In this document: positions 1 through 48,423 of the stretch, piece by piece
Numbering within the stretch: position 1 is the stretch's first letter
How the letters are laid out: every line of letters begins with the position of its first letter
DNA from: Chloroflexota bacterium
Lineage (GTDB): Bacteria > Chloroflexota > Dehalococcoidia > Lucifugimonadales > UBA3495
Direction of reading: 5' to 3'
DNA length: 48,423 bases
NCBI GenBank assembly: GCA_009840175.1
Contig: VXOI01000059.1
Span: 1-48,423 of the forward strand
Notes under the pieces: generated by a model
What the model was told of the DNA's origin: nothing
The model's database searches: none
Seen by the model: the letters and a program-made list of their open reading frames with translations, nothing else
Translations under genes and position numbers: made by a program

Positions 1-139
1 AGACGGAGGGCTAGACCCCGGCCCTGATTGACCCCAGCCGCCGCCGGCGCCCGTCTCATTCGCCCGCGCCGGCGGCCCGTTCACCGGACTCGTAACGAGA
101 TCACGGCGGCCCAGCGATATAGCTGCCCGCCTGCGCGAT

Positions 140-331
140 ATGAAAGAGACCACCGGACAGGAACAACCGAAGAGACGAGGTAGGCGGGCCATTGAGGACC
201 CGGAGCTGAAGGTCGTGGGCATCGACTTCAAGCCCGCTCCCGACGCCGAGGAACGCCTGCGCCGCCTGTTCACCATCCTGGCACGGGTGGTGGAGGGCGA
301 CTTTGCCACGCCCGAGGCGGAGTCGTCGTAG
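140..331 (+). CDS. small hypothetical protein
   Basis: A 63-residue ORF with no recognised family. The N-terminus is basic (KRRGRR) and the C-terminal half has an amphipathic, helix-like pattern (EERLRRLFTILARVV). Short proteins of this style often sit in serine-recombinase elements, and a recombinase lies 2.6 kb downstream, but that link is inference. No strong Shine-Dalgarno sequence is visible before the ATG. The longer antisense reading frame over the same bases looks like a shadow. Confidence 0.45.
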   Translation: MKETTGQEQPKRRGRRAIEDPELKVVGIDFKPAPDAEERLRRLFTILARVVEGDFATPEAESS

Positions 332-558
332 GACGAGGACGGGGAGGGGCAATGCTGATGGTCTTCCACTCGATTCTCACCGTGACCGGCCAGGGAGCGG
401 GAGTCCGGTCCACTGTTATACCCCTCCCTCGGAGCCGAAGGTCTGCGGGAACGTCCAGGACCGGCGCCCTTTCCGCGCGCCATGTCCACCCCGGAGAATT
501 TGCCAGACAGTGTCTGGAGAATTGAAGCGGAAGAAGGCTGATGGCCTATCCGACAGCT

Positions 559-587
559 TTGATGCACTGGTGTTGCTATGTTATGCT
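559..587 (+). promoter_or_regulatory. promoter of the VapBC operon
   Basis: TTGATG at 559-564 and TATGCT at 582-587 are separated by exactly 17 bp, close to the sigma-70 consensus. The predicted transcription start falls at about 594-596, which is the ATG of the antitoxin gene. No ribosome binding site precedes that ATG, so the transcript is probably leaderless. Confidence 0.5.
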
Positions 588-595
588 TATTCATC

Positions 596-853
596 ATGAG
601 AACAACAATCTCCCTTGACGACCAGCTTGCCAGGCAGGTGCGCCGCGCCGCTGAGGCCGCAGGTATCAGCGTAAGCGCCTTTATTGCCAAGACATTAGAC
701 GATGCTATGAAGCGCCGTGAAACGCAGGAGCCGCCTCCGTTCCAGCTGATCACCGTGCGGGGCGTGCGCGCACGCCCCGGAGTGGACCTGGACCGGCCCA
801 GGGCGCTCGACGCGCAGGACGACGAAGCCGCCTACGGGCGCGGGAGCCGTTGA
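596..853 (+). CDS. vapB: ribbon-helix-helix antitoxin, VapB type
   Basis: An 85-residue DNA-binding antitoxin that should neutralise the PIN toxin encoded 6 bp downstream and repress the operon. Residues 1-40 (MRTTISLDDQLARQVRRAAE, then ISVSAFIAKTL) match the ribbon-helix-helix pattern: a short beta strand, then two helices. The C-terminal half is Pro/Arg/Asp-rich, as expected for the toxin-binding tail. An upstream in-frame ATG at 578 lies inside the -10 region of the likely promoter, so 596 is the better start. The start has no Shine-Dalgarno sequence. Confidence 0.8.
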   Translation: MRTTISLDDQLARQVRRAAEAAGISVSAFIAKTLDDAMKRRETQEPPPFQLITVRGVRARPGVDLDRPRALDAQDDEAAYGRGSR

Positions 854-859
854 TTCGAG

Positions 860-1303
860 ATGCTGCTTCCCGACGTCAATGTCCTGATATACGCGCACGT
901 CGAGGACTCCACCCCGGACCACCCCGCGTACGCAGACTGGGTCACCCGTTTGGCGACGGGACCTGAACCCTTCGCTCTCTCCGTCCTCGTCCTGTCCGGT
1001 TTCGTCCGCGTCGTGACCAACCCCCGAGTCTTCGACCCGCCGTCCACCCTCGACCAGTCCTTCGCGTTCGTGGCCTCGCTCCTGGAACGCCCCACGGCGC
1101 GCATCGTGGGCCCCGGACCCGACCACCTGGACATATTCGAAAGGCTGTGCCGCGAGTCGGGGGCCGCCGGTAAGCTGGTCGCCGATGCTCAGCACGCGGC
1201 CATCGCAGTCGAGCATGGCTGCACCATGGTCTCAACCGACTCCGACTTCAGCCGGTTCCCGGGACTCCGGTGGCAGCACCCACTGCGTCCCGTCGGGATG
1301 TAG
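860..1303 (+). CDS. vapC: PIN-domain ribonuclease toxin, VapC family
   Basis: A 147-residue PIN-domain toxin, expected to be a Mg2+-dependent RNase. The first acidic residue is in LLPDVNVLIYA (residues 2-12), and the C-terminal acidic cluster is visible in LVADAQHAAIAVEHG and STDSDFSRFPGL near residues 115-135. Length is normal for the family. It lies 6 bp after the antitoxin gene and is probably co-translated with it. The motif set resembles the VapC subgroup found in Actinobacteria and Chloroflexota. The RNA target cannot be told from sequence. Confidence 0.85.
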   Translation: MLLPDVNVLIYAHVEDSTPDHPAYADWVTRLATGPEPFALSVLVLSGFVRVVTNPRVFDPPSTLDQSFAFVASLLERPTARIVGPGPDHLDIFERLCRESGAAGKLVADAQHAAIAVEHGCTMVSTDSDFSRFPGLRWQHPLRPVGM

Positions 1304-1441
1304 GTCCGTTCCATACCGCCAACAGTGTTTTCGGAATTGGGCGCTCCGGCTCTAACACCTGTAGGGACGGGGATTTCTATTGAGGTTACGAACACCGTTA
1401 GGGCATATATCATCGTCTATATCAGGGGGAATTGAGAGGCA

Positions 1442-2683
1442 ATGCAAATGGACATGGGTACTCCAGAACACCCTGAAGGTCTCCCCCATTGGTCCAATGT
1501 GGCCATGTTCGCCAACAAGCTGGAGAACTTTCGCAGGCGCCAAAGGGGATTCTGGTTGCTGTTCCGGGAGTGTTGCGGCCAATGTGAAGGCGGCGGGTTC
1601 TTCGAGAACATCCTGACCGATGTAACCGCCGTTCGCCGGGAACACCCGGCAGGCAACTATCAACCGGACGTTGCCCTTGAAAGAGACGACAAGCCGCCGA
1701 TCTGGCTGGAGTTTACCGACGCCTCCCCGCCGTCGATCCAGAAGCTGGCCTATTGCGCAGCCCACGGGATAGACATTTTTCAACTGGATGGTAGTCAAAG
1801 GCCCGCTGACAGCTCCGTCTTCAAGGCCCACATTGCACCCCGCAACTGCCGTCAGAAGCGGCGGCAAAGGTTCCATGACACTTGGGAACACCTGAGGAAA
1901 CTTCCTCCTGAAAAACAGGTGATCGGCATCAGGGAGGACTTCCGAAGTCCCGGGCGGAAACGGCGTGAGTTCGAAGCAGACTGGGAAGAACACGAAGAGC
2001 GGCGTCAAGCCGTAGCGGCCGGACAGGTTCGCTGCGCCCGGTGCGAAAAGCCGTTTCGCGTGTCTGATAGTGGATACTCCATTAGCTATCTATCCACCCA
2101 CAGGCCGGAGGGCGGCTGTGCGGAAGTCCCATTCTGCGATGAGTGCAAATTCGCGATTCTGGGGGGATCGGATGGCGTATTCCCTGACGACGCTCCACTC
2201 TGGGGCCAACTCGACCAGGACTGTCCCGACTGCCGAGGCGTCATCGAGCAAATGAGAAAGATGGATGCGGCTCCCCAATTGCGGCACGTGGAGATGCCCG
2301 AAACATACGGCAGCAGATGGGTATGGGAACCGGAAAAGCGCACCCAGGCGTTCGTCGTGGGGGACAGGTCCATCGCCAAGGGCGAGTTCCTGGCGGTGGT
2401 GATGACGTTCAGGTATCTGGCTCACTGTGTCTGGGAACTTTCGCTTTCGGAGGGGAGGCCTTTCCCAGTGAATCTTCGTGTGCTGCTGGAGCAACTGGAT
2501 GAAATGGAGAGCGCCGTCCTGTACCCGAACAACATCACCGATTGGGACTGGAGAGAGGGCGTCGGCGACACTTACGTCTCCGACCACGAAGCCAGAGGGC
2601 ATCACAAAGGAGACAGGTTTTTTCCGGTCGCAGGGTTGTCCGCTGAACCGCTACCCGCCCTGTCTTCGATTCTGAACCTGTAG
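1442..2683 (+). CDS. putative CoiA-like nuclease with zinc-finger motifs
   Basis: A 413-residue protein of unknown function. Residues 71-117 carry a pattern like the PD-(D/E)xK nuclease core of competence CoiA-like proteins: QPDV (D76), then IWLEFTD (E90), followed by a helix and HGIDIFQLDG. The Lys of the classical motif is replaced (T92), so catalysis is uncertain. CxxC pairs follow at about 198-201, 232-235 and 261-264, with an extra Cys near 226, suggesting one or two zinc fingers. A Cys-rich FRECCGQC stretch sits at 42-48. The ATG at 1442 has GAGAGG only 2 bp upstream; the in-frame ATG at 1448 has better spacing. It lies between a toxin-antitoxin pair and a serine recombinase, so it may be mobile-element cargo or a defence nuclease. 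Both ideas are inference. Confidence 0.55.
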   Translation: MQMDMGTPEHPEGLPHWSNVAMFANKLENFRRRQRGFWLLFRECCGQCEGGGFFENILTDVTAVRREHPAGNYQPDVALERDDKPPIWLEFTDASPPSIQKLAYCAAHGIDIFQLDGSQRPADSSVFKAHIAPRNCRQKRRQRFHDTWEHLRKLPPEKQVIGIREDFRSPGRKRREFEADWEEHEERRQAVAAGQVRCARCEKPFRVSDSGYSISYLSTHRPEGGCAEVPFCDECKFAILGGSDGVFPDDAPLWGQLDQDCPDCRGVIEQMRKMDAAPQLRHVEMPETYGSRWVWEPEKRTQAFVVGDRSIAKGEFLAVVMTFRYLAHCVWELSLSEGRPFPVNLRVLLEQLDEMESAVLYPNNITDWDWREGVGDTYVSDHEARGHHKGDRFFPVAGLSAEPLPALSSILNL

Positions 2684-2748
2684 AGGTGATTCAGGATGTT
2701 CATACCTTGCAAGAATACGGAACCCCTGACGAAGGTGGCGGAAGCGCT

Positions 2749-2778
2749 TTGACGACAGCCTGCCATTAAGCGTATCAT
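2749..2778 (+). promoter_or_regulatory. promoter in front of a structured RNA
   Basis: TTGACG at 2749-2754 and TATCAT at 2773-2778 with an 18-bp spacer. Transcription should start near 2785, just before a strong hairpin, about 150 bp upstream of the recombinase start codon. Confidence 0.6.
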
Positions 2779-2784
2779 GGCTTA

Positions 2785-2905
2785 AAAGTTGGCCCGGCGG
2801 TGCTGACAACACCCCGGGCCGTGGCGCCACCTGCGGACACAGGTGATGCGGTGGTATTGTACTACTTGCAGACCCGCTTCCGGCAGGAGGCGGGTCTCTT
2901 TTGTT
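2785..2905 (+). ncRNA. candidate structured leader or small RNA upstream of the recombinase
   Basis: A segment of about 120 nt bounded by a good promoter and an intrinsic terminator, with no convincing ORF. Three helices are visible. Helix 1 pairs 2791-2802 with 2810-2820: 11 bp, one bulged C at 2798, 7-nt loop. Helix 2 pairs CACCTG (2828-2833) with CAGGTG (2840-2845). Helix 3 is the terminator. It could be an independent small RNA or an attenuating leader for the recombinase gene; the terminator ends 34 bp before that start codon. No known riboswitch class is recognised. Confidence 0.5.
2871..2902 (+). terminator. intrinsic terminator before the recombinase gene
   Basis: GACCCGC (2871-2877) pairs with GCGGGTC (2890-2896). 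TTCC and GGAG extend the stem to 11 bp with a GGCA tetraloop, followed by TCTTTTGTTTT. Confidence 0.8.
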
Positions 2906-2935
2906 TTCAGTCGGCCAGACCCACAGGAGGAGACA

Positions 2936-4528
2936 ATGCCAGGAACCAAAGTGCAGAAGCAGAAATCCCAGGGCAACCGTGCCGCCATCTACGCCCGTGT
3001 TTCCGACAAGAGCCAGGACGCAGAGGACAAGACCTCCATCGCCGAGCAGACCAGCGATATGGAAGCCTACTGCGAGCGTAGGGGGCTGACCATCGTCGCC
3101 CGCTACCAGGAGGTGGGACAGGGCTGGTCCAAGAAGCGCAATCAGTTCCAGAAGATGCTAAATGACGCCAAGCTGGGCCGCTTCGACACCATCGTCTGCT
3201 GGAAGTCGGACCGCCTCAGCCGGGGGATGTACCCCGCCGCCGCACTGATGGAGGTGGTGGAAGCCAGCCACGTCAACCTGGAAGCGGTGATGGACTCCAT
3301 CGACATGAAGACCTTCGGCCTGATGGCCGCCATCGGCAAGATCGAGCTGGACAACTTCCGGGAAAGGTCCTCAATGGGCAAGCGGGGTACCGCCAAGGCA
3401 GGGCGCATCCCGGTCAGCAACGTTCCCTACGGCTACCGCGTCGGCGATGGCGGCAGGCCGGAGATCGTGGAAGAGGAGGCCAAGGTGGTGCGCCGCATCT
3501 ACCGCTGGTGCGTTGACGAGGGATTGGGGGCCACGGTCATCCGTAACCGGCTCACCGCCGAGGGCGCTCCCTTGGGTCGGGCCGGCAAGCGGTGGTGGGA
3601 CGGACAGATTCACCGCATCCTCACCAACGAGACCTACAAGGGCACCTGGTGGTACGGACGCGCCCGCTACGTCTCCACCGAGGACGGCATCAAGGTCTAC
3701 GACCAGGACCCCGAGAACTGGATCGGCGTCCCCTTCCCGGCCATCATCGACGCGGAAACCTGGGACCGCTGCCAGGAAATGAGGACCAAGCGCAAGACCT
3801 ATTCCGGGCGCAACACCAAGATATTCTACCTGTTGCAACACCTGGTGCGCTGCACCGAGTGCGGGATGCTCATGGGCTGCATGGCCACCAGGAAGCGGAC
3901 GGTGAAGCACGGCGACAAGGTGTACAAGTACGAGATGGAAATCCCCCGCCGCTACTACAAGTGCTACGGAGTGCAGCACTTCCAAACCGGCTGCCGGGAG
4001 CACACCATGATCCGGGCGGAGCGGTTGGAGGAGTTGGTCTGGGAACAGGTCAAGCAGGTGCTGGCCAATCCCGCCCTGATAGTCTCAGGGATCGAGTCCT
4101 TGGGTGAGCAGCAAGAGGGAGGACTGAGCGAGGAGGTTGTTAGGGCGGAGCGGGAGTTGGAGAAGGTGCAGTTGGAGGAGGACCGGGCCATCCGGCTCTA
4201 CGTGTCGGGGAAGATAACCGAGGCCCAGCTGGACCACCAAAGGAAGTTCATCACGGAAAGGTTGGAGAGCGCCCGCAGGAAGCTGGACGACTACCGGGCC
4301 AGGGAGTCGGCCCAGGCGGGGCAGCGCGAAATGGCCGAGCGGGTGTTGGAGTGGGCGGAACGGATAGGCGACGGATTGGACGACCTGCCTCAAGAGCAGC
4401 GGAGAGAGGTCCTGCGTCTGCTGCTGGAGGAGGTGACCATCAACCGGGAGAACAACCTCAATTTCACGCTGGCGATCCCATCGGAAGATTTGGAGTCGAT
4501 TGAACCTCCGGTATCAGGCGAGCAATAG
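2936..4528 (+). CDS. large serine recombinase (site-specific integrase)
   Basis: A 530-residue large serine recombinase. The N-terminal catalytic domain starts at AAIYARVSDKSQD, with S23 as the likely nucleophile, and continues through WKSDRLSRG and GKIELDNFRERS. A recombinase DNA-binding domain follows (VPYGYRVG, then WWDGQIHRILTNETYKG). A zinc ribbon begins at CTECGMLMGC and closes with a YYKC motif and a later Cys. A charged coiled coil then precedes the C-terminus (VLRLLLEEVTI), which is the usual architecture. The ATG at 2936 has AGGAGG at proper spacing; the in-frame start 93 bp upstream falls within the terminator hairpin and is unlikely. Such enzymes integrate phages or conjugative/mobilisable elements. 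No attachment sites could be identified, and the left end of any element may lie outside the window. Confidence 0.95.
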   Translation: MPGTKVQKQKSQGNRAAIYARVSDKSQDAEDKTSIAEQTSDMEAYCERRGLTIVARYQEVGQGWSKKRNQFQKMLNDAKLGRFDTIVCWKSDRLSRGMYPAAALMEVVEASHVNLEAVMDSIDMKTFGLMAAIGKIELDNFRERSSMGKRGTAKAGRIPVSNVPYGYRVGDGGRPEIVEEEAKVVRRIYRWCVDEGLGATVIRNRLTAEGAPLGRAGKRWWDGQIHRILTNETYKGTWWYGRARYVSTEDGIKVYDQDPENWIGVPFPAIIDAETWDRCQEMRTKRKTYSGRNTKIFYLLQHLVRCTECGMLMGCMATRKRTVKHGDKVYKYEMEIPRRYYKCYGVQHFQTGCREHTMIRAERLEELVWEQVKQVLANPALIVSGIESLGEQQEGGLSEEVVRAERELEKVQLEEDRAIRLYVSGKITEAQLDHQRKFITERLESARRKLDDYRARESAQAGQREMAERVLEWAERIGDGLDDLPQEQRREVLRLLLEEVTINRENNLNFTLAIPSEDLESIEPPVSGEQ

Positions 4529-4762
4529 TTCACTTTCTTCTCGAACCAGGGGGGGTATCAATTCCCATATCTGTTCTGAGAGGTCCCGGGCCAGACGATA
4601 GCACTCAGATATTTGAGCACGCCTGGAATGAATTGCGGCAAGCCTTGAGCAAATGGGACACCGTTGCACGTTACAAGGAAGTGGACCGTGCTCAATGGCT
4701 CCGGTGGGATCCTCCACCTTCCCCAAAGTCCCAGCGGTAGTCGTGGGATTTATCTCGGACAT
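4514..4762 (-). CDS. small zinc-ribbon hypothetical protein
   Basis: An 82-residue ORF with AAGGA six bases before its ATG. Cysteines at CNVQRCPICS form a CxxC knuckle with one more Cys four residues earlier. The second half is helical (CYRLARDLSEQIWELIPPLVREE). Its 3' end overlaps the recombinase stop by 15 bp in the convergent direction, and its start lies 12 bp from the divergent membrane-protein gene. Family not recognised. The protein-like composition and the good ribosome binding site support a real gene. Confidence 0.5.
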   Translation of the reverse strand: MSEINPTTTAGTLGKVEDPTGAIEHGPLPCNVQRCPICSRLAAIHSRRAQISECYRLARDLSEQIWELIPPLVREESELLLA

Positions 4763-4774
4763 GACAGTTCCTTA

Positions 4775-5425
4775 ATGGTTGACTCGCAAGAACCAAAGAA
4801 ATTCCCCAGGGTCCTGGTATATGGCACCTTCGGTACAGCCTGTGGTCTAGCGCTCTTCGTAGCCCTGGCAATACCAGATAGCTTGGACGCCGCCGAGGCC
4901 CAAATTGCTGCCACCTACCTTGCACTCTTGATCGGAAGCAACAAGGCATTTAACGCCAACCCACTGTGTGGGGTCCGATGGCTGGGCGCCGTCGCCGCGT
5001 TCGTGGGAACAGGTCTATTGCCAGCCACGATTATCCACGTTGCCTTAGCCGGAATTGAGCCTGGACAAACCAATCACTTAGGGACCTTGGTAGGCTATGC
5101 CATAGTTTTGGCATTCGGAGCCGCTGTAGCGCTCATGTGCTCGGGACCGGCAATTCATTTATGGGAGAAATACGGAGACCGCACTAGCTCCAGCGACGAG
5201 CATCCTTCAAGTGTGATTCAAGGAGGCACAGCAATGGACCTCGTGAAATTCCTACGGACCCTTCCTTTGCCTGGCGATAAGGTCAGGATCGGCAACCAGG
5301 CCCAGCATCAGGAGTGGCGCGGGCGAACCGGCACCCTGGTCCGGTACGTGATGGTAATGGTCGAGATTGATGGCGAAGAGCGGCAGGTGTCCCTCAATCA
5401 GATCGAGTTGCTCCATGATGAGTGA
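4775..5425 (+). CDS. membrane protein with a C-terminal soluble domain, unknown function
   Basis: A 216-residue product with about four hydrophobic segments in the first 135 residues (VLVYGTFGTACGLALFVAL; AATYLALLIG; WLGAVAAFVGTGLL; TLVGYAIVLAFGAAVALM). A short soluble domain rich in beta pattern follows (PGDKVRIG, GRTGTLVRYVMVMVEIDGEE). Within the ORF, an AGGAGG element at 5221-5226 precedes an in-frame ATG at 5234, so the last 63 residues could also be made as a separate small protein. The reading frame extends upstream to 4664, but those residues overlap the divergent gene and look like shadow. The family is not recognised. Confidence 0.5.
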   Translation: MVDSQEPKKFPRVLVYGTFGTACGLALFVALAIPDSLDAAEAQIAATYLALLIGSNKAFNANPLCGVRWLGAVAAFVGTGLLPATIIHVALAGIEPGQTNHLGTLVGYAIVLAFGAAVALMCSGPAIHLWEKYGDRTSSSDEHPSSVIQGGTAMDLVKFLRTLPLPGDKVRIGNQAQHQEWRGRTGTLVRYVMVMVEIDGEERQVSLNQIELLHDE

Positions 5426-5487
5426 GGCTGCCGCCCGTGCCGACCTAGAGTTTAATTTTGGAAATGTCTAATATGACCGTCCGCCCT

Positions 5488-5516
5488 TTTCGGTACCCCT
5501 GTTTCGATGTTATAAT
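5488..5516 (+). promoter_or_regulatory. probable promoter of the tRNA gene
   Basis: Perfect TATAAT at 5511-5516 with a weak -35 (TTTCGG, 5488-5493) at 17 bp. It lies about 34 bp before the mature tRNA. Confidence 0.5.
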
Positions 5517-5549
5517 TGCTGTGTAGCAACCGGCATTAGTTAGCATCCT

Positions 5550-5623
5550 TGGGGATTAGTCTAGCGGTAGGACACCTGACTCTGGATCAGGCAGCGGAGG
5601 TTCGAATCCTCCATCCCCAGCCA
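5550..5623 (+). tRNA. tRNA-Gln (anticodon CTG)
   Basis: The acceptor arm TGGGGAT pairs with ATCCCCA (5613-5619), followed by discriminator G and an encoded CCA. The anticodon loop CTCTGGA gives CTG, reading CAG. The T-arm is GGAGG, a TTCGAAT loop, then CCTCC. All arms close. The upstream neighbour is a serine-recombinase region; no duplicated tRNA end was seen within the window. Confidence 0.95.
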
Positions 5624-5649
5624 CTTCCGTGATTGCGTGTCCTGTTCCT

Positions 5650-6408
5650 CTAGCGGGCGGCTTGCACCGGCTGATGCGCCTTCAGGAACTCCCGCACCTG
5701 CTCTATCGTCTTCGCCTTGAGGCCCTCTTCTTCCTTCCAGGGATAGGGCGTCACCTCGGCCTTGGGCGCCAGTTCCACCATATCCATGGCCGCTTCCAGC
5801 GAGTGGGCCGGCGTGTCGTCGGGCATCACCAGCAGCGGAGTCTGGCACGAGCGCGCGAAGTCCCGCGACACGCTGTACATGAAGTCCGGCTGGATCCGGT
5901 ACAGGTTGTGCAGGTACTGCTCAATGGTCTCCATGGTCAAGTCCGGCCTCTGCGCCATCAGGTCCGGCCCCCAGGAATCGCGGCCCATGTCGTACATGGC
6001 GTCCGGCGTCTTCGTTGCGTGCCCGACCGGCTGGCAGAGCACCGCCGCCAGCACGCGCTCGGGAGCGCGTTCGATCAGCTTCATCGCGAACGGCCCGCCG
6101 ATGCAGTAGCCGATAAACAGGAACTCCTGAATGCCCAGGTGGTCCATCAGCCCCAACTGGTCGTCGGCGAAGGCTCCCCACGGGTCGTTGACCTGCACCG
6201 GGCCGGTGGACTCCCCGCCAATGGCGTTGCGCTGGTCCATGGTGATGACCCGGAAGTCGTTCTTGAAGACCTCCATGGAGTCGAACACCTGGCCGGGCCA
6301 GTTCTCCACCTTGGAATTCAATCCCCCGCCGGGAGTGGCCAGAAGCGGGAACCCGGACCCAACCTCTTCGTATCGTATGGTGACATCTCCTCTGGTGTAA
6401 TGCGGCAT
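5650..6408 (-). CDS. alpha/beta hydrolase with a cysteine nucleophile
   Basis: A 252-residue alpha/beta-hydrolase fold protein, probably cytoplasmic. The N-terminal IRYEEVGSGFPLLATPGGG is the usual oxyanion-loop region. The nucleophile elbow reads FIGYCIGGPF, placing Cys102 where most relatives have Ser. The acid loop is LLVMPDDTPAHS (D197/D198, H202). The His normally found in the C-terminal loop is not evident near residues 222-230. A Cys nucleophile is typical of dienelactone hydrolases, but the rest of the sequence looks more like the general alpha/beta hydrolase group, so substrate and activity are open. GGAGGG precedes the ATG. It is divergent from the Fur-family regulator. Confidence 0.8.
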   Translation of the reverse strand: MPHYTRGDVTIRYEEVGSGFPLLATPGGGLNSKVENWPGQVFDSMEVFKNDFRVITMDQRNAIGGESTGPVQVNDPWGAFADDQLGLMDHLGIQEFLFIGYCIGGPFAMKLIERAPERVLAAVLCQPVGHATKTPDAMYDMGRDSWGPDLMAQRPDLTMETIEQYLHNLYRIQPDFMYSVSRDFARSCQTPLLVMPDDTPAHSLEAAMDMVELAPKAEVTPYPWKEEEGLKAKTIEQVREFLKAHQPVQAAR

Positions 6409-6506
6409 AGCAGTCCCTCCTTAAATGACTCCGGCAACCTGCCCTGTGCGGCAATTGTAACTGCGGAGCCGCCCGAAATCGAGTGCCTCGCGCGATATGC
6501 GCAGGG

Positions 6507-6535
6507 TTGCTAGGGAAGGGGAATCACGATATAGT
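6507..6535 (+). promoter_or_regulatory. probable promoter of the Fur-family gene
   Basis: TTGCTA at 6507-6512 and TATAGT at 6530-6535 with a 17-bp spacer, about 75 bp upstream of the chosen start codon. Confidence 0.45.
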
Positions 6536-6612
6536 ACAACCAGTTTCCGAGATTCGTTGGGCGGATGCGTTTGCTCCGCCCCTGTAGCATTAGTGTTGCC
6601 CCGGAGCAGCTT

Positions 6613-7074
6613 ATGTTGACACAGCAGGAGTTGGTAGACCGGATGCGCGAGTGGGCCGTCCGGGTCACTCCGCAACGATTGGCTATCGCCGAAGTCGTCC
6701 TGAATTCCCAGGACCATCCCACGGTGCAGCAGATATACGAGCGGGTGCGCGGACATTTCCCGTCCATGACCCTCGCAACCATCTACTCCACTCTGAGCGT
6801 CCTGCAAAAAAGCGGGCTGATCCAGGAACTTCCCTTCCAGCGAATGTCCCGCTACGAGCCCAACATGGAGCCTCACGTCAATCTGGTCTGCATCGAGTGC
6901 GAAAACGTGATTGACGCCGACACCGCCAGCGAAGTGCATGACATGGTGGTGAGCCTGCGCAACAGCATCTCGGAAAGCACCGACTTCGAGGTTGGCTGGC
7001 AGCGGGTGGACTTCTACGGTCTCTGCCCGCGCTGCTCCGCCGCCAAGCGCCGGGGAGAACTGGCGGAGGTCTAG
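6613..7074 (+). CDS. Fur/PerR-family metalloregulator
   Basis: A 153-residue Fur-superfamily repressor. The winged-helix half shows VTPQRLAIAEVVLN, HPTVQQIYERVR and MTLATIYSTLSVLQKSGLI. The C-terminal dimerisation half keeps two CxxC zinc pairs (VCIECENVID and LCPRCSAA). The His-rich metal segment before the first CxxC is reduced (EPHVNLVC against the usual HHHLIC), so the sensed metal is uncertain; PerR-like or Fur-like sensing is possible. The ATG at 6613 is preceded by GGAG at 7-8 bp. The frame extends upstream to 6565, but those residues are not conserved-looking. Its targets are not evident nearby. Confidence 0.85.
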   Translation: MLTQQELVDRMREWAVRVTPQRLAIAEVVLNSQDHPTVQQIYERVRGHFPSMTLATIYSTLSVLQKSGLIQELPFQRMSRYEPNMEPHVNLVCIECENVIDADTASEVHDMVVSLRNSISESTDFEVGWQRVDFYGLCPRCSAAKRRGELAEV

Positions 7075-7083
7075 CCCTAGGGG

Positions 7084-7123
7084 AGACGCCCCCACCCCAA
7101 CCCTCCCCCGGAGGGAGAGGGAG
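7084..7123 (+). repeat. family-A palindromic repeat
   Basis: Intergenic copy of the commonest repeat: an asymmetric CACCC(T/C)AACCC tail, then CTCCC, a short loop and GGGAG. It starts 10 bases after the Fur-family stop codon. Confidence 0.8.
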
Positions 7124-7187
7124 TTGTATAGTAGGAAGCCGGCCGGTGTTGCCCACTGGCCGGTTTCACTTTGTGGAGGTTCAGCCG

Positions 7188-7568
7188 ATGATTAATGGAG
7201 TGGTTGGAGTCACCTTCTGGACCGACGATCTGGAGAAGATGTTCCGCTTCTACAACGACGTGCTGCAACTGCCCCTGCATTCCCGGCATCCCGATTTCAT
7301 CGCCTTCGACCTGGGCCGGGGCGGGCCGGACGGAAACTCATCCATGCGGTTCAACATCGGGCTGCACGACCGGGTATCCGGCGCATCGAAGGACTCCTAC
7401 CGCTTCATGCCCCACCTGGGCGTGGACGACATTCACGCCGTCGCCTCTCGGCTGGCCGACGCCGGAGTGGAATTTATACGCCAGCCGGAGCAGGAGATCT
7501 GGGGCGGCTGGGTCGCCACCTTCCTCGACCCCGACGGCAACACACTGCAACTGCTGCAACTGGTGTAA
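7188..7568 (+). CDS. VOC-superfamily (glyoxalase-like) protein
   Basis: A 126-residue vicinal-oxygen-chelate fold protein. Two beta-alpha-beta-beta-beta modules are visible: VVGVTFWTDDLEKMFRFYND, then MPHLGVDDIHAVASRLADAG, ending FLDPDGNTLQLLQL. The usual final metal-ligand Glu before LLQ is not obvious, and Gln occupies that area, so it may not be a classic glyoxalase. A GGAGG lies about 10 bp before the ATG. The upstream in-frame start at 7146 would add repeat-adjacent sequence and is less likely. Substrate unknown. Confidence 0.8.
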   Translation: MINGVVGVTFWTDDLEKMFRFYNDVLQLPLHSRHPDFIAFDLGRGGPDGNSSMRFNIGLHDRVSGASKDSYRFMPHLGVDDIHAVASRLADAGVEFIRQPEQEIWGGWVATFLDPDGNTLQLLQLV

Positions 7569-7602
7569 GGATTGATGGCCGATCGAAAGAGCGGGGCTTG
7601 AG

Positions 7603-8046
7603 TTGCGGAGGGTGGAGAGGAGAGATGCTATTTTCGTGGCGATATGCCTCGCCGGCATCGCCGTTGCCCTCGTGCTTGTTGGAGCGGTCAGCCATACGAT
7701 ACCCCGTCATCTGGTCCAGATTGTTCCGCTAGTCCTCGGTGCAGGCCTTGTTCTCGGTCGAAACACCTCGGCTTCCTATGCGGCGGTCGGGCTGTGCGCC
7801 TTCTGGGCCGTCATAATGGGGCTGATATGGCTCTACCTTCTGGGATTGTCCGGCGTCGTCTCCGGGACCTATTCTGCCGTCGAAATCGCCTTGACCGTGG
7901 TTATTGCGGTTTTTTCAGTATTGGGCATACTAAAGGGCACTCGCGCTGACAAACAGATTTCCGGGATGCGCGTCCCTGTCCTGATTGCCGTTGCCTTTGT
8001 GATTCAGGCCGTCGTAACGTCGGTCAGTATTCGGTTCCTGAACTGA
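7603..8046 (+). CDS. small membrane protein, unknown function
   Basis: A 147-residue protein with four predicted membrane segments (FVAICLAGIAVALVLVGAV; LVQIVPLVLGAGLVL; AVGLCAFWAVIMGLIWLYLL; IALTVVIAVFSVLGIL) and a hydrophobic tail (VLIAVAFVIQAVV). The TTG start at 7603 is weak and an in-frame GTG follows at 7612, so the start is uncertain. It lies between a VOC protein and a hydratase on the same strand. No family recognised. Confidence 0.6.
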   Translation: MRRVERRDAIFVAICLAGIAVALVLVGAVSHTIPRHLVQIVPLVLGAGLVLGRNTSASYAAVGLCAFWAVIMGLIWLYLLGLSGVVSGTYSAVEIALTVVIAVFSVLGILKGTRADKQISGMRVPVLIAVAFVIQAVVTSVSIRFLN

Positions 8047-8083
8047 GATTCAGAGAACATCAACCCACCCAGGAGGTCGAGCA

Positions 8084-8878
8084 ATGACCCAGCCGAACAA
8101 GGCCGAAAAGGCGGCCCGATTCCTGTTCGAGGCCCATCGCGACCGGCAGCCCTACCAGCCGCTGCCCGACGATATTTCACCCGCCACCATCGAGGAAGCC
8201 TACGATATGCAGGAGGCGTTTCAGTCGCTGCTGGCCCCGGAGCGCGGGGCCATCGTGGGCTACAAGATTGCGCTGACCACGCCGGTGATGCAGCGGATGG
8301 TCGGGTTTGACGCCCCCTGCGCCGGAGCGGTTTTTGAGAGCAGAGTGCATCACTCCCCGGCGTCGGTGAACGCCAGCGATTACGTCCGTCTCGGCGCGGA
8401 ATGCGAGGTCGCGGTGCGCCTGCAATCCGGCCTGCCCGCCAGCGGCGCGCCCTACGGACGGGAGGCTGTCGCGGCGGCGGTGGGCGCGCTGATGCCCGCC
8501 TTCGAGCTGGTGGACGACCGGGGCGCCGATTACAGCAACCTCTACTTCCTGGGAGTGGCCGCCGACAACGCCTGGAACGCCGGCGTGGTGCTGGGGCCGG
8601 AAAGGGCGGACTGGCAGACCCTGGACTTGGAGAACGCCAGCGGCGCAATGACCATCAACGGAGAACCCGCCGGTGAAGGCTACGGGCGCGACGTGCTGGG
8701 CCACCCGCTGGACGCGCTGGCCTGGCTGGTCAACACCCTCGCCGGACGCGGCAAGGAACTGCAAGCCGGGATGCTGGTGATGACCGGCAGCATCGTCAGC
8801 ACCAAGTTCCTCAACCCCGGTGACGAAGCCGCCTTCACCTTCGAGGGCCTGGGCGACATCCGCCTGAGTGTGGGGTGA
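8084..8878 (+). CDS. 2-keto-4-pentenoate hydratase / fumarylacetoacetase-fold enzyme
   Basis: A 264-residue protein of the MhpD-like group, which adds water to 2-hydroxy-dienoates or decarboxylates oxalocrotonate in meta-cleavage pathways. Diagnostic stretches are GYKIALTTPVMQRMVG, the metal-binding Glu region RLGAECEVAVRL, MPAFELVDDR, and the C-terminal VMTGSIVSTKFLNPGD. Length is typical. AGGAGG precedes the ATG by about 7 bp. No ring-cleavage dioxygenase lies next to it, so the in vivo pathway is unclear. Confidence 0.85.
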   Translation: MTQPNKAEKAARFLFEAHRDRQPYQPLPDDISPATIEEAYDMQEAFQSLLAPERGAIVGYKIALTTPVMQRMVGFDAPCAGAVFESRVHHSPASVNASDYVRLGAECEVAVRLQSGLPASGAPYGREAVAAAVGALMPAFELVDDRGADYSNLYFLGVAADNAWNAGVVLGPERADWQTLDLENASGAMTINGEPAGEGYGRDVLGHPLDALAWLVNTLAGRGKELQAGMLVMTGSIVSTKFLNPGDEAAFTFEGLGDIRLSVG

Positions 8879-8888
8879 TGCCGTAAGG

Positions 8889-9305
8889 TCAGCCCGCGGC
8901 CACTTCTATCGGGTCGAAGCGGCGCAGGCCGGGGATGCGGACGAAATCCTGATCGGCGCTGACGATGCCTTCCAAGTTATGATTGATGACTACGGCGGCG
9001 TGTATGGCGTCGCGGGCGGATAGGCGACGAGTTTCTGACATCAAGCGCATCGCAATCGTGATTTCGGCGGTGGTGATGGGGATGATTGTCGGGAACATTC
9101 CGAGGATGTCTTGCGCTACCCCAATGCCTCGGTCGGTTTCTCCCCGGCTGTAATAGACATACAAGATTTCTTGGAGTATCTCTGTGTCAACGCAGTAGTC
9201 CGATGAGTTGGCTTTGGCGAGTTCCATGACTCTCTTGCAAGGCTGCTGGTAGCGATGTTCGCGGCCCTCCGCATACATGGCAATGTTGGCATCCAGTAGC
9301 AACAC
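8889..9305 (-). CDS. PIN-domain toxin (VapC-like)
   Basis: A 138-residue PIN protein. Acidic residues are seen in LLLDANIAMYAE (D5), VDTEILQEILYVYY, LSARDAIHAAVVI and ISADQDFVRI-type motifs near 95-125. It starts with GTG that shares its G with the TAG stop of the antitoxin gene, a strong sign of translational coupling. A second TA pair, unrelated in antitoxin type to the first one at 596-1303. Confidence 0.8.
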   Translation of the reverse strand: MLLLDANIAMYAEGREHRYQQPCKRVMELAKANSSDYCVDTEILQEILYVYYSRGETDRGIGVAQDILGMFPTIIPITTAEITIAMRLMSETRRLSARDAIHAAVVINHNLEGIVSADQDFVRIPGLRRFDPIEVAAG

Positions 9306-9595
9306 TATTGGTCATCCTGATTCTGCCCCATTGATTTCAGGGTTCGCCATGCCATATCTCGTTCCATTTCACGCTTCAATTCCGCCCAGTCGGCTCCCCA
9401 ATCAATTGGTTCTCGAGAAGAGAAACTTCGGAACGCCTCGTGGCGCTTCTTGGCTTCTTCGGTGAAGTGGGCGCGGAACACGCTGTCGTACACCAGTTTT
9501 TCGATGCTCCATTTGGTTCCGGTGGACAGCTCTTCGAGGATTGCCATTTCCTCGTCGTCAAAGTAGACCTCTACGCAGTGCTCTTTCTCAGACAT
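9305..9595 (-). CDS. antitoxin partner of the PIN toxin
   Basis: A 96-residue protein upstream of and overlapping (1 nt) the PIN toxin gene. The first part (VEVYFDDEEMAILEELS) suggests a short strand plus helix like ribbon-helix-helix antitoxins. The tail is rich in Trp and charged residues (IDWGADWAELKREMERDMAW), fitting a toxin-binding arm. The ATG at 9595 has GGGAG upstream; the frame extends to 9661 but would overlap queA's 3' end. Assignment as antitoxin rests mainly on context. Confidence 0.65.
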   Translation of the reverse strand: MSEKEHCVEVYFDDEEMAILEELSTGTKWSIEKLVYDSVFRAHFTEEAKKRHEAFRSFSSREPIDWGADWAELKREMERDMAWRTLKSMGQNQDDQ

Positions 9596-9653
9596 ATCGT
9601 CTCCCGTGCGCCAATGGCAGCAAGTCAACTGTAACAGAGCCGATGCCTCTCGA

Positions 9654-10775
9654 CTATACAATCAGCATAGCGTCACCAAAGCTGTAGAAGCGGTACTGTT
9701 GGCGGACGGCTTCTGCGTACACCTCCAGCATCATCCGGCGGCCCGTGTCCTCCGGGCCGCCTGCGCCGTGCTGGGCGAAGGCTGAGACCAGCATCAGCAG
9801 GGTGGAGCGGGGCAGGTGGAAGTTGGTGAGCATGGCGTCCACGGCGCGGAATCGGTGTCCGGGCAGGATGTATATGCCAGCATCGCCTTCGGTTGACTCA
9901 AGGATGGCGCGGCGCTCATCCTGAGCTTGTCGAAGGGCGGCGTCTGCGGCGGCCTGCTCCAGCACACGGACGCTGGTGGTGCCCACGGCGATGGTGCGGC
10001 GGCTCTCGGCACGGGCGCGGTTGAGGGCGTCGGCGGTATCTGCGTCCAGCGAGTAGCGCTCGGTGTGGATGTGGTGCTCTGCCGGGTCTTCTCCCTGTAC
10101 CGGGCGGAAGGTGTCCAGCCCCACGTGCAGCGTAACGAAGGCGGTCTCCACCCCGGCGTCGCGGATGCGCGACAGCAGTTCCGGCGTGAAGTGCAGGCCG
10201 GCGGTGGGCGCGGCGGCGCTGCCGGGCTGGCGGGCGTAGACCGTCTGGTAGCGCTCCGGGTCGTCCAGCGCACGGCGGATGTAGGGGGGCAGGGGCGTAT
10301 GCCCCATGCCTTCAATCGCCTCTTCCGATGACAGCCGGACCGCCTTGATGCCGTTGGGACGCGACTCCAGGATTTCGACGGTCAGCGGCTCGCCCCTACC
10401 CCCACCCTCCCACTGAGGGGGAGAGATTTCTTCGGAGGGAGGCGTGATGGTCACAGTTGCGCCGGGGCGCAGGCGGCGTCCCGGTCGGGCCAGGGCTTCC
10501 CACACGCCTTCGGCTTCGCGGCGGAGGAGCAGGAACTCCACGCGCCCGCCGTTGTCGTCGCGCACTCCGAAGAGGCGGGCGGGGATGACACGGCTCTGGT
10601 TGAAGACCATCAGGTCGCCGGGGCGCAGGTGTTCCAGGATGTCAGTGAAGCGGCGATGTTCCGTCCTGCCGGTGGCGCGGTTGAGGACTAGCAGGCGTGA
10701 TGAATCGCGCGGTTCGGCCGGGGTCTGGGCAATCAGCTCCGGGGGCAGTGGGTAGTCGAAGTCGCTGGTGCGCAT
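9654..10775 (-). CDS. queA: S-adenosylmethionine:tRNA ribosyltransferase-isomerase
   Basis: QueA converts 7-aminomethyl-7-deazaguanine in tRNA to epoxyqueuosine. The start MRTSDFDYPLPPELIAQ and motifs RDSSRLLVL, GDLMVFNQSRVIPARLFG, PTAGLHFTPELL, HVGLDTFRPV, HHIHTERY, AVGTTSVRVLE and LTNFHLPRSTLLMLVSAF are diagnostic. At 373 residues it exceeds the usual 340-355. The excess is explained by two repeat-derived in-frame insertions: a family-A repeat (about residues 115-129, PPQWEGGGRGEPL) and a second repeat near residues 280-287 (RQAQDER). Both lie in regions likely to be surface loops and the frame is intact, so the enzyme is probably functional. Confidence 0.97.
   Translation of the reverse strand: MRTSDFDYPLPPELIAQTPAEPRDSSRLLVLNRATGRTEHRRFTDILEHLRPGDLMVFNQSRVIPARLFGVRDDNGGRVEFLLLRREAEGVWEALARPGRRLRPGATVTITPPSEEISPPQWEGGGRGEPLTVEILESRPNGIKAVRLSSEEAIEGMGHTPLPPYIRRALDDPERYQTVYARQPGSAAAPTAGLHFTPELLSRIRDAGVETAFVTLHVGLDTFRPVQGEDPAEHHIHTERYSLDADTADALNRARAESRRTIAVGTTSVRVLEQAAADAALRQAQDERRAILESTEGDAGIYILPGHRFRAVDAMLTNFHLPRSTLLMLVSAFAQHGAGGPEDTGRRMMLEVYAEAVRQQYRFYSFGDAMLIV
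9914..9940. repeat. family-H repeat inside queA
   Basis: Copy of the CATCCTGAGC-TTGTCGAAGG repeat, read in frame by queA as RQAQDER. Other copies are at 10857, 34311, 36180 and 36291. Confidence 0.75.
10391..10430 (+). repeat. family-A repeat inside queA
   Basis: CCCCCACCCTCCCA, short loop, then GGGGGAGAG, read in frame on the opposite strand by queA. Confidence 0.75.
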
Positions 10776-10808
10776 TCCCTTTACCCTCTGCTTGCCTGAA
10801 GCCTGGAT

Positions 10809-10848
10809 TTCACCCTCACCCTAACCCTCTCCCTCAGGGAGAGGGGAC
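10809..10848 (+). repeat. family-A palindromic repeat
   Basis: Sits between folD and queA, both on the minus strand. CACCCTCACCCTAACCC tail, then CTCTCCCTC paired with GAGGGAGAG-type arm. Confidence 0.8.
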
Positions 10849-10851
10849 AGG

Positions 10852-11757
10852 CTAATGCCCTTCGGCAAGCTCAGGATGGATGTTGATGCGGGCGGCGGTG
10901 AGGGTGTTCCTGAGCAGCATGGCGATGGTCATGGGGCCGACGCCACCGGGTACGGGGGTGATGGCTGCCGCCTTCCGAGAGACGCTCTCGAACTCCACGT
11001 CGCCCACCAGTCGGTACCCGCGCCGCGCCGAGGGGTCGGGCACCCTGTTGATGCCCACGTCAATGACTACCGCGCCCTCTTTCACCATGTCGGCGGTTAT
11101 CGCCTGGGGTTGTCCGATGGCTGCCACCACTATGTCTGCGGAGCGGGTCACCTCGGCCAGGTCGCGGGTGCGAGTGTGGCAGACCGTTACTGTCGCGTTG
11201 CCGCCGCGGGTACGCTGCATCAACAGGGCGGCCAATGGCTTGCCCACGATCTCGCTGCGCCCGCATATAGCGACGTTGGCGCCCTCGGGGTCGTGGCCGT
11301 TGCGTAGCAGCAGCTCGACAACGCCGGAGGGGGTACAGGGCGCGAAGACCGGTCGGCCTTGCAACAGCTTGCCCAGGTTGTAGGGGTGGATGCCGTCAAC
11401 GTCCTTGTCCGTGTTGATGGCCTCAATGACACGGTGGCGGTTGATTCCACCGGGAAGGGGGAGCTGCACCAGTATGCCGTGAACGCGGGGGTCTTCGTTG
11501 AACCTGCGGACATTGGCAAGGATTTCGTCCTCGGCGGCAGTAGACGGAAGATAAGCGGCGTCGCTGAACAGCCCGGCCTGCTCGCAGGCGCGGCGCTTAT
11601 TTCTGACGTAGACGGCGGACGCCGGGTCGTCGCCCACCAGCACCACGGCCAGCCCGGGGGTTACGCCGTGCTTCTCCTGCATCTCGACGACGCCATCGGC
11701 AACCTCGGCGCGTATCTCCGCCGCCAGGTCTGTGCCGGACAGAATCATGGCCGCCAC
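10852..11757 (-). CDS. folD: bifunctional methylenetetrahydrofolate dehydrogenase/cyclohydrolase
   Basis: FolD interconverts 5,10-methylene-, 5,10-methenyl- and 10-formyl-tetrahydrofolate. Diagnostic motifs: PGLAVVLVGDDPASAVYVRNK (catalytic Lys region), VHGILVQLPLPGGIN, DKDVDGIHPYNLG, FAPCTPSGVVELL, GRSEIVGKPLAALL, and PVPGGVGPMTIAMLLRNT near the C-terminus. Length (301) is normal. A GTG start with GGGAGG upstream is preferred; an ATG three codons later lacks spacing. The last residues (PELAEGH) and the stop codon come from a family-H repeat, so the native C-terminus has been replaced by repeat sequence. Confidence 0.97.
   Translation of the reverse strand: MAAMILSGTDLAAEIRAEVADGVVEMQEKHGVTPGLAVVLVGDDPASAVYVRNKRRACEQAGLFSDAAYLPSTAAEDEILANVRRFNEDPRVHGILVQLPLPGGINRHRVIEAINTDKDVDGIHPYNLGKLLQGRPVFAPCTPSGVVELLLRNGHDPEGANVAICGRSEIVGKPLAALLMQRTRGGNATVTVCHTRTRDLAEVTRSADIVVAAIGQPQAITADMVKEGAVVIDVGINRVPDPSARRGYRLVGDVEFESVSRKAAAITPVPGGVGPMTIAMLLRNTLTAARINIHPELAEGH
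10857..10880. repeat. family-H repeat forming the folD C-terminus
   Basis: CCCTTCGGCAAGCTCAGGAT on the plus strand; translated on the minus strand as the last codons of folD. Confidence 0.7.
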
Positions 11758-11916
11758 CGGCTGGCCTCCCTACATAATGGGTGCCGAAAGTTTACCACGC
11801 CGCTTAGCCGGCCAACCGGCACAGCCTGAGCGCACGGGGAAATCGCCTGCTGGTTCGGGCGGCTGGTGGTACGGTGGGCCTCGCTTTTGCCTGCCCACAG
11901 GGTGAAAAATTTTATT

Positions 11917-11950
11917 TTCCGGTCATTTCCGGTCATTTCCGGTCATTTAC
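11917..11950. repeat. 10-bp tandem repeat
   Basis: Three consecutive copies of TTTCCGGTCA plus a partial fourth. It sits in the 790-bp gene-free stretch 11758-12548, which otherwise holds only a degenerate palindrome (12049-12100) and a small mobile element (12347-12470). Confidence 0.8.
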
Positions 11951-12048
11951 GCTATTCCGGTACGCCCGCACCCCTGAGAAAGTATCCATTAGTGTCGGAT
12001 TACACCCATACATTCCGGCTATGGATGATGCCCCGTCGCGCCCCCGTT

Positions 12049-12100
12049 ATTGTCTGAATCAGGATTTCAAGGATAGCCGCCCCAATCCTGAACATCCTCC
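12049..12100. repeat. family-F palindrome, partial
   Basis: TTGTCTGAATCAGGATTTC arm followed by AATCCTGAACATCCT, a degenerate copy of the intact palindrome at 47788. Confidence 0.6.
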
Positions 12101-12346
12101 AGCGGCGAGACTCCGCCAAAGTCCCTGCCGCCGCCATAGACGGGTTGCATTTGCCACCCGTTACCAATGGTAGAGAGTGGTCACAGGACTCCGCAAGGGG
12201 CAAGTGTCAACAGATCGCGCTTCCGAATCAGGTGGTTCAAATTGCAGTTAACGACGGGTTGTGGGGAGGTTGGGTTCCCTTCGGCAGGGGGATGAGGGGT
12301 AGTTGAGGGGGTATGAAACCTATATTGGAAGGCCAGCATGAAACGG

Positions 12347-12470
12347 CAGGACGATTGCAAAGTCCAATAAGTTGTCATTCTGAGCGAAGCGAAGGGTCTC
12401 TGCGCTGAGGATAGGATTCTTCGCTCTGCTCAGAATGACAGGTAGCAACGACGACTTTGCAATCGTCCTG
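12347..12470. mobile_element. 124-bp non-autonomous element (MITE) with perfect TIRs and TSD
   Basis: Terminal inverted repeats of 18 bp are perfect: CAGGACGATTGCAAAGTC (12347-12364) against its reverse complement at 12453-12470. Both sides are flanked by the direct repeat GCATGAAACGG (12336-12346 and 12471-12481). The interior is the palindrome TGTCATTCTGAGCGAAGCG with its partner ending CAGAATGACA. It encodes nothing. The 11-bp duplication is long; IS4-type transposases make duplications of this size, but the source transposase is not in the window. Confidence 0.8.
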
Positions 12471-12548
12471 GCATGAAACGGAGCGCGCCTTGTACCCCGT
12501 TGGCGAGCGGACTTATACTGGCGGGACTTTCCCGATGAGAGACGGCGT

Positions 12549-13472
12549 ATGCGTATCTGCTCTCTGCTGCCCAGCGCGACCGAGATTGTTTTTGCCCTGG
12601 AACTGGGGGACGACCTGGTGGGCGTTTCCTATGCCTGCGACTACCCTGAGGAAGCGGCATCGCGTCCGGTGGTGAGCCACAGCCTGCGTAACATCAAGCA
12701 CCTGGACAGCGGCGAGATTGACGCCTTAGTGCAGCAGGCCCGGGCCAACAACAATCCGATGTACTGGATTGACGAGGAACTACTGGCCCGTCTGCGTCCC
12801 GACCTCATCATTACGCAGGAGCTCTGCGAGGTCTGCGCCATCGCCAGCGGTTCGGTCTTCGAGACAGCGGCGAAGGTATTGGACTATCAGCCGGAGATCT
12901 TGACCATCCGGCCCATGGGCCTGGACGACATTCTACAAAACGTCACCAACGTAGCTAACGCCGCCGGGGTGCCGGAGCGCGGGCGGGAGTTGCGCCGGTC
13001 GCTGGAAGCGAGGGTGAATCGGGTGACGGATGGCGTTCCTGCGGACAGCCAGCGCCCCCGGGTTGTCTGCCTGGACTGGCTGGACCCGCTGCGGAACACC
13101 GGGCAATGGCTGCCGGAGATTTCGGAGATGGCCGGCGGGGAGGAAGGGCTGGCTATCCCTCGGGGTCATTCCCGCGAGTTGTCTTGGGATGAGGTGCGGG
13201 AGTATGCGCCGGAGTACCTGATGATTATGCCTTGCGCCTTCGGACCGGAACGCTCCCGGCAGGAAGCGCAGGACAAGCTCACCGTACTGCCCGGGTGGGA
13301 GGATCTGCCGGCAGTGCGCGACGGACGGGCCTTCGTGTTCGACGGGCGCATCCCCAGCCGCCACGGGCCGCGAGTAGTGGACGTGCTGGAAGGGCTGGCG
13401 GAAGTGATGCACCCGGGGCAGTTCGCCGGGCTTGCGCCGCAGGGGGTGTTCGACCCGAAGCCCTTTGTCTAA
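12549..13472 (+). CDS. BtuF-like cobalamin/iron-complex-binding protein without signal peptide
   Basis: A 307-residue protein of the periplasmic-binding fold that serves B12 and siderophore ABC importers. MRICSLLPSATEIVFALELGDDLVGV and RPDLIITQELCEVCAI are typical of the BtuF/cobalamin-binding group, as are LDWLDPLRNTGQWLPEI and the C-terminal AFVFDGRIPSRHGPRVVDVLEGLAEV. There is no signal peptide or lipobox, so the product should be cytoplasmic. Such intracellular forms may bind corrinoid in the cytosol; that role is inference. The last base pair of its stop overlaps a family-D palindrome. A true BtuF lipoprotein is encoded at 45680. Confidence 0.8.
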   Translation: MRICSLLPSATEIVFALELGDDLVGVSYACDYPEEAASRPVVSHSLRNIKHLDSGEIDALVQQARANNNPMYWIDEELLARLRPDLIITQELCEVCAIASGSVFETAAKVLDYQPEILTIRPMGLDDILQNVTNVANAAGVPERGRELRRSLEARVNRVTDGVPADSQRPRVVCLDWLDPLRNTGQWLPEISEMAGGEEGLAIPRGHSRELSWDEVREYAPEYLMIMPCAFGPERSRQEAQDKLTVLPGWEDLPAVRDGRAFVFDGRIPSRHGPRVVDVLEGLAEVMHPGQFAGLAPQGVFDPKPFV

Positions 13473-13551
13473 CCACAGAGAACACAGAGGGCACAGAGGA
13501 ATTTCAAAATAATCATTAAAGATCTCTGTGCCCTCTGTGTTCTCTGTGGTT
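13471..13551. repeat. family-D long palindrome
   Basis: 28-bp arms, perfect: AACCACAGAGAACACAGAGG and on (13471-13498) against 13524-13551, separated by a 25-bp AT-rich loop. Begins at the stop codon of the preceding gene. Other copies at 25882 and 27742. Confidence 0.9.
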
Positions 13552-13599
13552 AAGTAAACCCGGTAAATCCGACCGGCGGGCTTGGGGCGTATTAGGGTT

Positions 13600-14502
13600 A
13601 TGAATGCAGCACTGTCAGCACTGAGAGAAGGACAGGGGCGCACCTGGGCGGTGACCGGGGTCGTGGCGGTGGTGGCGCTGGCGGTGGCTGTCGCGGGTGC
13701 GATGGCCGTCGGAAGCGGCGGCGGGATAGACCCGGTCAACCTGTTCGTGGAAGGGAAGCTGTCGGGGAACTCGCAGGAGTTCCTGGGCGGCCTGATTGGC
13801 GGAACGGCGCTGTTCGCCTTTGCCGCGGGTATGGCCTCTGCGGTCAACCCCTGCGGGTTCGCCATGCTCCCGGCATACCTGGGGCTGTATCTCGGCTCCA
13901 ACCTCAAGGAAGAAGAACGGCCGGGGCCGGTGGCGGCGGTGCTGCGGGGCCTGGTGGTGGGCGGCGCAGTGTCTGCCGGGTTCATCCTTCTTTTCGGGGT
14001 CGTAGGCGGAGCGGTAGGGCTGTCGGCGTCGTTTATCAGCGATCTCCTGCCCTGGCTGGGGCTGATAATCGGCGCGGCGCTGGTGGGAACCGGGGCCTGG
14101 ATGGTGGCGGGAGGCAAGCTGTACACCGGCATCGCGGCCCGCGCCGCCGACCGCCTGGGGAACCCCAACACCGTCAGCATCAAGAGCTTCTTCACCTTCG
14201 GGGTCTCCTACGGCACAGCGTCCCTGAGCTGCACCCTGCCCATCTTCATTGCCGTTGTGGGCATCGGCAGCGCCACATCTTCGCTGTTGCAGGTCATAGG
14301 CAACTTCTTCCTCTACGCCTTTGGCATGGGGCTGGTGATAATGGTGATGACGCTGGGGATGGCGATATTCAAGGGTGCGATGGTGCGTATGATGCGCCGG
14401 GCCCTGCCCTACATCCAACCCATCGCCTCCGCCTTCATGGTTATCGCCGGAGCCTACATCGTGTTCTACTGGCTGACTGTTGGGCGCGATAACCTGCTTT
14501 AG
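13600..14502 (+). CDS. ccdA: CcdA/DsbD-type transmembrane thiol-electron carrier
   Basis: A 300-residue membrane protein that should pass electrons from cytoplasmic thioredoxin to extracytoplasmic thiol proteins. It has about seven hydrophobic segments. The two redox Cys are recognisable: SAVNPCGFAMLPAYLGLYLG and YGTASLSCTLPIFIAVVG, the hallmark pair of the family. The long N-terminal part with one extra membrane segment before the NPCGF helix is slightly unusual. The ATG at 13600 is chosen over an upstream start at 13582. The next gene overlaps its last 23 bp, implying one operon with a DUF3179 lipoprotein. Confidence 0.9.
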   Translation: MNAALSALREGQGRTWAVTGVVAVVALAVAVAGAMAVGSGGGIDPVNLFVEGKLSGNSQEFLGGLIGGTALFAFAAGMASAVNPCGFAMLPAYLGLYLGSNLKEEERPGPVAAVLRGLVVGGAVSAGFILLFGVVGGAVGLSASFISDLLPWLGLIIGAALVGTGAWMVAGGKLYTGIAARAADRLGNPNTVSIKSFFTFGVSYGTASLSCTLPIFIAVVGIGSATSSLLQVIGNFFLYAFGMGLVIMVMTLGMAIFKGAMVRMMRRALPYIQPIASAFMVIAGAYIVFYWLTVGRDNLL

Positions 14503-15907
14503 CCGGAGCGGCCGGTCTGTTTCTCTCCTGTTTACTGTCGCGGCCCTGTTGAGCTTGCTGGCTCTGGCCTGCGGGGGCGGCGACGTTGCGCCAACGGTTG
14601 CGCCTGCCACCGAATCGCCGGGGGCGACTTCCGCTCCGGCACCCACGGCAGATGGAACAGCAACTTCTCGGCCCGTGTCGCAGACTGCCACGTCTGTGCC
14701 TGCGGCTACCGAGGGACGCCCTCACCCTAGCCCTCTCCCAGAGGGAGAGGGAACAGCGTCCGCACCCGCGGAAGCCCCTTCGGCAAGCGAGGAAACCCGG
14801 CCCACCGGGCCTGCGCCAATGGTCGAGCCTGACCCCAACTACGAAGACGCTCTAGACGCCGCCAGGTTCAGGACCGGCGGGTGGAAGACCGACTTCAGCC
14901 TGCACACCGTGGCCTACGACGAGTTCCTGTCGGGCGGGGTTCCCCGCGACGGCATACCGCCGCTGGACGACCCGCAGTTCGAGAGCATCGCCGACGCCGA
15001 CTCGTGGCTGGAGGACGTGCAGCCGGTGGTGTCGCTGGAGGTCAACGGACAGGCCCGCGCTTACCCGCTGGCGATACTGACCTGGCACGAAATCGCCAAT
15101 GACACCGTGGGCGGCGTGCCGGTGTCTGTGACCTTCTGTCCGCTGTGCAACTCGGCGGTGGCCTTCGACCGGAGGTTGGGCGATGTCACGCTGGACTTCG
15201 GCGTGTCGGGAAACCTGCGCCATAGCGACCTGGTGATGTGGGACCGGCAGACGGAGAGCTGGTGGCAACAGTTGACCGGCGAGGGCATTGTCGGAGTCTA
15301 TGCCGGATACCGGCTGAACCTGGTGCCGGCGCAAATAGTGTCGTGGGCAGACTTCAGGGCAGCCTTCCCCGATGCCGACGTGCTTTCCCGCGACACTGGC
15401 CACTCGCGGGACTACGGACGCAACCCGTACTACGGGTACGACCGGGTTGATCAGTCGCCGTTCCTATTCCAGGGGCGTCCCGACGACCGCCTGCTGCCGA
15501 TGGAACGGGTGGCCGCGCTGGAGCTGGACGGACAGCCGCTGGCATTCCCCTTTATGACGCTGGAGCGGGAGGGGGCGGTCAACTACGAAGCGAACGGGCG
15601 CAGCATCGTGGTGCTGTTCCAGCCCGGCACTGCATCAGCGCTGGACCAGTCGCGCATCGCCGAGTCCCGGGACGTCGGCGCCACGGGCGTGTTCGACGCT
15701 GAGCTGGACGGGCAGATGCTGACCTTCAGAGTGTCGGCGGATGGTTTCGCGGATGATCAGACCGGCTCGGTGTGGAACGTGCTGGGGCAGGCGGTGTCGG
15801 GGCCGCTGGCGGGGCAGTCGCTGACGCCCATCGTGCACGGGAACCACTTCTGGTTCGCGTGGGCAGCCTTCGCGCCGGAGACGGTGGTGTACCGGGGCGG
15901 CGAGTAG
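14480..15907 (+). CDS. DUF3179-domain lipoprotein
   Basis: A 475-residue exported lipoprotein. The signal peptide ends in a lipobox (SLLALACGGG, Cys near residue 31), followed by a Pro/Ala/Thr linker to about residue 115. The rest matches DUF3179: GIPPLDDPQFESI, YPLAILTWHEIANDTVGG, VSVTFCPLCNSAVAFDR, FGVSGNLRHSDLVMWDR, ESWWQQLTGEGIVG, then DTGHSRDYGRNPYYGYD. The CPLC pair is a likely redox or metal site, which fits co-transcription with CcdA. A family-A repeat is read in frame inside the linker as RPHPSPLPEGEG. The start (TTG at 14480) overlaps ccdA and is the only one giving a full signal sequence. Function of DUF3179 is unknown. Confidence 0.85.
   Translation: MGAITCFSRSGRSVSLLFTVAALLSLLALACGGGDVAPTVAPATESPGATSAPAPTADGTATSRPVSQTATSVPAATEGRPHPSPLPEGEGTASAPAEAPSASEETRPTGPAPMVEPDPNYEDALDAARFRTGGWKTDFSLHTVAYDEFLSGGVPRDGIPPLDDPQFESIADADSWLEDVQPVVSLEVNGQARAYPLAILTWHEIANDTVGGVPVSVTFCPLCNSAVAFDRRLGDVTLDFGVSGNLRHSDLVMWDRQTESWWQQLTGEGIVGVYAGYRLNLVPAQIVSWADFRAAFPDADVLSRDTGHSRDYGRNPYYGYDRVDQSPFLFQGRPDDRLLPMERVAALELDGQPLAFPFMTLEREGAVNYEANGRSIVVLFQPGTASALDQSRIAESRDVGATGVFDAELDGQMLTFRVSADGFADDQTGSVWNVLGQAVSGPLAGQSLTPIVHGNHFWFAWAAFAPETVVYRGGE
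14715..14752 (+). repeat. family-A repeat inside the DUF3179 gene
   Basis: GACGCCCTCACCCTAGCCC, then CTCTCCC, short loop, GGGAGAGGGA. In frame within the linker. Confidence 0.8.
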
Positions 15908-15940
15908 CTGTTTCGGAGGACCTTTCGTTTCCCTGCGTAA

Positions 15941-16037
15941 TTGTCTGAACTGTGATTTCTTTGATTTTGATGATTGCCATGATTTTTGATTCGTGAGCCG
16001 TAGCAATCAATAAATCAGGAGAATCACAGTTCAGACA
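15941..16037. repeat. family-E palindromic element
   Basis: Left end TTGTCTGAACTGTGATT and right end AATCACAGTTCAGACA enclose an AT-rich interior. Copies at 23706 and 24764 share only the ends. Confidence 0.8.
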
Positions 16038-16171
16038 TAGATCGAAAGACCCTGAGCGGCCCCGCCTTCGTCTGGACAGTGATTGGCGGGCAAAGTAGAA
16101 TCGCCTTTGCTTCTTCTCGCTGGATTTCGCAAGCTGCCTGCGCCGATGGATGCGGTTTGGGGGTTACACTG

Positions 16172-16915
16172 ATGCGCCTGTGGATGAACGAGCCGGGCCT
16201 GCGGGAGTCATGGCCGGGCGCTTTGCACAGCGGCGCAACGATTGTCCGGTGGACAGATGAACCGAGTGGCCTTCCAGTGGAGGACTGTGCCCGCAGGGGT
16301 GTTGAGGCCCTTGCGGGTTTTCTTATCGTTCGTGACGCCCTCGACATCAGCGACTCGCCCGATGAAATGTTCTGCACCTGCGTGGAGATGTATCACTCGG
16401 CCACCGGCACGGATGGGGAGTTCGGGGACTATATCGGGGTATACTTCCGGGTAGTGGAGTTCAAGGACGCCACCTATCCGATGGTGGGGAAAAGGTCGTT
16501 CAAGATGCTGATGCAGCCGTTGAGCGACGGCAATGTCATAGCGCGGTGGAATGCGGTCGAAGGCAGCGAGGGCGGCGAATCGGTCAACGGAGTGGGGGCT
16601 ATGGCTGACGATGTTGACACACGCTCCAGCGTCTGCAAACCTCTGACCCTCGGCGTTATCCCGGAGCAGGACGAGGAAGACTTCAGTATGCCTTCGTTCC
16701 TGATTCTGCGAGACCCGGGCGCGGGCTGGCAGATATGGCGGCGCTTCGCTCCCACGACGGTTGACGGCAGTTATGCAGTCAACGACGGTGTTCGGGAAGA
16801 GACTTACATCATGGTGTACCCTCTGATGGACGCCGAAACCCACTGGCGCTTCCGTGTGCGCGACCTCCCCGAGGGCGGGGTACGGGTGCAAACGGTTCGA
16901 GGCGCGCAGAGTTAG
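16172..16915 (+). CDS. hypothetical protein
   Basis: A 247-residue protein with no recognised family. It is acidic and mixed alpha/beta-looking, with no signal peptide or membrane segment. Notable stretches are CTCVEMYHSA (three Cys/Met/His-type ligands close together), DYIGVYFRVVEFKDATYPMVG and WRRFAPTTVDGSY. The ATG at 16172 is preceded by GGGGGTT; the frame is open to a GTG at 16079, so up to 31 more residues are possible. It precedes a polysaccharide deacetylase gene in the same direction with a 68-bp gap. Confidence 0.55.
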   Translation: MRLWMNEPGLRESWPGALHSGATIVRWTDEPSGLPVEDCARRGVEALAGFLIVRDALDISDSPDEMFCTCVEMYHSATGTDGEFGDYIGVYFRVVEFKDATYPMVGKRSFKMLMQPLSDGNVIARWNAVEGSEGGESVNGVGAMADDVDTRSSVCKPLTLGVIPEQDEEDFSMPSFLILRDPGAGWQIWRRFAPTTVDGSYAVNDGVREETYIMVYPLMDAETHWRFRVRDLPEGGVRVQTVRGAQS

Positions 16916-16983
16916 AATAGGGCAATCATTCTTCAGTCCAGCCTCAGGCCCGCGCAGCCTGAGCGCATACGCAGGAGGCAGTC

Positions 16984-17859
16984 ATGGCCAATCCCCGCGC
17001 CGAGTTCTCGCCCATCTTCCACCGTCCGCCGCTGAAGCTGCCCAACAACGCCCGCGTCGCCGTGTGGCCGGTGATCAACGTGGAGGAGTGGGACATCAAC
17101 GAGCCCATGGCCCGCACCGTGCTGCCCACGCCGCAGGGCGTCACCACCATCCCCGACATTCCCAACTTTGGCTGGTTCGACTACGGCCTGCGGGTCGGGT
17201 TCTGGCGATTCAAGCAGGTGCTGGACAAGTACGGCATCCGCGCCACGGTCAGCCTGAACGCCTCGGTGTGCCTGAGCTACCCGATGCTGGTGGAGGAGTG
17301 CACGAAGTCGGGCTGGGAGATGCTGGCCCACGGCTTCATCCAGCGGGTCATTAACCGGGAGCCGGACGAGCGGGCCGTCATCCGCCGCACCATAGACACC
17401 ATCGCCGAGGCCACCGGCGCCGCCCCCCGGGGCTGGATGGGACCGGGCCTGGCCGAGACCTTCGACACCCCGGACGTGCTGGCGGAGGAGGGCATCGAGT
17501 ACATCGCCGACTGGTGCAACGACGACCAGCCCTACGAGATGATTGTCAAGTCGGGGCGGATGGTGGCGCTACCCTACACCGTGGAGCTGAACGACATTCC
17601 CATCTACCTGATCCAGAACCACCGATCGCCGGAGCTGTTCGAGCGGGCCAAGGACCACTTCGACACGCTGTACCGCGAAGGGGCAGACAGCGCGCGGGTG
17701 ATGTGCATTTCGACGCACCCATACATCACCGGGGCGGCCCACCGCATCAAGTACTACGACGCCATATTCGAGTACATGAGCCGCTTCGAGGGCGTGGTCT
17801 TTATGACCGGCAGCGAGATTCTGGACTGGTACAACGAGGCTGCGGGGAACGGAAGTTAG
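16984..17859 (+). CDS. polysaccharide deacetylase-family protein (PuuE-like)
   Basis: A 291-residue NodB-fold protein of the group that includes allantoinase PuuE and peptidoglycan deacetylase PgdA-like proteins. Recognisable: VAVWPVINVEEWDINEP (metal Asp/Glu region), YGLRVGFWRFKQVLDKYGIRATV, WEMLAHGFIQRVINREPDE, GAAPRGWMGPGLAETFDTPDVL, and STHPYITGAAHRI. The H-x-x-x-H motif appears altered (AHGFIQR), as in PuuE-like relatives. AGGAGG precedes the ATG. Substrate cannot be told; uric-acid/allantoin degradation genes are not seen nearby. Confidence 0.8.
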   Translation: MANPRAEFSPIFHRPPLKLPNNARVAVWPVINVEEWDINEPMARTVLPTPQGVTTIPDIPNFGWFDYGLRVGFWRFKQVLDKYGIRATVSLNASVCLSYPMLVEECTKSGWEMLAHGFIQRVINREPDERAVIRRTIDTIAEATGAAPRGWMGPGLAETFDTPDVLAEEGIEYIADWCNDDQPYEMIVKSGRMVALPYTVELNDIPIYLIQNHRSPELFERAKDHFDTLYREGADSARVMCISTHPYITGAAHRIKYYDAIFEYMSRFEGVVFMTGSEILDWYNEAAGNGS

Positions 17860-17869
17860 GGCTGTCCTG

Positions 17870-18304
17870 CTACGGGCCGCCCGCGATGCCCACCTGCACG
17901 ATGCGGGAGCGGACTATGCCGGAGACGCCGACGTACTGAAACATCGCGCCGTCGAATTCCCTGGGAGCGGGGGCCTGCACCACTACGGTAGCAGTGCCCT
18001 CGTTTGCCGTTCCCGCCAACAGCCGGGCGAATGGCGCTGCCTGCGTATCTGACCCAGGGTCGGTCGGGAACTTGAAGTTGAGACCGGGATGGCTCCCGTA
18101 CTCTATGTTTCCGTCAGCGTCCGATACAAAGACCTCGTCAATGCTGGTTGTCTCCGTTACCTCGAGCAGGACCGCATTGATGGTGTCCGCGGGCGTTCCG
18201 GCCTGCACTGCCGTAGCCACGTAGTGCGCGACCATCTTTGCCGTGGCGATCATCAGGCCAGTGCGGGTATTCAATAGCTGGTTGACTCCGGGGTCGTCGG
18301 GCAT
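17870..18304 (-). CDS. small sensor-like hypothetical protein
   Basis: A 144-residue single-domain protein. The central part (EVTETTSIDEVFVSDADGNIEYGSHPG) resembles the cache/PAS-type extracellular sensor core, with a preceding helix (MIATAKMVAHYVATAVQAG). There is no membrane anchor or output domain, so it may bind a ligand alone or be a detached sensor. GGGAG lies before the ATG. Convergent with the deacetylase gene, 10 bp apart. Fold assignment is tentative. Confidence 0.55.
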   Translation of the reverse strand: MPDDPGVNQLLNTRTGLMIATAKMVAHYVATAVQAGTPADTINAVLLEVTETTSIDEVFVSDADGNIEYGSHPGLNFKFPTDPGSDTQAAPFARLLAGTANEGTATVVVQAPAPREFDGAMFQYVGVSGIVRSRIVQVGIAGGP

Positions 18305-18472
18305 TGGGGGTTCTCTCCCATCACATATTCAGAGACAGCGCGAAGAATGGCGCGGAGTCATCGCGGGCATGATAGCACGCGGGCGGCAGTAGGGGTTGGG
18401 TGGCCCAACGGATGGGCCGTTGTCGGCGGCGAAATTCTGGGCTGGTATGATGGAGCGGCAGGAAAAACGGGA

Positions 18473-18946
18473 ATGGAACCGGAAGTTCATAGTTCAAACA
18501 GGTCTGAATCAGCCGAACACTCACAGCGGAGCCAGTTGTGTATACGGCAAGCTGACGACTACCTGACTCGAAGAAAAAGGCGTAAGGCGTCGAGAAAAGG
18601 ATGGGAAGCCGCGGCTGAATCCGTGAAGGCAATCGCTATACAACGAGGCTGGAACCATAACAGTAAGAGCCTGCTTGCAGACGTCGCTCAACAAGTATCC
18701 GATGAGCAGGGCAAGCCCGATATCGTTCTCCGCCTCGGCCCCGCGATAGTGCTGTACTCCAACTCTTACGATAACTCTCTGCCTGCGGATGTTATCGAGG
18801 TTTACCTGGGCATCATAAAGTCGCTGTTGCCGGAACTGGAGCGGATTCGGAACGAAACTCCGCCGACCTTTACGCCCGAAACGCTCGACCAGCGGAACAG
18901 ATGGCGGCGGTTGCTCGGGGGAGTTAGCGGTTTGAGTGTCAGGTAG
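18473..18946 (+). CDS. PaREP1/HEPN-like helical protein
   Basis: A 157-residue protein whose second half matches the PaREP1/HEPN-like pattern: RKGWEAAAESVKAIAIQRGW, then LADVAQQVSDE, LRLGPAIVLYSNSYDN and VIEVYLGIIKSLLPELERI. These small helical proteins are often found with nucleotidyltransferases or in mobile islands. The RxxxxH HEPN RNase motif is not evident, so catalysis is doubtful. The ATG at 18473 is chosen because the upstream 42 residues to 18347 look like shadow. Lower GC and different codon use than its neighbours suggest transfer. Confidence 0.55.
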   Translation: MEPEVHSSNRSESAEHSQRSQLCIRQADDYLTRRKRRKASRKGWEAAAESVKAIAIQRGWNHNSKSLLADVAQQVSDEQGKPDIVLRLGPAIVLYSNSYDNSLPADVIEVYLGIIKSLLPELERIRNETPPTFTPETLDQRNRWRRLLGGVSGLSVR

Positions 18947-18986
18947 CCATTGACCCTGTTGGCACCTTCGTGGTAATTTCGTTCTA

Positions 18987-19481
18987 ATGAAACAAATTTC
19001 GGAAATATATCGCATCTCTAGGTTTGCAAGCCGTCAGCTTGGTGTGCAGACATTGATATTTATTGTGTGCATTCCGGCAATTTGTGCCCTCCTTATCGGC
19101 TGTCTGGAATTCTTGATAACTGGCACTCTACCGTGGGAGATTGCCGGAGGTATTATCAGTGACGCGGCTATTGCGTCTACCGCTATGCCCAGTGCGATAG
19201 GCGTGGCTGGCTTGCTCATGCTTGCAGTGATACTACCAGCGGTTACCGGTTTCGGTTACTGGTGTCTTTCGAAAGCGACGGAGCGGCCTCTCAGCTTCTG
19301 GTTGCTGCCGTCGCTGGTGCGCCGCCTACTTGTACTAACCCAATCTTTGTGGACTACTCATTATTCAGCAACCTGCCTCTGTCTAGTCGGCGTAGGCCGC
19401 CCTTTGCTCCTCTTCGCTTCCCGACGGACAATTGCGCCCACGCCGGCCGCCTTGGCTGGCGCCGCTCCTCTGCTCATATAG
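18987..19481 (+). CDS. putative membrane protein, possibly frameshifted
   Basis: A 164-residue ORF with three clear hydrophobic segments (TLIFIVCIPAICALLIGCLEFLI; a Gly/Ile/Ala segment near 55-75; VAGLLMLAVILPAVTGFGYWC). The last 50 residues look less protein-like, so a frameshift near 19300 or a degraded end is possible. No ribosome binding site is obvious. Family unknown. Confidence 0.4.
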   Translation: MKQISEIYRISRFASRQLGVQTLIFIVCIPAICALLIGCLEFLITGTLPWEIAGGIISDAAIASTAMPSAIGVAGLLMLAVILPAVTGFGYWCLSKATERPLSFWLLPSLVRRLLVLTQSLWTTHYSATCLCLVGVGRPLLLFASRRTIAPTPAALAGAAPLLI

Positions 19482-19559
19482 TACTCCCCTTCAAGCGTTG
19501 TCCACTGCCTATTTCTGCGCTTTGCGCATTTTTAGGCTGATTTTGCTTGGAGGTGGAAT

Positions 19560-19763
19560 ATGCCACAGACAAAATGGCCGATCTTGGTCGTCATCGCATT
19601 GGTTGCTGTTGCGGCCGTGTTGCCGCCAAACGCAGTCATTGCCGGGTCCCATTGGATCTCGAAATTGGTGATCTCATTCCTTAGCACACAACTTTTCGGG
19701 ATGGTGGCGCTTTTGCTCATCGGCGCGGTCGTAATAGCTGCGTTACGGAATTCCCTACGATGA
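19560..19763 (+). CDS. small two-span membrane protein
   Basis: A 67-residue product with two hydrophobic segments (WPILVVIALVAVAAVLPP and FGMVALLLIGAVVIAAL). GGAGG stands 7 bp before the ATG. The stop overlaps the start of the HNH gene by 4 bp (ATGA), so the two are translationally coupled. Size and hydrophobicity could suit a holin-like or immunity protein, but nothing specific supports either. Confidence 0.6.
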   Translation: MPQTKWPILVVIALVAVAAVLPPNAVIAGSHWISKLVISFLSTQLFGMVALLLIGAVVIAALRNSLR

Positions 19764-20314
19764 CCAAACGGAAGTACGACTATTTCCATACGCAACACCG
19801 AGCAGCGAGAGCGCAAGCCTTTGCCCGCTCAGACGGCGTTTGCCAATTCTGCGGGATGCGAGATGCAAACGAGGGCCACCATTGGGAGTTCTGGAGCTAC
19901 AAGCCAGAGAAAGATACTACTGCCGACGATCTTACCGCCTTGTGCGTCGTTTGCCACGAAATCGCAACCAACTTGCGCAAGTTTCAAGGGAATATCTCAG
20001 GACTCTTGTCTGCTTTCAGAACAGCGACAAGGGAAACATACAATTCGGGAGAAAACACATGGAACTTGAGGTCAAAATTAAAGGCATCAGACCTATTATC
20101 ATGCACTCCAGCCGCGGGCTTGACCCCAATGACCCTGCCGCTATCGAAAGGAAGGGAATCACGGACAAGCCTGCCAAAACCCTTACGGCTAGCGAAATCG
20201 CCCGGCTCGGCGAACTCGACTGCTACCTCTCCCTTTGGCTGGACGGGAACGGGCAGCCTACCATCCCGGCAACGGCAATCCGCTCTGCTATCGAAACAGC
20301 GGCGCGAAAGCTGA
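19760..20314 (+). CDS. HNH-type zinc protein
   Basis: A 184-codon ORF whose first 95 or so residues look like an HNH/zinc-finger nuclease: GVCQFCGMRDANEGHHWEFW, then DDLTALCVVCHEIATNL, giving two CxxC knuckles (C28/C31, C62/C65) and a GHH motif. After about residue 95 the frame runs for 256 bp on top of the next gene (start 20059), where composition is Ser/Pro/Arg-rich and looks like shadow. Either the real protein was longer and lost its stop, or the tail is untranslated noise after a frameshift. Overlaps the small membrane gene by 4 bp. Confidence 0.65.
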   Translation: MTKRKYDYFHTQHRAARAQAFARSDGVCQFCGMRDANEGHHWEFWSYKPEKDTTADDLTALCVVCHEIATNLRKFQGNISGLLSAFRTATRETYNSGENTWNLRSKLKASDLLSCTPAAGLTPMTLPLSKGRESRTSLPKPLRLAKSPGSANSTATSPFGWTGTGSLPSRQRQSALLSKQRRES

Positions 20315-20664
20315 AACAGGGACCACAAGTCCGCGAGGGCCTAATGGTGTCCTCGGTGGACGTCTTCGAGTATGATCGCGGTCGCTACGGAAACGACTTG
20401 GAGGACCTGATTCATACGACTCAATTCCGTGCAGTAGTTGTGAACCCCAGCAACAAGGCCCGTATCGTGCGGACGAGGGCGATGTTTGAGGAGCCGTGGG
20501 AATGCGCGTTCACTCTCGACTTGGACGATGAACTCGTTGACCAAGCGCGGCTTGAAACCTGGCTCGACATCACTGGCCGCCGCATCGGCCTGGGTGACTG
20601 GCGGCCCGAAAAGTCTGGCGACCATGGGCGGTTCGAGACAGTGAGCTTGAATGTCGTAGAATAA
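20059..20664 (+). CDS. phage-type conserved hypothetical, possible RAMP-like fold
   Basis: A 201-residue protein. The opening MELEVKIKGIRPIIMHSSRG, then TIPATAIRSAIETAARKLKQ, GNDLEDLIHTTQFRAVVVNP, RTRAMFEEPWECAFTLDLDDELVD and ITGRRIGLGDWRPEKSGDHGRF, resembles a group of conserved proteins that I associate with phages and actinobacterial islands. This is recognition from memory, not a search. The strand-rich start and paired modules are reminiscent of RAMP/Cas7-like RNA-binding folds, which is speculative. GGGAG precedes the ATG. The 5-bp-period array starts 9 bases after its stop codon. Confidence 0.6.
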   Translation: MELEVKIKGIRPIIMHSSRGLDPNDPAAIERKGITDKPAKTLTASEIARLGELDCYLSLWLDGNGQPTIPATAIRSAIETAARKLKQGPQVREGLMVSSVDVFEYDRGRYGNDLEDLIHTTQFRAVVVNPSNKARIVRTRAMFEEPWECAFTLDLDDELVDQARLETWLDITGRRIGLGDWRPEKSGDHGRFETVSLNVVE

Positions 20665-20672
20665 CCGAGTCG

Positions 20673-20742
20673 TGGCTGGGCTGGGCTAGGCGTGGCTCGG
20701 ACTGGCAAGGCGTGGCCCGGCAAGGCAGGGCAAGGACAGGGC
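20673..20742 (+). repeat. 5-bp-period array, 14 NGGCN units
   Basis: Fourteen consecutive pentamers in exact register from 20673: tggct, gggct, gggct, aggcg and so on to agggc. Positions 2-3 are GG in all 14; position 4 is C in 11 of 14; positions 1 and 5 vary freely. The phase never slips over 70 bp. The last unit also pairs ACAGGGCG (20736-20743) with CGCCCTGT (20759-20766). No ORF uses the array. Confidence 0.9.
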
Positions 20743-20800
20743 GGGGGACAATCTCTCTCGCCCTGTAAATTTCCAATCGGATGAACGTGGAGCTTTGCAA

Positions 20801-20806
20801 TATAAT
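20801..20806 (+). promoter_or_regulatory. -10 element before the NHL-repeat gene
   Basis: Perfect TATAAT, 32 bp before the chosen ATG; no good -35 hexamer at 16-18 bp. Confidence 0.35.
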
Positions 20807-20837
20807 GCTTGCAAACTCCAAAACAGGAGCAACCACC

Positions 20838-21887
20838 ATGACCTACCAACCTGGCATCATCACCACCGTCGTTGGGACCGGCGAACGGGGGTATTCGGGC
20901 GACGGCGGGCCGGCGGCTGAGGCGCTGATGAGCGAGCCGTTCATGTGCGCCTTCGACGCTGCGGGCAATATGTACGTGGCCGAAGCGATGAACCACTGCG
21001 TCCGGAGGGTGGACGCCGCTACCGGAGTCATCACCACTATCGCCGGGACAGGGGCCGAAGGGTATTCGGGAGACGGCGGGCCAGCGACGGAGGCGACGTT
21101 CAACCAGCCCTATTCGTTGCAAGTGGACTCTAACGGCGACGTGTATGTGGTTGACCGGCTCAACTACGTCATCCGCAGGATTGACGCCGCGACCGGCGTC
21201 ATCAGCACTGTCGCCGGTACGGGTGAGCCGGGCTACGGAGGCGATGGCGGGCCGGGGGCTGAGGCGCAGTTCCGCGAACCCAACGACTGTTTCATTGATA
21301 GAAGCGCCGGGGACGGACGCGGCGGGCTGCTCATCGCCGACGTGCAGGACCAGCGCATCCGCCGTCTGGACCTGGCCTCGGGCATCATCACCACCTTCGC
21401 AGGCAACGGCGAAAAGATACGCGGCGGCGACGGGCGGCCCGCGACTGAGGCCAGCATCCTCGGCGCGCGGGCGGTGTGCATGGACGGCGCGGGCAACACT
21501 TACATCGCCGAGCGGGAGGGCAACGGCATCCGCAAGGTGGACGCCAACGGCATAATGTCCACGCTGGCAGGAACCGGGGAGTTCGGGTACGGCGGCGACG
21601 GCTCCCCGGCCTTCATATCAACGTGGGGAGGCCCCAAGGCCATACGGTGCGACCACGCTGGCAATGTGCTGGTGGTGGACACCGAAAACCACGCCATCCG
21701 TCGCATAGATGCGGTCACCAGCCATGTGCTCACCATCGCCGGCGGACGCCTGGGCGGCGAGGGCGACGGCGGAGCGGCAGACCAGGCGGCCATGGACCGC
21801 CCGCATGGGTGCGACGTGGACGCTGCGGGGAACATCTACATCGCCGACAGCAACAACCACCGGGTGAGAGTGGTGGGGGCGGGCTGA
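20838..21887 (+). CDS. NHL-repeat beta-propeller protein
   Basis: A 349-residue protein made of about six NHL-type blades. Each blade shows ITTVAGTG..GYSGDGGPA.EA followed by P....VD..GN.YVAD...H.IRR.D, a clear internal repeat of about 55 residues. No signal peptide is visible with the ATG at 20838, which follows AGGAG. The frame opens to 20781, but those residues add nothing conserved. NHL propellers usually bind protein or carbohydrate; here no partner domain is fused, so the role is unknown. Confidence 0.85.
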   Translation: MTYQPGIITTVVGTGERGYSGDGGPAAEALMSEPFMCAFDAAGNMYVAEAMNHCVRRVDAATGVITTIAGTGAEGYSGDGGPATEATFNQPYSLQVDSNGDVYVVDRLNYVIRRIDAATGVISTVAGTGEPGYGGDGGPGAEAQFREPNDCFIDRSAGDGRGGLLIADVQDQRIRRLDLASGIITTFAGNGEKIRGGDGRPATEASILGARAVCMDGAGNTYIAEREGNGIRKVDANGIMSTLAGTGEFGYGGDGSPAFISTWGGPKAIRCDHAGNVLVVDTENHAIRRIDAVTSHVLTIAGGRLGGEGDGGAADQAAMDRPHGCDVDAAGNIYIADSNNHRVRVVGAG

Positions 21888-21903
21888 AAGCGTATGCTCA
21901 GAG

Positions 21904-22042
21904 TTCCCTCTCCCTCTGGGAGAGGGTTAGGGGGTGTCGTCAAATTGCCTCGTCATTCCGGCTTTCGCCGGAATGACGGAAATAAAGCTGTCGCACGTCT
22001 GGGGAATCCAATTAGACGACACTCCCTAGGGTGAGGGGCGTC
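21904..22042. repeat. family-A repeat split by an inserted element
   Basis: The family-A unit, reverse orientation, reads CCCTCTCCCTCTGGGAGAGG then GTTAG, and continues after the insert with GGTGAGGGGCG. The only one of 17 copies in this orientation. Confidence 0.8.
21931..22026. mobile_element. 96-bp MITE inserted in a family-A repeat
   Basis: Ends are inverted repeats GGGGTGTCGTCAAATTG and CAATTAGACGACACTCCC (near-perfect). TAG is duplicated at 21928-21930 and 22027-22029, within the YTAR context used by IS5-group elements. The interior carries another palindrome, CGTCATTCCGGC with its partner GCCGGAATGACG (21951-21979). Confidence 0.7.
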
Positions 22043-22076
22043 CTTTGGATAACCATTGGTCACTATTGCCAAAGAT

Positions 22077-22116
22077 TTCACCCTCACCCCAGCCCTCTCC
22101 CTCAAGGGAGAGGGAG
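22077..22116 (+). repeat. family-A palindromic repeat
   Basis: TTTCACCCTCACCCCAGCCC tail, then CTCTCCCTC and GAGGGAGAG-type arm. Follows the 3' end of the VOC gene on the minus strand. Confidence 0.8.
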
Positions 22117-22139
22117 TTTTCTACTCTGAGGTAGTTTGC

Positions 22140-22700
22140 CTAGTCGTCGGCCAGCACCGCTTCCAGCGGGTCGGGCTGGACGTCACGGACGAAGACGGGT
22201 TCGCCGTTGCGGATTTCGATGGAGCGCTCGAAGCGTTCCTGGAAGGTGATGTCATCCAGGGTGCCGACGTCGCGGGTCAGACAGCAGTACTCCAGCGAGA
22301 TGCCGTTGGGGTCGGTGAAGTAGATAGACATGGCCCACTCGTGGTCGACGATGTCGGTCACCTTCACGCCCTTGTCCATCAGCTCCTCGCGCTTGGCGTT
22401 CAGTTCGTGCAGGTTGCCGGCTTCGAAGGCGAAGTGGTAGAAGACGCCGGGAATGCCCAATCCCCGGTTAATGCCGGTGTCAAAGTCGTCAGGCAGGCCG
22501 GGGATGTTGTTGGGCTCCATGAAGGCAACGAGCTGGTCACGGCCAACGTCTATGAAAGCGTGGCGTATATTGCCTCCCTGCCGGATCTTGATGGTGTCGC
22601 AACGCACCACCTTGAAGCCGAGGATGTTCTCGTAGAAATCCATGGTGGCGTCTAGGTCATGGGTGGAGAGGCCGATGTGCGAGAATCCCTTGTTGGACAT
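22140..22700 (-). CDS. VOC-superfamily protein (glyoxalase/dioxygenase-like)
   Basis: A 186-residue protein with two VOC modules: FSHIGLSTHDLDATMDFYENILGF (metal His at HIGL), and GVFYHFAFEAGNLHELNAKREEL followed by SIYFTDPNGISLEYCC, where the second-module His (YHFAF) and final Glu (LEY) complete the usual 2-His/1-Glu metal site. A C-terminal extension of about 50 residues is not part of the core. Substrate unknown; dioxygenase or glyoxalase-like lyase are both possible. Followed on the same strand by repeats only. Confidence 0.85.
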   Translation of the reverse strand: MSNKGFSHIGLSTHDLDATMDFYENILGFKVVRCDTIKIRQGGNIRHAFIDVGRDQLVAFMEPNNIPGLPDDFDTGINRGLGIPGVFYHFAFEAGNLHELNAKREELMDKGVKVTDIVDHEWAMSIYFTDPNGISLEYCCLTRDVGTLDDITFQERFERSIEIRNGEPVFVRDVQPDPLEAVLADD

Positions 22701-22742
22701 CTGGTGACCTCCTCTGCTGTTAGGAGTTTCGTAGCGGGAGAT

Positions 22743-22784
22743 TTCACCCCCACCCTAACCCTCCCCCTGATGGGGAGGGGATTT
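22743..22784 (+). repeat. family-A palindromic repeat
   Basis: CACCCCCACCCTAACCC tail, then CTCCCCCT and a GGGGAGGGG arm, between two minus-strand genes. Confidence 0.8.
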
Positions 22785-22792
22785 TGCCAAGT

Positions 22793-23686
22793 CTACCATT
22801 TTGCGGGCATATGCTGTTGGTACCAGTCGAGGGTGTGCTTCATAACCTGGGAGAAGGCTGGCTCCTCGTAGACCTCGTAGTGGCCGACATCCTTGAGCAT
22901 GACCAGCTTCTTGGGATCGCCTGCGTGGGCGTATAGCTGCTCCGACTCTTCCGGCGGGACGAGGCGGTCCTGGTCGCTGGTGATGAACAGCACCGGGCGG
23001 GGCGCGATGTGGCCGACCACCCACTCGGGGTTGAAGCCCAGGGTGTCGTCAATGTACTCGACGGGGATGGTCATCACCGCGTTGGGGTTGTTGGCCCGCT
23101 GGGCTGCGGCGAGGGCGGCGGACTGGCGGTCGGGCAGCAGGATCTCGCCCCGCTCCACCATCTCCGACTTGCCGGTCATCACGCGCTGGATGCGGTCGGC
23201 CTTGGAGCGGTCGAGGAGGTCGAACCACTCATCCATGCGGCGGACGCGGCTCATCCAGCGAGTACCATTGCCGATGCCCACCACGCTGACCACGCACTTG
23301 GCCCGCTGGTCTATGGCGGCGGTCCAGACGACGGTGGCCCCGCCGTAACTGGTGCCATAGATGCCGATACGCTCCTCGTCCACCTCCGGCTGCTCGCCGA
23401 GGAAGGTCATGGCCGCCTGCACGTCTGAGACCCGGCTATGGGGAACCAGCCGCAGCGGAGAGACGCCCTCGCTCTGCCCCCAGCCCTTGTAGTCGAAGGT
23501 CATCACAACATAGCCCGCCTCGTTGAGCACCCGGGCGTTGTCGGGCAGGTACAGGTCCTTGACGCCGGTGTAGCCGTGGCACAGTAGCACCGCCGCCCTC
23601 CGCTCGCCGGGGGCAAGGTCGTCGGGGGTGTACACGTCGCCCTGTAGCTTGAACCCCTCGCTGTAGAATTCGACTGCGCGTTTCAT
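22793..23686 (-). CDS. alpha/beta hydrolase (dipeptidyl peptidase/esterase type)
   Basis: A 297-residue serine hydrolase, cytoplasmic. The oxyanion motif is LLCHGYTGVK, the nucleophile elbow GIYGTSYGGATVV (Ser), the acid SDQDRLVPPEESEQLY, and the His VGHYEVYEE near the C-terminus, so the triad is complete. VMTFDYKGWGQSEG is typical of the family. Substrate cannot be inferred. Minus-strand, upstream of a VOC protein gene with a family-A repeat between. Confidence 0.88.
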   Translation of the reverse strand: MKRAVEFYSEGFKLQGDVYTPDDLAPGERRAAVLLCHGYTGVKDLYLPDNARVLNEAGYVVMTFDYKGWGQSEGVSPLRLVPHSRVSDVQAAMTFLGEQPEVDEERIGIYGTSYGGATVVWTAAIDQRAKCVVSVVGIGNGTRWMSRVRRMDEWFDLLDRSKADRIQRVMTGKSEMVERGEILLPDRQSAALAAAQRANNPNAVMTIPVEYIDDTLGFNPEWVVGHIAPRPVLFITSDQDRLVPPEESEQLYAHAGDPKKLVMLKDVGHYEVYEEPAFSQVMKHTLDWYQQHMPAKW

Positions 23687-23705
23687 TAGTTGGCCTCCTG
23701 CGTAG

Positions 23706-23865
23706 TTGTCTGAACTGTGATTTATGTGATTATTGGATTTTCAGGATTTCCAATTACCTTGTCATTCCGAACAACGTTGCTATTCTACCCCCGTGACATT
23801 CTGATAGATGATAAAAAACCTAAATAATAAAAATAAAAAAAAAAAATAAATCACAGTTCAGACAT
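23706..23865. repeat. family-E palindromic element with an A-rich interior
   Basis: Ends TTGTCTGAACTGTGATTTA and AAATCACAGTTCAGACA. The interior contains a run of nearly pure A (about 23813-23850). The right end supplies the last codons and stop of the SDR gene. Confidence 0.8.
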
Positions 23866-24711
23866 TCCCGTTAGCCGCTCACTCATATCCCACAGCCGGG
23901 CCGCCAAGTCCGTGTCATAGCTCAAGGCAGAAGAAGGCACAGGGCGGCAGTCTACGAAGAACTTGCCGGTGACGCCTTCCACTTCGGGTGACGATGCCAG
24001 GTATACCAGCGTTTCCGCTCCCTTGTCGGCGTCCACCCCGCGAGCGCCGATGAAGAAGTTGACCACCCGGCCCAGCAGCCCGTTGTTGCGGGCGATGTTG
24101 GTCTGCACCAGTCCGGGATGCAGAGCGTTTACGGTGATGCTTGTACCTTCCAGCCGCCGCGCCAACTCGTAGGTGTACAGGATGTTGCAGAGCTTGGAAC
24201 GTCCGTAGGCCCGATAGCCGCGATTGCTGCCGGGCTTGGGCAGCTTTTCCAGATTGAATCTGCCGGGATGCCAGTGGGAGCTGGAGGACACGTTGATTAT
24301 CCGGGCCGGGCCGGATTCCCGAAGCCTGTCCAGCAGCAAAGTGGTCAGCAGAAAATAGCCGATGTGATTCAGGGCGAAGGTCATTTCGATACCGTCAACA
24401 CTGCGCCGGTTGGACAGGAAGATAGCCCCGGCGTTGTTCAGCAGCACGTCCAGGCGGGGCAGCCGTGCCAATGCCTCGGCAGCGACGCGGCGCACCTCCC
24501 TCTGCGACGACAAGTCAGCCAGCAGGCACTCGACAGCAGGGTTGCCGGTCTCGGCGATAATACGCTGTACGGCGGCGTCGGTCTTGGCGGGGTTGCGGCC
24601 CACGATGGACACCCGCGCGCCCATGCGGGCCAGTTCGCGGGCGGCGGTGTAGCCAATGCCGTCGCTGCCGCCGGTGATCAGGCAAGTCTTTTCTTCCATC
24701 GTGGGGGCCAT
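23851..24711 (-). CDS. short-chain dehydrogenase/reductase (retinol-dehydrogenase-like)
   Basis: A 286-residue SDR using NAD(P)H. Cofactor motif CLITGGSDGIGYTAARELA; NNAG at LLNNAGAIFL; catalytic Ser in INVSSSSHW; YGRSKLCN carries the Tyr-xxx-Lys pair; LHPGLVQTNIARNNG follows. The pattern is close to retinol dehydrogenase/WW-domain-like SDRs. The final residues MSEL and the stop are encoded by the palindromic repeat next to it, so the native end was replaced. The ATG at 24711 or at 24699 may be the start; neither has a strong ribosome site. Confidence 0.88.
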   Translation of the reverse strand: MAPTMEEKTCLITGGSDGIGYTAARELARMGARVSIVGRNPAKTDAAVQRIIAETGNPAVECLLADLSSQREVRRVAAEALARLPRLDVLLNNAGAIFLSNRRSVDGIEMTFALNHIGYFLLTTLLLDRLRESGPARIINVSSSSHWHPGRFNLEKLPKPGSNRGYRAYGRSKLCNILYTYELARRLEGTSITVNALHPGLVQTNIARNNGLLGRVVNFFIGARGVDADKGAETLVYLASSPEVEGVTGKFFVDCRPVPSSALSYDTDLAARLWDMSERLTGMSEL

Positions 24712-24763
24712 GATGAGGGATTTTATCGCAGGTATCGTTGGGGTGGTAGAATTGGGGCGTTAT

Positions 24764-24910
24764 ATTGTCTGAACTGTGATTTATTTGATTACAGGATTTC
24801 CCTGATTTGCCTTATCCGAGCATCCTTGTAGTCCGACAGGACACAGAATCCAAGGAGTAGAGAAAGAAATCATGGCAATCCCTTAATCAAACGAATCACG
24901 GTTCAGACAA
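24764..24910. repeat. family-E palindromic element
   Basis: ATTGTCTGAACTGTGATTTA left end and CGAATCACGGTTCAGACAA right end, between divergent genes (SDR and oxidoreductase). Confidence 0.8.
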
Positions 24911-24926
24911 AAACAGGAGCGGCAAC

Positions 24927-25880
24927 ATGAGCGGCGGCAGAATCACTTTCGGGTGCAGTTTGAGCGTTGAGGACTATTGGGATGTTCCGTCCTTCGCCAC
25001 GCGGGCCGAGGAACTGGGATTCCAGCGGGTGACCATGGGAGAGCACGTGATGGACGGCAACCCGCCGCGCCCCACGGTGCTGAACCTGCCCGCCATGGCC
25101 GCCGCCGCAGGGGCCACCCGCGACATACGGGTGATGACCGGCATCGTCATCGCGCCGCTGTATCACCCGGTGATGCTGGCCAAGATGGTCGCGTCCGTTG
25201 ACCAGGTTTCCGGCGGGCGGCTGGACTTCGGCATCGGCATCAGCGGGCAGCGGGGCACGCAGGTCGAGTTCGAAGCCATGGGCATCCCGAAGAATACTCG
25301 GGGCCGCCGCACCGACGAGATGCTAACCGTAATGAAGCGGCTTTGGACTGAGGAAAGCGTGTCCCACCGGGGCCGCTTCTTCCAGTTCGAGGACGTTACC
25401 CTGCTGCCCCAACCGGCGCAGAAGCCCTACCCGCCAATATGGGTGTCGGGACGCAGCGAACCCGCCATGATCCGAGCCGCGCTTCACGGCGACGGGTGGT
25501 ATCCCTACTTGTTCACCAACCGCCGCATAAAGCACAGCAACGAGATGGTGCGCCAGTTCGCCGCCGAAGCGGGCCGAGATCTTGACGGCTTCCATTGGGG
25601 CCTGAACCAGCCCACGGCCATATCCACCGATGCGGATGAGGCGTTGGCGCTGGCGGTGCGCAACGTGGGCGAGCGTTACGTCACGCCGGAGCGCAGCGCG
25701 GAGGACATCGCCCGCGCCCTCTGCGTCGCCGGAACGCCCGACGACTGCGCCCGGGCGATGGAGGCAAAGATCGAGGCCGGGGTGGAGCACGTTAACCTCG
25801 GCTTCCTGTCCCCGGACGCCGACGGCCTGTATCGCCAGATGGAGCTGTTCGCCGAGCGGGTGATGCCCCATTTCAAATAA
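24927..25880 (+). CDS. LLM-class (F420-type) flavin-dependent oxidoreductase
   Basis: A 317-residue luciferase-like TIM-barrel protein. Signals: FATRAEELGFQRVTMGEHV, TGIVIAPLYHPVMLAKMVASVDQVSGGRLDFGIG, DEMLTVMKRLW, FFQFEDVTLLPQPAQKPYPPIWVSG. The arrangement suits the F420-dependent group rather than bacterial luciferase, but FMN cannot be excluded. The GAGCGGC before the ATG is a weak ribosome site. Substrate unknown; co-directional with the CocE-type hydrolase downstream, separated by a family-D palindrome. Confidence 0.88.
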   Translation: MSGGRITFGCSLSVEDYWDVPSFATRAEELGFQRVTMGEHVMDGNPPRPTVLNLPAMAAAAGATRDIRVMTGIVIAPLYHPVMLAKMVASVDQVSGGRLDFGIGISGQRGTQVEFEAMGIPKNTRGRRTDEMLTVMKRLWTEESVSHRGRFFQFEDVTLLPQPAQKPYPPIWVSGRSEPAMIRAALHGDGWYPYLFTNRRIKHSNEMVRQFAAEAGRDLDGFHWGLNQPTAISTDADEALALAVRNVGERYVTPERSAEDIARALCVAGTPDDCARAMEAKIEAGVEHVNLGFLSPDADGLYRQMELFAERVMPHFK

Positions 25881-25881
25881 A

Positions 25882-25968
25882 TTAACCACAGAGAACACAG
25901 AGGGCACGGAGAAAGTATTAAGAAATATCATCAAACAATCTCTGTGGTCTCTGTGTCCTCTGTGGTAA
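25882..25968. repeat. family-D long palindrome
   Basis: TTAACCACAGAGAACACAGA arm at 25882 and its imperfect complement ending at 25968; placed directly after the oxidoreductase stop. Confidence 0.85.
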
Positions 25969-25987
25969 AAAAACAGGAGGGAGAATT

Positions 25988-27733
25988 ATGCCAGATTCGG
26001 TTTCGCTGAAGGTGGAAACCAATGTCGCTGCGACGCTGCGCGACGGCACGACGCTCTACGCCGACGTGTACCGGCCCGACGGCCCCGGTCCGTTCCCCAC
26101 CATCCTGCAACGCACGCCCTACGACAAGACGGCGGCGCTGGCCTCGCAGATGCTCGACCCGATGAAGGCAGCCAAGGCCGGGTTTGCCCTGATCATCCAG
26201 GACACGCGCGGGCGCTTCACCTCCGGCGGGGAGTTCAACTGCTTCATTGACGACATCAACGACGGATACGATACCGTGGAGTGGGCCGCCGCCCAGCCGT
26301 GGTCCAGCGGCAGGGTCGGCATGATTGGCGCATCGTATGTCGGCGCGACGCAGTGGCTGTGCGCTATAACCCGGCCGCCGCACCTGGTGGCCATCGCTCC
26401 CAACGTCACCGCCTCCAACTACCACAACGGCTGGACCTACCAGGGCGGAGCCTTCGAGCTGGGCTTCAACGCTTCGTGGACGCTGCTCCAGCTTACCCTA
26501 GCCAACTTCAAGACCCACTCCGGCGTCAGGAGCATCCCGCAGGCGCGGCAGGCGGAGCTGGTCAAGTCCGTGGACGGCATGACCGACGCCTTCCTGCACC
26601 TGCCCTTGAAGGATATGCCGCAACTGAGCGGCGGGCTGGCCGACTACTATTTCGACTGGCTGGCGCATCCCAGCTTCGATGACTACTGGAAGAAGCTGTG
26701 CATCGAAGACCAGCACTCCAACGTCACCACCCCGGCGCTGAACATCGGCGGCTGGTACGACATTTTCCTGGGCGGCACCATCCGCAACTACCTGGGGATG
26801 CGCCAGAATGCGGCCACTGAGGAAGCCCGCAACGGCCAGAAGCTCATCATCGGGCCGTGGCAGCACAGCTCGCGGGGCACCAGCATGGCAGGCAGCCACT
26901 ACTTCGGAGTGGCCGCCGACTCGATGGCCCTCGGGCTGGACGAGATTCACCTGCGCTGGTTCAACCAGTGGCTCAAGGGCGAAGACACCGGAATGCTGGA
27001 CGAGCCGCCGGTCAGGATCTTCGTGATGGGCGATGACGTGTGGCGCGACGAGAACGAGTGGCCGCTGGCCCGCGCCCAGACCACCAGCTATTACCTGCAC
27101 AGCGGCGGCAACGCCAACACCCTGCACGGCGACGGCGTACTCAGCCCGGAGGCGCCCAGCGACGAGTCGCCCGACGTGTTCCTGTACAACCCGGCCAACC
27201 CGGTGCCGACGCGGGGCGGGCAGCTCTGCTGCAACCCCTACTTCGCCAGCAGCGGCGCCCTCGACCAGAACGAAATCGAGGCGCGTTCCGACGTGCTGGT
27301 CTACTCGACGCCAACGCTGGAGCGCGACGTGGAGGTCACCGGGCCCATCACCGTAACCCTGTGGGCGGCCACATCGGCTACCGACACGGACTTCACCGCC
27401 AAGCTGGTGGATGTGTGCGAGGACGGCTGCGCCCGCAACCTGACCGACGGCATCATCCGCGCCCGCTACCGGGAGTCCATGTCCGACCCGTCGCTGGTGG
27501 AGCCGGGGCGCGCCTACTGCTACACCATAGACCTGTGGGCCACCAGCAACGTGTTCAAGGCGGGCCACAAGATACGGCTGGAGGTATCCAGCAGCAACTT
27601 CCCCCGCTTCGACCGCAACACCAACACCGGCGGGGTCATCGCCGCCGATACGGAGCTGAAGCCCGCCGTCCAGACCATCCTCCACGACGCGGCGCACCCG
27701 TCCCACGTATCGCTGCCCATCGTGCCGCGCTAG
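25988..27733 (+). CDS. CocE/NonD-family hydrolase (X-Pro peptidase S15 type)
   Basis: A 581-residue serine hydrolase acting on esters or proline peptides. N-terminal LRDGTTLYADVYRPDGPGPFPTIL; ALIIQDTRGRFTSGGEF; nucleophile elbow GMIGASYVGATQWL (Ser); NIGGWYDIFLGGTIRNY holds the acid region; HSSRGTSMAGSHYFG the His. The C-terminal jelly-roll domain is recognised by VLVYSTPTLERDVEVTGPITVTLWAATSATDTDFTAKLVDV and GHKIRLEVSSSNFPRFDRN. No signal peptide. Length is normal. A short RBS-like AGGAGGG precedes the ATG. Confidence 0.92.
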   Translation: MPDSVSLKVETNVAATLRDGTTLYADVYRPDGPGPFPTILQRTPYDKTAALASQMLDPMKAAKAGFALIIQDTRGRFTSGGEFNCFIDDINDGYDTVEWAAAQPWSSGRVGMIGASYVGATQWLCAITRPPHLVAIAPNVTASNYHNGWTYQGGAFELGFNASWTLLQLTLANFKTHSGVRSIPQARQAELVKSVDGMTDAFLHLPLKDMPQLSGGLADYYFDWLAHPSFDDYWKKLCIEDQHSNVTTPALNIGGWYDIFLGGTIRNYLGMRQNAATEEARNGQKLIIGPWQHSSRGTSMAGSHYFGVAADSMALGLDEIHLRWFNQWLKGEDTGMLDEPPVRIFVMGDDVWRDENEWPLARAQTTSYYLHSGGNANTLHGDGVLSPEAPSDESPDVFLYNPANPVPTRGGQLCCNPYFASSGALDQNEIEARSDVLVYSTPTLERDVEVTGPITVTLWAATSATDTDFTAKLVDVCEDGCARNLTDGIIRARYRESMSDPSLVEPGRAYCYTIDLWATSNVFKAGHKIRLEVSSSNFPRFDRNTNTGGVIAADTELKPAVQTILHDAAHPSHVSLPIVPR

Positions 27734-27741
27734 ACAATTCA

Positions 27742-27808
27742 TTAACCACAGAGAGCACAGAGGACACAGAGATTTTTCTATTATTATCTCTGTGTGCTCT
27801 GTGGTTAA
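27742..27808. repeat. family-D long palindrome
   Basis: TTAACCACAGAGAGCACAGA arm and complement ending CTCTGTGGTTAA, with a 12-bp loop. The right arm reaches to within 12 bp of the next start codon. Confidence 0.85.
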
Positions 27809-27820
27809 AAAGAGAGTGAT

Positions 27821-28348
27821 ATGCCCCACGAATCAATACCCGACCCCGACGCGACGCCTGACCTGCTGCGGGAGTGGTACGTCAACGAGATATGGGGGCG
27901 CAGGGCCACCGACGATGATGCGCTGTTCGAGGTGATGAGTCTTCAGGTCTTTCAGGCCGGGCTGACGTGGAAGATGATCCTCGACAAGCGCGACGCCTTC
28001 CGCAACGCCTTCGCCGGATGGAAGATTGACGCGGTGGCAGACTTCGGGCCGGAGGACGTGGAGCGGCTGCGGCAGGACGGGGGCATCATACGCAACCGGC
28101 TGAAGATTGAGGGGGTTATCGAGAACGCCCGCCGAGTGCAGGCCATTCGGGACGGGCACGGGAGCTTCTGCGGGTGGTTCTACGACGGGCTGGAGGGCGA
28201 CGAATACCCGGCGCTGGCGAAGGAACTACGCCGCACATTCAAGTTCATGGGGCCGGAAATCGCGCGGATGTGGCTGATGGCGTCGGGGCGCATTACCCGC
28301 GAGGAAGGAGACAAATACCGACCCGTCCCGCCGCCCTCGACGATATGA
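27821..28348 (+). CDS. DNA-3-methyladenine glycosylase I-like protein lacking the zinc site
   Basis: A 175-residue protein of the Tag family, which removes 3-methyladenine from DNA. WYVNEIWGRRATDDDALFEVMSLQVFQAGLTWKMILDKRDAFRNAF, VERLRQDGGIIRNRLKIEGVIENAR and TFKFMGPEIARMWLMASG follow the family closely. The N-terminal Cys-x-x-Cys/Trp start and C-terminal His/Cys that bind structural zinc in the E. coli enzyme are absent. It may be a zinc-free Tag homologue, or a divergent member. The right palindrome arm lies just upstream, so it may carry the promoter-free leader of a longer transcript. Confidence 0.85.
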   Translation: MPHESIPDPDATPDLLREWYVNEIWGRRATDDDALFEVMSLQVFQAGLTWKMILDKRDAFRNAFAGWKIDAVADFGPEDVERLRQDGGIIRNRLKIEGVIENARRVQAIRDGHGSFCGWFYDGLEGDEYPALAKELRRTFKFMGPEIARMWLMASGRITREEGDKYRPVPPPSTI

Positions 28349-28377
28349 CGGAGCTTAGAGGGTACGCGACAGCCAGG

Positions 28378-28420
28378 TTTTCACCCCCATCCTAACCTTC
28401 CCCCTCAAGGGGGAAGGGAC
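28378..28420 (+). repeat. family-A palindromic repeat
   Basis: TTTTCACCCCCATCCTAACC tail, then TTCCCCCTC and GGGGGAAGGG arm. Between the convergent glycosylase and von Willebrand genes. Confidence 0.75.
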
Positions 28421-28435
28421 TGTTGAGATAGTGTC

Positions 28436-30001
28436 TTATTCGTTAAGCGCCGCCAGTTCCTCTTCCACCAGCCGCACTATCAGGCTGTCCAGCCGCTCGA
28501 TGGTGTATTCCCCGACATCGTGGGGCGTTCCCACACCACCGCCGGATGATTCGTACAGTATGAAGATGAACCGCCCCATGGTGTGCTGGGCTATCTGCCG
28601 GAAAATATACTCGCCCTGCTGGTTCAACCCGCTGGAGGCGACGGAAAATATCTTGATGCCGCGCTTTCTGGCCTCGACCATTTCCTCGGCGTAGTCATAG
28701 TCCTGGGGATAATCCAGATGCGGCGGCGCGTCAGCCAGCAGGAACACCAGGCGGATGGCGTCTCCCGTCCGCCAGTCCGGCTCGTTGAGGGCGACGTGCA
28801 GGGCCTCGTTCAGCGACTCCGGTTCATCGCCGCCCCCGTCGGCCTGTACGCTGCGGATGGTGTCGGAGAATCGCCCGGCATCGGCATCGAAGTCGAAAAC
28901 CCGGGTTACGTACTCATCTCCTCGGTCCCGGTAGCTGACCATTCCCAAACGCAAATCCGGCTGAGAGGGCAGGTCGGAGATTCGCGCCGATATGGAAAGC
29001 AGCGTGTCTTTTATCCGGTCGATTTCGTCGGCCATGCTGCCGGTGGAGTCCAGCAGGAACAGCACGTCCAGGGGAACGTCGCCGTCGTAGGACGCCGTTG
29101 CGTCCAGCGTCAATTCCCAGTCCGTTTCCGCTCCGCGAGGAAAGTCGAGGCTCAGGCTGACGCCGTCTTTCTCCGCTGACACCCGGAAGGATTCCGCGCT
29201 CCCGGTCTCTTGCAAGGCTCTGGGGAAGAACAGTGTCTGCCCGTTGACGTAGGTGAGGCCCTCGAATAGAGTATCCTCCCCGTACGATACCCGCACCAGC
29301 GCGTTGGGCAAAGGACGTCCGTCGCTGCCTCGCACCGTGATGATGTACCGCTCCGACACATCAACTTCGTGAGCCGGCGGCCCTTGATATTCCGCCAGAT
29401 ATTCCAGATATTTCTCCCACTGGCGGTTATCGTCAACCTCTCCGGCGGACAGGGACACCGGACGGTACGGAGCGTCCTCTCCCGCCATAGCCGGGGCGGA
29501 ATCTACTCCGGCCTCACTTACAGACTCCTCGGCTATGGCGAGCGTGGGCATAGGCGCCCCATCAGAACCGGCAGCGCCAATAGCGCCATCTGCGCCAGGA
29601 GGGCCAGCAGCACCAGCGGGAGCGGCAGCCGACACCGGGGCGGCAGTAGGGGCCGGGGACATCGTGGCCGCCGCCATAGCGGTGGGCGCTATGCTGGGAG
29701 CAGGCGCAGCTGTGGGCGTGGGCACTGAGGTTTCTCGTGGGGCGGCAGTGGCTGGCAACGCCATCGGAGCGGTTGGAGTTAGGGTGGTGGCCGGGAGTTT
29801 TGCGGCCGCCTCCGTCGCGGCGGGAGTAGCAGATATGGGCGTAGCAGCAGGCGGGAGCGCCGGGGTTTCACGGGCGGTCGCGACAGTCGGCAACGGCGCC
29901 GGGATTGCCGGAGTGTTTTCCGCGCCGCCGCCGCATCCCAACAGGAACACCGCCAGCGCCACCACTGCGAATGCTGTCCTGGCCAGGCCGTTCATACTCA
30001 T
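28436..30001 (-). CDS. von Willebrand A-domain lipoprotein with collagen-like segment
   Basis: A 521-residue exported lipoprotein. The signal peptide ends in FLLGCGGG (Cys near residue 22). A long Pro/Ala/Thr linker follows, with a collagen-like run of Gly-x-y triplets (GAAGPPGADGAIGAAGSDGA). The C-terminal half has a vWA domain with an intact MIDAS (DVLFLLDSTGSMADEIDRIK), LGMVSYRDRGDEYVTRVFDF, and GDDEPESLNEALH-like Asp. An intermediate beta domain (ERYIITVRGSDGRPLPNALVRVSY) looks Ig-like. Probably a surface adhesion or protein-interaction lipoprotein. The ATG at 30001 is chosen from two close starts; the frame opens upstream without signal-like sequence. Confidence 0.8.
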   Translation of the reverse strand: MSMNGLARTAFAVVALAVFLLGCGGGAENTPAIPAPLPTVATARETPALPPAATPISATPAATEAAAKLPATTLTPTAPMALPATAAPRETSVPTPTAAPAPSIAPTAMAAATMSPAPTAAPVSAAAPAGAAGPPGADGAIGAAGSDGAPMPTLAIAEESVSEAGVDSAPAMAGEDAPYRPVSLSAGEVDDNRQWEKYLEYLAEYQGPPAHEVDVSERYIITVRGSDGRPLPNALVRVSYGEDTLFEGLTYVNGQTLFFPRALQETGSAESFRVSAEKDGVSLSLDFPRGAETDWELTLDATASYDGDVPLDVLFLLDSTGSMADEIDRIKDTLLSISARISDLPSQPDLRLGMVSYRDRGDEYVTRVFDFDADAGRFSDTIRSVQADGGGDEPESLNEALHVALNEPDWRTGDAIRLVFLLADAPPHLDYPQDYDYAEEMVEARKRGIKIFSVASSGLNQQGEYIFRQIAQHTMGRFIFILYESSGGGVGTPHDVGEYTIERLDSLIVRLVEEELAALNE

Positions 30002-30187
30002 GCCTTCACCCCGAATCCGGTAAATTCCCCGTCGCAGGCCAGCGCGCCGGTGCGGGGGCATAAGATAATATGCCCGCCGGAGCCAATTCGTTCCGCGCCG
30101 GGTGGGGATTTTTCGGGGTGTGCCACACGCTTAGGCAAACATTGCCATCGCAATCAGGCTGACGCCATCAAAAGGCATGGAGTATGT

Positions 30188-30418
30188 ATGTGCCGCAGCA
30201 TCAAGGTATTGCGCAACCCGGAATCAGTGGCGACGGACGCCGAGATTGAGGCGGCGGCGTTGCAGTTTGTACGCAAGATAAGCGGGTTTCGTCAGCCGTC
30301 GAAGGCCAACACGGCGGCCTTTGACCTGGCGGTTGCGGAAGTGGCGGAATCGTCGCGTCGGCTGTTGGCTGAGCTGATCTCCGTTTCTGACACACGCAGG
30401 AGGACGCCCTCACCCTAA
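30188..30418 (+). CDS. DUF2277 family protein
   Basis: A 76-residue protein matching DUF2277: MCRSIKVLRNPESVATDAEI, then EAAALQFVRKISGFRQPSKANTAAF and EVAESSRRLLAEL. Function unknown. The frame opens upstream to 30050 but the conserved start is the ATG at 30188. The last residues (RRTPSP) and the stop codon TAA come from a family-A repeat. Confidence 0.85.
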   Translation: MCRSIKVLRNPESVATDAEIEAAALQFVRKISGFRQPSKANTAAFDLAVAEVAESSRRLLAELISVSDTRRRTPSP

Positions 30419-30480
30419 CCCTCTCCCAGAGGGAGAGGGGATAGCTTTCAACTGCGTAACTCCTATCCTGATTCAGACAA
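30402..30480 (+). repeat. family-A repeat plus family-F right half
   Basis: The family-A unit (30402-30442, ACGCCCTCACCCTAACCC) is followed by TTCAACTGCGTAACTCC and TATCCTGATTCAGACAA, the right end of the composite element seen intact at 47788-48005. Confidence 0.8.
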
Positions 30481-30503
30481 CTACTTTGGGAAACCTCTCT
30501 CTT

Positions 30504-31406
30504 CTAGCGGACTTTCATGTACCTGGTGCCCAGGCCCTTTGAGGCGTCCGTTGCTGTGCCGCTGACCAGGTAGATGTCGCCGTGGGCGTCGGGCCAGATC
30601 TGGTGGCTGCGCGGCGTATGCCATCTAGCCAGGACGCTGCCTTCGCTGTCGCGCACCGTCAGCAGGTGCTCCACTGCATCGCCGCTTTCCCGTTCCGCGA
30701 GGTAGAACAGCCCGTCGCTCCCAATGTGCAGGTCGGTGGGTAGCTGCACATTGGTCCACTGGGTGACGAACTCTCCCTCGGGGTTGAAAATCTGGATGCG
30801 GTTGTTGTTGCGGTCGCAGACGTATATCTGCCCTTCACCGTCCACCCAGAGGCAATGTGGCGAATAGAAAGCGCCCGGCCCGTCGCCGCCGGGACGTCCC
30901 CAGGACGCGATGAACTGCCCGTCGGCGGCGAAGCGATGCACCCGGCAGTTTCGGTAGCCGTCGGAGGCGTACAGGTCGCCCGACGGCGAGGGCGATAGCC
31001 GGGTGGGACGATTGAACGGGCCGCCTGCCCGCAGCACGATTCCCTCGTCCTCGAAGCAGCCGGTGTCCGAGGGCTGACCCCGGTTGCCCACTTCCAGCAG
31101 CACTTCCCCGCTCACCGACAGCTTCATCGCCACGTGAGCGCCCCGGTCGGCCAGGTAGATTACGTCGTCCGTGCCAATGTACATGGTGTGGGGCTCCACA
31201 ACGTAGCCGCTGCCCCAGGAATCGAGGAAGTTGCCGTCGCGGTCCATCACCAGGACCGGCGGGTCCTGTTGCTGCTGGCAGAGATAGACCCGGTCCTGCG
31301 AGTCCACCACCACGCCGGTCACCACGCCCGTGCGCATACCGTCGGGCAGCCTGCCCCAGCCTTCGTCAACCTCAAACCTGAAATCGCCGGCTTCAATCAA
31401 TGCCAT
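30504..31406 (-). CDS. NHL/beta-propeller protein
   Basis: A 300-residue propeller with about six blades, seen as repeated V..DSQDRVYLC, G.FLDSWGSG, GTDDVIYLADRG, SGDLYASDGYRNCRVHRF, GEGQIYVCDRNNNRIQIF and GSDGLFYLAERESGD. It resembles the peptidyl-alpha-hydroxyglycine lyase-like/NHL group. No signal peptide, so probably cytosolic. Located 6 bp before an SDR gene on the same strand, likely one transcript. Binding partner unknown. Confidence 0.8.
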   Translation of the reverse strand: MALIEAGDFRFEVDEGWGRLPDGMRTGVVTGVVVDSQDRVYLCQQQQDPPVLVMDRDGNFLDSWGSGYVVEPHTMYIGTDDVIYLADRGAHVAMKLSVSGEVLLEVGNRGQPSDTGCFEDEGIVLRAGGPFNRPTRLSPSPSGDLYASDGYRNCRVHRFAADGQFIASWGRPGGDGPGAFYSPHCLWVDGEGQIYVCDRNNNRIQIFNPEGEFVTQWTNVQLPTDLHIGSDGLFYLAERESGDAVEHLLTVRDSEGSVLARWHTPRSHQIWPDAHGDIYLVSGTATDASKGLGTRYMKVR

Positions 31407-31412
31407 GATGAA

Positions 31413-32174
31413 TTACCCCCTTCCGATGTAGGGCATCTTGGTGGCCATGATGGTCATAAACTGGATATTGGTGTCGAGGGGCAGGTTGGCGATGTAGACC
31501 ACTTGCTCGGCGACGTGCTCCACGTCGAAGCGGGGCTCGGGGCGGATGTCGCCGGTGGGCTGGAGGATGCCCCGCTCCATGGGCGCGCTCATGTCGGTGG
31601 CCGCGTTGCCGATGTCTATCTGGCTACAGGCGATGTTGTACTTGCGCCCGTCCAGCGAGGTGGCCTTGGTCAGGCCCATCACGCCGTGCTTGGTGGCGGT
31701 GTAGGGGGCGCTGTTGGGGCGGGGCACATAGGCGGAGATGGAGCCGTTGTTGATGATGCGCCCGCCCATGGGGTCCTGGTCTTTCATTATCCTGATGGCT
31801 TCCTGGGTGCAGAGGAAGGTACCGGTGAGGTTGGCGTTAACCACCGACATCCACTGCTCGAAGGTCAGGTCCTCCATGTTGACCGGCGGGGAGCCGCTGC
31901 CTGCATTGTTGAACAGCACGTCCAGCCGCCCGCCGAAGGCCTCCCTGGTGCGGGCGAAAAGCTCGCCCACCGACTCCGGGCTGCCCACGTCGGTGGCGAC
32001 GGCGATGGCGCGCTCGCTATGCTCTTCGGCCTCGCCGATGGACGCCTCAAGCGTCTCAATCCTGCGCCCGGCCAGCGCCACAGAGTAGCCGTCGCGCAGC
32101 AGGGCCAGCGTGGCCGCCCGGCCCACACCGGAGCCTGCGCCAGTGACTATGGCGACCCGTCCCAAAGAGTTCAT
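31413..32174 (-). CDS. short-chain dehydrogenase/reductase
   Basis: A 253-residue classical [26 protein letters not shown] (cofactor), [42 protein letters not shown] (Ser, Tyr-xxx-Lys), [13 protein letters not shown]. Complete catalytic set. A short ribosome site GAGGGAATGCG precedes the ATG. Shares its transcript with the propeller gene. Substrate unknown. Confidence 0.92.
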
Positions 32175-32246
32175 CGCATTCCCTCCAGACGTTTCTTTGC
32201 CGCCAGTTTAACCCCGGCGGGGAGATTGTGGAATCATAAGGCTCTT

Positions 32247-32468
32247 CTACTGGTACGTGAATGATTTGGTAAACATTGAGTCATTCCCGCTTTCGCGGGA
32301 ATCCAAACCCCGGCGCCACACGTCTCAACTGTCATTAACGCACCTGCCCGTGCTGGGAGACGCAGGACGATGGTACTGTGGTCTAACGGGGGTTTGGATT
32401 CCCGCTTTCGCGGGAATGACGGAAAATTAGCCTCGGAATGTTTAGTAATTCATTCACTCGTCGGTAAT
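32247..32468. mobile_element. about 220-bp palindromic element, copy 1
   Basis: Terminal inverted repeats of about 28 bp (CTACTGGTACGTGAATGATT on the left). Inside are two CATTCCCGCTTTCGCGGGAAT palindromes (32281-32305 and 32396-32420) flanking a 90-bp core. A second copy at 41942-42163 has the same end arrangement, but its core is inverted. No coding capacity. It fills most of the 456-bp gap between divergent genes. Confidence 0.8.
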
Positions 32469-32630
32469 ACTCTCTTTTCATTGAGAGGGGGAACCTTTTG
32501 CCCAACGTGTTATGATTCCGGCGATGTTCTCGACGATAGGGGCGCAACGGCGCTCTGGGAGTGAAGACTTGCGCCCGTCACATGACCCGAACCCGATACC
32601 GGCAGCCCTCCGCCGGATCATTTACGCCTG

Positions 32631-33923
32631 ATGGCGTCGCTTGCCGCGCTGCGGCACCGCTTTATCGGCGTCTATCCCGGCTGGTGGGTTGTTGGGGCCT
32701 GCTGCTTTCTCGCCCTATTTCCCGGGGCAATCTTCTCCTACGGCTTTCCGGTCTTCTACATTCCCATCCGCGACGAGCTGATGCTCACCGACACGCAGGT
32801 GTCGCTGATCTTTGCGCTTTCGCGGGGAGAGGCGGGGGTCGGCGGGCCGATAGTCGGCTGGATGGTGGACAAGTTCGACTCCCGGCCCATCGTGCTGGTG
32901 TTCGGGCTGATGGCCGGCGTCGGGCTGATCATCCTTGCCGGGGTGGACGGATACTGGATATTCGTGCTGGTCTACGTCGGCGTGGTCTCCGTGGGCAACA
33001 ACAGCGGGTTCGGGCAGACCTTCCTGGCAGTGACCAACCGCTGGTTCGTGCGCCGCCGCGCCATCGGCATGACCATCGTCATCACCGCCTACACCGTCGG
33101 CGGAGCGATGCTGATCCCGGTGCTGTCGCGAGGCGTGGAGGCCATTGGCTGGCGCGACGTGATGCTCTACACCGGCATCTTCGTGGCCGTGGTGGTAGTC
33201 CCCTTCGCCCTGCTCATCCGGCGGTCGCCGGAGAGCATGGGCATTGACTTGGCCGAGGTGGGAGAGGCGGTTGAGCAGTCGCCGACCGCCGCATCCTCGG
33301 CGCAGGCTTCGGGGCGGGACTACACCGTGGGGGAGGCGCTGCGGACTCCCACCTACTGGTTCATCCTGGTGGCCAGCGCCCTCCGCATCTCGGTCACCAG
33401 CGGCGTACTGGTCCACGCCATCCCGATCATGGTGTGGAAGGGCACTTCGGAACAGACCGGGGCCGACGTGATGGCGCTGCTGTTCTTCGTTTCGATTCCG
33501 GCGCGCCTGCTCATCGGCATATCCGGCCTGAAGCTGCCGGGGCAGGGCGTGCTGGGAGTCGGCATGGGCGTCGGGGCGGTATCCCTGCTGGCCCTCAACC
33601 TCGTGGACGGAGTCTGGATCGTGTTTCCCTTCGTGGCCGGGATGGCGATACTGGAAGGGGCGTCGGTGCTGAACTGGGTGCTGGTGGGCAATATCTTCGG
33701 GCGTCGCAGCTTCGCCACGCTCACCGGCATCATATCGGTGTTCTACAGCGCGGGCATGATGCTGTCGCCGCTGTTCCTCGGCTGGATGGTGGACCGGACG
33801 GGCGGGTACACCGAGTCGCTACTGATACTGACGGTGCTGTACGGCGTCAGCGCCGCGCTGTTCGCCATCGCCCGCTCGCCACGGGGAGCGGGCACTGCGC
33901 CCCGGCCAGCCCGGACGGGTTAG
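32631..33923 (+). CDS. MFS transporter
   Basis: A 430-residue major-facilitator protein with about twelve membrane segments. Early motif GWMVDKFDSRPIVLVFGLMAG matches the MFS loop 2-3 signature; the equivalent GWMVDRTGGYTES occurs in the second half. A cytoplasmic loop near residue 220 separates the halves. It resembles the oxalate/formate-antiporter-like group, whose members carry organic anions. Start is the ATG at 32631; ribosome site weak. Substrate unknown. Confidence 0.88.
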   Translation: MASLAALRHRFIGVYPGWWVVGACCFLALFPGAIFSYGFPVFYIPIRDELMLTDTQVSLIFALSRGEAGVGGPIVGWMVDKFDSRPIVLVFGLMAGVGLIILAGVDGYWIFVLVYVGVVSVGNNSGFGQTFLAVTNRWFVRRRAIGMTIVITAYTVGGAMLIPVLSRGVEAIGWRDVMLYTGIFVAVVVVPFALLIRRSPESMGIDLAEVGEAVEQSPTAASSAQASGRDYTVGEALRTPTYWFILVASALRISVTSGVLVHAIPIMVWKGTSEQTGADVMALLFFVSIPARLLIGISGLKLPGQGVLGVGMGVGAVSLLALNLVDGVWIVFPFVAGMAILEGASVLNWVLVGNIFGRRSFATLTGIISVFYSAGMMLSPLFLGWMVDRTGGYTESLLILTVLYGVSAALFAIARSPRGAGTAPRPARTG

Positions 33924-33948
33924 GGCACAAGGCGGGGTGTAAACGGTA

Positions 33949-34010
33949 ATCGTCTGAATCAGGAAAATCCCACCCCCACCCTAACCCTCCCCCTCAAGGG
34001 GGAGGGGATT
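33949..34010 (+). repeat. family-F fragment plus family-A repeat
   Basis: ATCGTCTGAATCAGG fragment followed by CACCCCCACCCTAACCC and a CTCCCCCTC/GGGGGAGGGG hairpin. Confidence 0.75.
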
Positions 34011-34034
34011 AGTCACACACCATCCGAGAGTCCG

Positions 34035-36233
34035 TCAGTCCAGACGTATCCGCTGAAGCAGGCTCTGTATCTCGTCCGGGCTTAGCGGTTGATTGTCCGT
34101 TGCGGGCAACTGCATACGAACCGTGTCGGCCAGCGCGTCGGAGTGCAGTTCTTCCAGCTTGATGCAGGGCGCTCCCATGGCCTCGGCGACGGGTTCGGCC
34201 AGGCCCAGGCGAAGGAAGTCGGTTTCGGTGTCCACCACCACCGCCGAGATATGCTGTTCCCTGATGGCGGCGGCCATGGCCCGGGCTTCCGCTATGGGCA
34301 GGCTGGCGCGTCCTTCGACAGGCTCAGGATGATTGGGAGTGCGCTCAGGATGAGCGGAACCGCCCGTACGCATTGAGGGTTCGGAATTTCCCATGGCTAC
34401 GTTGGCGCGACCGTCGGACAGCACCACCAACAGCGGGAGGACGTTGCGGTCTTTCTGCTTCTCGGTCTCGATTACCTCCATCGCCAGCAACAGGCCCCGG
34501 CTGAGGGGCGTGCGGCCCCCGGTGGGCATCTCGCTGAGCAGGGCGTGGGCCAGGTCTACGCTGGATGTGGGCGGCAAGAGCACCTGCGCCCCCGTGCCAC
34601 GGAAGGCGATGAGGGCGACCCGGTCGCGGCGCTGGTAAGCGTCGAGCAGCAGGGACAGGATTGCGCCCTTGACCGCCACCATGCGGCGCTGCGCGCCCAT
34701 GGAGCCGCTGGCGTCCACCACGAAGAGGATGAGGCTGCCGGTCTTGGTCTCGCGCACCTTCTCGCGCACGTCGTGCGGCTCGATGAGGAAGGCGGGGGCA
34801 TCCTGGCCTGCGGAGTCTTCGCGGCGCTTCAGCTGGTGCGGCGCGGCGGCGCGGAGGGTGGCGTCGAGGGCGAGGTCGGTGGCCTTGTCCTGCGGGATGG
34901 CCGCGCCGACGTAGCGGCCGGAGGGAGTGCCGCTGACCGTTCGCGCCCGGCGCCCCCCCGTGGGCCGGGCGCGATGGTCAGGAGGATGTATCTGGAGGGA
35001 GCGGACGGAGAAGGGGGTTCCGACCTCAAAGTACTGGTCCTGGGGGCCGGAATCGCCTTCCGGATCGGGCGGCTGCTCTTCTTCCTGTTCCGGTGGGTCA
35101 GGGTCTCCGTCGTCCTGCTCTTCGGACTGGGAGTTGTCCTGGTTCGATGGCTCGCGGTCGTGGGGGCGGTTCTGGAACTCGTCTATCATCGAGTCTAGCT
35201 GCTCGGTGACCAGGTGGGGCTGCTGGAAGGGCTGTCGGCGCTGGCGATGGAGCAGGGCCATCTCGGCGGCCTCGCGCACGTCCTCGGCGAGCACGTGGTC
35301 GCGGCCCTCGTAGGCGGCGATGGTGCTGGCCGTCTTGTACATCACGATGTCAGCCCGCAGGCCGTCAACCTGGTACTCAGCGCAGATGCCGGTGATGAGT
35401 TCCAGAATGTCGTCGGACACGGCGACGCGGCCCAGAAGCTGCTGGCTGCGGAAGATGCGCTCCCTCTCGGCGGCCTCGGACTCCTGCCAGGCGTCCATGA
35501 AGCCGAAGGGGTCGGACTCGTAGGCGATGCGGCGCTTGACGACCTCGCGGCGTTCCTCTGGGGTGAAGGCGCTGTCAACCTCGACGGCCAGGCCGAAGCG
35601 GTCCAGGAGCTGGGGGCGCAGGTCGCCTTCCTCCGGGTTCATGGTGCCGACGAGGATGAACTCGGCGGCGTGGCTGACGGAGATGCCCTCGCGCTCCACG
35701 TAGTTCCGGCCCATGGCGGCGGCGTCCAGCAGCACGTCAACCAGGTGGTCGTTGAGCAGGTTGACCTCGTCCACGTAGAGGATGCCCCGGTGGGTGGCGG
35801 CGATAAGGCCCGGCTCGAAGCTGCGGCTGCCGGTGCGGATGGCCTGCTCGATGTCGAGGGAGCCTACGAGACGGTCTTCGGTTGCGCCCACGGGCAGGTC
35901 AACGATGCGCACCTGGCGGGTTACGGGCGAGGTTTCTTTTCCGTGAGAGCAGAGCGGCTGGGGATTATCCGGGTGGCAACTGTACGGGCAGCCGCGGACT
36001 ACGGCAACCTCCGGCAGCAGGGCGGCCAGGGAGCGGACGGCGGTGGACTTGGCGGTGCCCTTCTTGCCGCGAATCAGCACGCCGCCGATGCGGGTGTTGA
36101 CGGCGTTCAGGATGAGCGCCCGCTTCATCGTGGTCTGGCCGACGATGGCGGTGAAGGGAAAGCGCGGCTCGCCTCCATTAGTCCTGAGCCTGTCGAAGGA
36201 TTGCGACGGTTCCGTAGTCATGCGCTTTCCCAT
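34035..36233 (-). CDS. fused ChlI/ChlD-type chelatase ATPase (cobaltochelatase partner)
   Basis: A 732-residue AAA+ plus von Willebrand protein that should power CobN-type cobalt insertion. AAA+ half: FPFTAIVGQTTMKRALIL, Walker A GKKGTAKST, Walker B GILYVDEVNLLNDHLVDVLLD, arginine-rich EEGDLRPQLLDRFGL. An acidic Pro linker follows (SEEQDDGDPDPPEQEEEQ). The C-terminal vWA has a full MIDAS (LILFVVDASGSMGAQRRM) and LLVVLSDGRANV. Two repeat-derived segments lie in frame: SQSFDRLRTNGG near the N-terminus and PEPVEGRASLP in the vWA half. The chelatase is separated from cobN by a 141-residue unknown. ATG at 36233 or 36221. Confidence 0.9.
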   Translation of the reverse strand: MGKRMTTEPSQSFDRLRTNGGEPRFPFTAIVGQTTMKRALILNAVNTRIGGVLIRGKKGTAKSTAVRSLAALLPEVAVVRGCPYSCHPDNPQPLCSHGKETSPVTRQVRIVDLPVGATEDRLVGSLDIEQAIRTGSRSFEPGLIAATHRGILYVDEVNLLNDHLVDVLLDAAAMGRNYVEREGISVSHAAEFILVGTMNPEEGDLRPQLLDRFGLAVEVDSAFTPEERREVVKRRIAYESDPFGFMDAWQESEAAERERIFRSQQLLGRVAVSDDILELITGICAEYQVDGLRADIVMYKTASTIAAYEGRDHVLAEDVREAAEMALLHRQRRQPFQQPHLVTEQLDSMIDEFQNRPHDREPSNQDNSQSEEQDDGDPDPPEQEEEQPPDPEGDSGPQDQYFEVGTPFSVRSLQIHPPDHRARPTGGRRARTVSGTPSGRYVGAAIPQDKATDLALDATLRAAAPHQLKRREDSAGQDAPAFLIEPHDVREKVRETKTGSLILFVVDASGSMGAQRRMVAVKGAILSLLLDAYQRRDRVALIAFRGTGAQVLLPPTSSVDLAHALLSEMPTGGRTPLSRGLLLAMEVIETEKQKDRNVLPLLVVLSDGRANVAMGNSEPSMRTGGSAHPERTPNHPEPVEGRASLPIAEARAMAAAIREQHISAVVVDTETDFLRLGLAEPVAEAMGAPCIKLEELHSDALADTVRMQLPATDNQPLSPDEIQSLLQRIRLD
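34311..34358. repeat. family-H repeats inside the chelatase gene
   Basis: TCCTTCGACAGGCTCAGGAT followed by CGCTCAGGATGAGCG, in frame in the vWA half. Confidence 0.75.
36180..36202. repeat. family-H repeat at the chelatase N-terminus
   Basis: AGTCCTGAGCCTGTCGAAGG encodes SFDRLRT near residues 10-16 on the minus strand. Confidence 0.75.
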
Positions 36234-36290
36234 ATACCTCTGCGGCAGAAATTACCGGCGGTTAGGCCGGGGGGAAATGGGCGAAACAAG

Positions 36291-36320
36291 CTCATCCTTC
36301 GACAAGCTCAGGATGAACGA
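36291..36320. repeat. family-H palindromic repeat
   Basis: CATCCTTCGACAAGCTCAGG in the gap between the chelatase and the small unknown gene. Confidence 0.75.
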
Positions 36321-36348
36321 AATTCGCCAAGCCCTTTGCAAACAGCCC

Positions 36349-36774
36349 CTAACTCCGGGATGGAGGGATGTAATGCACGAATACGATCCCGTCTCTTCCG
36401 ACGTACCTGTCGCGCATATCGGTGAAGACTTTCAGCCGATCCTCTTGCAGCGGCGTGGGCTTGTAGTTTTCGTCCAGGAAGGGGTTGGGGAAGTAGCTTC
36501 GAAGCAGCGTTTCCTCGTTATGGCCGGAGAAGCGTACGTAATAGCTCAGGCGCTCGCCGTGGGTCTTGGTTTCCACGAACTGGATTCCGGCCACGTCGGA
36601 CGTCTTGATGTGGAAGTGCCAGTTGTCGGCCTCCACCGTCAGGTTTCCATTGTGGTTCTGGGGCTGTTGGATGCCCTTGGCGTGGTTCTCGCTGACCACC
36701 GGGCCGCCGCCCACGACCCACATCATGGACTCGTCCTGTGTCAGTTCCTGTATCAGTTCCAGCGCTATTTCCAC
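36349..36774 (-). CDS. unknown protein between cobN and the chelatase ATPase
   Basis: A 141-residue cytosolic protein with no recognised family. Conserved-looking stretches: SMMWVVGGGPVVSENHAKGI, DNWHFHIKTSDVAGIQFVETKTHGERLSYYVRF, and a basic/aromatic end (TDMRDRYVGRDGIVFVHYIP). Four His residues could bind a metal or a tetrapyrrole. It sits between cobN and the ATPase gene in the same direction, so a chelatase accessory role (metal delivery, corrinoid handling) is a reasonable guess; a haem-utilisation-type fold is another. Neither is proven. Confidence 0.65.
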   Translation of the reverse strand: MEIALELIQELTQDESMMWVVGGGPVVSENHAKGIQQPQNHNGNLTVEADNWHFHIKTSDVAGIQFVETKTHGERLSYYVRFSGHNEETLLRSYFPNPFLDENYKPTPLQEDRLKVFTDMRDRYVGRDGIVFVHYIPPSRS

Positions 36775-36798
36775 TGTCAGCCTCCTCGGATGCCGTGG

Positions 36799-36842
36799 AT
36801 TTCACCCTCACCCCGGCCCTCTCCCTTGAGGGAGAGGGAGAA
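36799..36842 (+). repeat. family-A palindromic repeat
   Basis: TTTCACCCTCACCCCGGCCC tail and CTCTCCCTTG/AGGGAGAGG hairpin, between the unknown gene and cobN. Confidence 0.8.
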
Positions 36843-36866
36843 AAAGGTTTTGTACGGCTTCTTGGA

Positions 36867-39800
36867 TTATTGACTGCCCCCGATTCTCTCCTGCCGGGCT
36901 TCCAGGTCGGTCTCGAGGTCTAAGTATAACTGCTGCAATCTTTCCCGCATTTCCGGGGGAGGGTTCTCCCACAGGCCGCGCTCAATGGCTTCCAGCAGCC
37001 GCTCGACCACGCCCTTCAGTGCCCAGGGGTTGCTCTGCTGGAAGAATCTCTGGGTGTCGGGGTCGAAGACGTAGCTTTCGGTGACGTCCTCGTACATCCA
37101 GTCTTCGATGACCTGGGCGGTGGCGTCGTAGCCGAACATATAGTCCACGGTGGCGGCCAGCTCGAAAGCACCCTTGTAGCCGTGGCGCTTCATCGAGTCA
37201 ATCCACTTGGGGTTGACCACCCGGCTGCGGAACACCCGCCGCGCCTCGTCCTGCAAATCGCGGTTGCGGGCTCGGGTCGGGTCGGCGCTGTCGCCGAAGA
37301 ACTGGCGGGGGCTGCGCCCGGTGAGGGCACGGACGGTGGCAATCATGCCGCCGTGGTACTGCATATAGTCGTCGCTGTCGAAGATGTCGTGCTCGCGGGT
37401 GTCCTGGTTCTTGGCGGCGACGACAATCTGGCTGAAGCGCTGGCGGAACTGGTCGCGGGCGTGGACGCCGTGGGCTTCCTGGGTGTAGGCGTAGCCGCCC
37501 CACGCGGTGTAGACCTCGGCCAGGTCCTGCACCGTCTCCCAGTTGCGCTCGTCCAGCACCGGCAGGATGCCCGCGCCGTAAGTGCCAGGCTTGCTGCCGA
37601 AGATGCGGTAGAGGGAGGATGCCCGGTCGGCTTCGGTTGCTCCTGCTCCTGGACTACCGCCTTCGCGGGAATGAAGGTTTGCGGTGTTAGCCAGGTCTTC
37701 CCGGAGGTGCTTTACGATGTAGTTGTTCTCCGGCGATTCGTCCAGCGACGCGGCCAACTCAACGGCCTGGTCAAGCAGGTTTATCAGGTTGGGGAAGGCG
37801 TCGCGGAAGAAGCCGCTGATGCGCACGGTTACGTCTATGCGCGGGCGGCCCAGTTCGGAGAGGGGTATGGCTTCGATTCCCAGCACACGACGGCTCTCGG
37901 CCTGCCACTTGGGGCGGACGCCCAGCAGGTGCAGTATCTGGGCGATGTCGTCGCCGTGGGTTCGCATGGCCGAGGTTCCCCAGACCACGAGGCCCACCAT
38001 CTCCGGATAGGCGCCTTCTTCTTCCAGGTACTTGTCGAGAAGCGACTGCGCCAACTGCTTCCCCGTCTCCCACGCCGCCGGGGACGGGATGGTCTTGGGG
38101 TCAACGGAGTAGAAGTTGCGCCCGGTGGGCAGGATGTTGGCCATGCCGCGGGTGGGCGCGCCGCTGGGGCCGGGAGGGACGTACTTGCCCTCCATGCCCC
38201 GCAGCAGGTTGCCGATTTCGTCGGGCGTCCGCATCAGCGCGGGGTAGACCGTGTCGGCCACGTATTCCAGCACGAACTGAGTCTGCCCGTCAGGCGCGCC
38301 CAGCACGTCAGCGACCACGGGTGCAGCAGTATCGGCGTTGAAGCCGCGTTCCAGCATTTCGCGGTATAGCTGGCGGCAGAGCAGTTCGATGCGCTCCAGT
38401 ACGTCGCCGTTGGTGCGGACTGGGGAATGTTCGTCAAGAGTTGCAATGACTTGCGGTATGTTGTTTGCTGGAGCTTCGCCCAGGTCGTCGGTGAGCCTGG
38501 CGTAGTCGAAGCCCAGCGCCTCGGCGACGGATCGGCGGAGGCTGGGGACGCCGCTGATGTCCAGGCGCGTCAAGGCGCAGAGCAGGCCGATGAGTTGCTC
38601 GCCCTCGGGAACGTCGCCGAGGATGTGCAGACCGTCTTTAATCTGCGCGTCTTTAAGCTCGCAGAGATAGCCGTCTATTTCGAGGATGAACTCGCCGAAG
38701 TCCTCGGGCCGGGACTCGATGTCCAGGTCGCGGTGCAGTTCGGCCTGCTGCACCATCTCCCATATCTGGGTTTCCAGCAGGGGCAGCTTGGACGGGTCGA
38801 GGGTCTGGCACTGGTAATGCTCATCCATCAACTGCTCGATGCGGGCGATGTCGCCGTAGCTGTCGGCGGTGGTCATGGCCGGTATCAGGTGGTCAACGAT
38901 GGTGGCATGGGCGCGGCGCTTGGCCTGCGACCCCTCGCCGGGGTCGTTGATGATGAACGGGTAGAACAGCGGCACATCGTCCAGCGCCACCTCCGGGTAG
39001 CAGGACGGCGACAGCCCGATGCCCTTGCCCGGCAGCCATTCCAGGGTGCCGTGCTTGCCGAGGTGCAGGATGGCGTCGGCCCCGAACACGTCGCGCACCC
39101 AGCGGTAGTAGGCGATGTAGTGGTGCGTAGGGGCCATGTCCGGGCTGTGGTAGATGGCGATGGGGTTCTCGCCGAACCCGCGCGGCGGTTGCAGGCCAAC
39201 GAACACATTGCCCAGGTCTATGCCAGCGATGGCGAGAGCAGGAACGCCGGAGTTACGCCCCCACCCTAACCCTCCCCCGGAGGGAGAGGGAACCATTTCG
39301 GTGCGGTAGACCTGCCCCGGCGGTTCGCCCCAGTCGCGGGACAGCTCCTCGGTCACGTCGTCGGGGAAGGTGGCGAACCAGTCGGCGTACTGGCGGGCGG
39401 TGACGTGGCCGGCGGCGAGGCGCAACTGCTCTTCGGTCAGGGAGTCGCGGTCGTTGCTGCACCGCTCGATGATGCGGTGGACTAACTCGTCGCCGGATTC
39501 CGGGATGTCCGTAACCTTGTAGCCCGCGTCCTTGAGGGCGTTCAGCACCAGCACGGCGGAGTTGGGGGTGTCCAGCCCCACGGCGTTGCCAATGCGGGCG
39601 TCCTTGGTCGGATAGTTGCTGAGGATGACAGCGATCTTCTTTTCCGAGTTGGACTTCATCCCCAGCCTGGCCTGCTTGATGGCGAGGCGGGCCACCAGCT
39701 CAACGCGGTCGTCGCGGGGGACGTAGCGCAAGGGACGCCCCCACCCTAACCCTCCCCCGGGGGGAGAGGGAACTGAGGGAACTTCTTCCTTGAAGGAGAT

Positions 39801-40793
39801 TGGCACGGAAATGAGCCGCCCGTCGAACTCCGGCAGAGCCACGCTCATGGCGGTGTCTATGGGGCCGAGGCCGAGGTCGCTTTCCAGCCAGTCGTCCTCT
39901 GTGCCAGTGCTGACTATGGCCTGCACCATGGGCACGTTCAGGTTGTCGAGGTAGTCCACGGACCAGCCGGTGGCGATGGCCGGGCCTTCGGCGCTCAACT
40001 CGCCCATGGACATACCCATGGTGTTGACGATGCACTGCACTCTGGGCTTGCCGTCGGGCCCGGCCAAGTACTCGGTGAAGGCGCGATTGGCGACGCCGTC
40101 GCCATCGGGGCTGTGCTTCAGGCTGAAGGCGTAGACGGGCAGCACGTTGGCGCCCTTGGCCTCCAGGCTGCGTATCAGGGCATCTATGGGCAGCAGGTTG
40201 CCGCTCATCCAGTGGGCGCGGTAGAACAGGATGCCGATGCTGGGCCTATTGGGCTGGAACTTCTGGGCAATGAATGTGTCTACGTCCTCGCCGTCGGCGG
40301 TGTCGGGGTGGTAGATGCCCTCCCACGGCAGCGGGGCGGGGGCCTCGTGACCGTGGGCCGTGGCGAAGTAGGTGTCGCTGAGGAACAGGAACAGGTTCTG
40401 GAAGTTCTGGACGCCGCCCTGCATGAGGTAGGAGAAGACGGCATCCACCTCCACCGCGGGGACGGTGCAGGCGGTTACCAGGTCTTCGTCCCATTCCTGG
40501 TGGCCGGGGCAGGCGATGAGAGGTATGCCCTCGCCGCGGCAATGGCGAACGAGGGCGTCGAAGGTGTCGGGCAGGGCGCGCTTGCCGCCCAGCAGCCGCA
40601 GCACCACGACACCGGCGTTGGATGCCAGGGCCATAAGCTCGGCGTTGGGCTGGCCCTCGTCCCAAGACAGCGACGACGGGTTGACGGCGTCAACGCGCGG
40701 AAAGGCGGCGGGCAACGCCGCCAAGGCGCGGTCTGCCGTCAGGATGTCCGTGTCGGCGGTGGTTATGAACAGGATGGACTTCTGTTGCTGCAT
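36867..40793 (-). CDS. cobN: cobaltochelatase large subunit
   Basis: A 1308-residue CobN, which inserts Co2+ into hydrogenobyrinate a,c-diamide with the ATPase partner. Features: SILFITTADTDILTADRALAAL start, GILFYRAHWMSGNLLPIDALIRSLEAKG, MAPTHHYIAYYRWVRDVFGADAILHLGKHGTLEWLPGKG (chelatase core), GLVVWGTSAMRTHGDDIAQILHLLGVRP, GAFELAATVDYMFGYDATAQVI near the end. The ATG at 40793 follows AGGAAG; the frame extends a further 27 bp. Three in-frame repeat insertions: VPSPPGGGLGWGRPL (near residue 350), VPSPSGGGLGWGRNS (near 510) and SREGGSPGAGA (near 1045). The frame is intact throughout. Confidence 0.97.
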   Translation of the reverse strand: MQQQKSILFITTADTDILTADRALAALPAAFPRVDAVNPSSLSWDEGQPNAELMALASNAGVVVLRLLGGKRALPDTFDALVRHCRGEGIPLIACPGHQEWDEDLVTACTVPAVEVDAVFSYLMQGGVQNFQNLFLFLSDTYFATAHGHEAPAPLPWEGIYHPDTADGEDVDTFIAQKFQPNRPSIGILFYRAHWMSGNLLPIDALIRSLEAKGANVLPVYAFSLKHSPDGDGVANRAFTEYLAGPDGKPRVQCIVNTMGMSMGELSAEGPAIATGWSVDYLDNLNVPMVQAIVSTGTEDDWLESDLGLGPIDTAMSVALPEFDGRLISVPISFKEEVPSVPSPPGGGLGWGRPLRYVPRDDRVELVARLAIKQARLGMKSNSEKKIAVILSNYPTKDARIGNAVGLDTPNSAVLVLNALKDAGYKVTDIPESGDELVHRIIERCSNDRDSLTEEQLRLAAGHVTARQYADWFATFPDDVTEELSRDWGEPPGQVYRTEMVPSPSGGGLGWGRNSGVPALAIAGIDLGNVFVGLQPPRGFGENPIAIYHSPDMAPTHHYIAYYRWVRDVFGADAILHLGKHGTLEWLPGKGIGLSPSCYPEVALDDVPLFYPFIINDPGEGSQAKRRAHATIVDHLIPAMTTADSYGDIARIEQLMDEHYQCQTLDPSKLPLLETQIWEMVQQAELHRDLDIESRPEDFGEFILEIDGYLCELKDAQIKDGLHILGDVPEGEQLIGLLCALTRLDISGVPSLRRSVAEALGFDYARLTDDLGEAPANNIPQVIATLDEHSPVRTNGDVLERIELLCRQLYREMLERGFNADTAAPVVADVLGAPDGQTQFVLEYVADTVYPALMRTPDEIGNLLRGMEGKYVPPGPSGAPTRGMANILPTGRNFYSVDPKTIPSPAAWETGKQLAQSLLDKYLEEEGAYPEMVGLVVWGTSAMRTHGDDIAQILHLLGVRPKWQAESRRVLGIEAIPLSELGRPRIDVTVRISGFFRDAFPNLINLLDQAVELAASLDESPENNYIVKHLREDLANTANLHSREGGSPGAGATEADRASSLYRIFGSKPGTYGAGILPVLDERNWETVQDLAEVYTAWGGYAYTQEAHGVHARDQFRQRFSQIVVAAKNQDTREHDIFDSDDYMQYHGGMIATVRALTGRSPRQFFGDSADPTRARNRDLQDEARRVFRSRVVNPKWIDSMKRHGYKGAFELAATVDYMFGYDATAQVIEDWMYEDVTESYVFDPDTQRFFQQSNPWALKGVVERLLEAIERGLWENPPPEMRERLQQLYLDLETDLEARQERIGGSQ
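37654..37676. repeat. family-C repeat inside cobN
   Basis: TACCGCCTTCGCGGGAATGA, in frame, read as SREGGSPG on the minus strand. Confidence 0.75.
39252..39293 (+). repeat. family-A repeat inside cobN
   Basis: CGCCCCCACCCTAACCC, then CTCCCCCGGAGGGAG. In frame on the minus strand. Confidence 0.85.
39732..39773 (+). repeat. family-A repeat inside cobN
   Basis: CGCCCCCACCCTAACCC, then CTCCCCCGGGGGGAG. Second in-frame copy, about 480 bp from the first. Confidence 0.85.
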
Positions 40794-40813
40794 GGTACTT
40801 CCTGCTGGGGACG

Positions 40814-40872
40814 CTTTCACCCCTCGCCTTCGCGGGGGCAGGCTCTAACCCTCCTCCGGAGGGAGAGGGAAT
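40814..40872 (+). repeat. family-A repeat interrupted by a family-C palindrome
   Basis: TTTCACCCCTCG, then CCTTCGCGGGGGCAGG, then TCTAACCC and the CTCCTCCGGAGGGAG hairpin. It supplies the last residues (FPLPPEEG) and stop of cbiE on the minus strand. Confidence 0.7.
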
Positions 40873-41618
40873 TGTACAGGAGTGTCGCCGCTGAGAAAGA
40901 CCATGATGGACAGGTCGCTGAAGTCGTCTTCGATCGCGCTGCACTCCCGCAGCGTTCCTTGCCAGCGCTGTTCGTCGTCGAGGGTGAGGCGCTGGTAGAC
41001 TCGCACGGGAAGGTCGTCGCGCACGCCGGCTTCCAGCAGTCCGGCGGCGATTCCGGCGGGCATCAGGTCGAAGGGACGGGGAAGCATGATGACGTGCCGG
41101 CGGCCCTCGTTGATGTAGTGGACCGGTTCGTCAAGGTCACCGCCGGTGTCCGCCCGCTTGTGCAGGGTGATGAAGACCGCGTCTTCCAGCGAGATGCCGG
41201 TGCGGGCCATGGCCACCTGCACCGAGCTGATTCCGGGCACCAGCCTCACCGTATCGGCGCGACGGCGGACGCGGGCCAGCAGCTCGCGGGCCGATACGTT
41301 CAGGTCGCCCCAGCAGCAGACGACGCAGCGCTTGCCCTGCCTGACCTGACCCTCCGCGTATTCAAGGACCTCTTCCTGGTCGCGGTAGGTCATGGGGCAG
41401 ACCTCGGCCTTATCGAGCCAGGGGCGCACCACGTTCAGCACGGTGGTGAAGCCCAGCACCAGGTCGGCATTGAGCAACGCTTCACGGCCCTTCAGCGTGA
41501 GCATATCGCCGTCGCCGGGGCCGACGGCCACCACGGTTATGGAACGGGTGTTGTTAGCGGTATCAGAAATGAGAGCTAACCTCAGACAGCCGGGCGTCCA
41601 ACCCGGCGATGTAGGCAC
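40845..41618 (-). CDS. cbiE: precorrin-6Y C5-methyltransferase-type enzyme
   Basis: A 257-codon ORF of the tetrapyrrole SAM-methylase fold. ITVVAVGPGDGDMLTLKGREALLNADLVLGF is the CbiE/CobL N-terminal signature; CCWGDLNVSARELLARV and RLVPGISSVQVAMARTGISLEDA follow, and the later RVYQRLTLDDEQRW fits. It methylates C5 of the corrin ring. The true start is unclear: the GTG at 41618 abuts the terminator U-tract, and an AGG-ATT option lies at about 41570. The C-terminus is repeat-derived. First gene of the riboswitch-controlled minus-strand operon with cobN. Confidence 0.85.
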   Translation of the reverse strand: MPTSPGWTPGCLRLALISDTANNTRSITVVAVGPGDGDMLTLKGREALLNADLVLGFTTVLNVVRPWLDKAEVCPMTYRDQEEVLEYAEGQVRQGKRCVVCCWGDLNVSARELLARVRRRADTVRLVPGISSVQVAMARTGISLEDAVFITLHKRADTGGDLDEPVHYINEGRRHVIMLPRPFDLMPAGIAAGLLEAGVRDDLPVRVYQRLTLDDEQRWQGTLRECSAIEDDFSDLSIMVFLSGDTPVQFPLPPEEG

Positions 41619-41648
41619 AAAAAAACCCTGGCTCTACTGCTGCCAGGG
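41618..41648 (-). terminator. riboswitch-linked intrinsic terminator
   Basis: On the minus strand CCCTGGC (41648-41642) pairs with GCCAGGG (41632-41626), followed by seven T. It stands between the cobalamin riboswitch and cbiE, so B12 binding probably ends transcription here. Confidence 0.8.
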
Positions 41649-41714
41649 AATGTCAGGTTCAGGGAATGGCGGCTATCGCCACAGGGCTTTTCTGTTCAGC
41701 GCAGAATGTAGAGC

Positions 41715-41855
41715 ACCTCCACCCGGGCAGGTTTCCTGACTTGCGGGCATCCCGATAGGCTCGGCAACCCGTTCACAGTGGCGCAACCGTGGCGGACTTA
41801 CACCGCCTTCCCCTGAAATGCCGAGACCGGCGCACCGGGCGGGCCGTTTCGATTG
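41715..41855 (-). promoter_or_regulatory. cobalamin riboswitch upstream of cbiE-cobN
   Basis: The minus strand reads GGGAAGGCGGTGTAAGTCCG, then GCGCCACTGTGAACGGG, and ends with AAGTCAGGAAACCTGCC, the B12-box arrangement of the cobalamin aptamer. Boundaries are approximate. Confidence 0.9.
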
Positions 41856-41941
41856 TTAAGCGGACGCAGCAGCAGCGTCACGGCGGGCAGTATAGGATGC
41901 GAGGCTGTGGTTGTCAACCGGGTCGCAGACCCCGGTATCAT

Positions 41942-42163
41942 TTACTGACGAGTGAATGAATAGGTAAACAATCCGTCATTCCCGTGAAAGCGGGAATCCA
42001 ACCTCCCGTTACTCCATAGTCCCGCCGTCCCGCGTCTCCCGGCACAGGCAGGCGTGTCAATGACAGTTGAGACGTGGGGCGCCGGGGTTTGGATTCCCGC
42101 TTTCGCGGGAATGACAGAAATTTGGCCCCGGAATGTTTAGTAATTCATTCACGCATCAGTAGA
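41942..42163. mobile_element. about 220-bp palindromic element, copy 2
   Basis: Ends ACTGACGAGTGAATGAAT and ATTCATTCACGCATCAGT. Inner palindromes CATTCCCGTGAAAGCGGGAA (from 41975) and GGATTCCCGCTTTCGCGGGA (from 42090). Its ends match copy 1 (32247-32468) in direction, but the core between the palindromes is reversed. Confidence 0.8.
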
Positions 42164-42264
42164 ATCAGAGGGGCAATCAATTGACACCCGTCTTCATGGG
42201 GCAGGCTCAATCCGGGGGTTTGGATTCCTGGCTGCACGGGAATGGCGGGTTGTTGGCAATAAGG

Positions 42265-42304
42265 GAACGCCCTCACCCTAACCCTCTCCCAGAGGGAGAG
42301 GGAA
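42265..42304 (+). repeat. family-A palindromic repeat
   Basis: GAACGCCCTCACCCTAACCC, then CTCTCCC, loop, GGGAGAGGGA, downstream of the oxidoreductase gene. Confidence 0.8.
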
Positions 42305-42325
42305 CTACTTAAAAGACCCAGCACA

Positions 42326-43288
42326 TCAGGCAACGAAGGGGAGGACTTCCTCGGTGAAGCGCGACATCTGGCGGGGCTGGTCGGGGGAGGCGAAGCGGAC
42401 GATGAAGTAGTCGGCTCCGGCTTCCTGGTAAGCCCGAATGGCGTCTATGCACTTCTGAACGGGGCCGAAGACGCACAACAGGTTCTTGCTGATGACGTCG
42501 TAGGGAATGCTGTAGTACGCCTGCATATACCGGTCGCCTTCGGACAGGGCGTCGTCGCCGTCGTCGTTGAGGTTCACGGAGACATACAGGCATCGGCCGA
42601 TGCTGGCCGGGTCGCGCCCGAACTCCCCGGCGTTCTGCTCGATCCTTTCCCAGCACTGCCGGAACAGCTCCACCGACGGGACGTTGGTTATCCAGGCGTC
42701 GCCGTACTCCGCGACCCGGGACAGCCCGCGCTTGACCCAGTTGCTGGATAGCCAGAGGGGTATGGACGGTTGGACGGGCCGGGGTTCCAGTTCGACGTCT
42801 TCGAGCGGGTAGAACTCGCCGTCGCTGGTGACCGGGTCTCCGGTCCAGAGCGCGCGCATGACTCGGATGCTCTCCTCCATCCGGGCGGCGCGTTCCGTTA
42901 TCGGGACGCCGACGGCGGCGTGTTCGGCGACGAACATCCGGTTGTTGCCCCGGCCCGCGCCGAGGCCCAGGATGGCGCGCCCCCCGGAGATGTTGTCAAT
43001 GGTGGCGGCGGCGTGGGCGAGGTGGACGGGGTGACGCAGGGCGTTGAGCAGGACGGCGGTGCCTATCTTGACGCGGCTGGTGCGGGCAGCGACGGCGGCC
43101 ATGGCGGTCAAGGGTTCCATGCGGGGCTTGGAGGTGATGCTGTCGCCGACCCAGACGGAATCGTAACCGAGCCGCTCGGCGGTCTCGGCCATCTGCCAGG
43201 TCTGCTCCACCCTGGGGCCGCCGGTTCCCGCGTACACCAGCACGCCCCTCGTGGGCAGCAGGATTCCGAAGTTGTCCACCAGTGTCAT
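42326..43288 (-). CDS. LLM-class (F420-type) flavin-dependent oxidoreductase
   Basis: A 320-residue luciferase-like TIM-barrel protein. DNFGILLPTRGVLVY, AETAERLGYDSVWVGDSI, IGTAVLLNALRHPVHLAHAAATIDNISGGRAILGLGAGRGN, MEESIRVMRALWTG and YPLEDVELEPRPVQPSIPLWLS are typical. The ATG at 43288 follows GGAGAGGTGG, and the upstream extension is not conserved. Probably uses F420; substrate unknown. Next upstream on the same strand is a RidA-family gene. Confidence 0.88.
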   Translation of the reverse strand: MTLVDNFGILLPTRGVLVYAGTGGPRVEQTWQMAETAERLGYDSVWVGDSITSKPRMEPLTAMAAVAARTSRVKIGTAVLLNALRHPVHLAHAAATIDNISGGRAILGLGAGRGNNRMFVAEHAAVGVPITERAARMEESIRVMRALWTGDPVTSDGEFYPLEDVELEPRPVQPSIPLWLSSNWVKRGLSRVAEYGDAWITNVPSVELFRQCWERIEQNAGEFGRDPASIGRCLYVSVNLNDDGDDALSEGDRYMQAYYSIPYDVISKNLLCVFGPVQKCIDAIRAYQEAGADYFIVRFASPDQPRQMSRFTEEVLPFVA

Positions 43289-43335
43289 CGCGTCCACCTC
43301 TCCATCGTAGGCTGCCAAGCCGCTGGTGCGGAGGA

Positions 43336-43376
43336 TTCACCCCCACCCCAGCCCTCCCCCTGAGGGGGAGGGAGAA
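43336..43376 (+). repeat. family-A palindromic repeat
   Basis: TTCACCCCCACCCCAGCCC tail and CTCCCCCTGAGGGGGAGGG hairpin. Confidence 0.8.
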
Positions 43377-43388
43377 AGGAAAAGCCGT

Positions 43389-43859
43389 CTAGTCCTCGAC
43401 TTCGACAATCATCTCGATCTCGATGGGCATACCGCCTGGAAGGGTGGCCATGCCTACGGCGGACCTGGCGTGGCGTCCCCGCTCGCCGTAGAGGTTGATG
43501 AGCAGGTCGGACGCGCCGTTGGCGACCAGCGGCGTGTCGCCGAAGTCGGGCGTGGAGTTGACCATGGCCAGCAGCTTGACGATTCTGGTCACCTTGTCGA
43601 GGTCGCCGATGGCCCCCTTGAGGTTGGTGAGCAGGTTAAGCATGGTCTGGCGGGCGCAGTCGTAGCCCTGCTCCACGGTGACATCCCCGCCGAGCTTGCC
43701 GACGTGCAACAACCCGCCGCCGGGCAGGCCCGGGCCAGTGCCCGACAGGTAGACCAGGTTGCCGGTCCGCACAAAGGGGATGATGTTGCCAGCGCCGGGC
43801 GCGCGGGGCGGCGGCAATTCGTATCCCAGTTCCTTCAGCTTGTTCTCAATCTCAGACAT
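43389..43859 (-). CDS. RidA/YjgF-family protein
   Basis: A 156-residue member of the RidA superfamily, which hydrolyses reactive enamine/imine intermediates or has divergent uses. IIPFVRTGNLVYLSGTGPGLPGG, TVEQGYDCARQTMLNLLTNLKGAIGDLDKV and GRHARSAVGMATLPGGMPIEIEMIVEVE match. The conserved Arg before SAVG is present. The RidA fold normally spans about 128 residues; this one has a longer N-terminus. AGGAG precedes the ATG at 43859. Confidence 0.88.
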   Translation of the reverse strand: MSEIENKLKELGYELPPPRAPGAGNIIPFVRTGNLVYLSGTGPGLPGGGLLHVGKLGGDVTVEQGYDCARQTMLNLLTNLKGAIGDLDKVTRIVKLLAMVNSTPDFGDTPLVANGASDLLINLYGERGRHARSAVGMATLPGGMPIEIEMIVEVED

Positions 43860-43974
43860 AATGCAACTCCTGCCAGATTCAATGGCTGGGCGAACCGGAA
43901 GCCCGCCCCGTAACCCAGCCAATTGTAATCGGCCTGCGGGATGTGGCAACCCCGTGAGGGCAGGGGCTTTTGAT

Positions 43975-44041
43975 TATTGTCTGGATCAGGTAGGAGTTAC
44001 GCAGTTGGGCCACTGGATTCCCGCGAAAGCGGGGATGACGG
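43975..44041. repeat. family-F left end plus family-C palindrome
   Basis: TTGTCTGGATCAGG, then TAGGAGTTACGCAGTTG, and GGATTCCCGCGAAAGCGGGG. The first two parts match the left half of the composite at 47788. Confidence 0.7.
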
Positions 44042-44129
44042 GCGCGTGCAATGCTGGTTCAATTGGAATGCGTTTGCCCTGGCCCTGCTTCCTCAGCGGT
44101 TGACAAGGCGCGAGGGCGTTGATAGCATT

Positions 44130-44345
44130 CAGCGAAATTGAGGCCACCCAGTCCGGCGCGCCCTACAAGCGGGCGTGAACAGGGAAAGCGGTGAGAATCC
44201 GCTGCGGAGGCGCCACTGTAACCGGTTAGCCGCCCGCTGATGCCACTGTCCGCTAAGGGATGGGAAGGCGCGGGAGAGGCGATGAGCCGGGAGCCAGGAG
44301 ACCTGCCGGGTTGAGCTGAGCGGTCGCTCTTCGTCCAGGGAGTGC
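44130..44345 (+). promoter_or_regulatory. cobalamin riboswitch upstream of btuC
   Basis: Reads GAACAGGGAAAGCGGTGAGA, then GGCGCCACTGTAACCGG and GAGCCAGGAGACCTGCCGGG, the classic cobalamin aptamer landmarks. A long variable domain sits between them. Boundaries approximate. Confidence 0.95.
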
Positions 44346-44394
44346 TCAGGTCCGGGCCCCGCTTCATCTGCAAGCGTAAGGTCAGCCGGTACAG

Positions 44395-44430
44395 TCCCTG
44401 CCGTTACGAAGGCGGCAGGGATTTTCTGTT
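44395..44430 (+). terminator. riboswitch-linked intrinsic terminator
   Basis: TCCCTGCCG (44395-44403) pairs with CGGCAGGGA (44413-44421), followed by TTTTCTGTT. It precedes, and its 3' arm may cover the AGGGA ribosome site of, the BtuC-type permease gene. Confidence 0.8.
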
Positions 44431-45583
44431 GCATACAGCAAAATCCGGTGCGCCGAACCTGCGTTCCGGCGAAGAAAGGCCATCTATAGACAGGCTGTTA
44501 GTGCGGCTCTACCTGGGCTGGCTCCGGCGAAATCCGGTGTTGAGCGGCTCCCCGGTGCTGCTGAGGCTGGCCGGGGGGGCCATACCGCTGTTTGCGGTGG
44601 GAATCATCCTGGTCATCATCGCCGCCGCCCTTGGCCCCTACACCATCCCCTTTTCCCACACCGCCGACATACTGCTGGCGCAGATCGGGATAGGACAGGC
44701 CGCCGCGCCGGATACCGAACAGGCGATAGTCGCATCCATCCGGCTGCCCCGGATCGCCCTAGCACTGACCGTCGGCGCGGCTCTCGGCGTGGCCGGGGCG
44801 GTGATGCAGGGACTGTTCCGCAACCCGATGGCGGACCCGGGCATCATCGGCGTGTCCACCGGCGGGGCGCTGGGGGCGGTCATAGCCATCGCCACCGGGG
44901 CGCAGGCGGCCTTTGCCCTGGCTCTGCCGGCGATGTCCTTTGCCGGGGCCACCGGCGCGCTGGTGCTAGTGTTCGCCGTGGCCTCCGTGGGCGGGCGGTT
45001 CTCCATGTCAGCGCTGCTGCTGTCGGGCGTGGCGGTGAGCGCCTTCATCGCGGCCATCATTTCCGCCATTATCCTGTTCACCGAGAACCTGGAAGCGCAG
45101 CGGGATATGCTCTTCTGGCTGGCCGGGGGTCTGGACGCTTCGCGGTGGAGCGATGTGCGCCTGTCGCTGCCCTTCGTGCTGTTCGGCGTGGCCGTGGCCG
45201 TTTTCATGGCACGCGACCTGAACCTGCTGATGGTCAGCGACGACGAGGCCCGCTCGCTGGGGGTGCGGGTCAGCCTGACCCGGAACTCGCTGCTGCTGGC
45301 GGCTTCGCTCATCACCGGAACGGCGGTAGCCTTCTCGGGCACCATAGCCTTCGTCGGCCTCATCGTCCCCCACGCGCTGAGGCTGGTGACCGGGGCCGAC
45401 CATCGCGTCCTTGTACCTCTCAGCGCCCTGGGCGGCGGTGTGTTCATGCTGGCCGCCGACACGCTGGCCCGGATGGTCATTTCCCCCGCCGAGGTGAGCG
45501 TGGGGATAATCACCGCCCTGGTGGGCGCTCCCTTCTTCCTGATACTGCTGGCCCGGAACAAGGCGCGGGCCTCGATGCTGTGA
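44429..45583 (+). CDS. btuC: cobalamin/iron-complex ABC importer permease (BtuC/FecCD type)
   Basis: About 384 residues with ten or so membrane segments. Landmarks: AALGPYTIPF, VASIRLPRIALALTVGAALGVAGAVMQGLFRNPMADPGIIGVSTGGALGAV, LLLSGVAVSAFIAAIIS, LFWLAGGLDASRW, AVAFSGTIAFVGLIVPHALRLVTGADHR, GGVFMLAADTLARMV. Start is uncertain. The frame extends into the riboswitch. TTG at 44429 has AGGGA upstream, and GTG at 44501 would give a shorter N-terminus. Controlled by the riboswitch and terminator just upstream; forms a system with the next two genes. Confidence 0.93.
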   Translation: MHTAKSGAPNLRSGEERPSIDRLLVRLYLGWLRRNPVLSGSPVLLRLAGGAIPLFAVGIILVIIAAALGPYTIPFSHTADILLAQIGIGQAAAPDTEQAIVASIRLPRIALALTVGAALGVAGAVMQGLFRNPMADPGIIGVSTGGALGAVIAIATGAQAAFALALPAMSFAGATGALVLVFAVASVGGRFSMSALLLSGVAVSAFIAAIISAIILFTENLEAQRDMLFWLAGGLDASRWSDVRLSLPFVLFGVAVAVFMARDLNLLMVSDDEARSLGVRVSLTRNSLLLAASLITGTAVAFSGTIAFVGLIVPHALRLVTGADHRVLVPLSALGGGVFMLAADTLARMVISPAEVSVGIITALVGAPFFLILLARNKARASML

Positions 45584-45594
45584 ACTCATAATTA

Positions 45595-45664
45595 ACCTGG
45601 ATGGACAGGATGAACAGGATTGGACTTGCCTTCGACTGCGTGAGTCCTATCCTGAGTCAGAGAG
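45595..45664. repeat. degenerate family-F element
   Basis: GGATGGACAGGATGAACAGG, later CGACTGCGTGAGTCC and TATCCTGAGTCAG; a decayed version of the composite at 47788. Confidence 0.6.
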
Positions 45665-45679
45665 GAGAATGAACCAGGA

Positions 45680-46939
45680 ATGACTATAAAGGCGAACCTC
45701 AGATACCTGATTGCAATAGTGGCCATCGTGGCCGTGGCGGCCTTTGCGCTGGCGGCCTGCGGGGGCGCTGCGGAGCCTACGGAGCCGCCCGCCCCTGCCG
45801 CCACCACTGCGCCAACAGCAGCGCCGGAACCCACGGCGATGCCTCAACCCACAGAACCGCCTGCGCCTACGGCTGCCGCCGTGTCGCATCCCACGAGCGC
45901 ACCCGAACCGACGGCCACGGCCCGGCCTGCGCCTACGGCTGCCCCGACCGCTGCGCCGCAGCCCACGAACACCCCGGAGCCGACGGCTACCCCGGCCCCG
46001 ACGGAGGTCCCATATCCTTCCGTTCCCGGCATAGTGGACCCGTCCAACACCGGCTGGCCGAGAGAGGTGGAAACGTCCGAGGGCAAGATTACGCTGGAAG
46101 GGCCGCCGCAGCGCATACTGACCTACTCCCTGGGGCACGACGAGATGGTGCTGGCGCTGGCGCCGCCGGAGCGCATCGCCGCCCTGGGGAAGTTTACCGG
46201 CAATCCTTCCTACTCCAATGTGGCCGAACTGGCGCCCCAATTTCCGGTTTACGAAAAGGGCGCTGAGAATGTGCTGGCTCAAAGCCCCGATATTTTCATA
46301 GTTTCCAAGTCCACCAAGGCGGACATAGTGGAACTGGTGAAAGAGGCCGGGGTTCCCGTAGCCCGCCCCGACCTGGAGGACGCGACGGAAGGCAACATTT
46401 CGCAGATTCTTTTGCTGGGATATATGCTGGGGGCCGAGGAGCGGGCGCTGGAGTTGACGGCGGAAATCCGGCAGCGGCTGGAAGCGGTCGCCAGCCGGGT
46501 GCCGCCCGCGGGCGACCCCTCTCGCCCGGCGGTGATTTCCATTACCCGCTGGAGCGACTCCATCAGCATATCCGGCGGCGGCACCACGGGCAGCGACATC
46601 ATTGAAGCCGCCGGGGGCGTCAACGCCGCCGCCCGCGACGGCATAGACGGGTTCCAGAAGATCAGCGTGGAGTCCATCCTGGCGATGAACCCGGACTTCA
46701 TCCTGATACCCCAGGACGGCGAAGGGGCTGTCAATCTGCGCGACGACCTGATGAACGACCCGGTGCTGGCAACCGTTCCGTCGGTGGTCAACGGGCAGAT
46801 TCACATAGTCCATCCGCCCAACTACATCGTGCTTTCCCACTGGACCGTCCGGGGGGTGGAGCGAACCGCCGAGATACTGTTCCCGGACAGGTTCGCCGAC
46901 GTCACGTTCACCGACTTCGAGCCGTACACGGGGGAGTAA
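45680..46939 (+). CDS. btuF: cobalamin-type ABC importer binding lipoprotein
   Basis: A 419-residue lipoprotein. Signal peptide with lipobox AFALAACGGA (Cys near residue 27). A Pro/Thr/Ala linker of about 85 residues follows. The binding domain starts at GPPQRILTYSLGHDEMVLALAPPERIAALGKF and includes YEKGAENVLAQSPDIFIV, LLLGYMLGAEERALEL and SVESILAMNPDFILIP. It should catch cobalamin outside the membrane and pass it to BtuC. The linker contains four or five near-identical (P/A)EPTA-type runs. Substrate by riboswitch context is B12. Confidence 0.9.
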   Translation: MTIKANLRYLIAIVAIVAVAAFALAACGGAAEPTEPPAPAATTAPTAAPEPTAMPQPTEPPAPTAAAVSHPTSAPEPTATARPAPTAAPTAAPQPTNTPEPTATPAPTEVPYPSVPGIVDPSNTGWPREVETSEGKITLEGPPQRILTYSLGHDEMVLALAPPERIAALGKFTGNPSYSNVAELAPQFPVYEKGAENVLAQSPDIFIVSKSTKADIVELVKEAGVPVARPDLEDATEGNISQILLLGYMLGAEERALELTAEIRQRLEAVASRVPPAGDPSRPAVISITRWSDSISISGGGTTGSDIIEAAGGVNAAARDGIDGFQKISVESILAMNPDFILIPQDGEGAVNLRDDLMNDPVLATVPSVVNGQIHIVHPPNYIVLSHWTVRGVERTAEILFPDRFADVTFTDFEPYTGE

Positions 46940-46944
46940 GGCAA

Positions 46945-47778
46945 GTGGCAGTAGGGATACGCCCTCACCCCAACCCTCTCCCGGAGGGAGAGGGGGTTAC
47001 TGGGATCGCCGCGACTGACGTGTCGGTAAGTCTTGGCGGCAACCCGGTGCTCAGGGGCGTGTCCTTCGAGGCCCGGCCCGGCGAGGTCTCCGGGCTTATC
47101 GGGCCGAACGGGGCCGGCAAGAGCACGCTGCTGCGGAGTCTGGCCGGGTTGATACGCCCGGACTCCGGGGCGGTGCTCCTGGGGGATACTGCGCTGAAGA
47201 GGCTGAACGCGGGCGAGCGGGCGCGGCGGGTCGCCTTCATGCCGCAGCACGACGCGATGCACCCGTTCACCGCGCTGGAGACAGTGCTGATGGGACGCTA
47301 CGCCCACCTGGGCCGGTTCGAGTTGGAAGGCCGGGAGGACCGGCAGATCGCCAGGGAGGCGATGACCCGCACGGACACGGCGCAGTTCGAGGGCCGCCAA
47401 CTGGACCGGCTGTCGGGCGGGGAACGGCAGCGGGTGATATTGGCCCGCGCGCTGGCGCAGCAAGCGGGGGTCATCCTGCTGGATGAGCCGTCGGCGAGCC
47501 TCGACCTGCGGCACCGGCTCTCGATGATGGAGACGCTGCGGGCCGAGGCCGTCAACCGCAACGTGGCGGTGGTGGTGGCGCTGCACGACGTATCGCTGGC
47601 GGGCCGCTACTGCGACCGGCTGACGCTGCTGTCGGACGGGGTCATCGCGGCGGAGGGCGTTCCCGGCGAGGTGCTGACGCCCAGCAACCTGCGGACGGTG
47701 TTCGGCGTGGAGACGACGGTGCAGGTGGACCCGGCAACGGGCAGTCCGCAGGTGTGGCTGATCGGGCCGGCGTGGTGA
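46945..47778 (+). CDS. btuD: cobalamin ABC importer ATPase
   Basis: A 277-residue ABC ATPase. Walker [16 protein letters not shown]-loop region [16 protein letters not shown], signature [16 protein letters not shown], Walker [14 protein letters not shown]-loop [18 protein letters not shown]. The start codon GTG at 46945 is 5 bp past the btuF stop. The N-terminal 16 or so residues ([13 protein letters not shown]) come from a family-A repeat, leaving no other start upstream of the ATPase domain ([12 protein letters not shown]). The domain itself is complete. Confidence 0.93.
46959..46997 (+). repeat. family-A repeat forming the btuD N-terminus
   Basis: ACGCCCTCACCCCAACCC, then CTCTCCCGGAGGGAG; in frame after the GTG start. 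Confidence 0.85.
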
Positions 47779-47787
47779 TTTTGGACT

Positions 47788-48005
47788 GTCTGAATCAGGA
47801 TTTTCAGGATGGAAGGATTAGCAGGATGAATTTACCCAGTCCTGAACATCCTTTAATCCTGATAGGAGTTACGCAGTTGAAAACATCCGTCCAGCCCTGT
47901 CATTCTGAGCGAAGCGAAGAATCCCTGTCTGCGGAGATAGGACTCTTCGCTTCGCTCAGAGTGACAAAGCAGTCAACTGCGTAACTCCTATCCTGATTCA
48001 GACAA
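47788..48005. repeat. family-F palindrome, intact ends
   Basis: GTCTGAATCAGGATT (47788) and ATCCTGATTCAGAC (ending 48003) are matching ends of one palindrome, split by the element at 47863-47990. Confidence 0.8.
47863..47990. mobile_element. 128-bp MITE nested in a palindrome
   Basis: 18-bp perfect TIRs TAGGAGTTACGCAGTTGA (47863-47880) and complement (47973-47990), flanked by TCCTGA on both sides (47857-47862, 47991-47996). The interior is the CATTCTGAGCGAAGCGAAG palindrome shared with the element at 12347, although the TIRs differ. Confidence 0.8.
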
Positions 48006-48025
48006 TAGATTAGAGGTGGAGTCCT

Positions 48026-48423
48026 ATGACTGCCAATCCCATCACCTTAGCCCAAGCGGTTGAACGGATTCGCCCGGCGGACGCTGACGCGATGGCCCGG
48101 GCGGAGGCCCGGCAGCAGAACCTGACCAAGCCGCCGGGGAGCCTGGGGCGGCTGGAAGAGGTTTCCATCCGGCTGGCGGGCATCTATGGAACGGAACGCC
48201 CGGCCATCGGGGGCAAGGCGGTTATCGTCGCCGCGGGAGACCATGGCGTGGTGGCGCAGGGGGTGACCGGCTATCCGCAGGAGGTCACGGCGCAGATGGT
48301 GCTGAACTTCCTGTCCGGGGGCGCGGCCATCAGCGTGATGTCGCGCCATTTGGGGGTACGGCAGGTTGTGGTGGACGCCGGGGTGGCGGCGGAGATTCCC
48401 GCCTTCGCGGGAATGACGGGGGG
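48026..48423 (+). CDS. cobT: nicotinate-nucleotide--dimethylbenzimidazole phosphoribosyltransferase, partial
   Basis: The first 132 residues of CobT, which makes alpha-ribazole phosphate for the lower ligand of cobalamin. [63 protein letters not shown] and VDAGVAAE identify it. The gene runs off the window. At its end, after AGVAAE, comes [10 protein letters not shown], which is the family-C repeat in frame, so even here a repeat has entered the gene, or the gene has been broken by one; the sequence beyond the edge decides this. Confidence 0.93.
48390..48416. repeat. family-C repeat inside cobT
   Basis: AGATTCCCGCCTTCGCGGGA then ATGACGG, in frame with cobT at the window end. Confidence 0.75.

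What the first reader, a model, noticed from the sequence alone, without database searches (positions are those of the whole stretch)
2749..2936. Promoter-RNA-terminator cassette ahead of a serine recombinase
Seen: TTGACG-18-TATCAT, an 11-bp GC hairpin with one bulge, a second hairpin, and an 11-bp terminator with GGCA tetraloop and T-tract, all within 160 bp, ending 34 bp before the recombinase ATG. No ORF. It could be a small RNA carried by the element, or an attenuator that keeps recombinase expression low until an unknown signal frees the terminator.
Basis: partly seen in the sequence, partly recalled or inferred. Interest (0 to 1): 0.7.

Follow-up and report, generated by a model that had tools for sequence, protein, structure and literature searches.

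The report
Conserved RNA leader of mobile-DNA integrases
A roughly 115-base folded RNA with its own promoter and stop signal sits just in front of the enzyme that moves a bacterial genetic element; relatives of this RNA occur in front of unrelated DNA-moving and DNA-cutting enzymes in other elements and phages, so it is probably an uncatalogued switch that limits when mobile DNA moves.

Summary
Window 2749-2935 holds a promoter, a strongly folding ~116-nt RNA (z = -4.7) and an intrinsic terminator, ending just before a large serine recombinase (LSR) gene. It is conserved: the genome has four copies, each before an LSR, and of 36 close copies collected 32 lie directly upstream of this LSR. Compensatory changes support helix 1, the terminator and, more weakly, the other helices. 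Rfam has no matching family. Distant relatives occur across Chloroflexota. In three fully delimited tRNA-gene elements the RNA lies at one end and the tyrosine integrase at the other, same orientation, so circularisation would put the RNA 259-306 nt upstream of int. The first hairpin alone also precedes phage genes for nucleases and integrases (23 of 38 ORFs scanned). Best reading: a 5' leader/attenuator of DNA-mobility genes; most transcripts stop at the terminator and readthrough makes the recombinase. A possible antiterminator covaries in the distant class but not detectably in the LSR class. Trans-sRNA action is not excluded. Leader attenuation of integrases is known (ICEKp1); this RNA family and its spread across recombinase types appear undescribed. 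No expression data exist.

The parts
2749..2778 (+). Promoter-like site: TTGACG, 18 nt, TATCAT
   Evidence: hexamers recur upstream of most close copies while the spacer varies.
2787..2902 (+). Structured RNA core used for the covariance models
   Evidence: z -4.68; homologues and covariation.
2790..2821 (+). P1, bulged hairpin; the part shared with phage leaders
   Evidence: Six of 12 pairs with two-sided changes, ten in the wider set; phage relatives.
2821..2825 (+). GUGGC linker, mostly conserved
   Evidence: Alignments.
2828..2845 (+). P2 hairpin CACCUG/CAGGUG
   Evidence: Nearly invariant in close copies (one two-sided pair); changes on both sides in distant ones.
2848..2869 (+). P3, weak hairpin carrying the conserved AUUGUACUAC
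   Evidence: 80% of cells paired, with covariation.
2870..2907 (+). Intrinsic terminator: 12-bp stem, GGCA loop, CTTTTGTTTT
   Evidence: five pairs with two-sided changes.
2925..2932 (+). Probable ribosome-binding site AGGAGGAG of the recombinase
   Evidence: Sequence.
2936..4528 (+). Large serine recombinase, 530 aa (Resolvase, Recombinase, Zn-ribbon domains)
4510..4528 (+). Approximate right end of the element; last codons differ between copies
   Evidence: Homology between copies stops at about 4516-4517.

Best explanation
The segment is the 5' leader of the recombinase transcription unit, from an uncatalogued structured-RNA family attached to DNA-mobility genes. Transcription starts about 5 nt before hairpin P1. 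P1, P2 and P3 fold, then an intrinsic terminator ends most transcripts as a ~115-120-nt RNA. Only polymerases that pass the terminator make recombinase mRNA, so the enzyme stays scarce. In tRNA-integrated relatives the leader would be joined to the tyrosine integrase gene only when the element is circular. Readthrough may be controlled by an alternative helix between the segment after P2 and the terminator 5' arm, or by an unknown factor. Shown: conserved structure, genomic arrangement, covariation. Inferred: promoter use, termination, low readthrough, regulation by antitermination.
For: Four copies in the genome, each before an LSR. 32 of 36 close copies precede this LSR family, down to 55% protein identity. 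Covariation: 16 of 36 pairs with two-sided changes, shuffled mean 4.3, 0 of 500 shuffles as high. GU outnumbers AC in helices 102 to 38. In one clade the RBS follows the terminator within about 10-15 nt, so the mRNA very likely starts upstream of the RNA. In three complete tRNA elements the RNA and int join head to tail in the circle, 259-306 nt apart. Antiterminator complementarity in distant copies beats swapped partners, p = 0.009.
Against: No transcript, termination or readthrough data. The antiterminator signal is absent in the LSR class (p = 0.91), and its p-value in the distant class ignores relatedness. Some relatives (L066, L123) sit before unrelated genes. Recombinases under 50% identity mostly lack the RNA, so it is not required for LSRs in general, and one at 65% (L102) lacks it too.
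Confidence: 0.66

Rival explanations
1. An independent trans-acting small RNA with its own promoter and terminator; the recombinase lies downstream because the two travel together. The conserved unpaired bases would bind a target RNA or protein.
For: Complete promoter-RNA-terminator unit. Conservation extends far beyond a bare terminator, including unpaired GUGGC and AUUNUA. In integrated tRNA elements the RNA points outward, with no gene of the element behind it.
Against: Close linkage upstream of one recombinase family in 32 of 36 close copies, with little room for a second promoter in some. No target was found or systematically sought.
Confidence: 0.22
2. A DNA-level element: hairpins that act as single-stranded DNA, or a recombinase binding/attachment site.
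For: In tRNA elements the RNA lies next to arm-like repeats and the att core.
Against: GU far exceeds AC in helices; promoter and T-tract are on one strand only; in the LSR elements the inferred right boundary is at the 3' end of the recombinase gene, away from the RNA.
Confidence: 0.06
3. A guide RNA that directs the recombinase to its target, like IS110 bridge RNA.
For: Structured RNA adjacent to a recombinase; the P1 and P2 loops are the most variable parts.
Against: Five elements inserted in the same target codons carry different P1 and P2 loops, so loops do not track targets. The recombinase is an ordinary LSR by domain content. The same RNA occurs with tyrosine integrases and non-recombinase genes.
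Confidence: 0.02

Closest known systems
Integrase 5'-UTR attenuator and state-dependent 3'-end promoter of ICEKp1 (PMC13023037; the paper reports analogous cases in ICEclc and ICEEc1)
   Same: Stem-loops organised as a terminator in the int 5'-UTR; in the excised form a promoter at the element's 3' end drives int across the junction, as inferred here for the tRNA elements.
   Different: In ICEKp1 the attenuation concerns transcripts from the host tRNA promoter in the integrated state. No sequence comparison with our RNA was made. In the window the leader is always joined to its recombinase, which is a serine enzyme.
Ribosome-site hairpins of phage homing-endonuclease genes (T4 I-TevI, Aeh1 mobE; PMC3014915)
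   Same: RNA structure just before stand-alone or intron nuclease genes of phages, limiting their expression.
   Different: Those hairpins sequester the Shine-Dalgarno; ours in the window ends in a transcription terminator and P1 does not contain the RBS.
Start-associated and extended start-associated sequences of Cluster K mycobacteriophages (PMC3203893)
   Same: A recurring inverted-repeat element just upstream of translation starts of many phage genes.
   Different: Different consensus (GGGATAGGAGCCC with 17-bp inverted repeats), described in one phage cluster, no terminator reported in the passages read.

Membership tests
Any Rfam 15 family | Match at the curated covariance-model score | tested here: not met
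   None for the window RNA (best chance hit 6.1 bits) or for 15 loci holding relatives (only tRNAs).
Transcription-attenuating leader | Promoter, structured leader and intrinsic terminator immediately before the regulated gene | tested here: met
   by sequence only.
Transcription-attenuating leader | Alternative antiterminator helix exclusive with the terminator | tested here: inconclusive
   Coevolution in the distant class (p = 0.009), none in the LSR class (p = 0.91).
Transcription-attenuating leader | Measured termination and regulated readthrough | not testable with these tools
   Needs RNA.
Excision-dependent integrase leader (ICEKp1-like) | Outward promoter at the element end opposite int, joined to int in the circle | tested here: met
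   Three delimited tRNA elements; this concerns relatives.
Excision-dependent integrase leader (ICEKp1-like) | Same layout for the window element | tested here: not met
   RNA and LSR are contiguous inside the integrated element.
Guide/bridge RNA of a recombinase | Loop sequences that track target sequences | tested here: not met
   Same target, different loops.
Phage P1-RUGGC leader family (as defined here) | P1 with inner complementarity, followed by a start codon within about 20-35 nt | tested here: inconclusive
   The window shares P1 and the GUGGC linker, but has P2, P3 and a terminator before its gene.
Large serine recombinase (the downstream gene) | Resolvase, Recombinase and zinc-ribbon domains | tested here: met

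The most novel reading that the evidence does not exclude
A single RNA leader family, recognised by one common factor or signal, controls unrelated DNA-mobility enzymes (serine and tyrosine integrases; HNH, GIY-YIG, LAGLIDADG and endonuclease VII nucleases) across Chloroflexota elements and phages: a shared sensor that tells mobile DNA when to cut or move, acting on translation in phages and on termination in integrative elements.
Probability: 0.25. Interest if true: 0.87.

Novelty: new variant of a known kind. Interest (0 to 1): 0.64.

Why it matters
How integrative elements keep their recombinases silent yet ready is known in only a few model elements. A conserved RNA leader shared by serine and tyrosine integrases and phage nucleases would be a common control point, would mark element ends and integrases in metagenomes, and could serve as an RNA part for tuning serine recombinases used as genome-engineering tools. 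A related P1 hairpin lies 30 nt before the tyrosine integrase of Gordonia phage Culver, a cultured phage, so the idea is testable now.

Tried and rejected
Leader peptide: rejected, because the AUG at 2846 becomes ACG in many copies. Guide/bridge RNA: loops do not track targets. Rfam families: none. A first narrow pattern in IMG/VR gave nothing and a second gave six chance coding hits; only the P1-centred pattern found relatives. In the bacterial genome scan L081 is a chance coding match. Long-range pairing of the GUGGC linker with the P3 3' side: 84% pairable but no covariation, left open. BLAST with the RNA against phages and plasmids found no full-length relative; a partial P1 match on a Kitasatospora plasmid has E = 0.3 and is not counted. 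Literature searches found no description of this RNA, but the library lacks most subscription papers.

Full report
OBSERVATION. The terminator stem has 12 pairs, not 11, and a third weak hairpin (P3, 2848-2869) lies between the second hairpin and the terminator. The 116-nt core folds far better than shuffles (z -4.68). A promoter match of this quality is expected about once in 4 kb by chance, so the case rests on comparison.

CLOSE RELATIVES. The window's genome (G000, 4.3 Mb draft) holds four copies, the other three 86-89% identical to the window's. All lie directly upstream of a recombinase; the other three proteins are 99, 89 and 69% identical to the window's. A covariance model (R1) found the RNA in 16 of 247 genomes of the order. 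A pattern scan of the GTDB genome collection found it in Dehalococcoidia/SAR202 MAGs and in MAGs labelled Acidobacteria, Gemmatimonadetes and Versatilivorator; these last contigs are short and may be misbinned. A second model (R2) found nine more close copies in other families of the class, five of them in one genome. I count 36 close copies; 32 are followed by this recombinase family, some only partly covered because the contig ends. Exceptions: G020 and G021 (a PLD-like gene whose Shine-Dalgarno can pair in a CCUCCAGG/CCUGGAGG hairpin), G001 (no terminator) and one poorly preserved copy in G700. Recombinases below 50% identity mostly lack the RNA. One at 35% has it (L112, 42.7 bits), with a small ORF in between that carries its own P1-like hairpin before its RBS.

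STRUCTURE. On 28 sequences 94% of cells pair, 16 of 36 pairs show two-sided changes against 4.3 in shuffles, and sliding the partner by 1-3 columns collapses the signal. P1 has six such pairs, the terminator five, P3 four and P2 one. Adding diverged copies raises this to 32 of 36, but that alignment contains three doubtful rows (L125, L126 and a minus-strand L018 match), so one search is the cleaner figure. Both alignments were fitted to the model and lean towards it. GU cells outnumber AC cells nearly three to one, favouring an RNA on this strand.

DISTANT RELATIVES. A broader model (R3) found relatives in 13 further genomes among 301 sampled across the phylum. Their scores are low (30-57 bits) and E-values rough, so independent support matters. 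In nine of sixteen loci examined the RNA points at a tRNA gene about 50-250 nt downstream, in the same orientation in all nine, often with short direct repeats in between. Three loci are complete elements of 6.6-7.3 kb bounded by 62-86-bp tRNA repeats, with 21-33-bp arm-like repeats at both ends and a tyrosine integrase at the end opposite the RNA. In the circle the order is promoter-RNA-terminator-arms-core-arms-int, with 259, 306 and 264 nt from RNA end to int start.

PHAGES. A P1-centred pattern hit 31 IMG/VR contigs, nearly all also scored by R3, mostly 20-35 nt before a start codon. Of 38 downstream ORFs scanned, 23 carry HNH (11), endonuclease VII (5), tyrosine integrase (4), GIY-YIG-type (2) or LAGLIDADG (1) domains. 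Gordonia phage Culver has the hairpin 30 nt before its annotated tyrosine integrase (BLAST E = 0.2, but position and fold fit). These phage leaders have P1 and an RBS but no terminator, so kinship with the window RNA is supported only for P1 plus the RUGGC linker, and convergence of short GC-rich hairpins cannot be fully excluded.

MECHANISM. Shown by sequence: conserved structure, promoter-like hexamers, linkage to the recombinase. In the G700-type copies the RBS follows the terminator within about 10-15 nt, so the recombinase mRNA very likely begins upstream of the RNA. Inferred: most transcripts end at the terminator. For a switch, the segment after P2 is complementary to the terminator 5' arm. 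In the distant class native pairs beat swapped pairs (-9.55 against -8.13 kcal/mol, p = 0.009), but in the LSR class there is no such signal (p = 0.91), where sequences are nearly invariant. The p-value ignores relatedness. I therefore hold attenuation as likely and antitermination as possible.

KNOWN SYSTEMS. The layout in tRNA elements resembles ICEKp1, where the excised form uses a 3'-end promoter for int and 5'-UTR stem-loops attenuate int transcripts (PMC13023037, abstract). Hairpins at phage homing-endonuclease starts are known for T4 and Aeh1 (PMC3014915), and start-associated inverted repeats for Cluster K mycobacteriophages (PMC3203893). So the principle is known; the RNA family is not in Rfam and no description was found. 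Hence new variant of a known kind.

LIMITS. All integrative-element data are from draft genomes or MAGs. No expression data were available. Distribution figures come from samples with strict filters and are lower bounds.

Noticed in passing
L007 3699-4241, L008, L070 5829-6359, L071, L073; window near 4517: Five elements with this LSR are inserted in the same conserved codons (IESVDEFYSENL) of another serine recombinase gene, which is cut off within its Resolvase domain; the last ~11-14 codons and stop of the inserted LSR come from the target, so its C-terminus depends on the insertion site. The window copy has a different right flank.
   Followed up: partly
window 1-1379 and 1442-2683: 1-1379 is 86% identical to sequence near another copy in the same genome (L007) and holds a toxin-antitoxin-like ORF pair (578-853, 860-1303); the next ORF, 1442-2683 (413 aa, no Pfam match), is replaced by another ORF there but is present in G004 (L074), like swappable cargo.
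   Followed up: partly
window 33-336: Short conserved stretch that recurs upstream of the RNA-recombinase unit in other genomes (L009, L064, L070, L071) at different distances.
   Followed up: no
L055 8448-8700, L056 8150-8390: The RNA precedes a PLD-like gene with a second hairpin that can pair its Shine-Dalgarno (CCUCCAGG/CCUGGAGG), and a gene resembling ParB-type proteins lies upstream in both genomes.
   Followed up: partly
L140/L158 (G422 C13): Two copies of a distant relative of the RNA in tandem, about 820 bp apart.
   Followed up: no
viral loci L171, L188, L192, L197 and others: Shortly after the start codon many phage leaders have a UNUACC-like stretch resembling the conserved AUUNUAC of the window RNA; seen by eye, not tested.
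   Followed up: no
window 41709-41854 (-) and 44137-44324 (+): Two cobalamin riboswitches within 2.5 kb on opposite strands.
   Followed up: no
window 5550-5623 (+): tRNA-Gln(CTG) gene about 1 kb beyond the element's right end.
   Followed up: no

Follow-up and report, generated by a model that had tools for sequence, protein, structure and literature searches.

We are highly confident that the locus described here is a VIPR system, from a clade whose vipr genes mostly have an HNH nuclease gene in front of them. It lies in a 48,423-nt stretch of DNA from a Chloroflexota bacterium, and "the window" below means this whole stretch. VIPR has been described as a RAMP protein (Vipr) together with vrRNAs that consist of 9-16 YNNGG repeats and end in a 3' tail (bioRxiv 2026.04.26.720920, PMC13142463). 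According to the same source, GGY/NN vrRNAs guide Vipr to DNA, the NN pairs matching the target with one base skipped (PMC13142463). The features of such systems recur here: a homologous minimal RAMP, 13 repeats, a GGY frame with hypervariable NN, a structured tail, and vipr accompanied by one DNA-acting accessory gene (Table 1). The reading is based on what was seen in this analysis: a RAMP/Cas7 fold, sequence homology to SUSP1 Vipr, the array and the sequence rules that its relatives follow, the hairpin at its end and the association with HNH.

Table 1. Features of the locus, in window coordinates
Feature	Position	Strand	Basis
HNH endonuclease ORF, 184 aa, candidate vap	19760..20314	+	Pfam, HNH PHROGs, position in relatives
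vipr, 201 aa, predicted RAMP/Cas7-fold protein (PHROG 4652)	20059..20664	+	phmmer, profile, AlphaFold, Foldseek, PHROG
Candidate vrRNA promoter (GAGACA, 16 nt, TAGAAT)	20635..20662	+	weak consensus match, 9/12
Putative vrRNA guide tract, 13 YNNGG units	20671..20735	+	direct reading, shuffles, homologue arrays
Putative vrRNA 3' tail, hairpin with 13-bp stem and 5-nt loop	20736..20766	+	fold energy, relatives' hairpins

The Vipr protein and its genomic surroundings

The product of vipr is homologous to the "SUSP1 Vipr protein" (PDB 36pp; phmmer E 1.7e-10, profile E 3.6e-20), its sole significant PDB match by sequence, and it also matches PHROG 4652 (E 1.5e-29), a family with no assigned function. 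An AlphaFold prediction (15 window and locus sequences) reached a pLDDT of 88.9. When it was compared with the PDB by Foldseek, the best 50 matches were all CRISPR effector chains, mostly Csm but also Cmr, type VII and III-D, and VIA-align placed it on Csm3 with a Z of ~11 over 140-160 residues. These comparisons support a predicted RAMP/Cas7 fold and agree with the initial annotation of this DNA, which had speculatively linked the gene to RAMP/Cas7-type proteins from the letters alone; its further guess, a Cas7-like periodic filament, was of the right kind.

Homologues were found in Felix O1-like, Gordonia, Mycobacterium and Pseudomonas phages (SUSP1, the model phage of the VIPR paper, is among the tblastn matches of the window protein), in rhizobial, Azospirillum and Paenibacillus replicons and, at 50-61% identity, in MAGs of Chloroflexota, Alphaproteobacteria and Binatia. 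Judged by its nearest relatives, the host belongs to Chloroflexota, probably to Dehalococcoidia. A search of the viral contigs with the single protein as query found no relative. One alphaproteobacterial contig (L018) encodes a further protein of 274 aa that is PHROG 4652/RAMP-like (6640-7461, E 1.6e-13), ~2 kb downstream of the Vipr gene and with no array of its own nearby. Additionally, a 1.5-Mb genome of the same class (G048) holds three copies of a Vipr locus (L005, L010, L013) with identical array sequence, which suggests a mobile element or a repeated prophage.

The gene had been called phage-type, which is apt for its homologues in phages but not for this locus, where the neighbours are ordinary chromosomal genes: a periplasmic binding protein, a polysaccharide deacetylase, a PaREP1-like protein and an NHL beta-propeller, and further hydrolases, a dehydrogenase and a luciferase-like monooxygenase. 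Since these neighbours are ordinary and PADLOC matched no family in the seven proteins tested, nothing points directly to a prophage or to a known defence island. Of the features of class 1 CRISPR-Cas (type III), a Cas7-fold RAMP is present, but neither the cas operon (Cas10, Csm/Cmr, Cas1/2) nor any other cas family (Pfam, PADLOC) was found among the neighbouring proteins tested.

An HNH gene overlapping vipr

The ORF that precedes vipr matches Pfam PF01844 (23.2 bits against a cut-off of 21.4) as well as several HNH PHROGs; its HNH motif is intact, and the domain finishes 5' of the vipr start. The HNH frame runs ~255 nt into vipr in a different frame, and the relatives stop similarly (225-258 nt); the cause appears to be a TGA that the invariant KLK codons (CTGAAA) yield in that frame. 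An HNH-vipr frameshift fusion was considered and is not claimed, as the similar end in relatives looks like a by-product of these codons.

The overlapping layout recurs at L002, L003, L016-L020, L025, L028 and L029, two pairs of which (L002/L025 and L003/L019) are apparently the same loci from two collections. Loci of Azospirillum and Bradyrhizobium have an HNH ORF just 5' of vipr. In a tree of 35 Vipr proteins, the HNH-bearing loci fall into one clade (support 99/99), separate from the phage members. Within that clade the HNH gene is upstream of vipr in 13 of 20 rows, overlapping it in the closest relatives, and no HNH was seen beside vipr in the members from Boseongicola, Silicimonas and Binatia. 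At L028, arrays lie upstream of the HNH gene (3232-3563), two of them on the opposite strand.

The pentamer array and its hairpin tail

Downstream of the TAA stop of vipr (20662-20664), direct reading of the + strand gives a GG at 20674, 20679 and so on to 20744, which is 15 steps of five without a break. Because the last two GG sit within the stem of the 3' hairpin, the repeat tract proper consists of 13 units ending at 20735 (...GGCAAGG). Eleven of the 13 units have C immediately 3' of GG, and the other two have A (GGACT, GGACA). The initial annotation had described 14 NGGCN units in unbroken register; the register held, whereas the count and the fixed C did not. It had also paired the last unit with 20759-20766, and a hairpin is indeed there, but a longer one: ACAGGGCGGGGGA (20736-20748) pairs with TCTCTCGCCCTGT (20754-20766) over 13 bp, folding at -23.5 kcal/mol (z -5.1).

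Such a run is not expected by chance. The longest period-5 GG run was 7 in 100 dinucleotide shuffles of the whole window and 8 in 20,000 shuffles of 20665-20760, none of which reached 13. At the other periods from 3 to 12, no independent GG run above 7 was found on either strand, a period-10 run of 8 being the same array. The 4.3-Mb genome holds one such array, at this locus alone, and near vipr a tandem repeat scan turned up only the pentamer array.

Read 5' to 3', the NN string is GT TG TG TA GT TC CT AA GT CC (AA AG AA), its final three pairs probably forming a constant terminus of the guide tract. The free NN positions are best read as a guide and the array as an RNA with a hairpin tail; by analogy with published VIPR loci, 20671-20766 would be transcribed as a vrRNA. 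Transcription from the candidate promoter could possibly begin at ~20669, just 5' of the array. In many relatives the array likewise finishes in GGCAAGG or a close variant, with a hairpin behind it (L018, L019, L021, L029); in some others, such as L020 and L025, a clear hairpin after the array was not seen. At L008, two arrays (1288-1341 and 2022-2100) flank the gene and have a common tail, GAACTTCGGTTC, which forms a UUCG-tetraloop hairpin. A scan of 12 loci including the window against Rfam (gathering threshold) gave no hammerhead ribozyme; the window yielded tRNA and cobalamin riboswitches only, the two riboswitches lying at 41709-41854 (-) and 44137-44324 (+).

Arrays at homologous loci

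If array and gene belong together, the association should extend to homologues, and in a set of 38 loci from phages, plasmids and chromosomes (near-copies removed, window included) it does. Sense-strand runs of at least 6 GG pentamers lie within 1.5 kb at 30 of the 38 loci, so that homologues do not regularly lack them, and an antisense run occurs at one; each of the 30 sense arrays beats 100 of 100 shuffles. No array of at least 6 units was found at the remaining 8 of 38, some of which have a partial gene, an incomplete flank or a shorter, broken array.

Of the 517 units in 58 arrays, 96.7% carry C or T as the third base; the invariance of GG is a product of the scan definition. The NN positions are nearly free, with entropies of 1.86 and 1.98 bits and all 16 dinucleotides occurring. 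No pair among the 58 arrays has 6 consecutive NN in common, and the NN strings differ even where the vipr DNA is 96-97% identical (L023/L030, L021/L022).

Target searches and alternative explanations

The guide of the window has no convincing target in the collections searched. All 13 units, with up to 3 mismatches, found none in the window, its own genome or 393 genomes of the class; units 1-10 found none in its own genome (up to 3 mismatches) or in 383 class genomes (1 mismatch), and neither units 1-10 nor units 4-13 had an exact match in viral contigs. Pieces of 8 units match 7, 8 and 2 viral contigs, none extending convincingly, and the matches do not favour wobble phase. Units 2-10 match one viral contig (L105), but out of wobble phase and with no support on either side, which is likely chance. 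The lack of a match in this collection means little, since the guide of LESphi2, used as a method control, also found no exact 10-unit match.

The guide of an HNH-bearing relative on a Bradyrhizobium plasmid (L042) has an 8-unit core that matches 37 viral contigs. In 34 of them the skipped base falls on the wobble position of a codon, and 23 belong to one connected protein family that shares the motif GAISGTPTTA or a near form of it, a motif we take to be typical of Ig-like (He_PIG) domains. Four contigs of this family (L111, L112, L120, L131) match the 10-unit guide in full, 10/10 units or 20/20 bases, in wobble phase; a fifth 10/10 match (L138) lies outside the family. By a rough estimate assuming uniform composition, ~0.1 perfect 20-base matches would be expected per guide, and three guides were tried; wobble-phase matches cluster in protein families, which inflates the counts. 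At the level of sequence, the result is suggestive of a guide directed at phage Ig-like-domain genes under the skip rule, in agreement with the published code. It falls short of proof because any period-3 gapped pattern collects homologous coding matches.

Given these searches, a reading to be weighed is that the locus is VIPR by descent but no longer works, two units having lost GGY and one guide being left. We consider this unlikely. While the two GGA units, the single short array in the genome and the lack of a target for the guide (own genome, ~390 class genomes, viral contigs) would all fit decay, the vipr frame is intact and retains the residues invariant in relatives, the HNH motif is equally intact, the tail hairpin is perfect and the register of 13 units is unbroken. 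Moreover, A in place of Y also occurs in 2.7% of units in other arrays.

It is far less probable that the locus is a homing or selfish element in which the HNH protein and an array-binding protein act on the DNA of the array to spread the cassette, with no RNA guidance. HNH genes do often home, and phage copies such as that of LittleE are placed between tail genes, but hypervariable NN in a constant GGY frame, followed by a hairpin tail, is the pattern of a guide, not of a binding site. The strand bias of the arrays toward the gene (30 against 1) is also at odds with homing, as is the scan of phage members of the family, which found no HNH motif directly beside the gene. Furthermore, vrRNA guidance has been demonstrated experimentally for SUSP1 (PMC13142463).

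The arrays might finally be ordinary pentanucleotide microsatellites adjoining an unrelated gene, an explanation we can hardly credit: 22 of 392 gene-less genomes of the phylum do have an 8-unit GGY array somewhere, but most of these are near-identical simple repeats of low NN entropy, whereas Vipr-linked arrays are complex (entropy ~1.9-3.1 bits), the units here are not the near-identical ones of slippage, and content varies with GG and register kept, in the window as in its relatives. The speculative core of the first reading of this DNA withstood each of the tests applied to it. Among the 400 phylum genomes examined, 8-unit GGY arrays are present in 6 of 8 with the gene against those 22 of 392 without it (p = 1.7e-6), and are thus not equally common beside unrelated genes; for complex arrays the figures are 6 of 8 against 3 of 392 (p = 4e-10), with an entropy cut-off that was chosen post hoc.

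Two complex NGGYN arrays, one of 13 GG (G023:C1:951200-951251; L087/L096) and one of 8 GG (G085:C4:9861-9897; L086/L095), have no vipr-like gene within ~8 kb on either side. Both come from the same genus as the vipr-bearing G069, and they may be orphan vrRNA genes or remnants.

Proposed mechanism and significance

In the VIPR reading that we prefer, the HNH gene and vipr would be translated as an overlapping pair, and the array would yield one short vrRNA of 13 YNNGG repeats with a hairpin cap. By analogy with the VIPR paper, one Vipr subunit would probably occupy each 5-nt unit, gripping GGY and leaving NN exposed, and the NN pairs would jointly read DNA with a one-base skip, as NNxNNxNN. The HNH protein would presumably cut the recognised DNA, probably that of an invading phage or other mobile element; both the cutting and the defensive role at this locus are conjecture on our part. 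Beyond this locus, we put forward a tentative proposal, which we hold to be possible but on the whole doubtful, of an HNH-armed clade: the Vipr-vrRNA complex would recruit the co-translated HNH, turning a noncontiguous code toward cleavage and not repression, with a guide of ~10 units, a constant AAGG terminus and a simple hairpin, as a form of chromosomal immunity in Chloroflexota, Alphaproteobacteria and others.

The principle is anticipated by the 2026 VIPR preprint (bioRxiv 2026.04.26.720920). That publication, NN as a guide, the hairpin-tailed RNA and the overlapping HNH gene were all absent from the initial annotation. What the locus adds is that VIPR machinery sits on an environmental bacterium's chromosome and is linked there to a nuclease gene. 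It offers a compact candidate for asking whether a skip code can direct DNA cutting, and whether VIPR, en route to CRISPR, passed from phage warfare into the immunity of hosts.

Comparison with known systems

The relation to class 1 CRISPR systems (types III and VII) lies in the protein. The predicted RAMP fold is common to Vipr and Cas7/Csm3, at a sequence identity of only 12-16% and with no cas genes among the neighbours tested here, and the guide consists of pentamers here in place of a spacer.

The closest comparison is with the VIPR of SUSP1 (type II) and of a P. fulva prophage, which, like the present locus, have a homologous Vipr and an adjoining YNNGG repeat RNA gene, as well as a structured 3' tail in a minimal two-gene locus (PMC13142463). 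The differences are equally clear. This locus lies on a bacterial chromosome and the known ones in phage; vipr begins inside an HNH endonuclease gene here, unlike in SUSP1 and P. fulva; there is one putative vrRNA here against four there; and the tail is a simple 13-bp hairpin here, against the pseudoknot reported in the SUSP1 clade (PMC13142463). HNH does not appear in the main text of that paper, which divides VIPR into seven types (PMC13142463). As described there, types III-V carry a nuclease or helicase vap, and types III and V are enriched in defence islands (PMC13142463). The nuclease-type candidate vap and the chromosomal location of this locus fit types III-V, whereas the neighbours tested here include no known defence genes.
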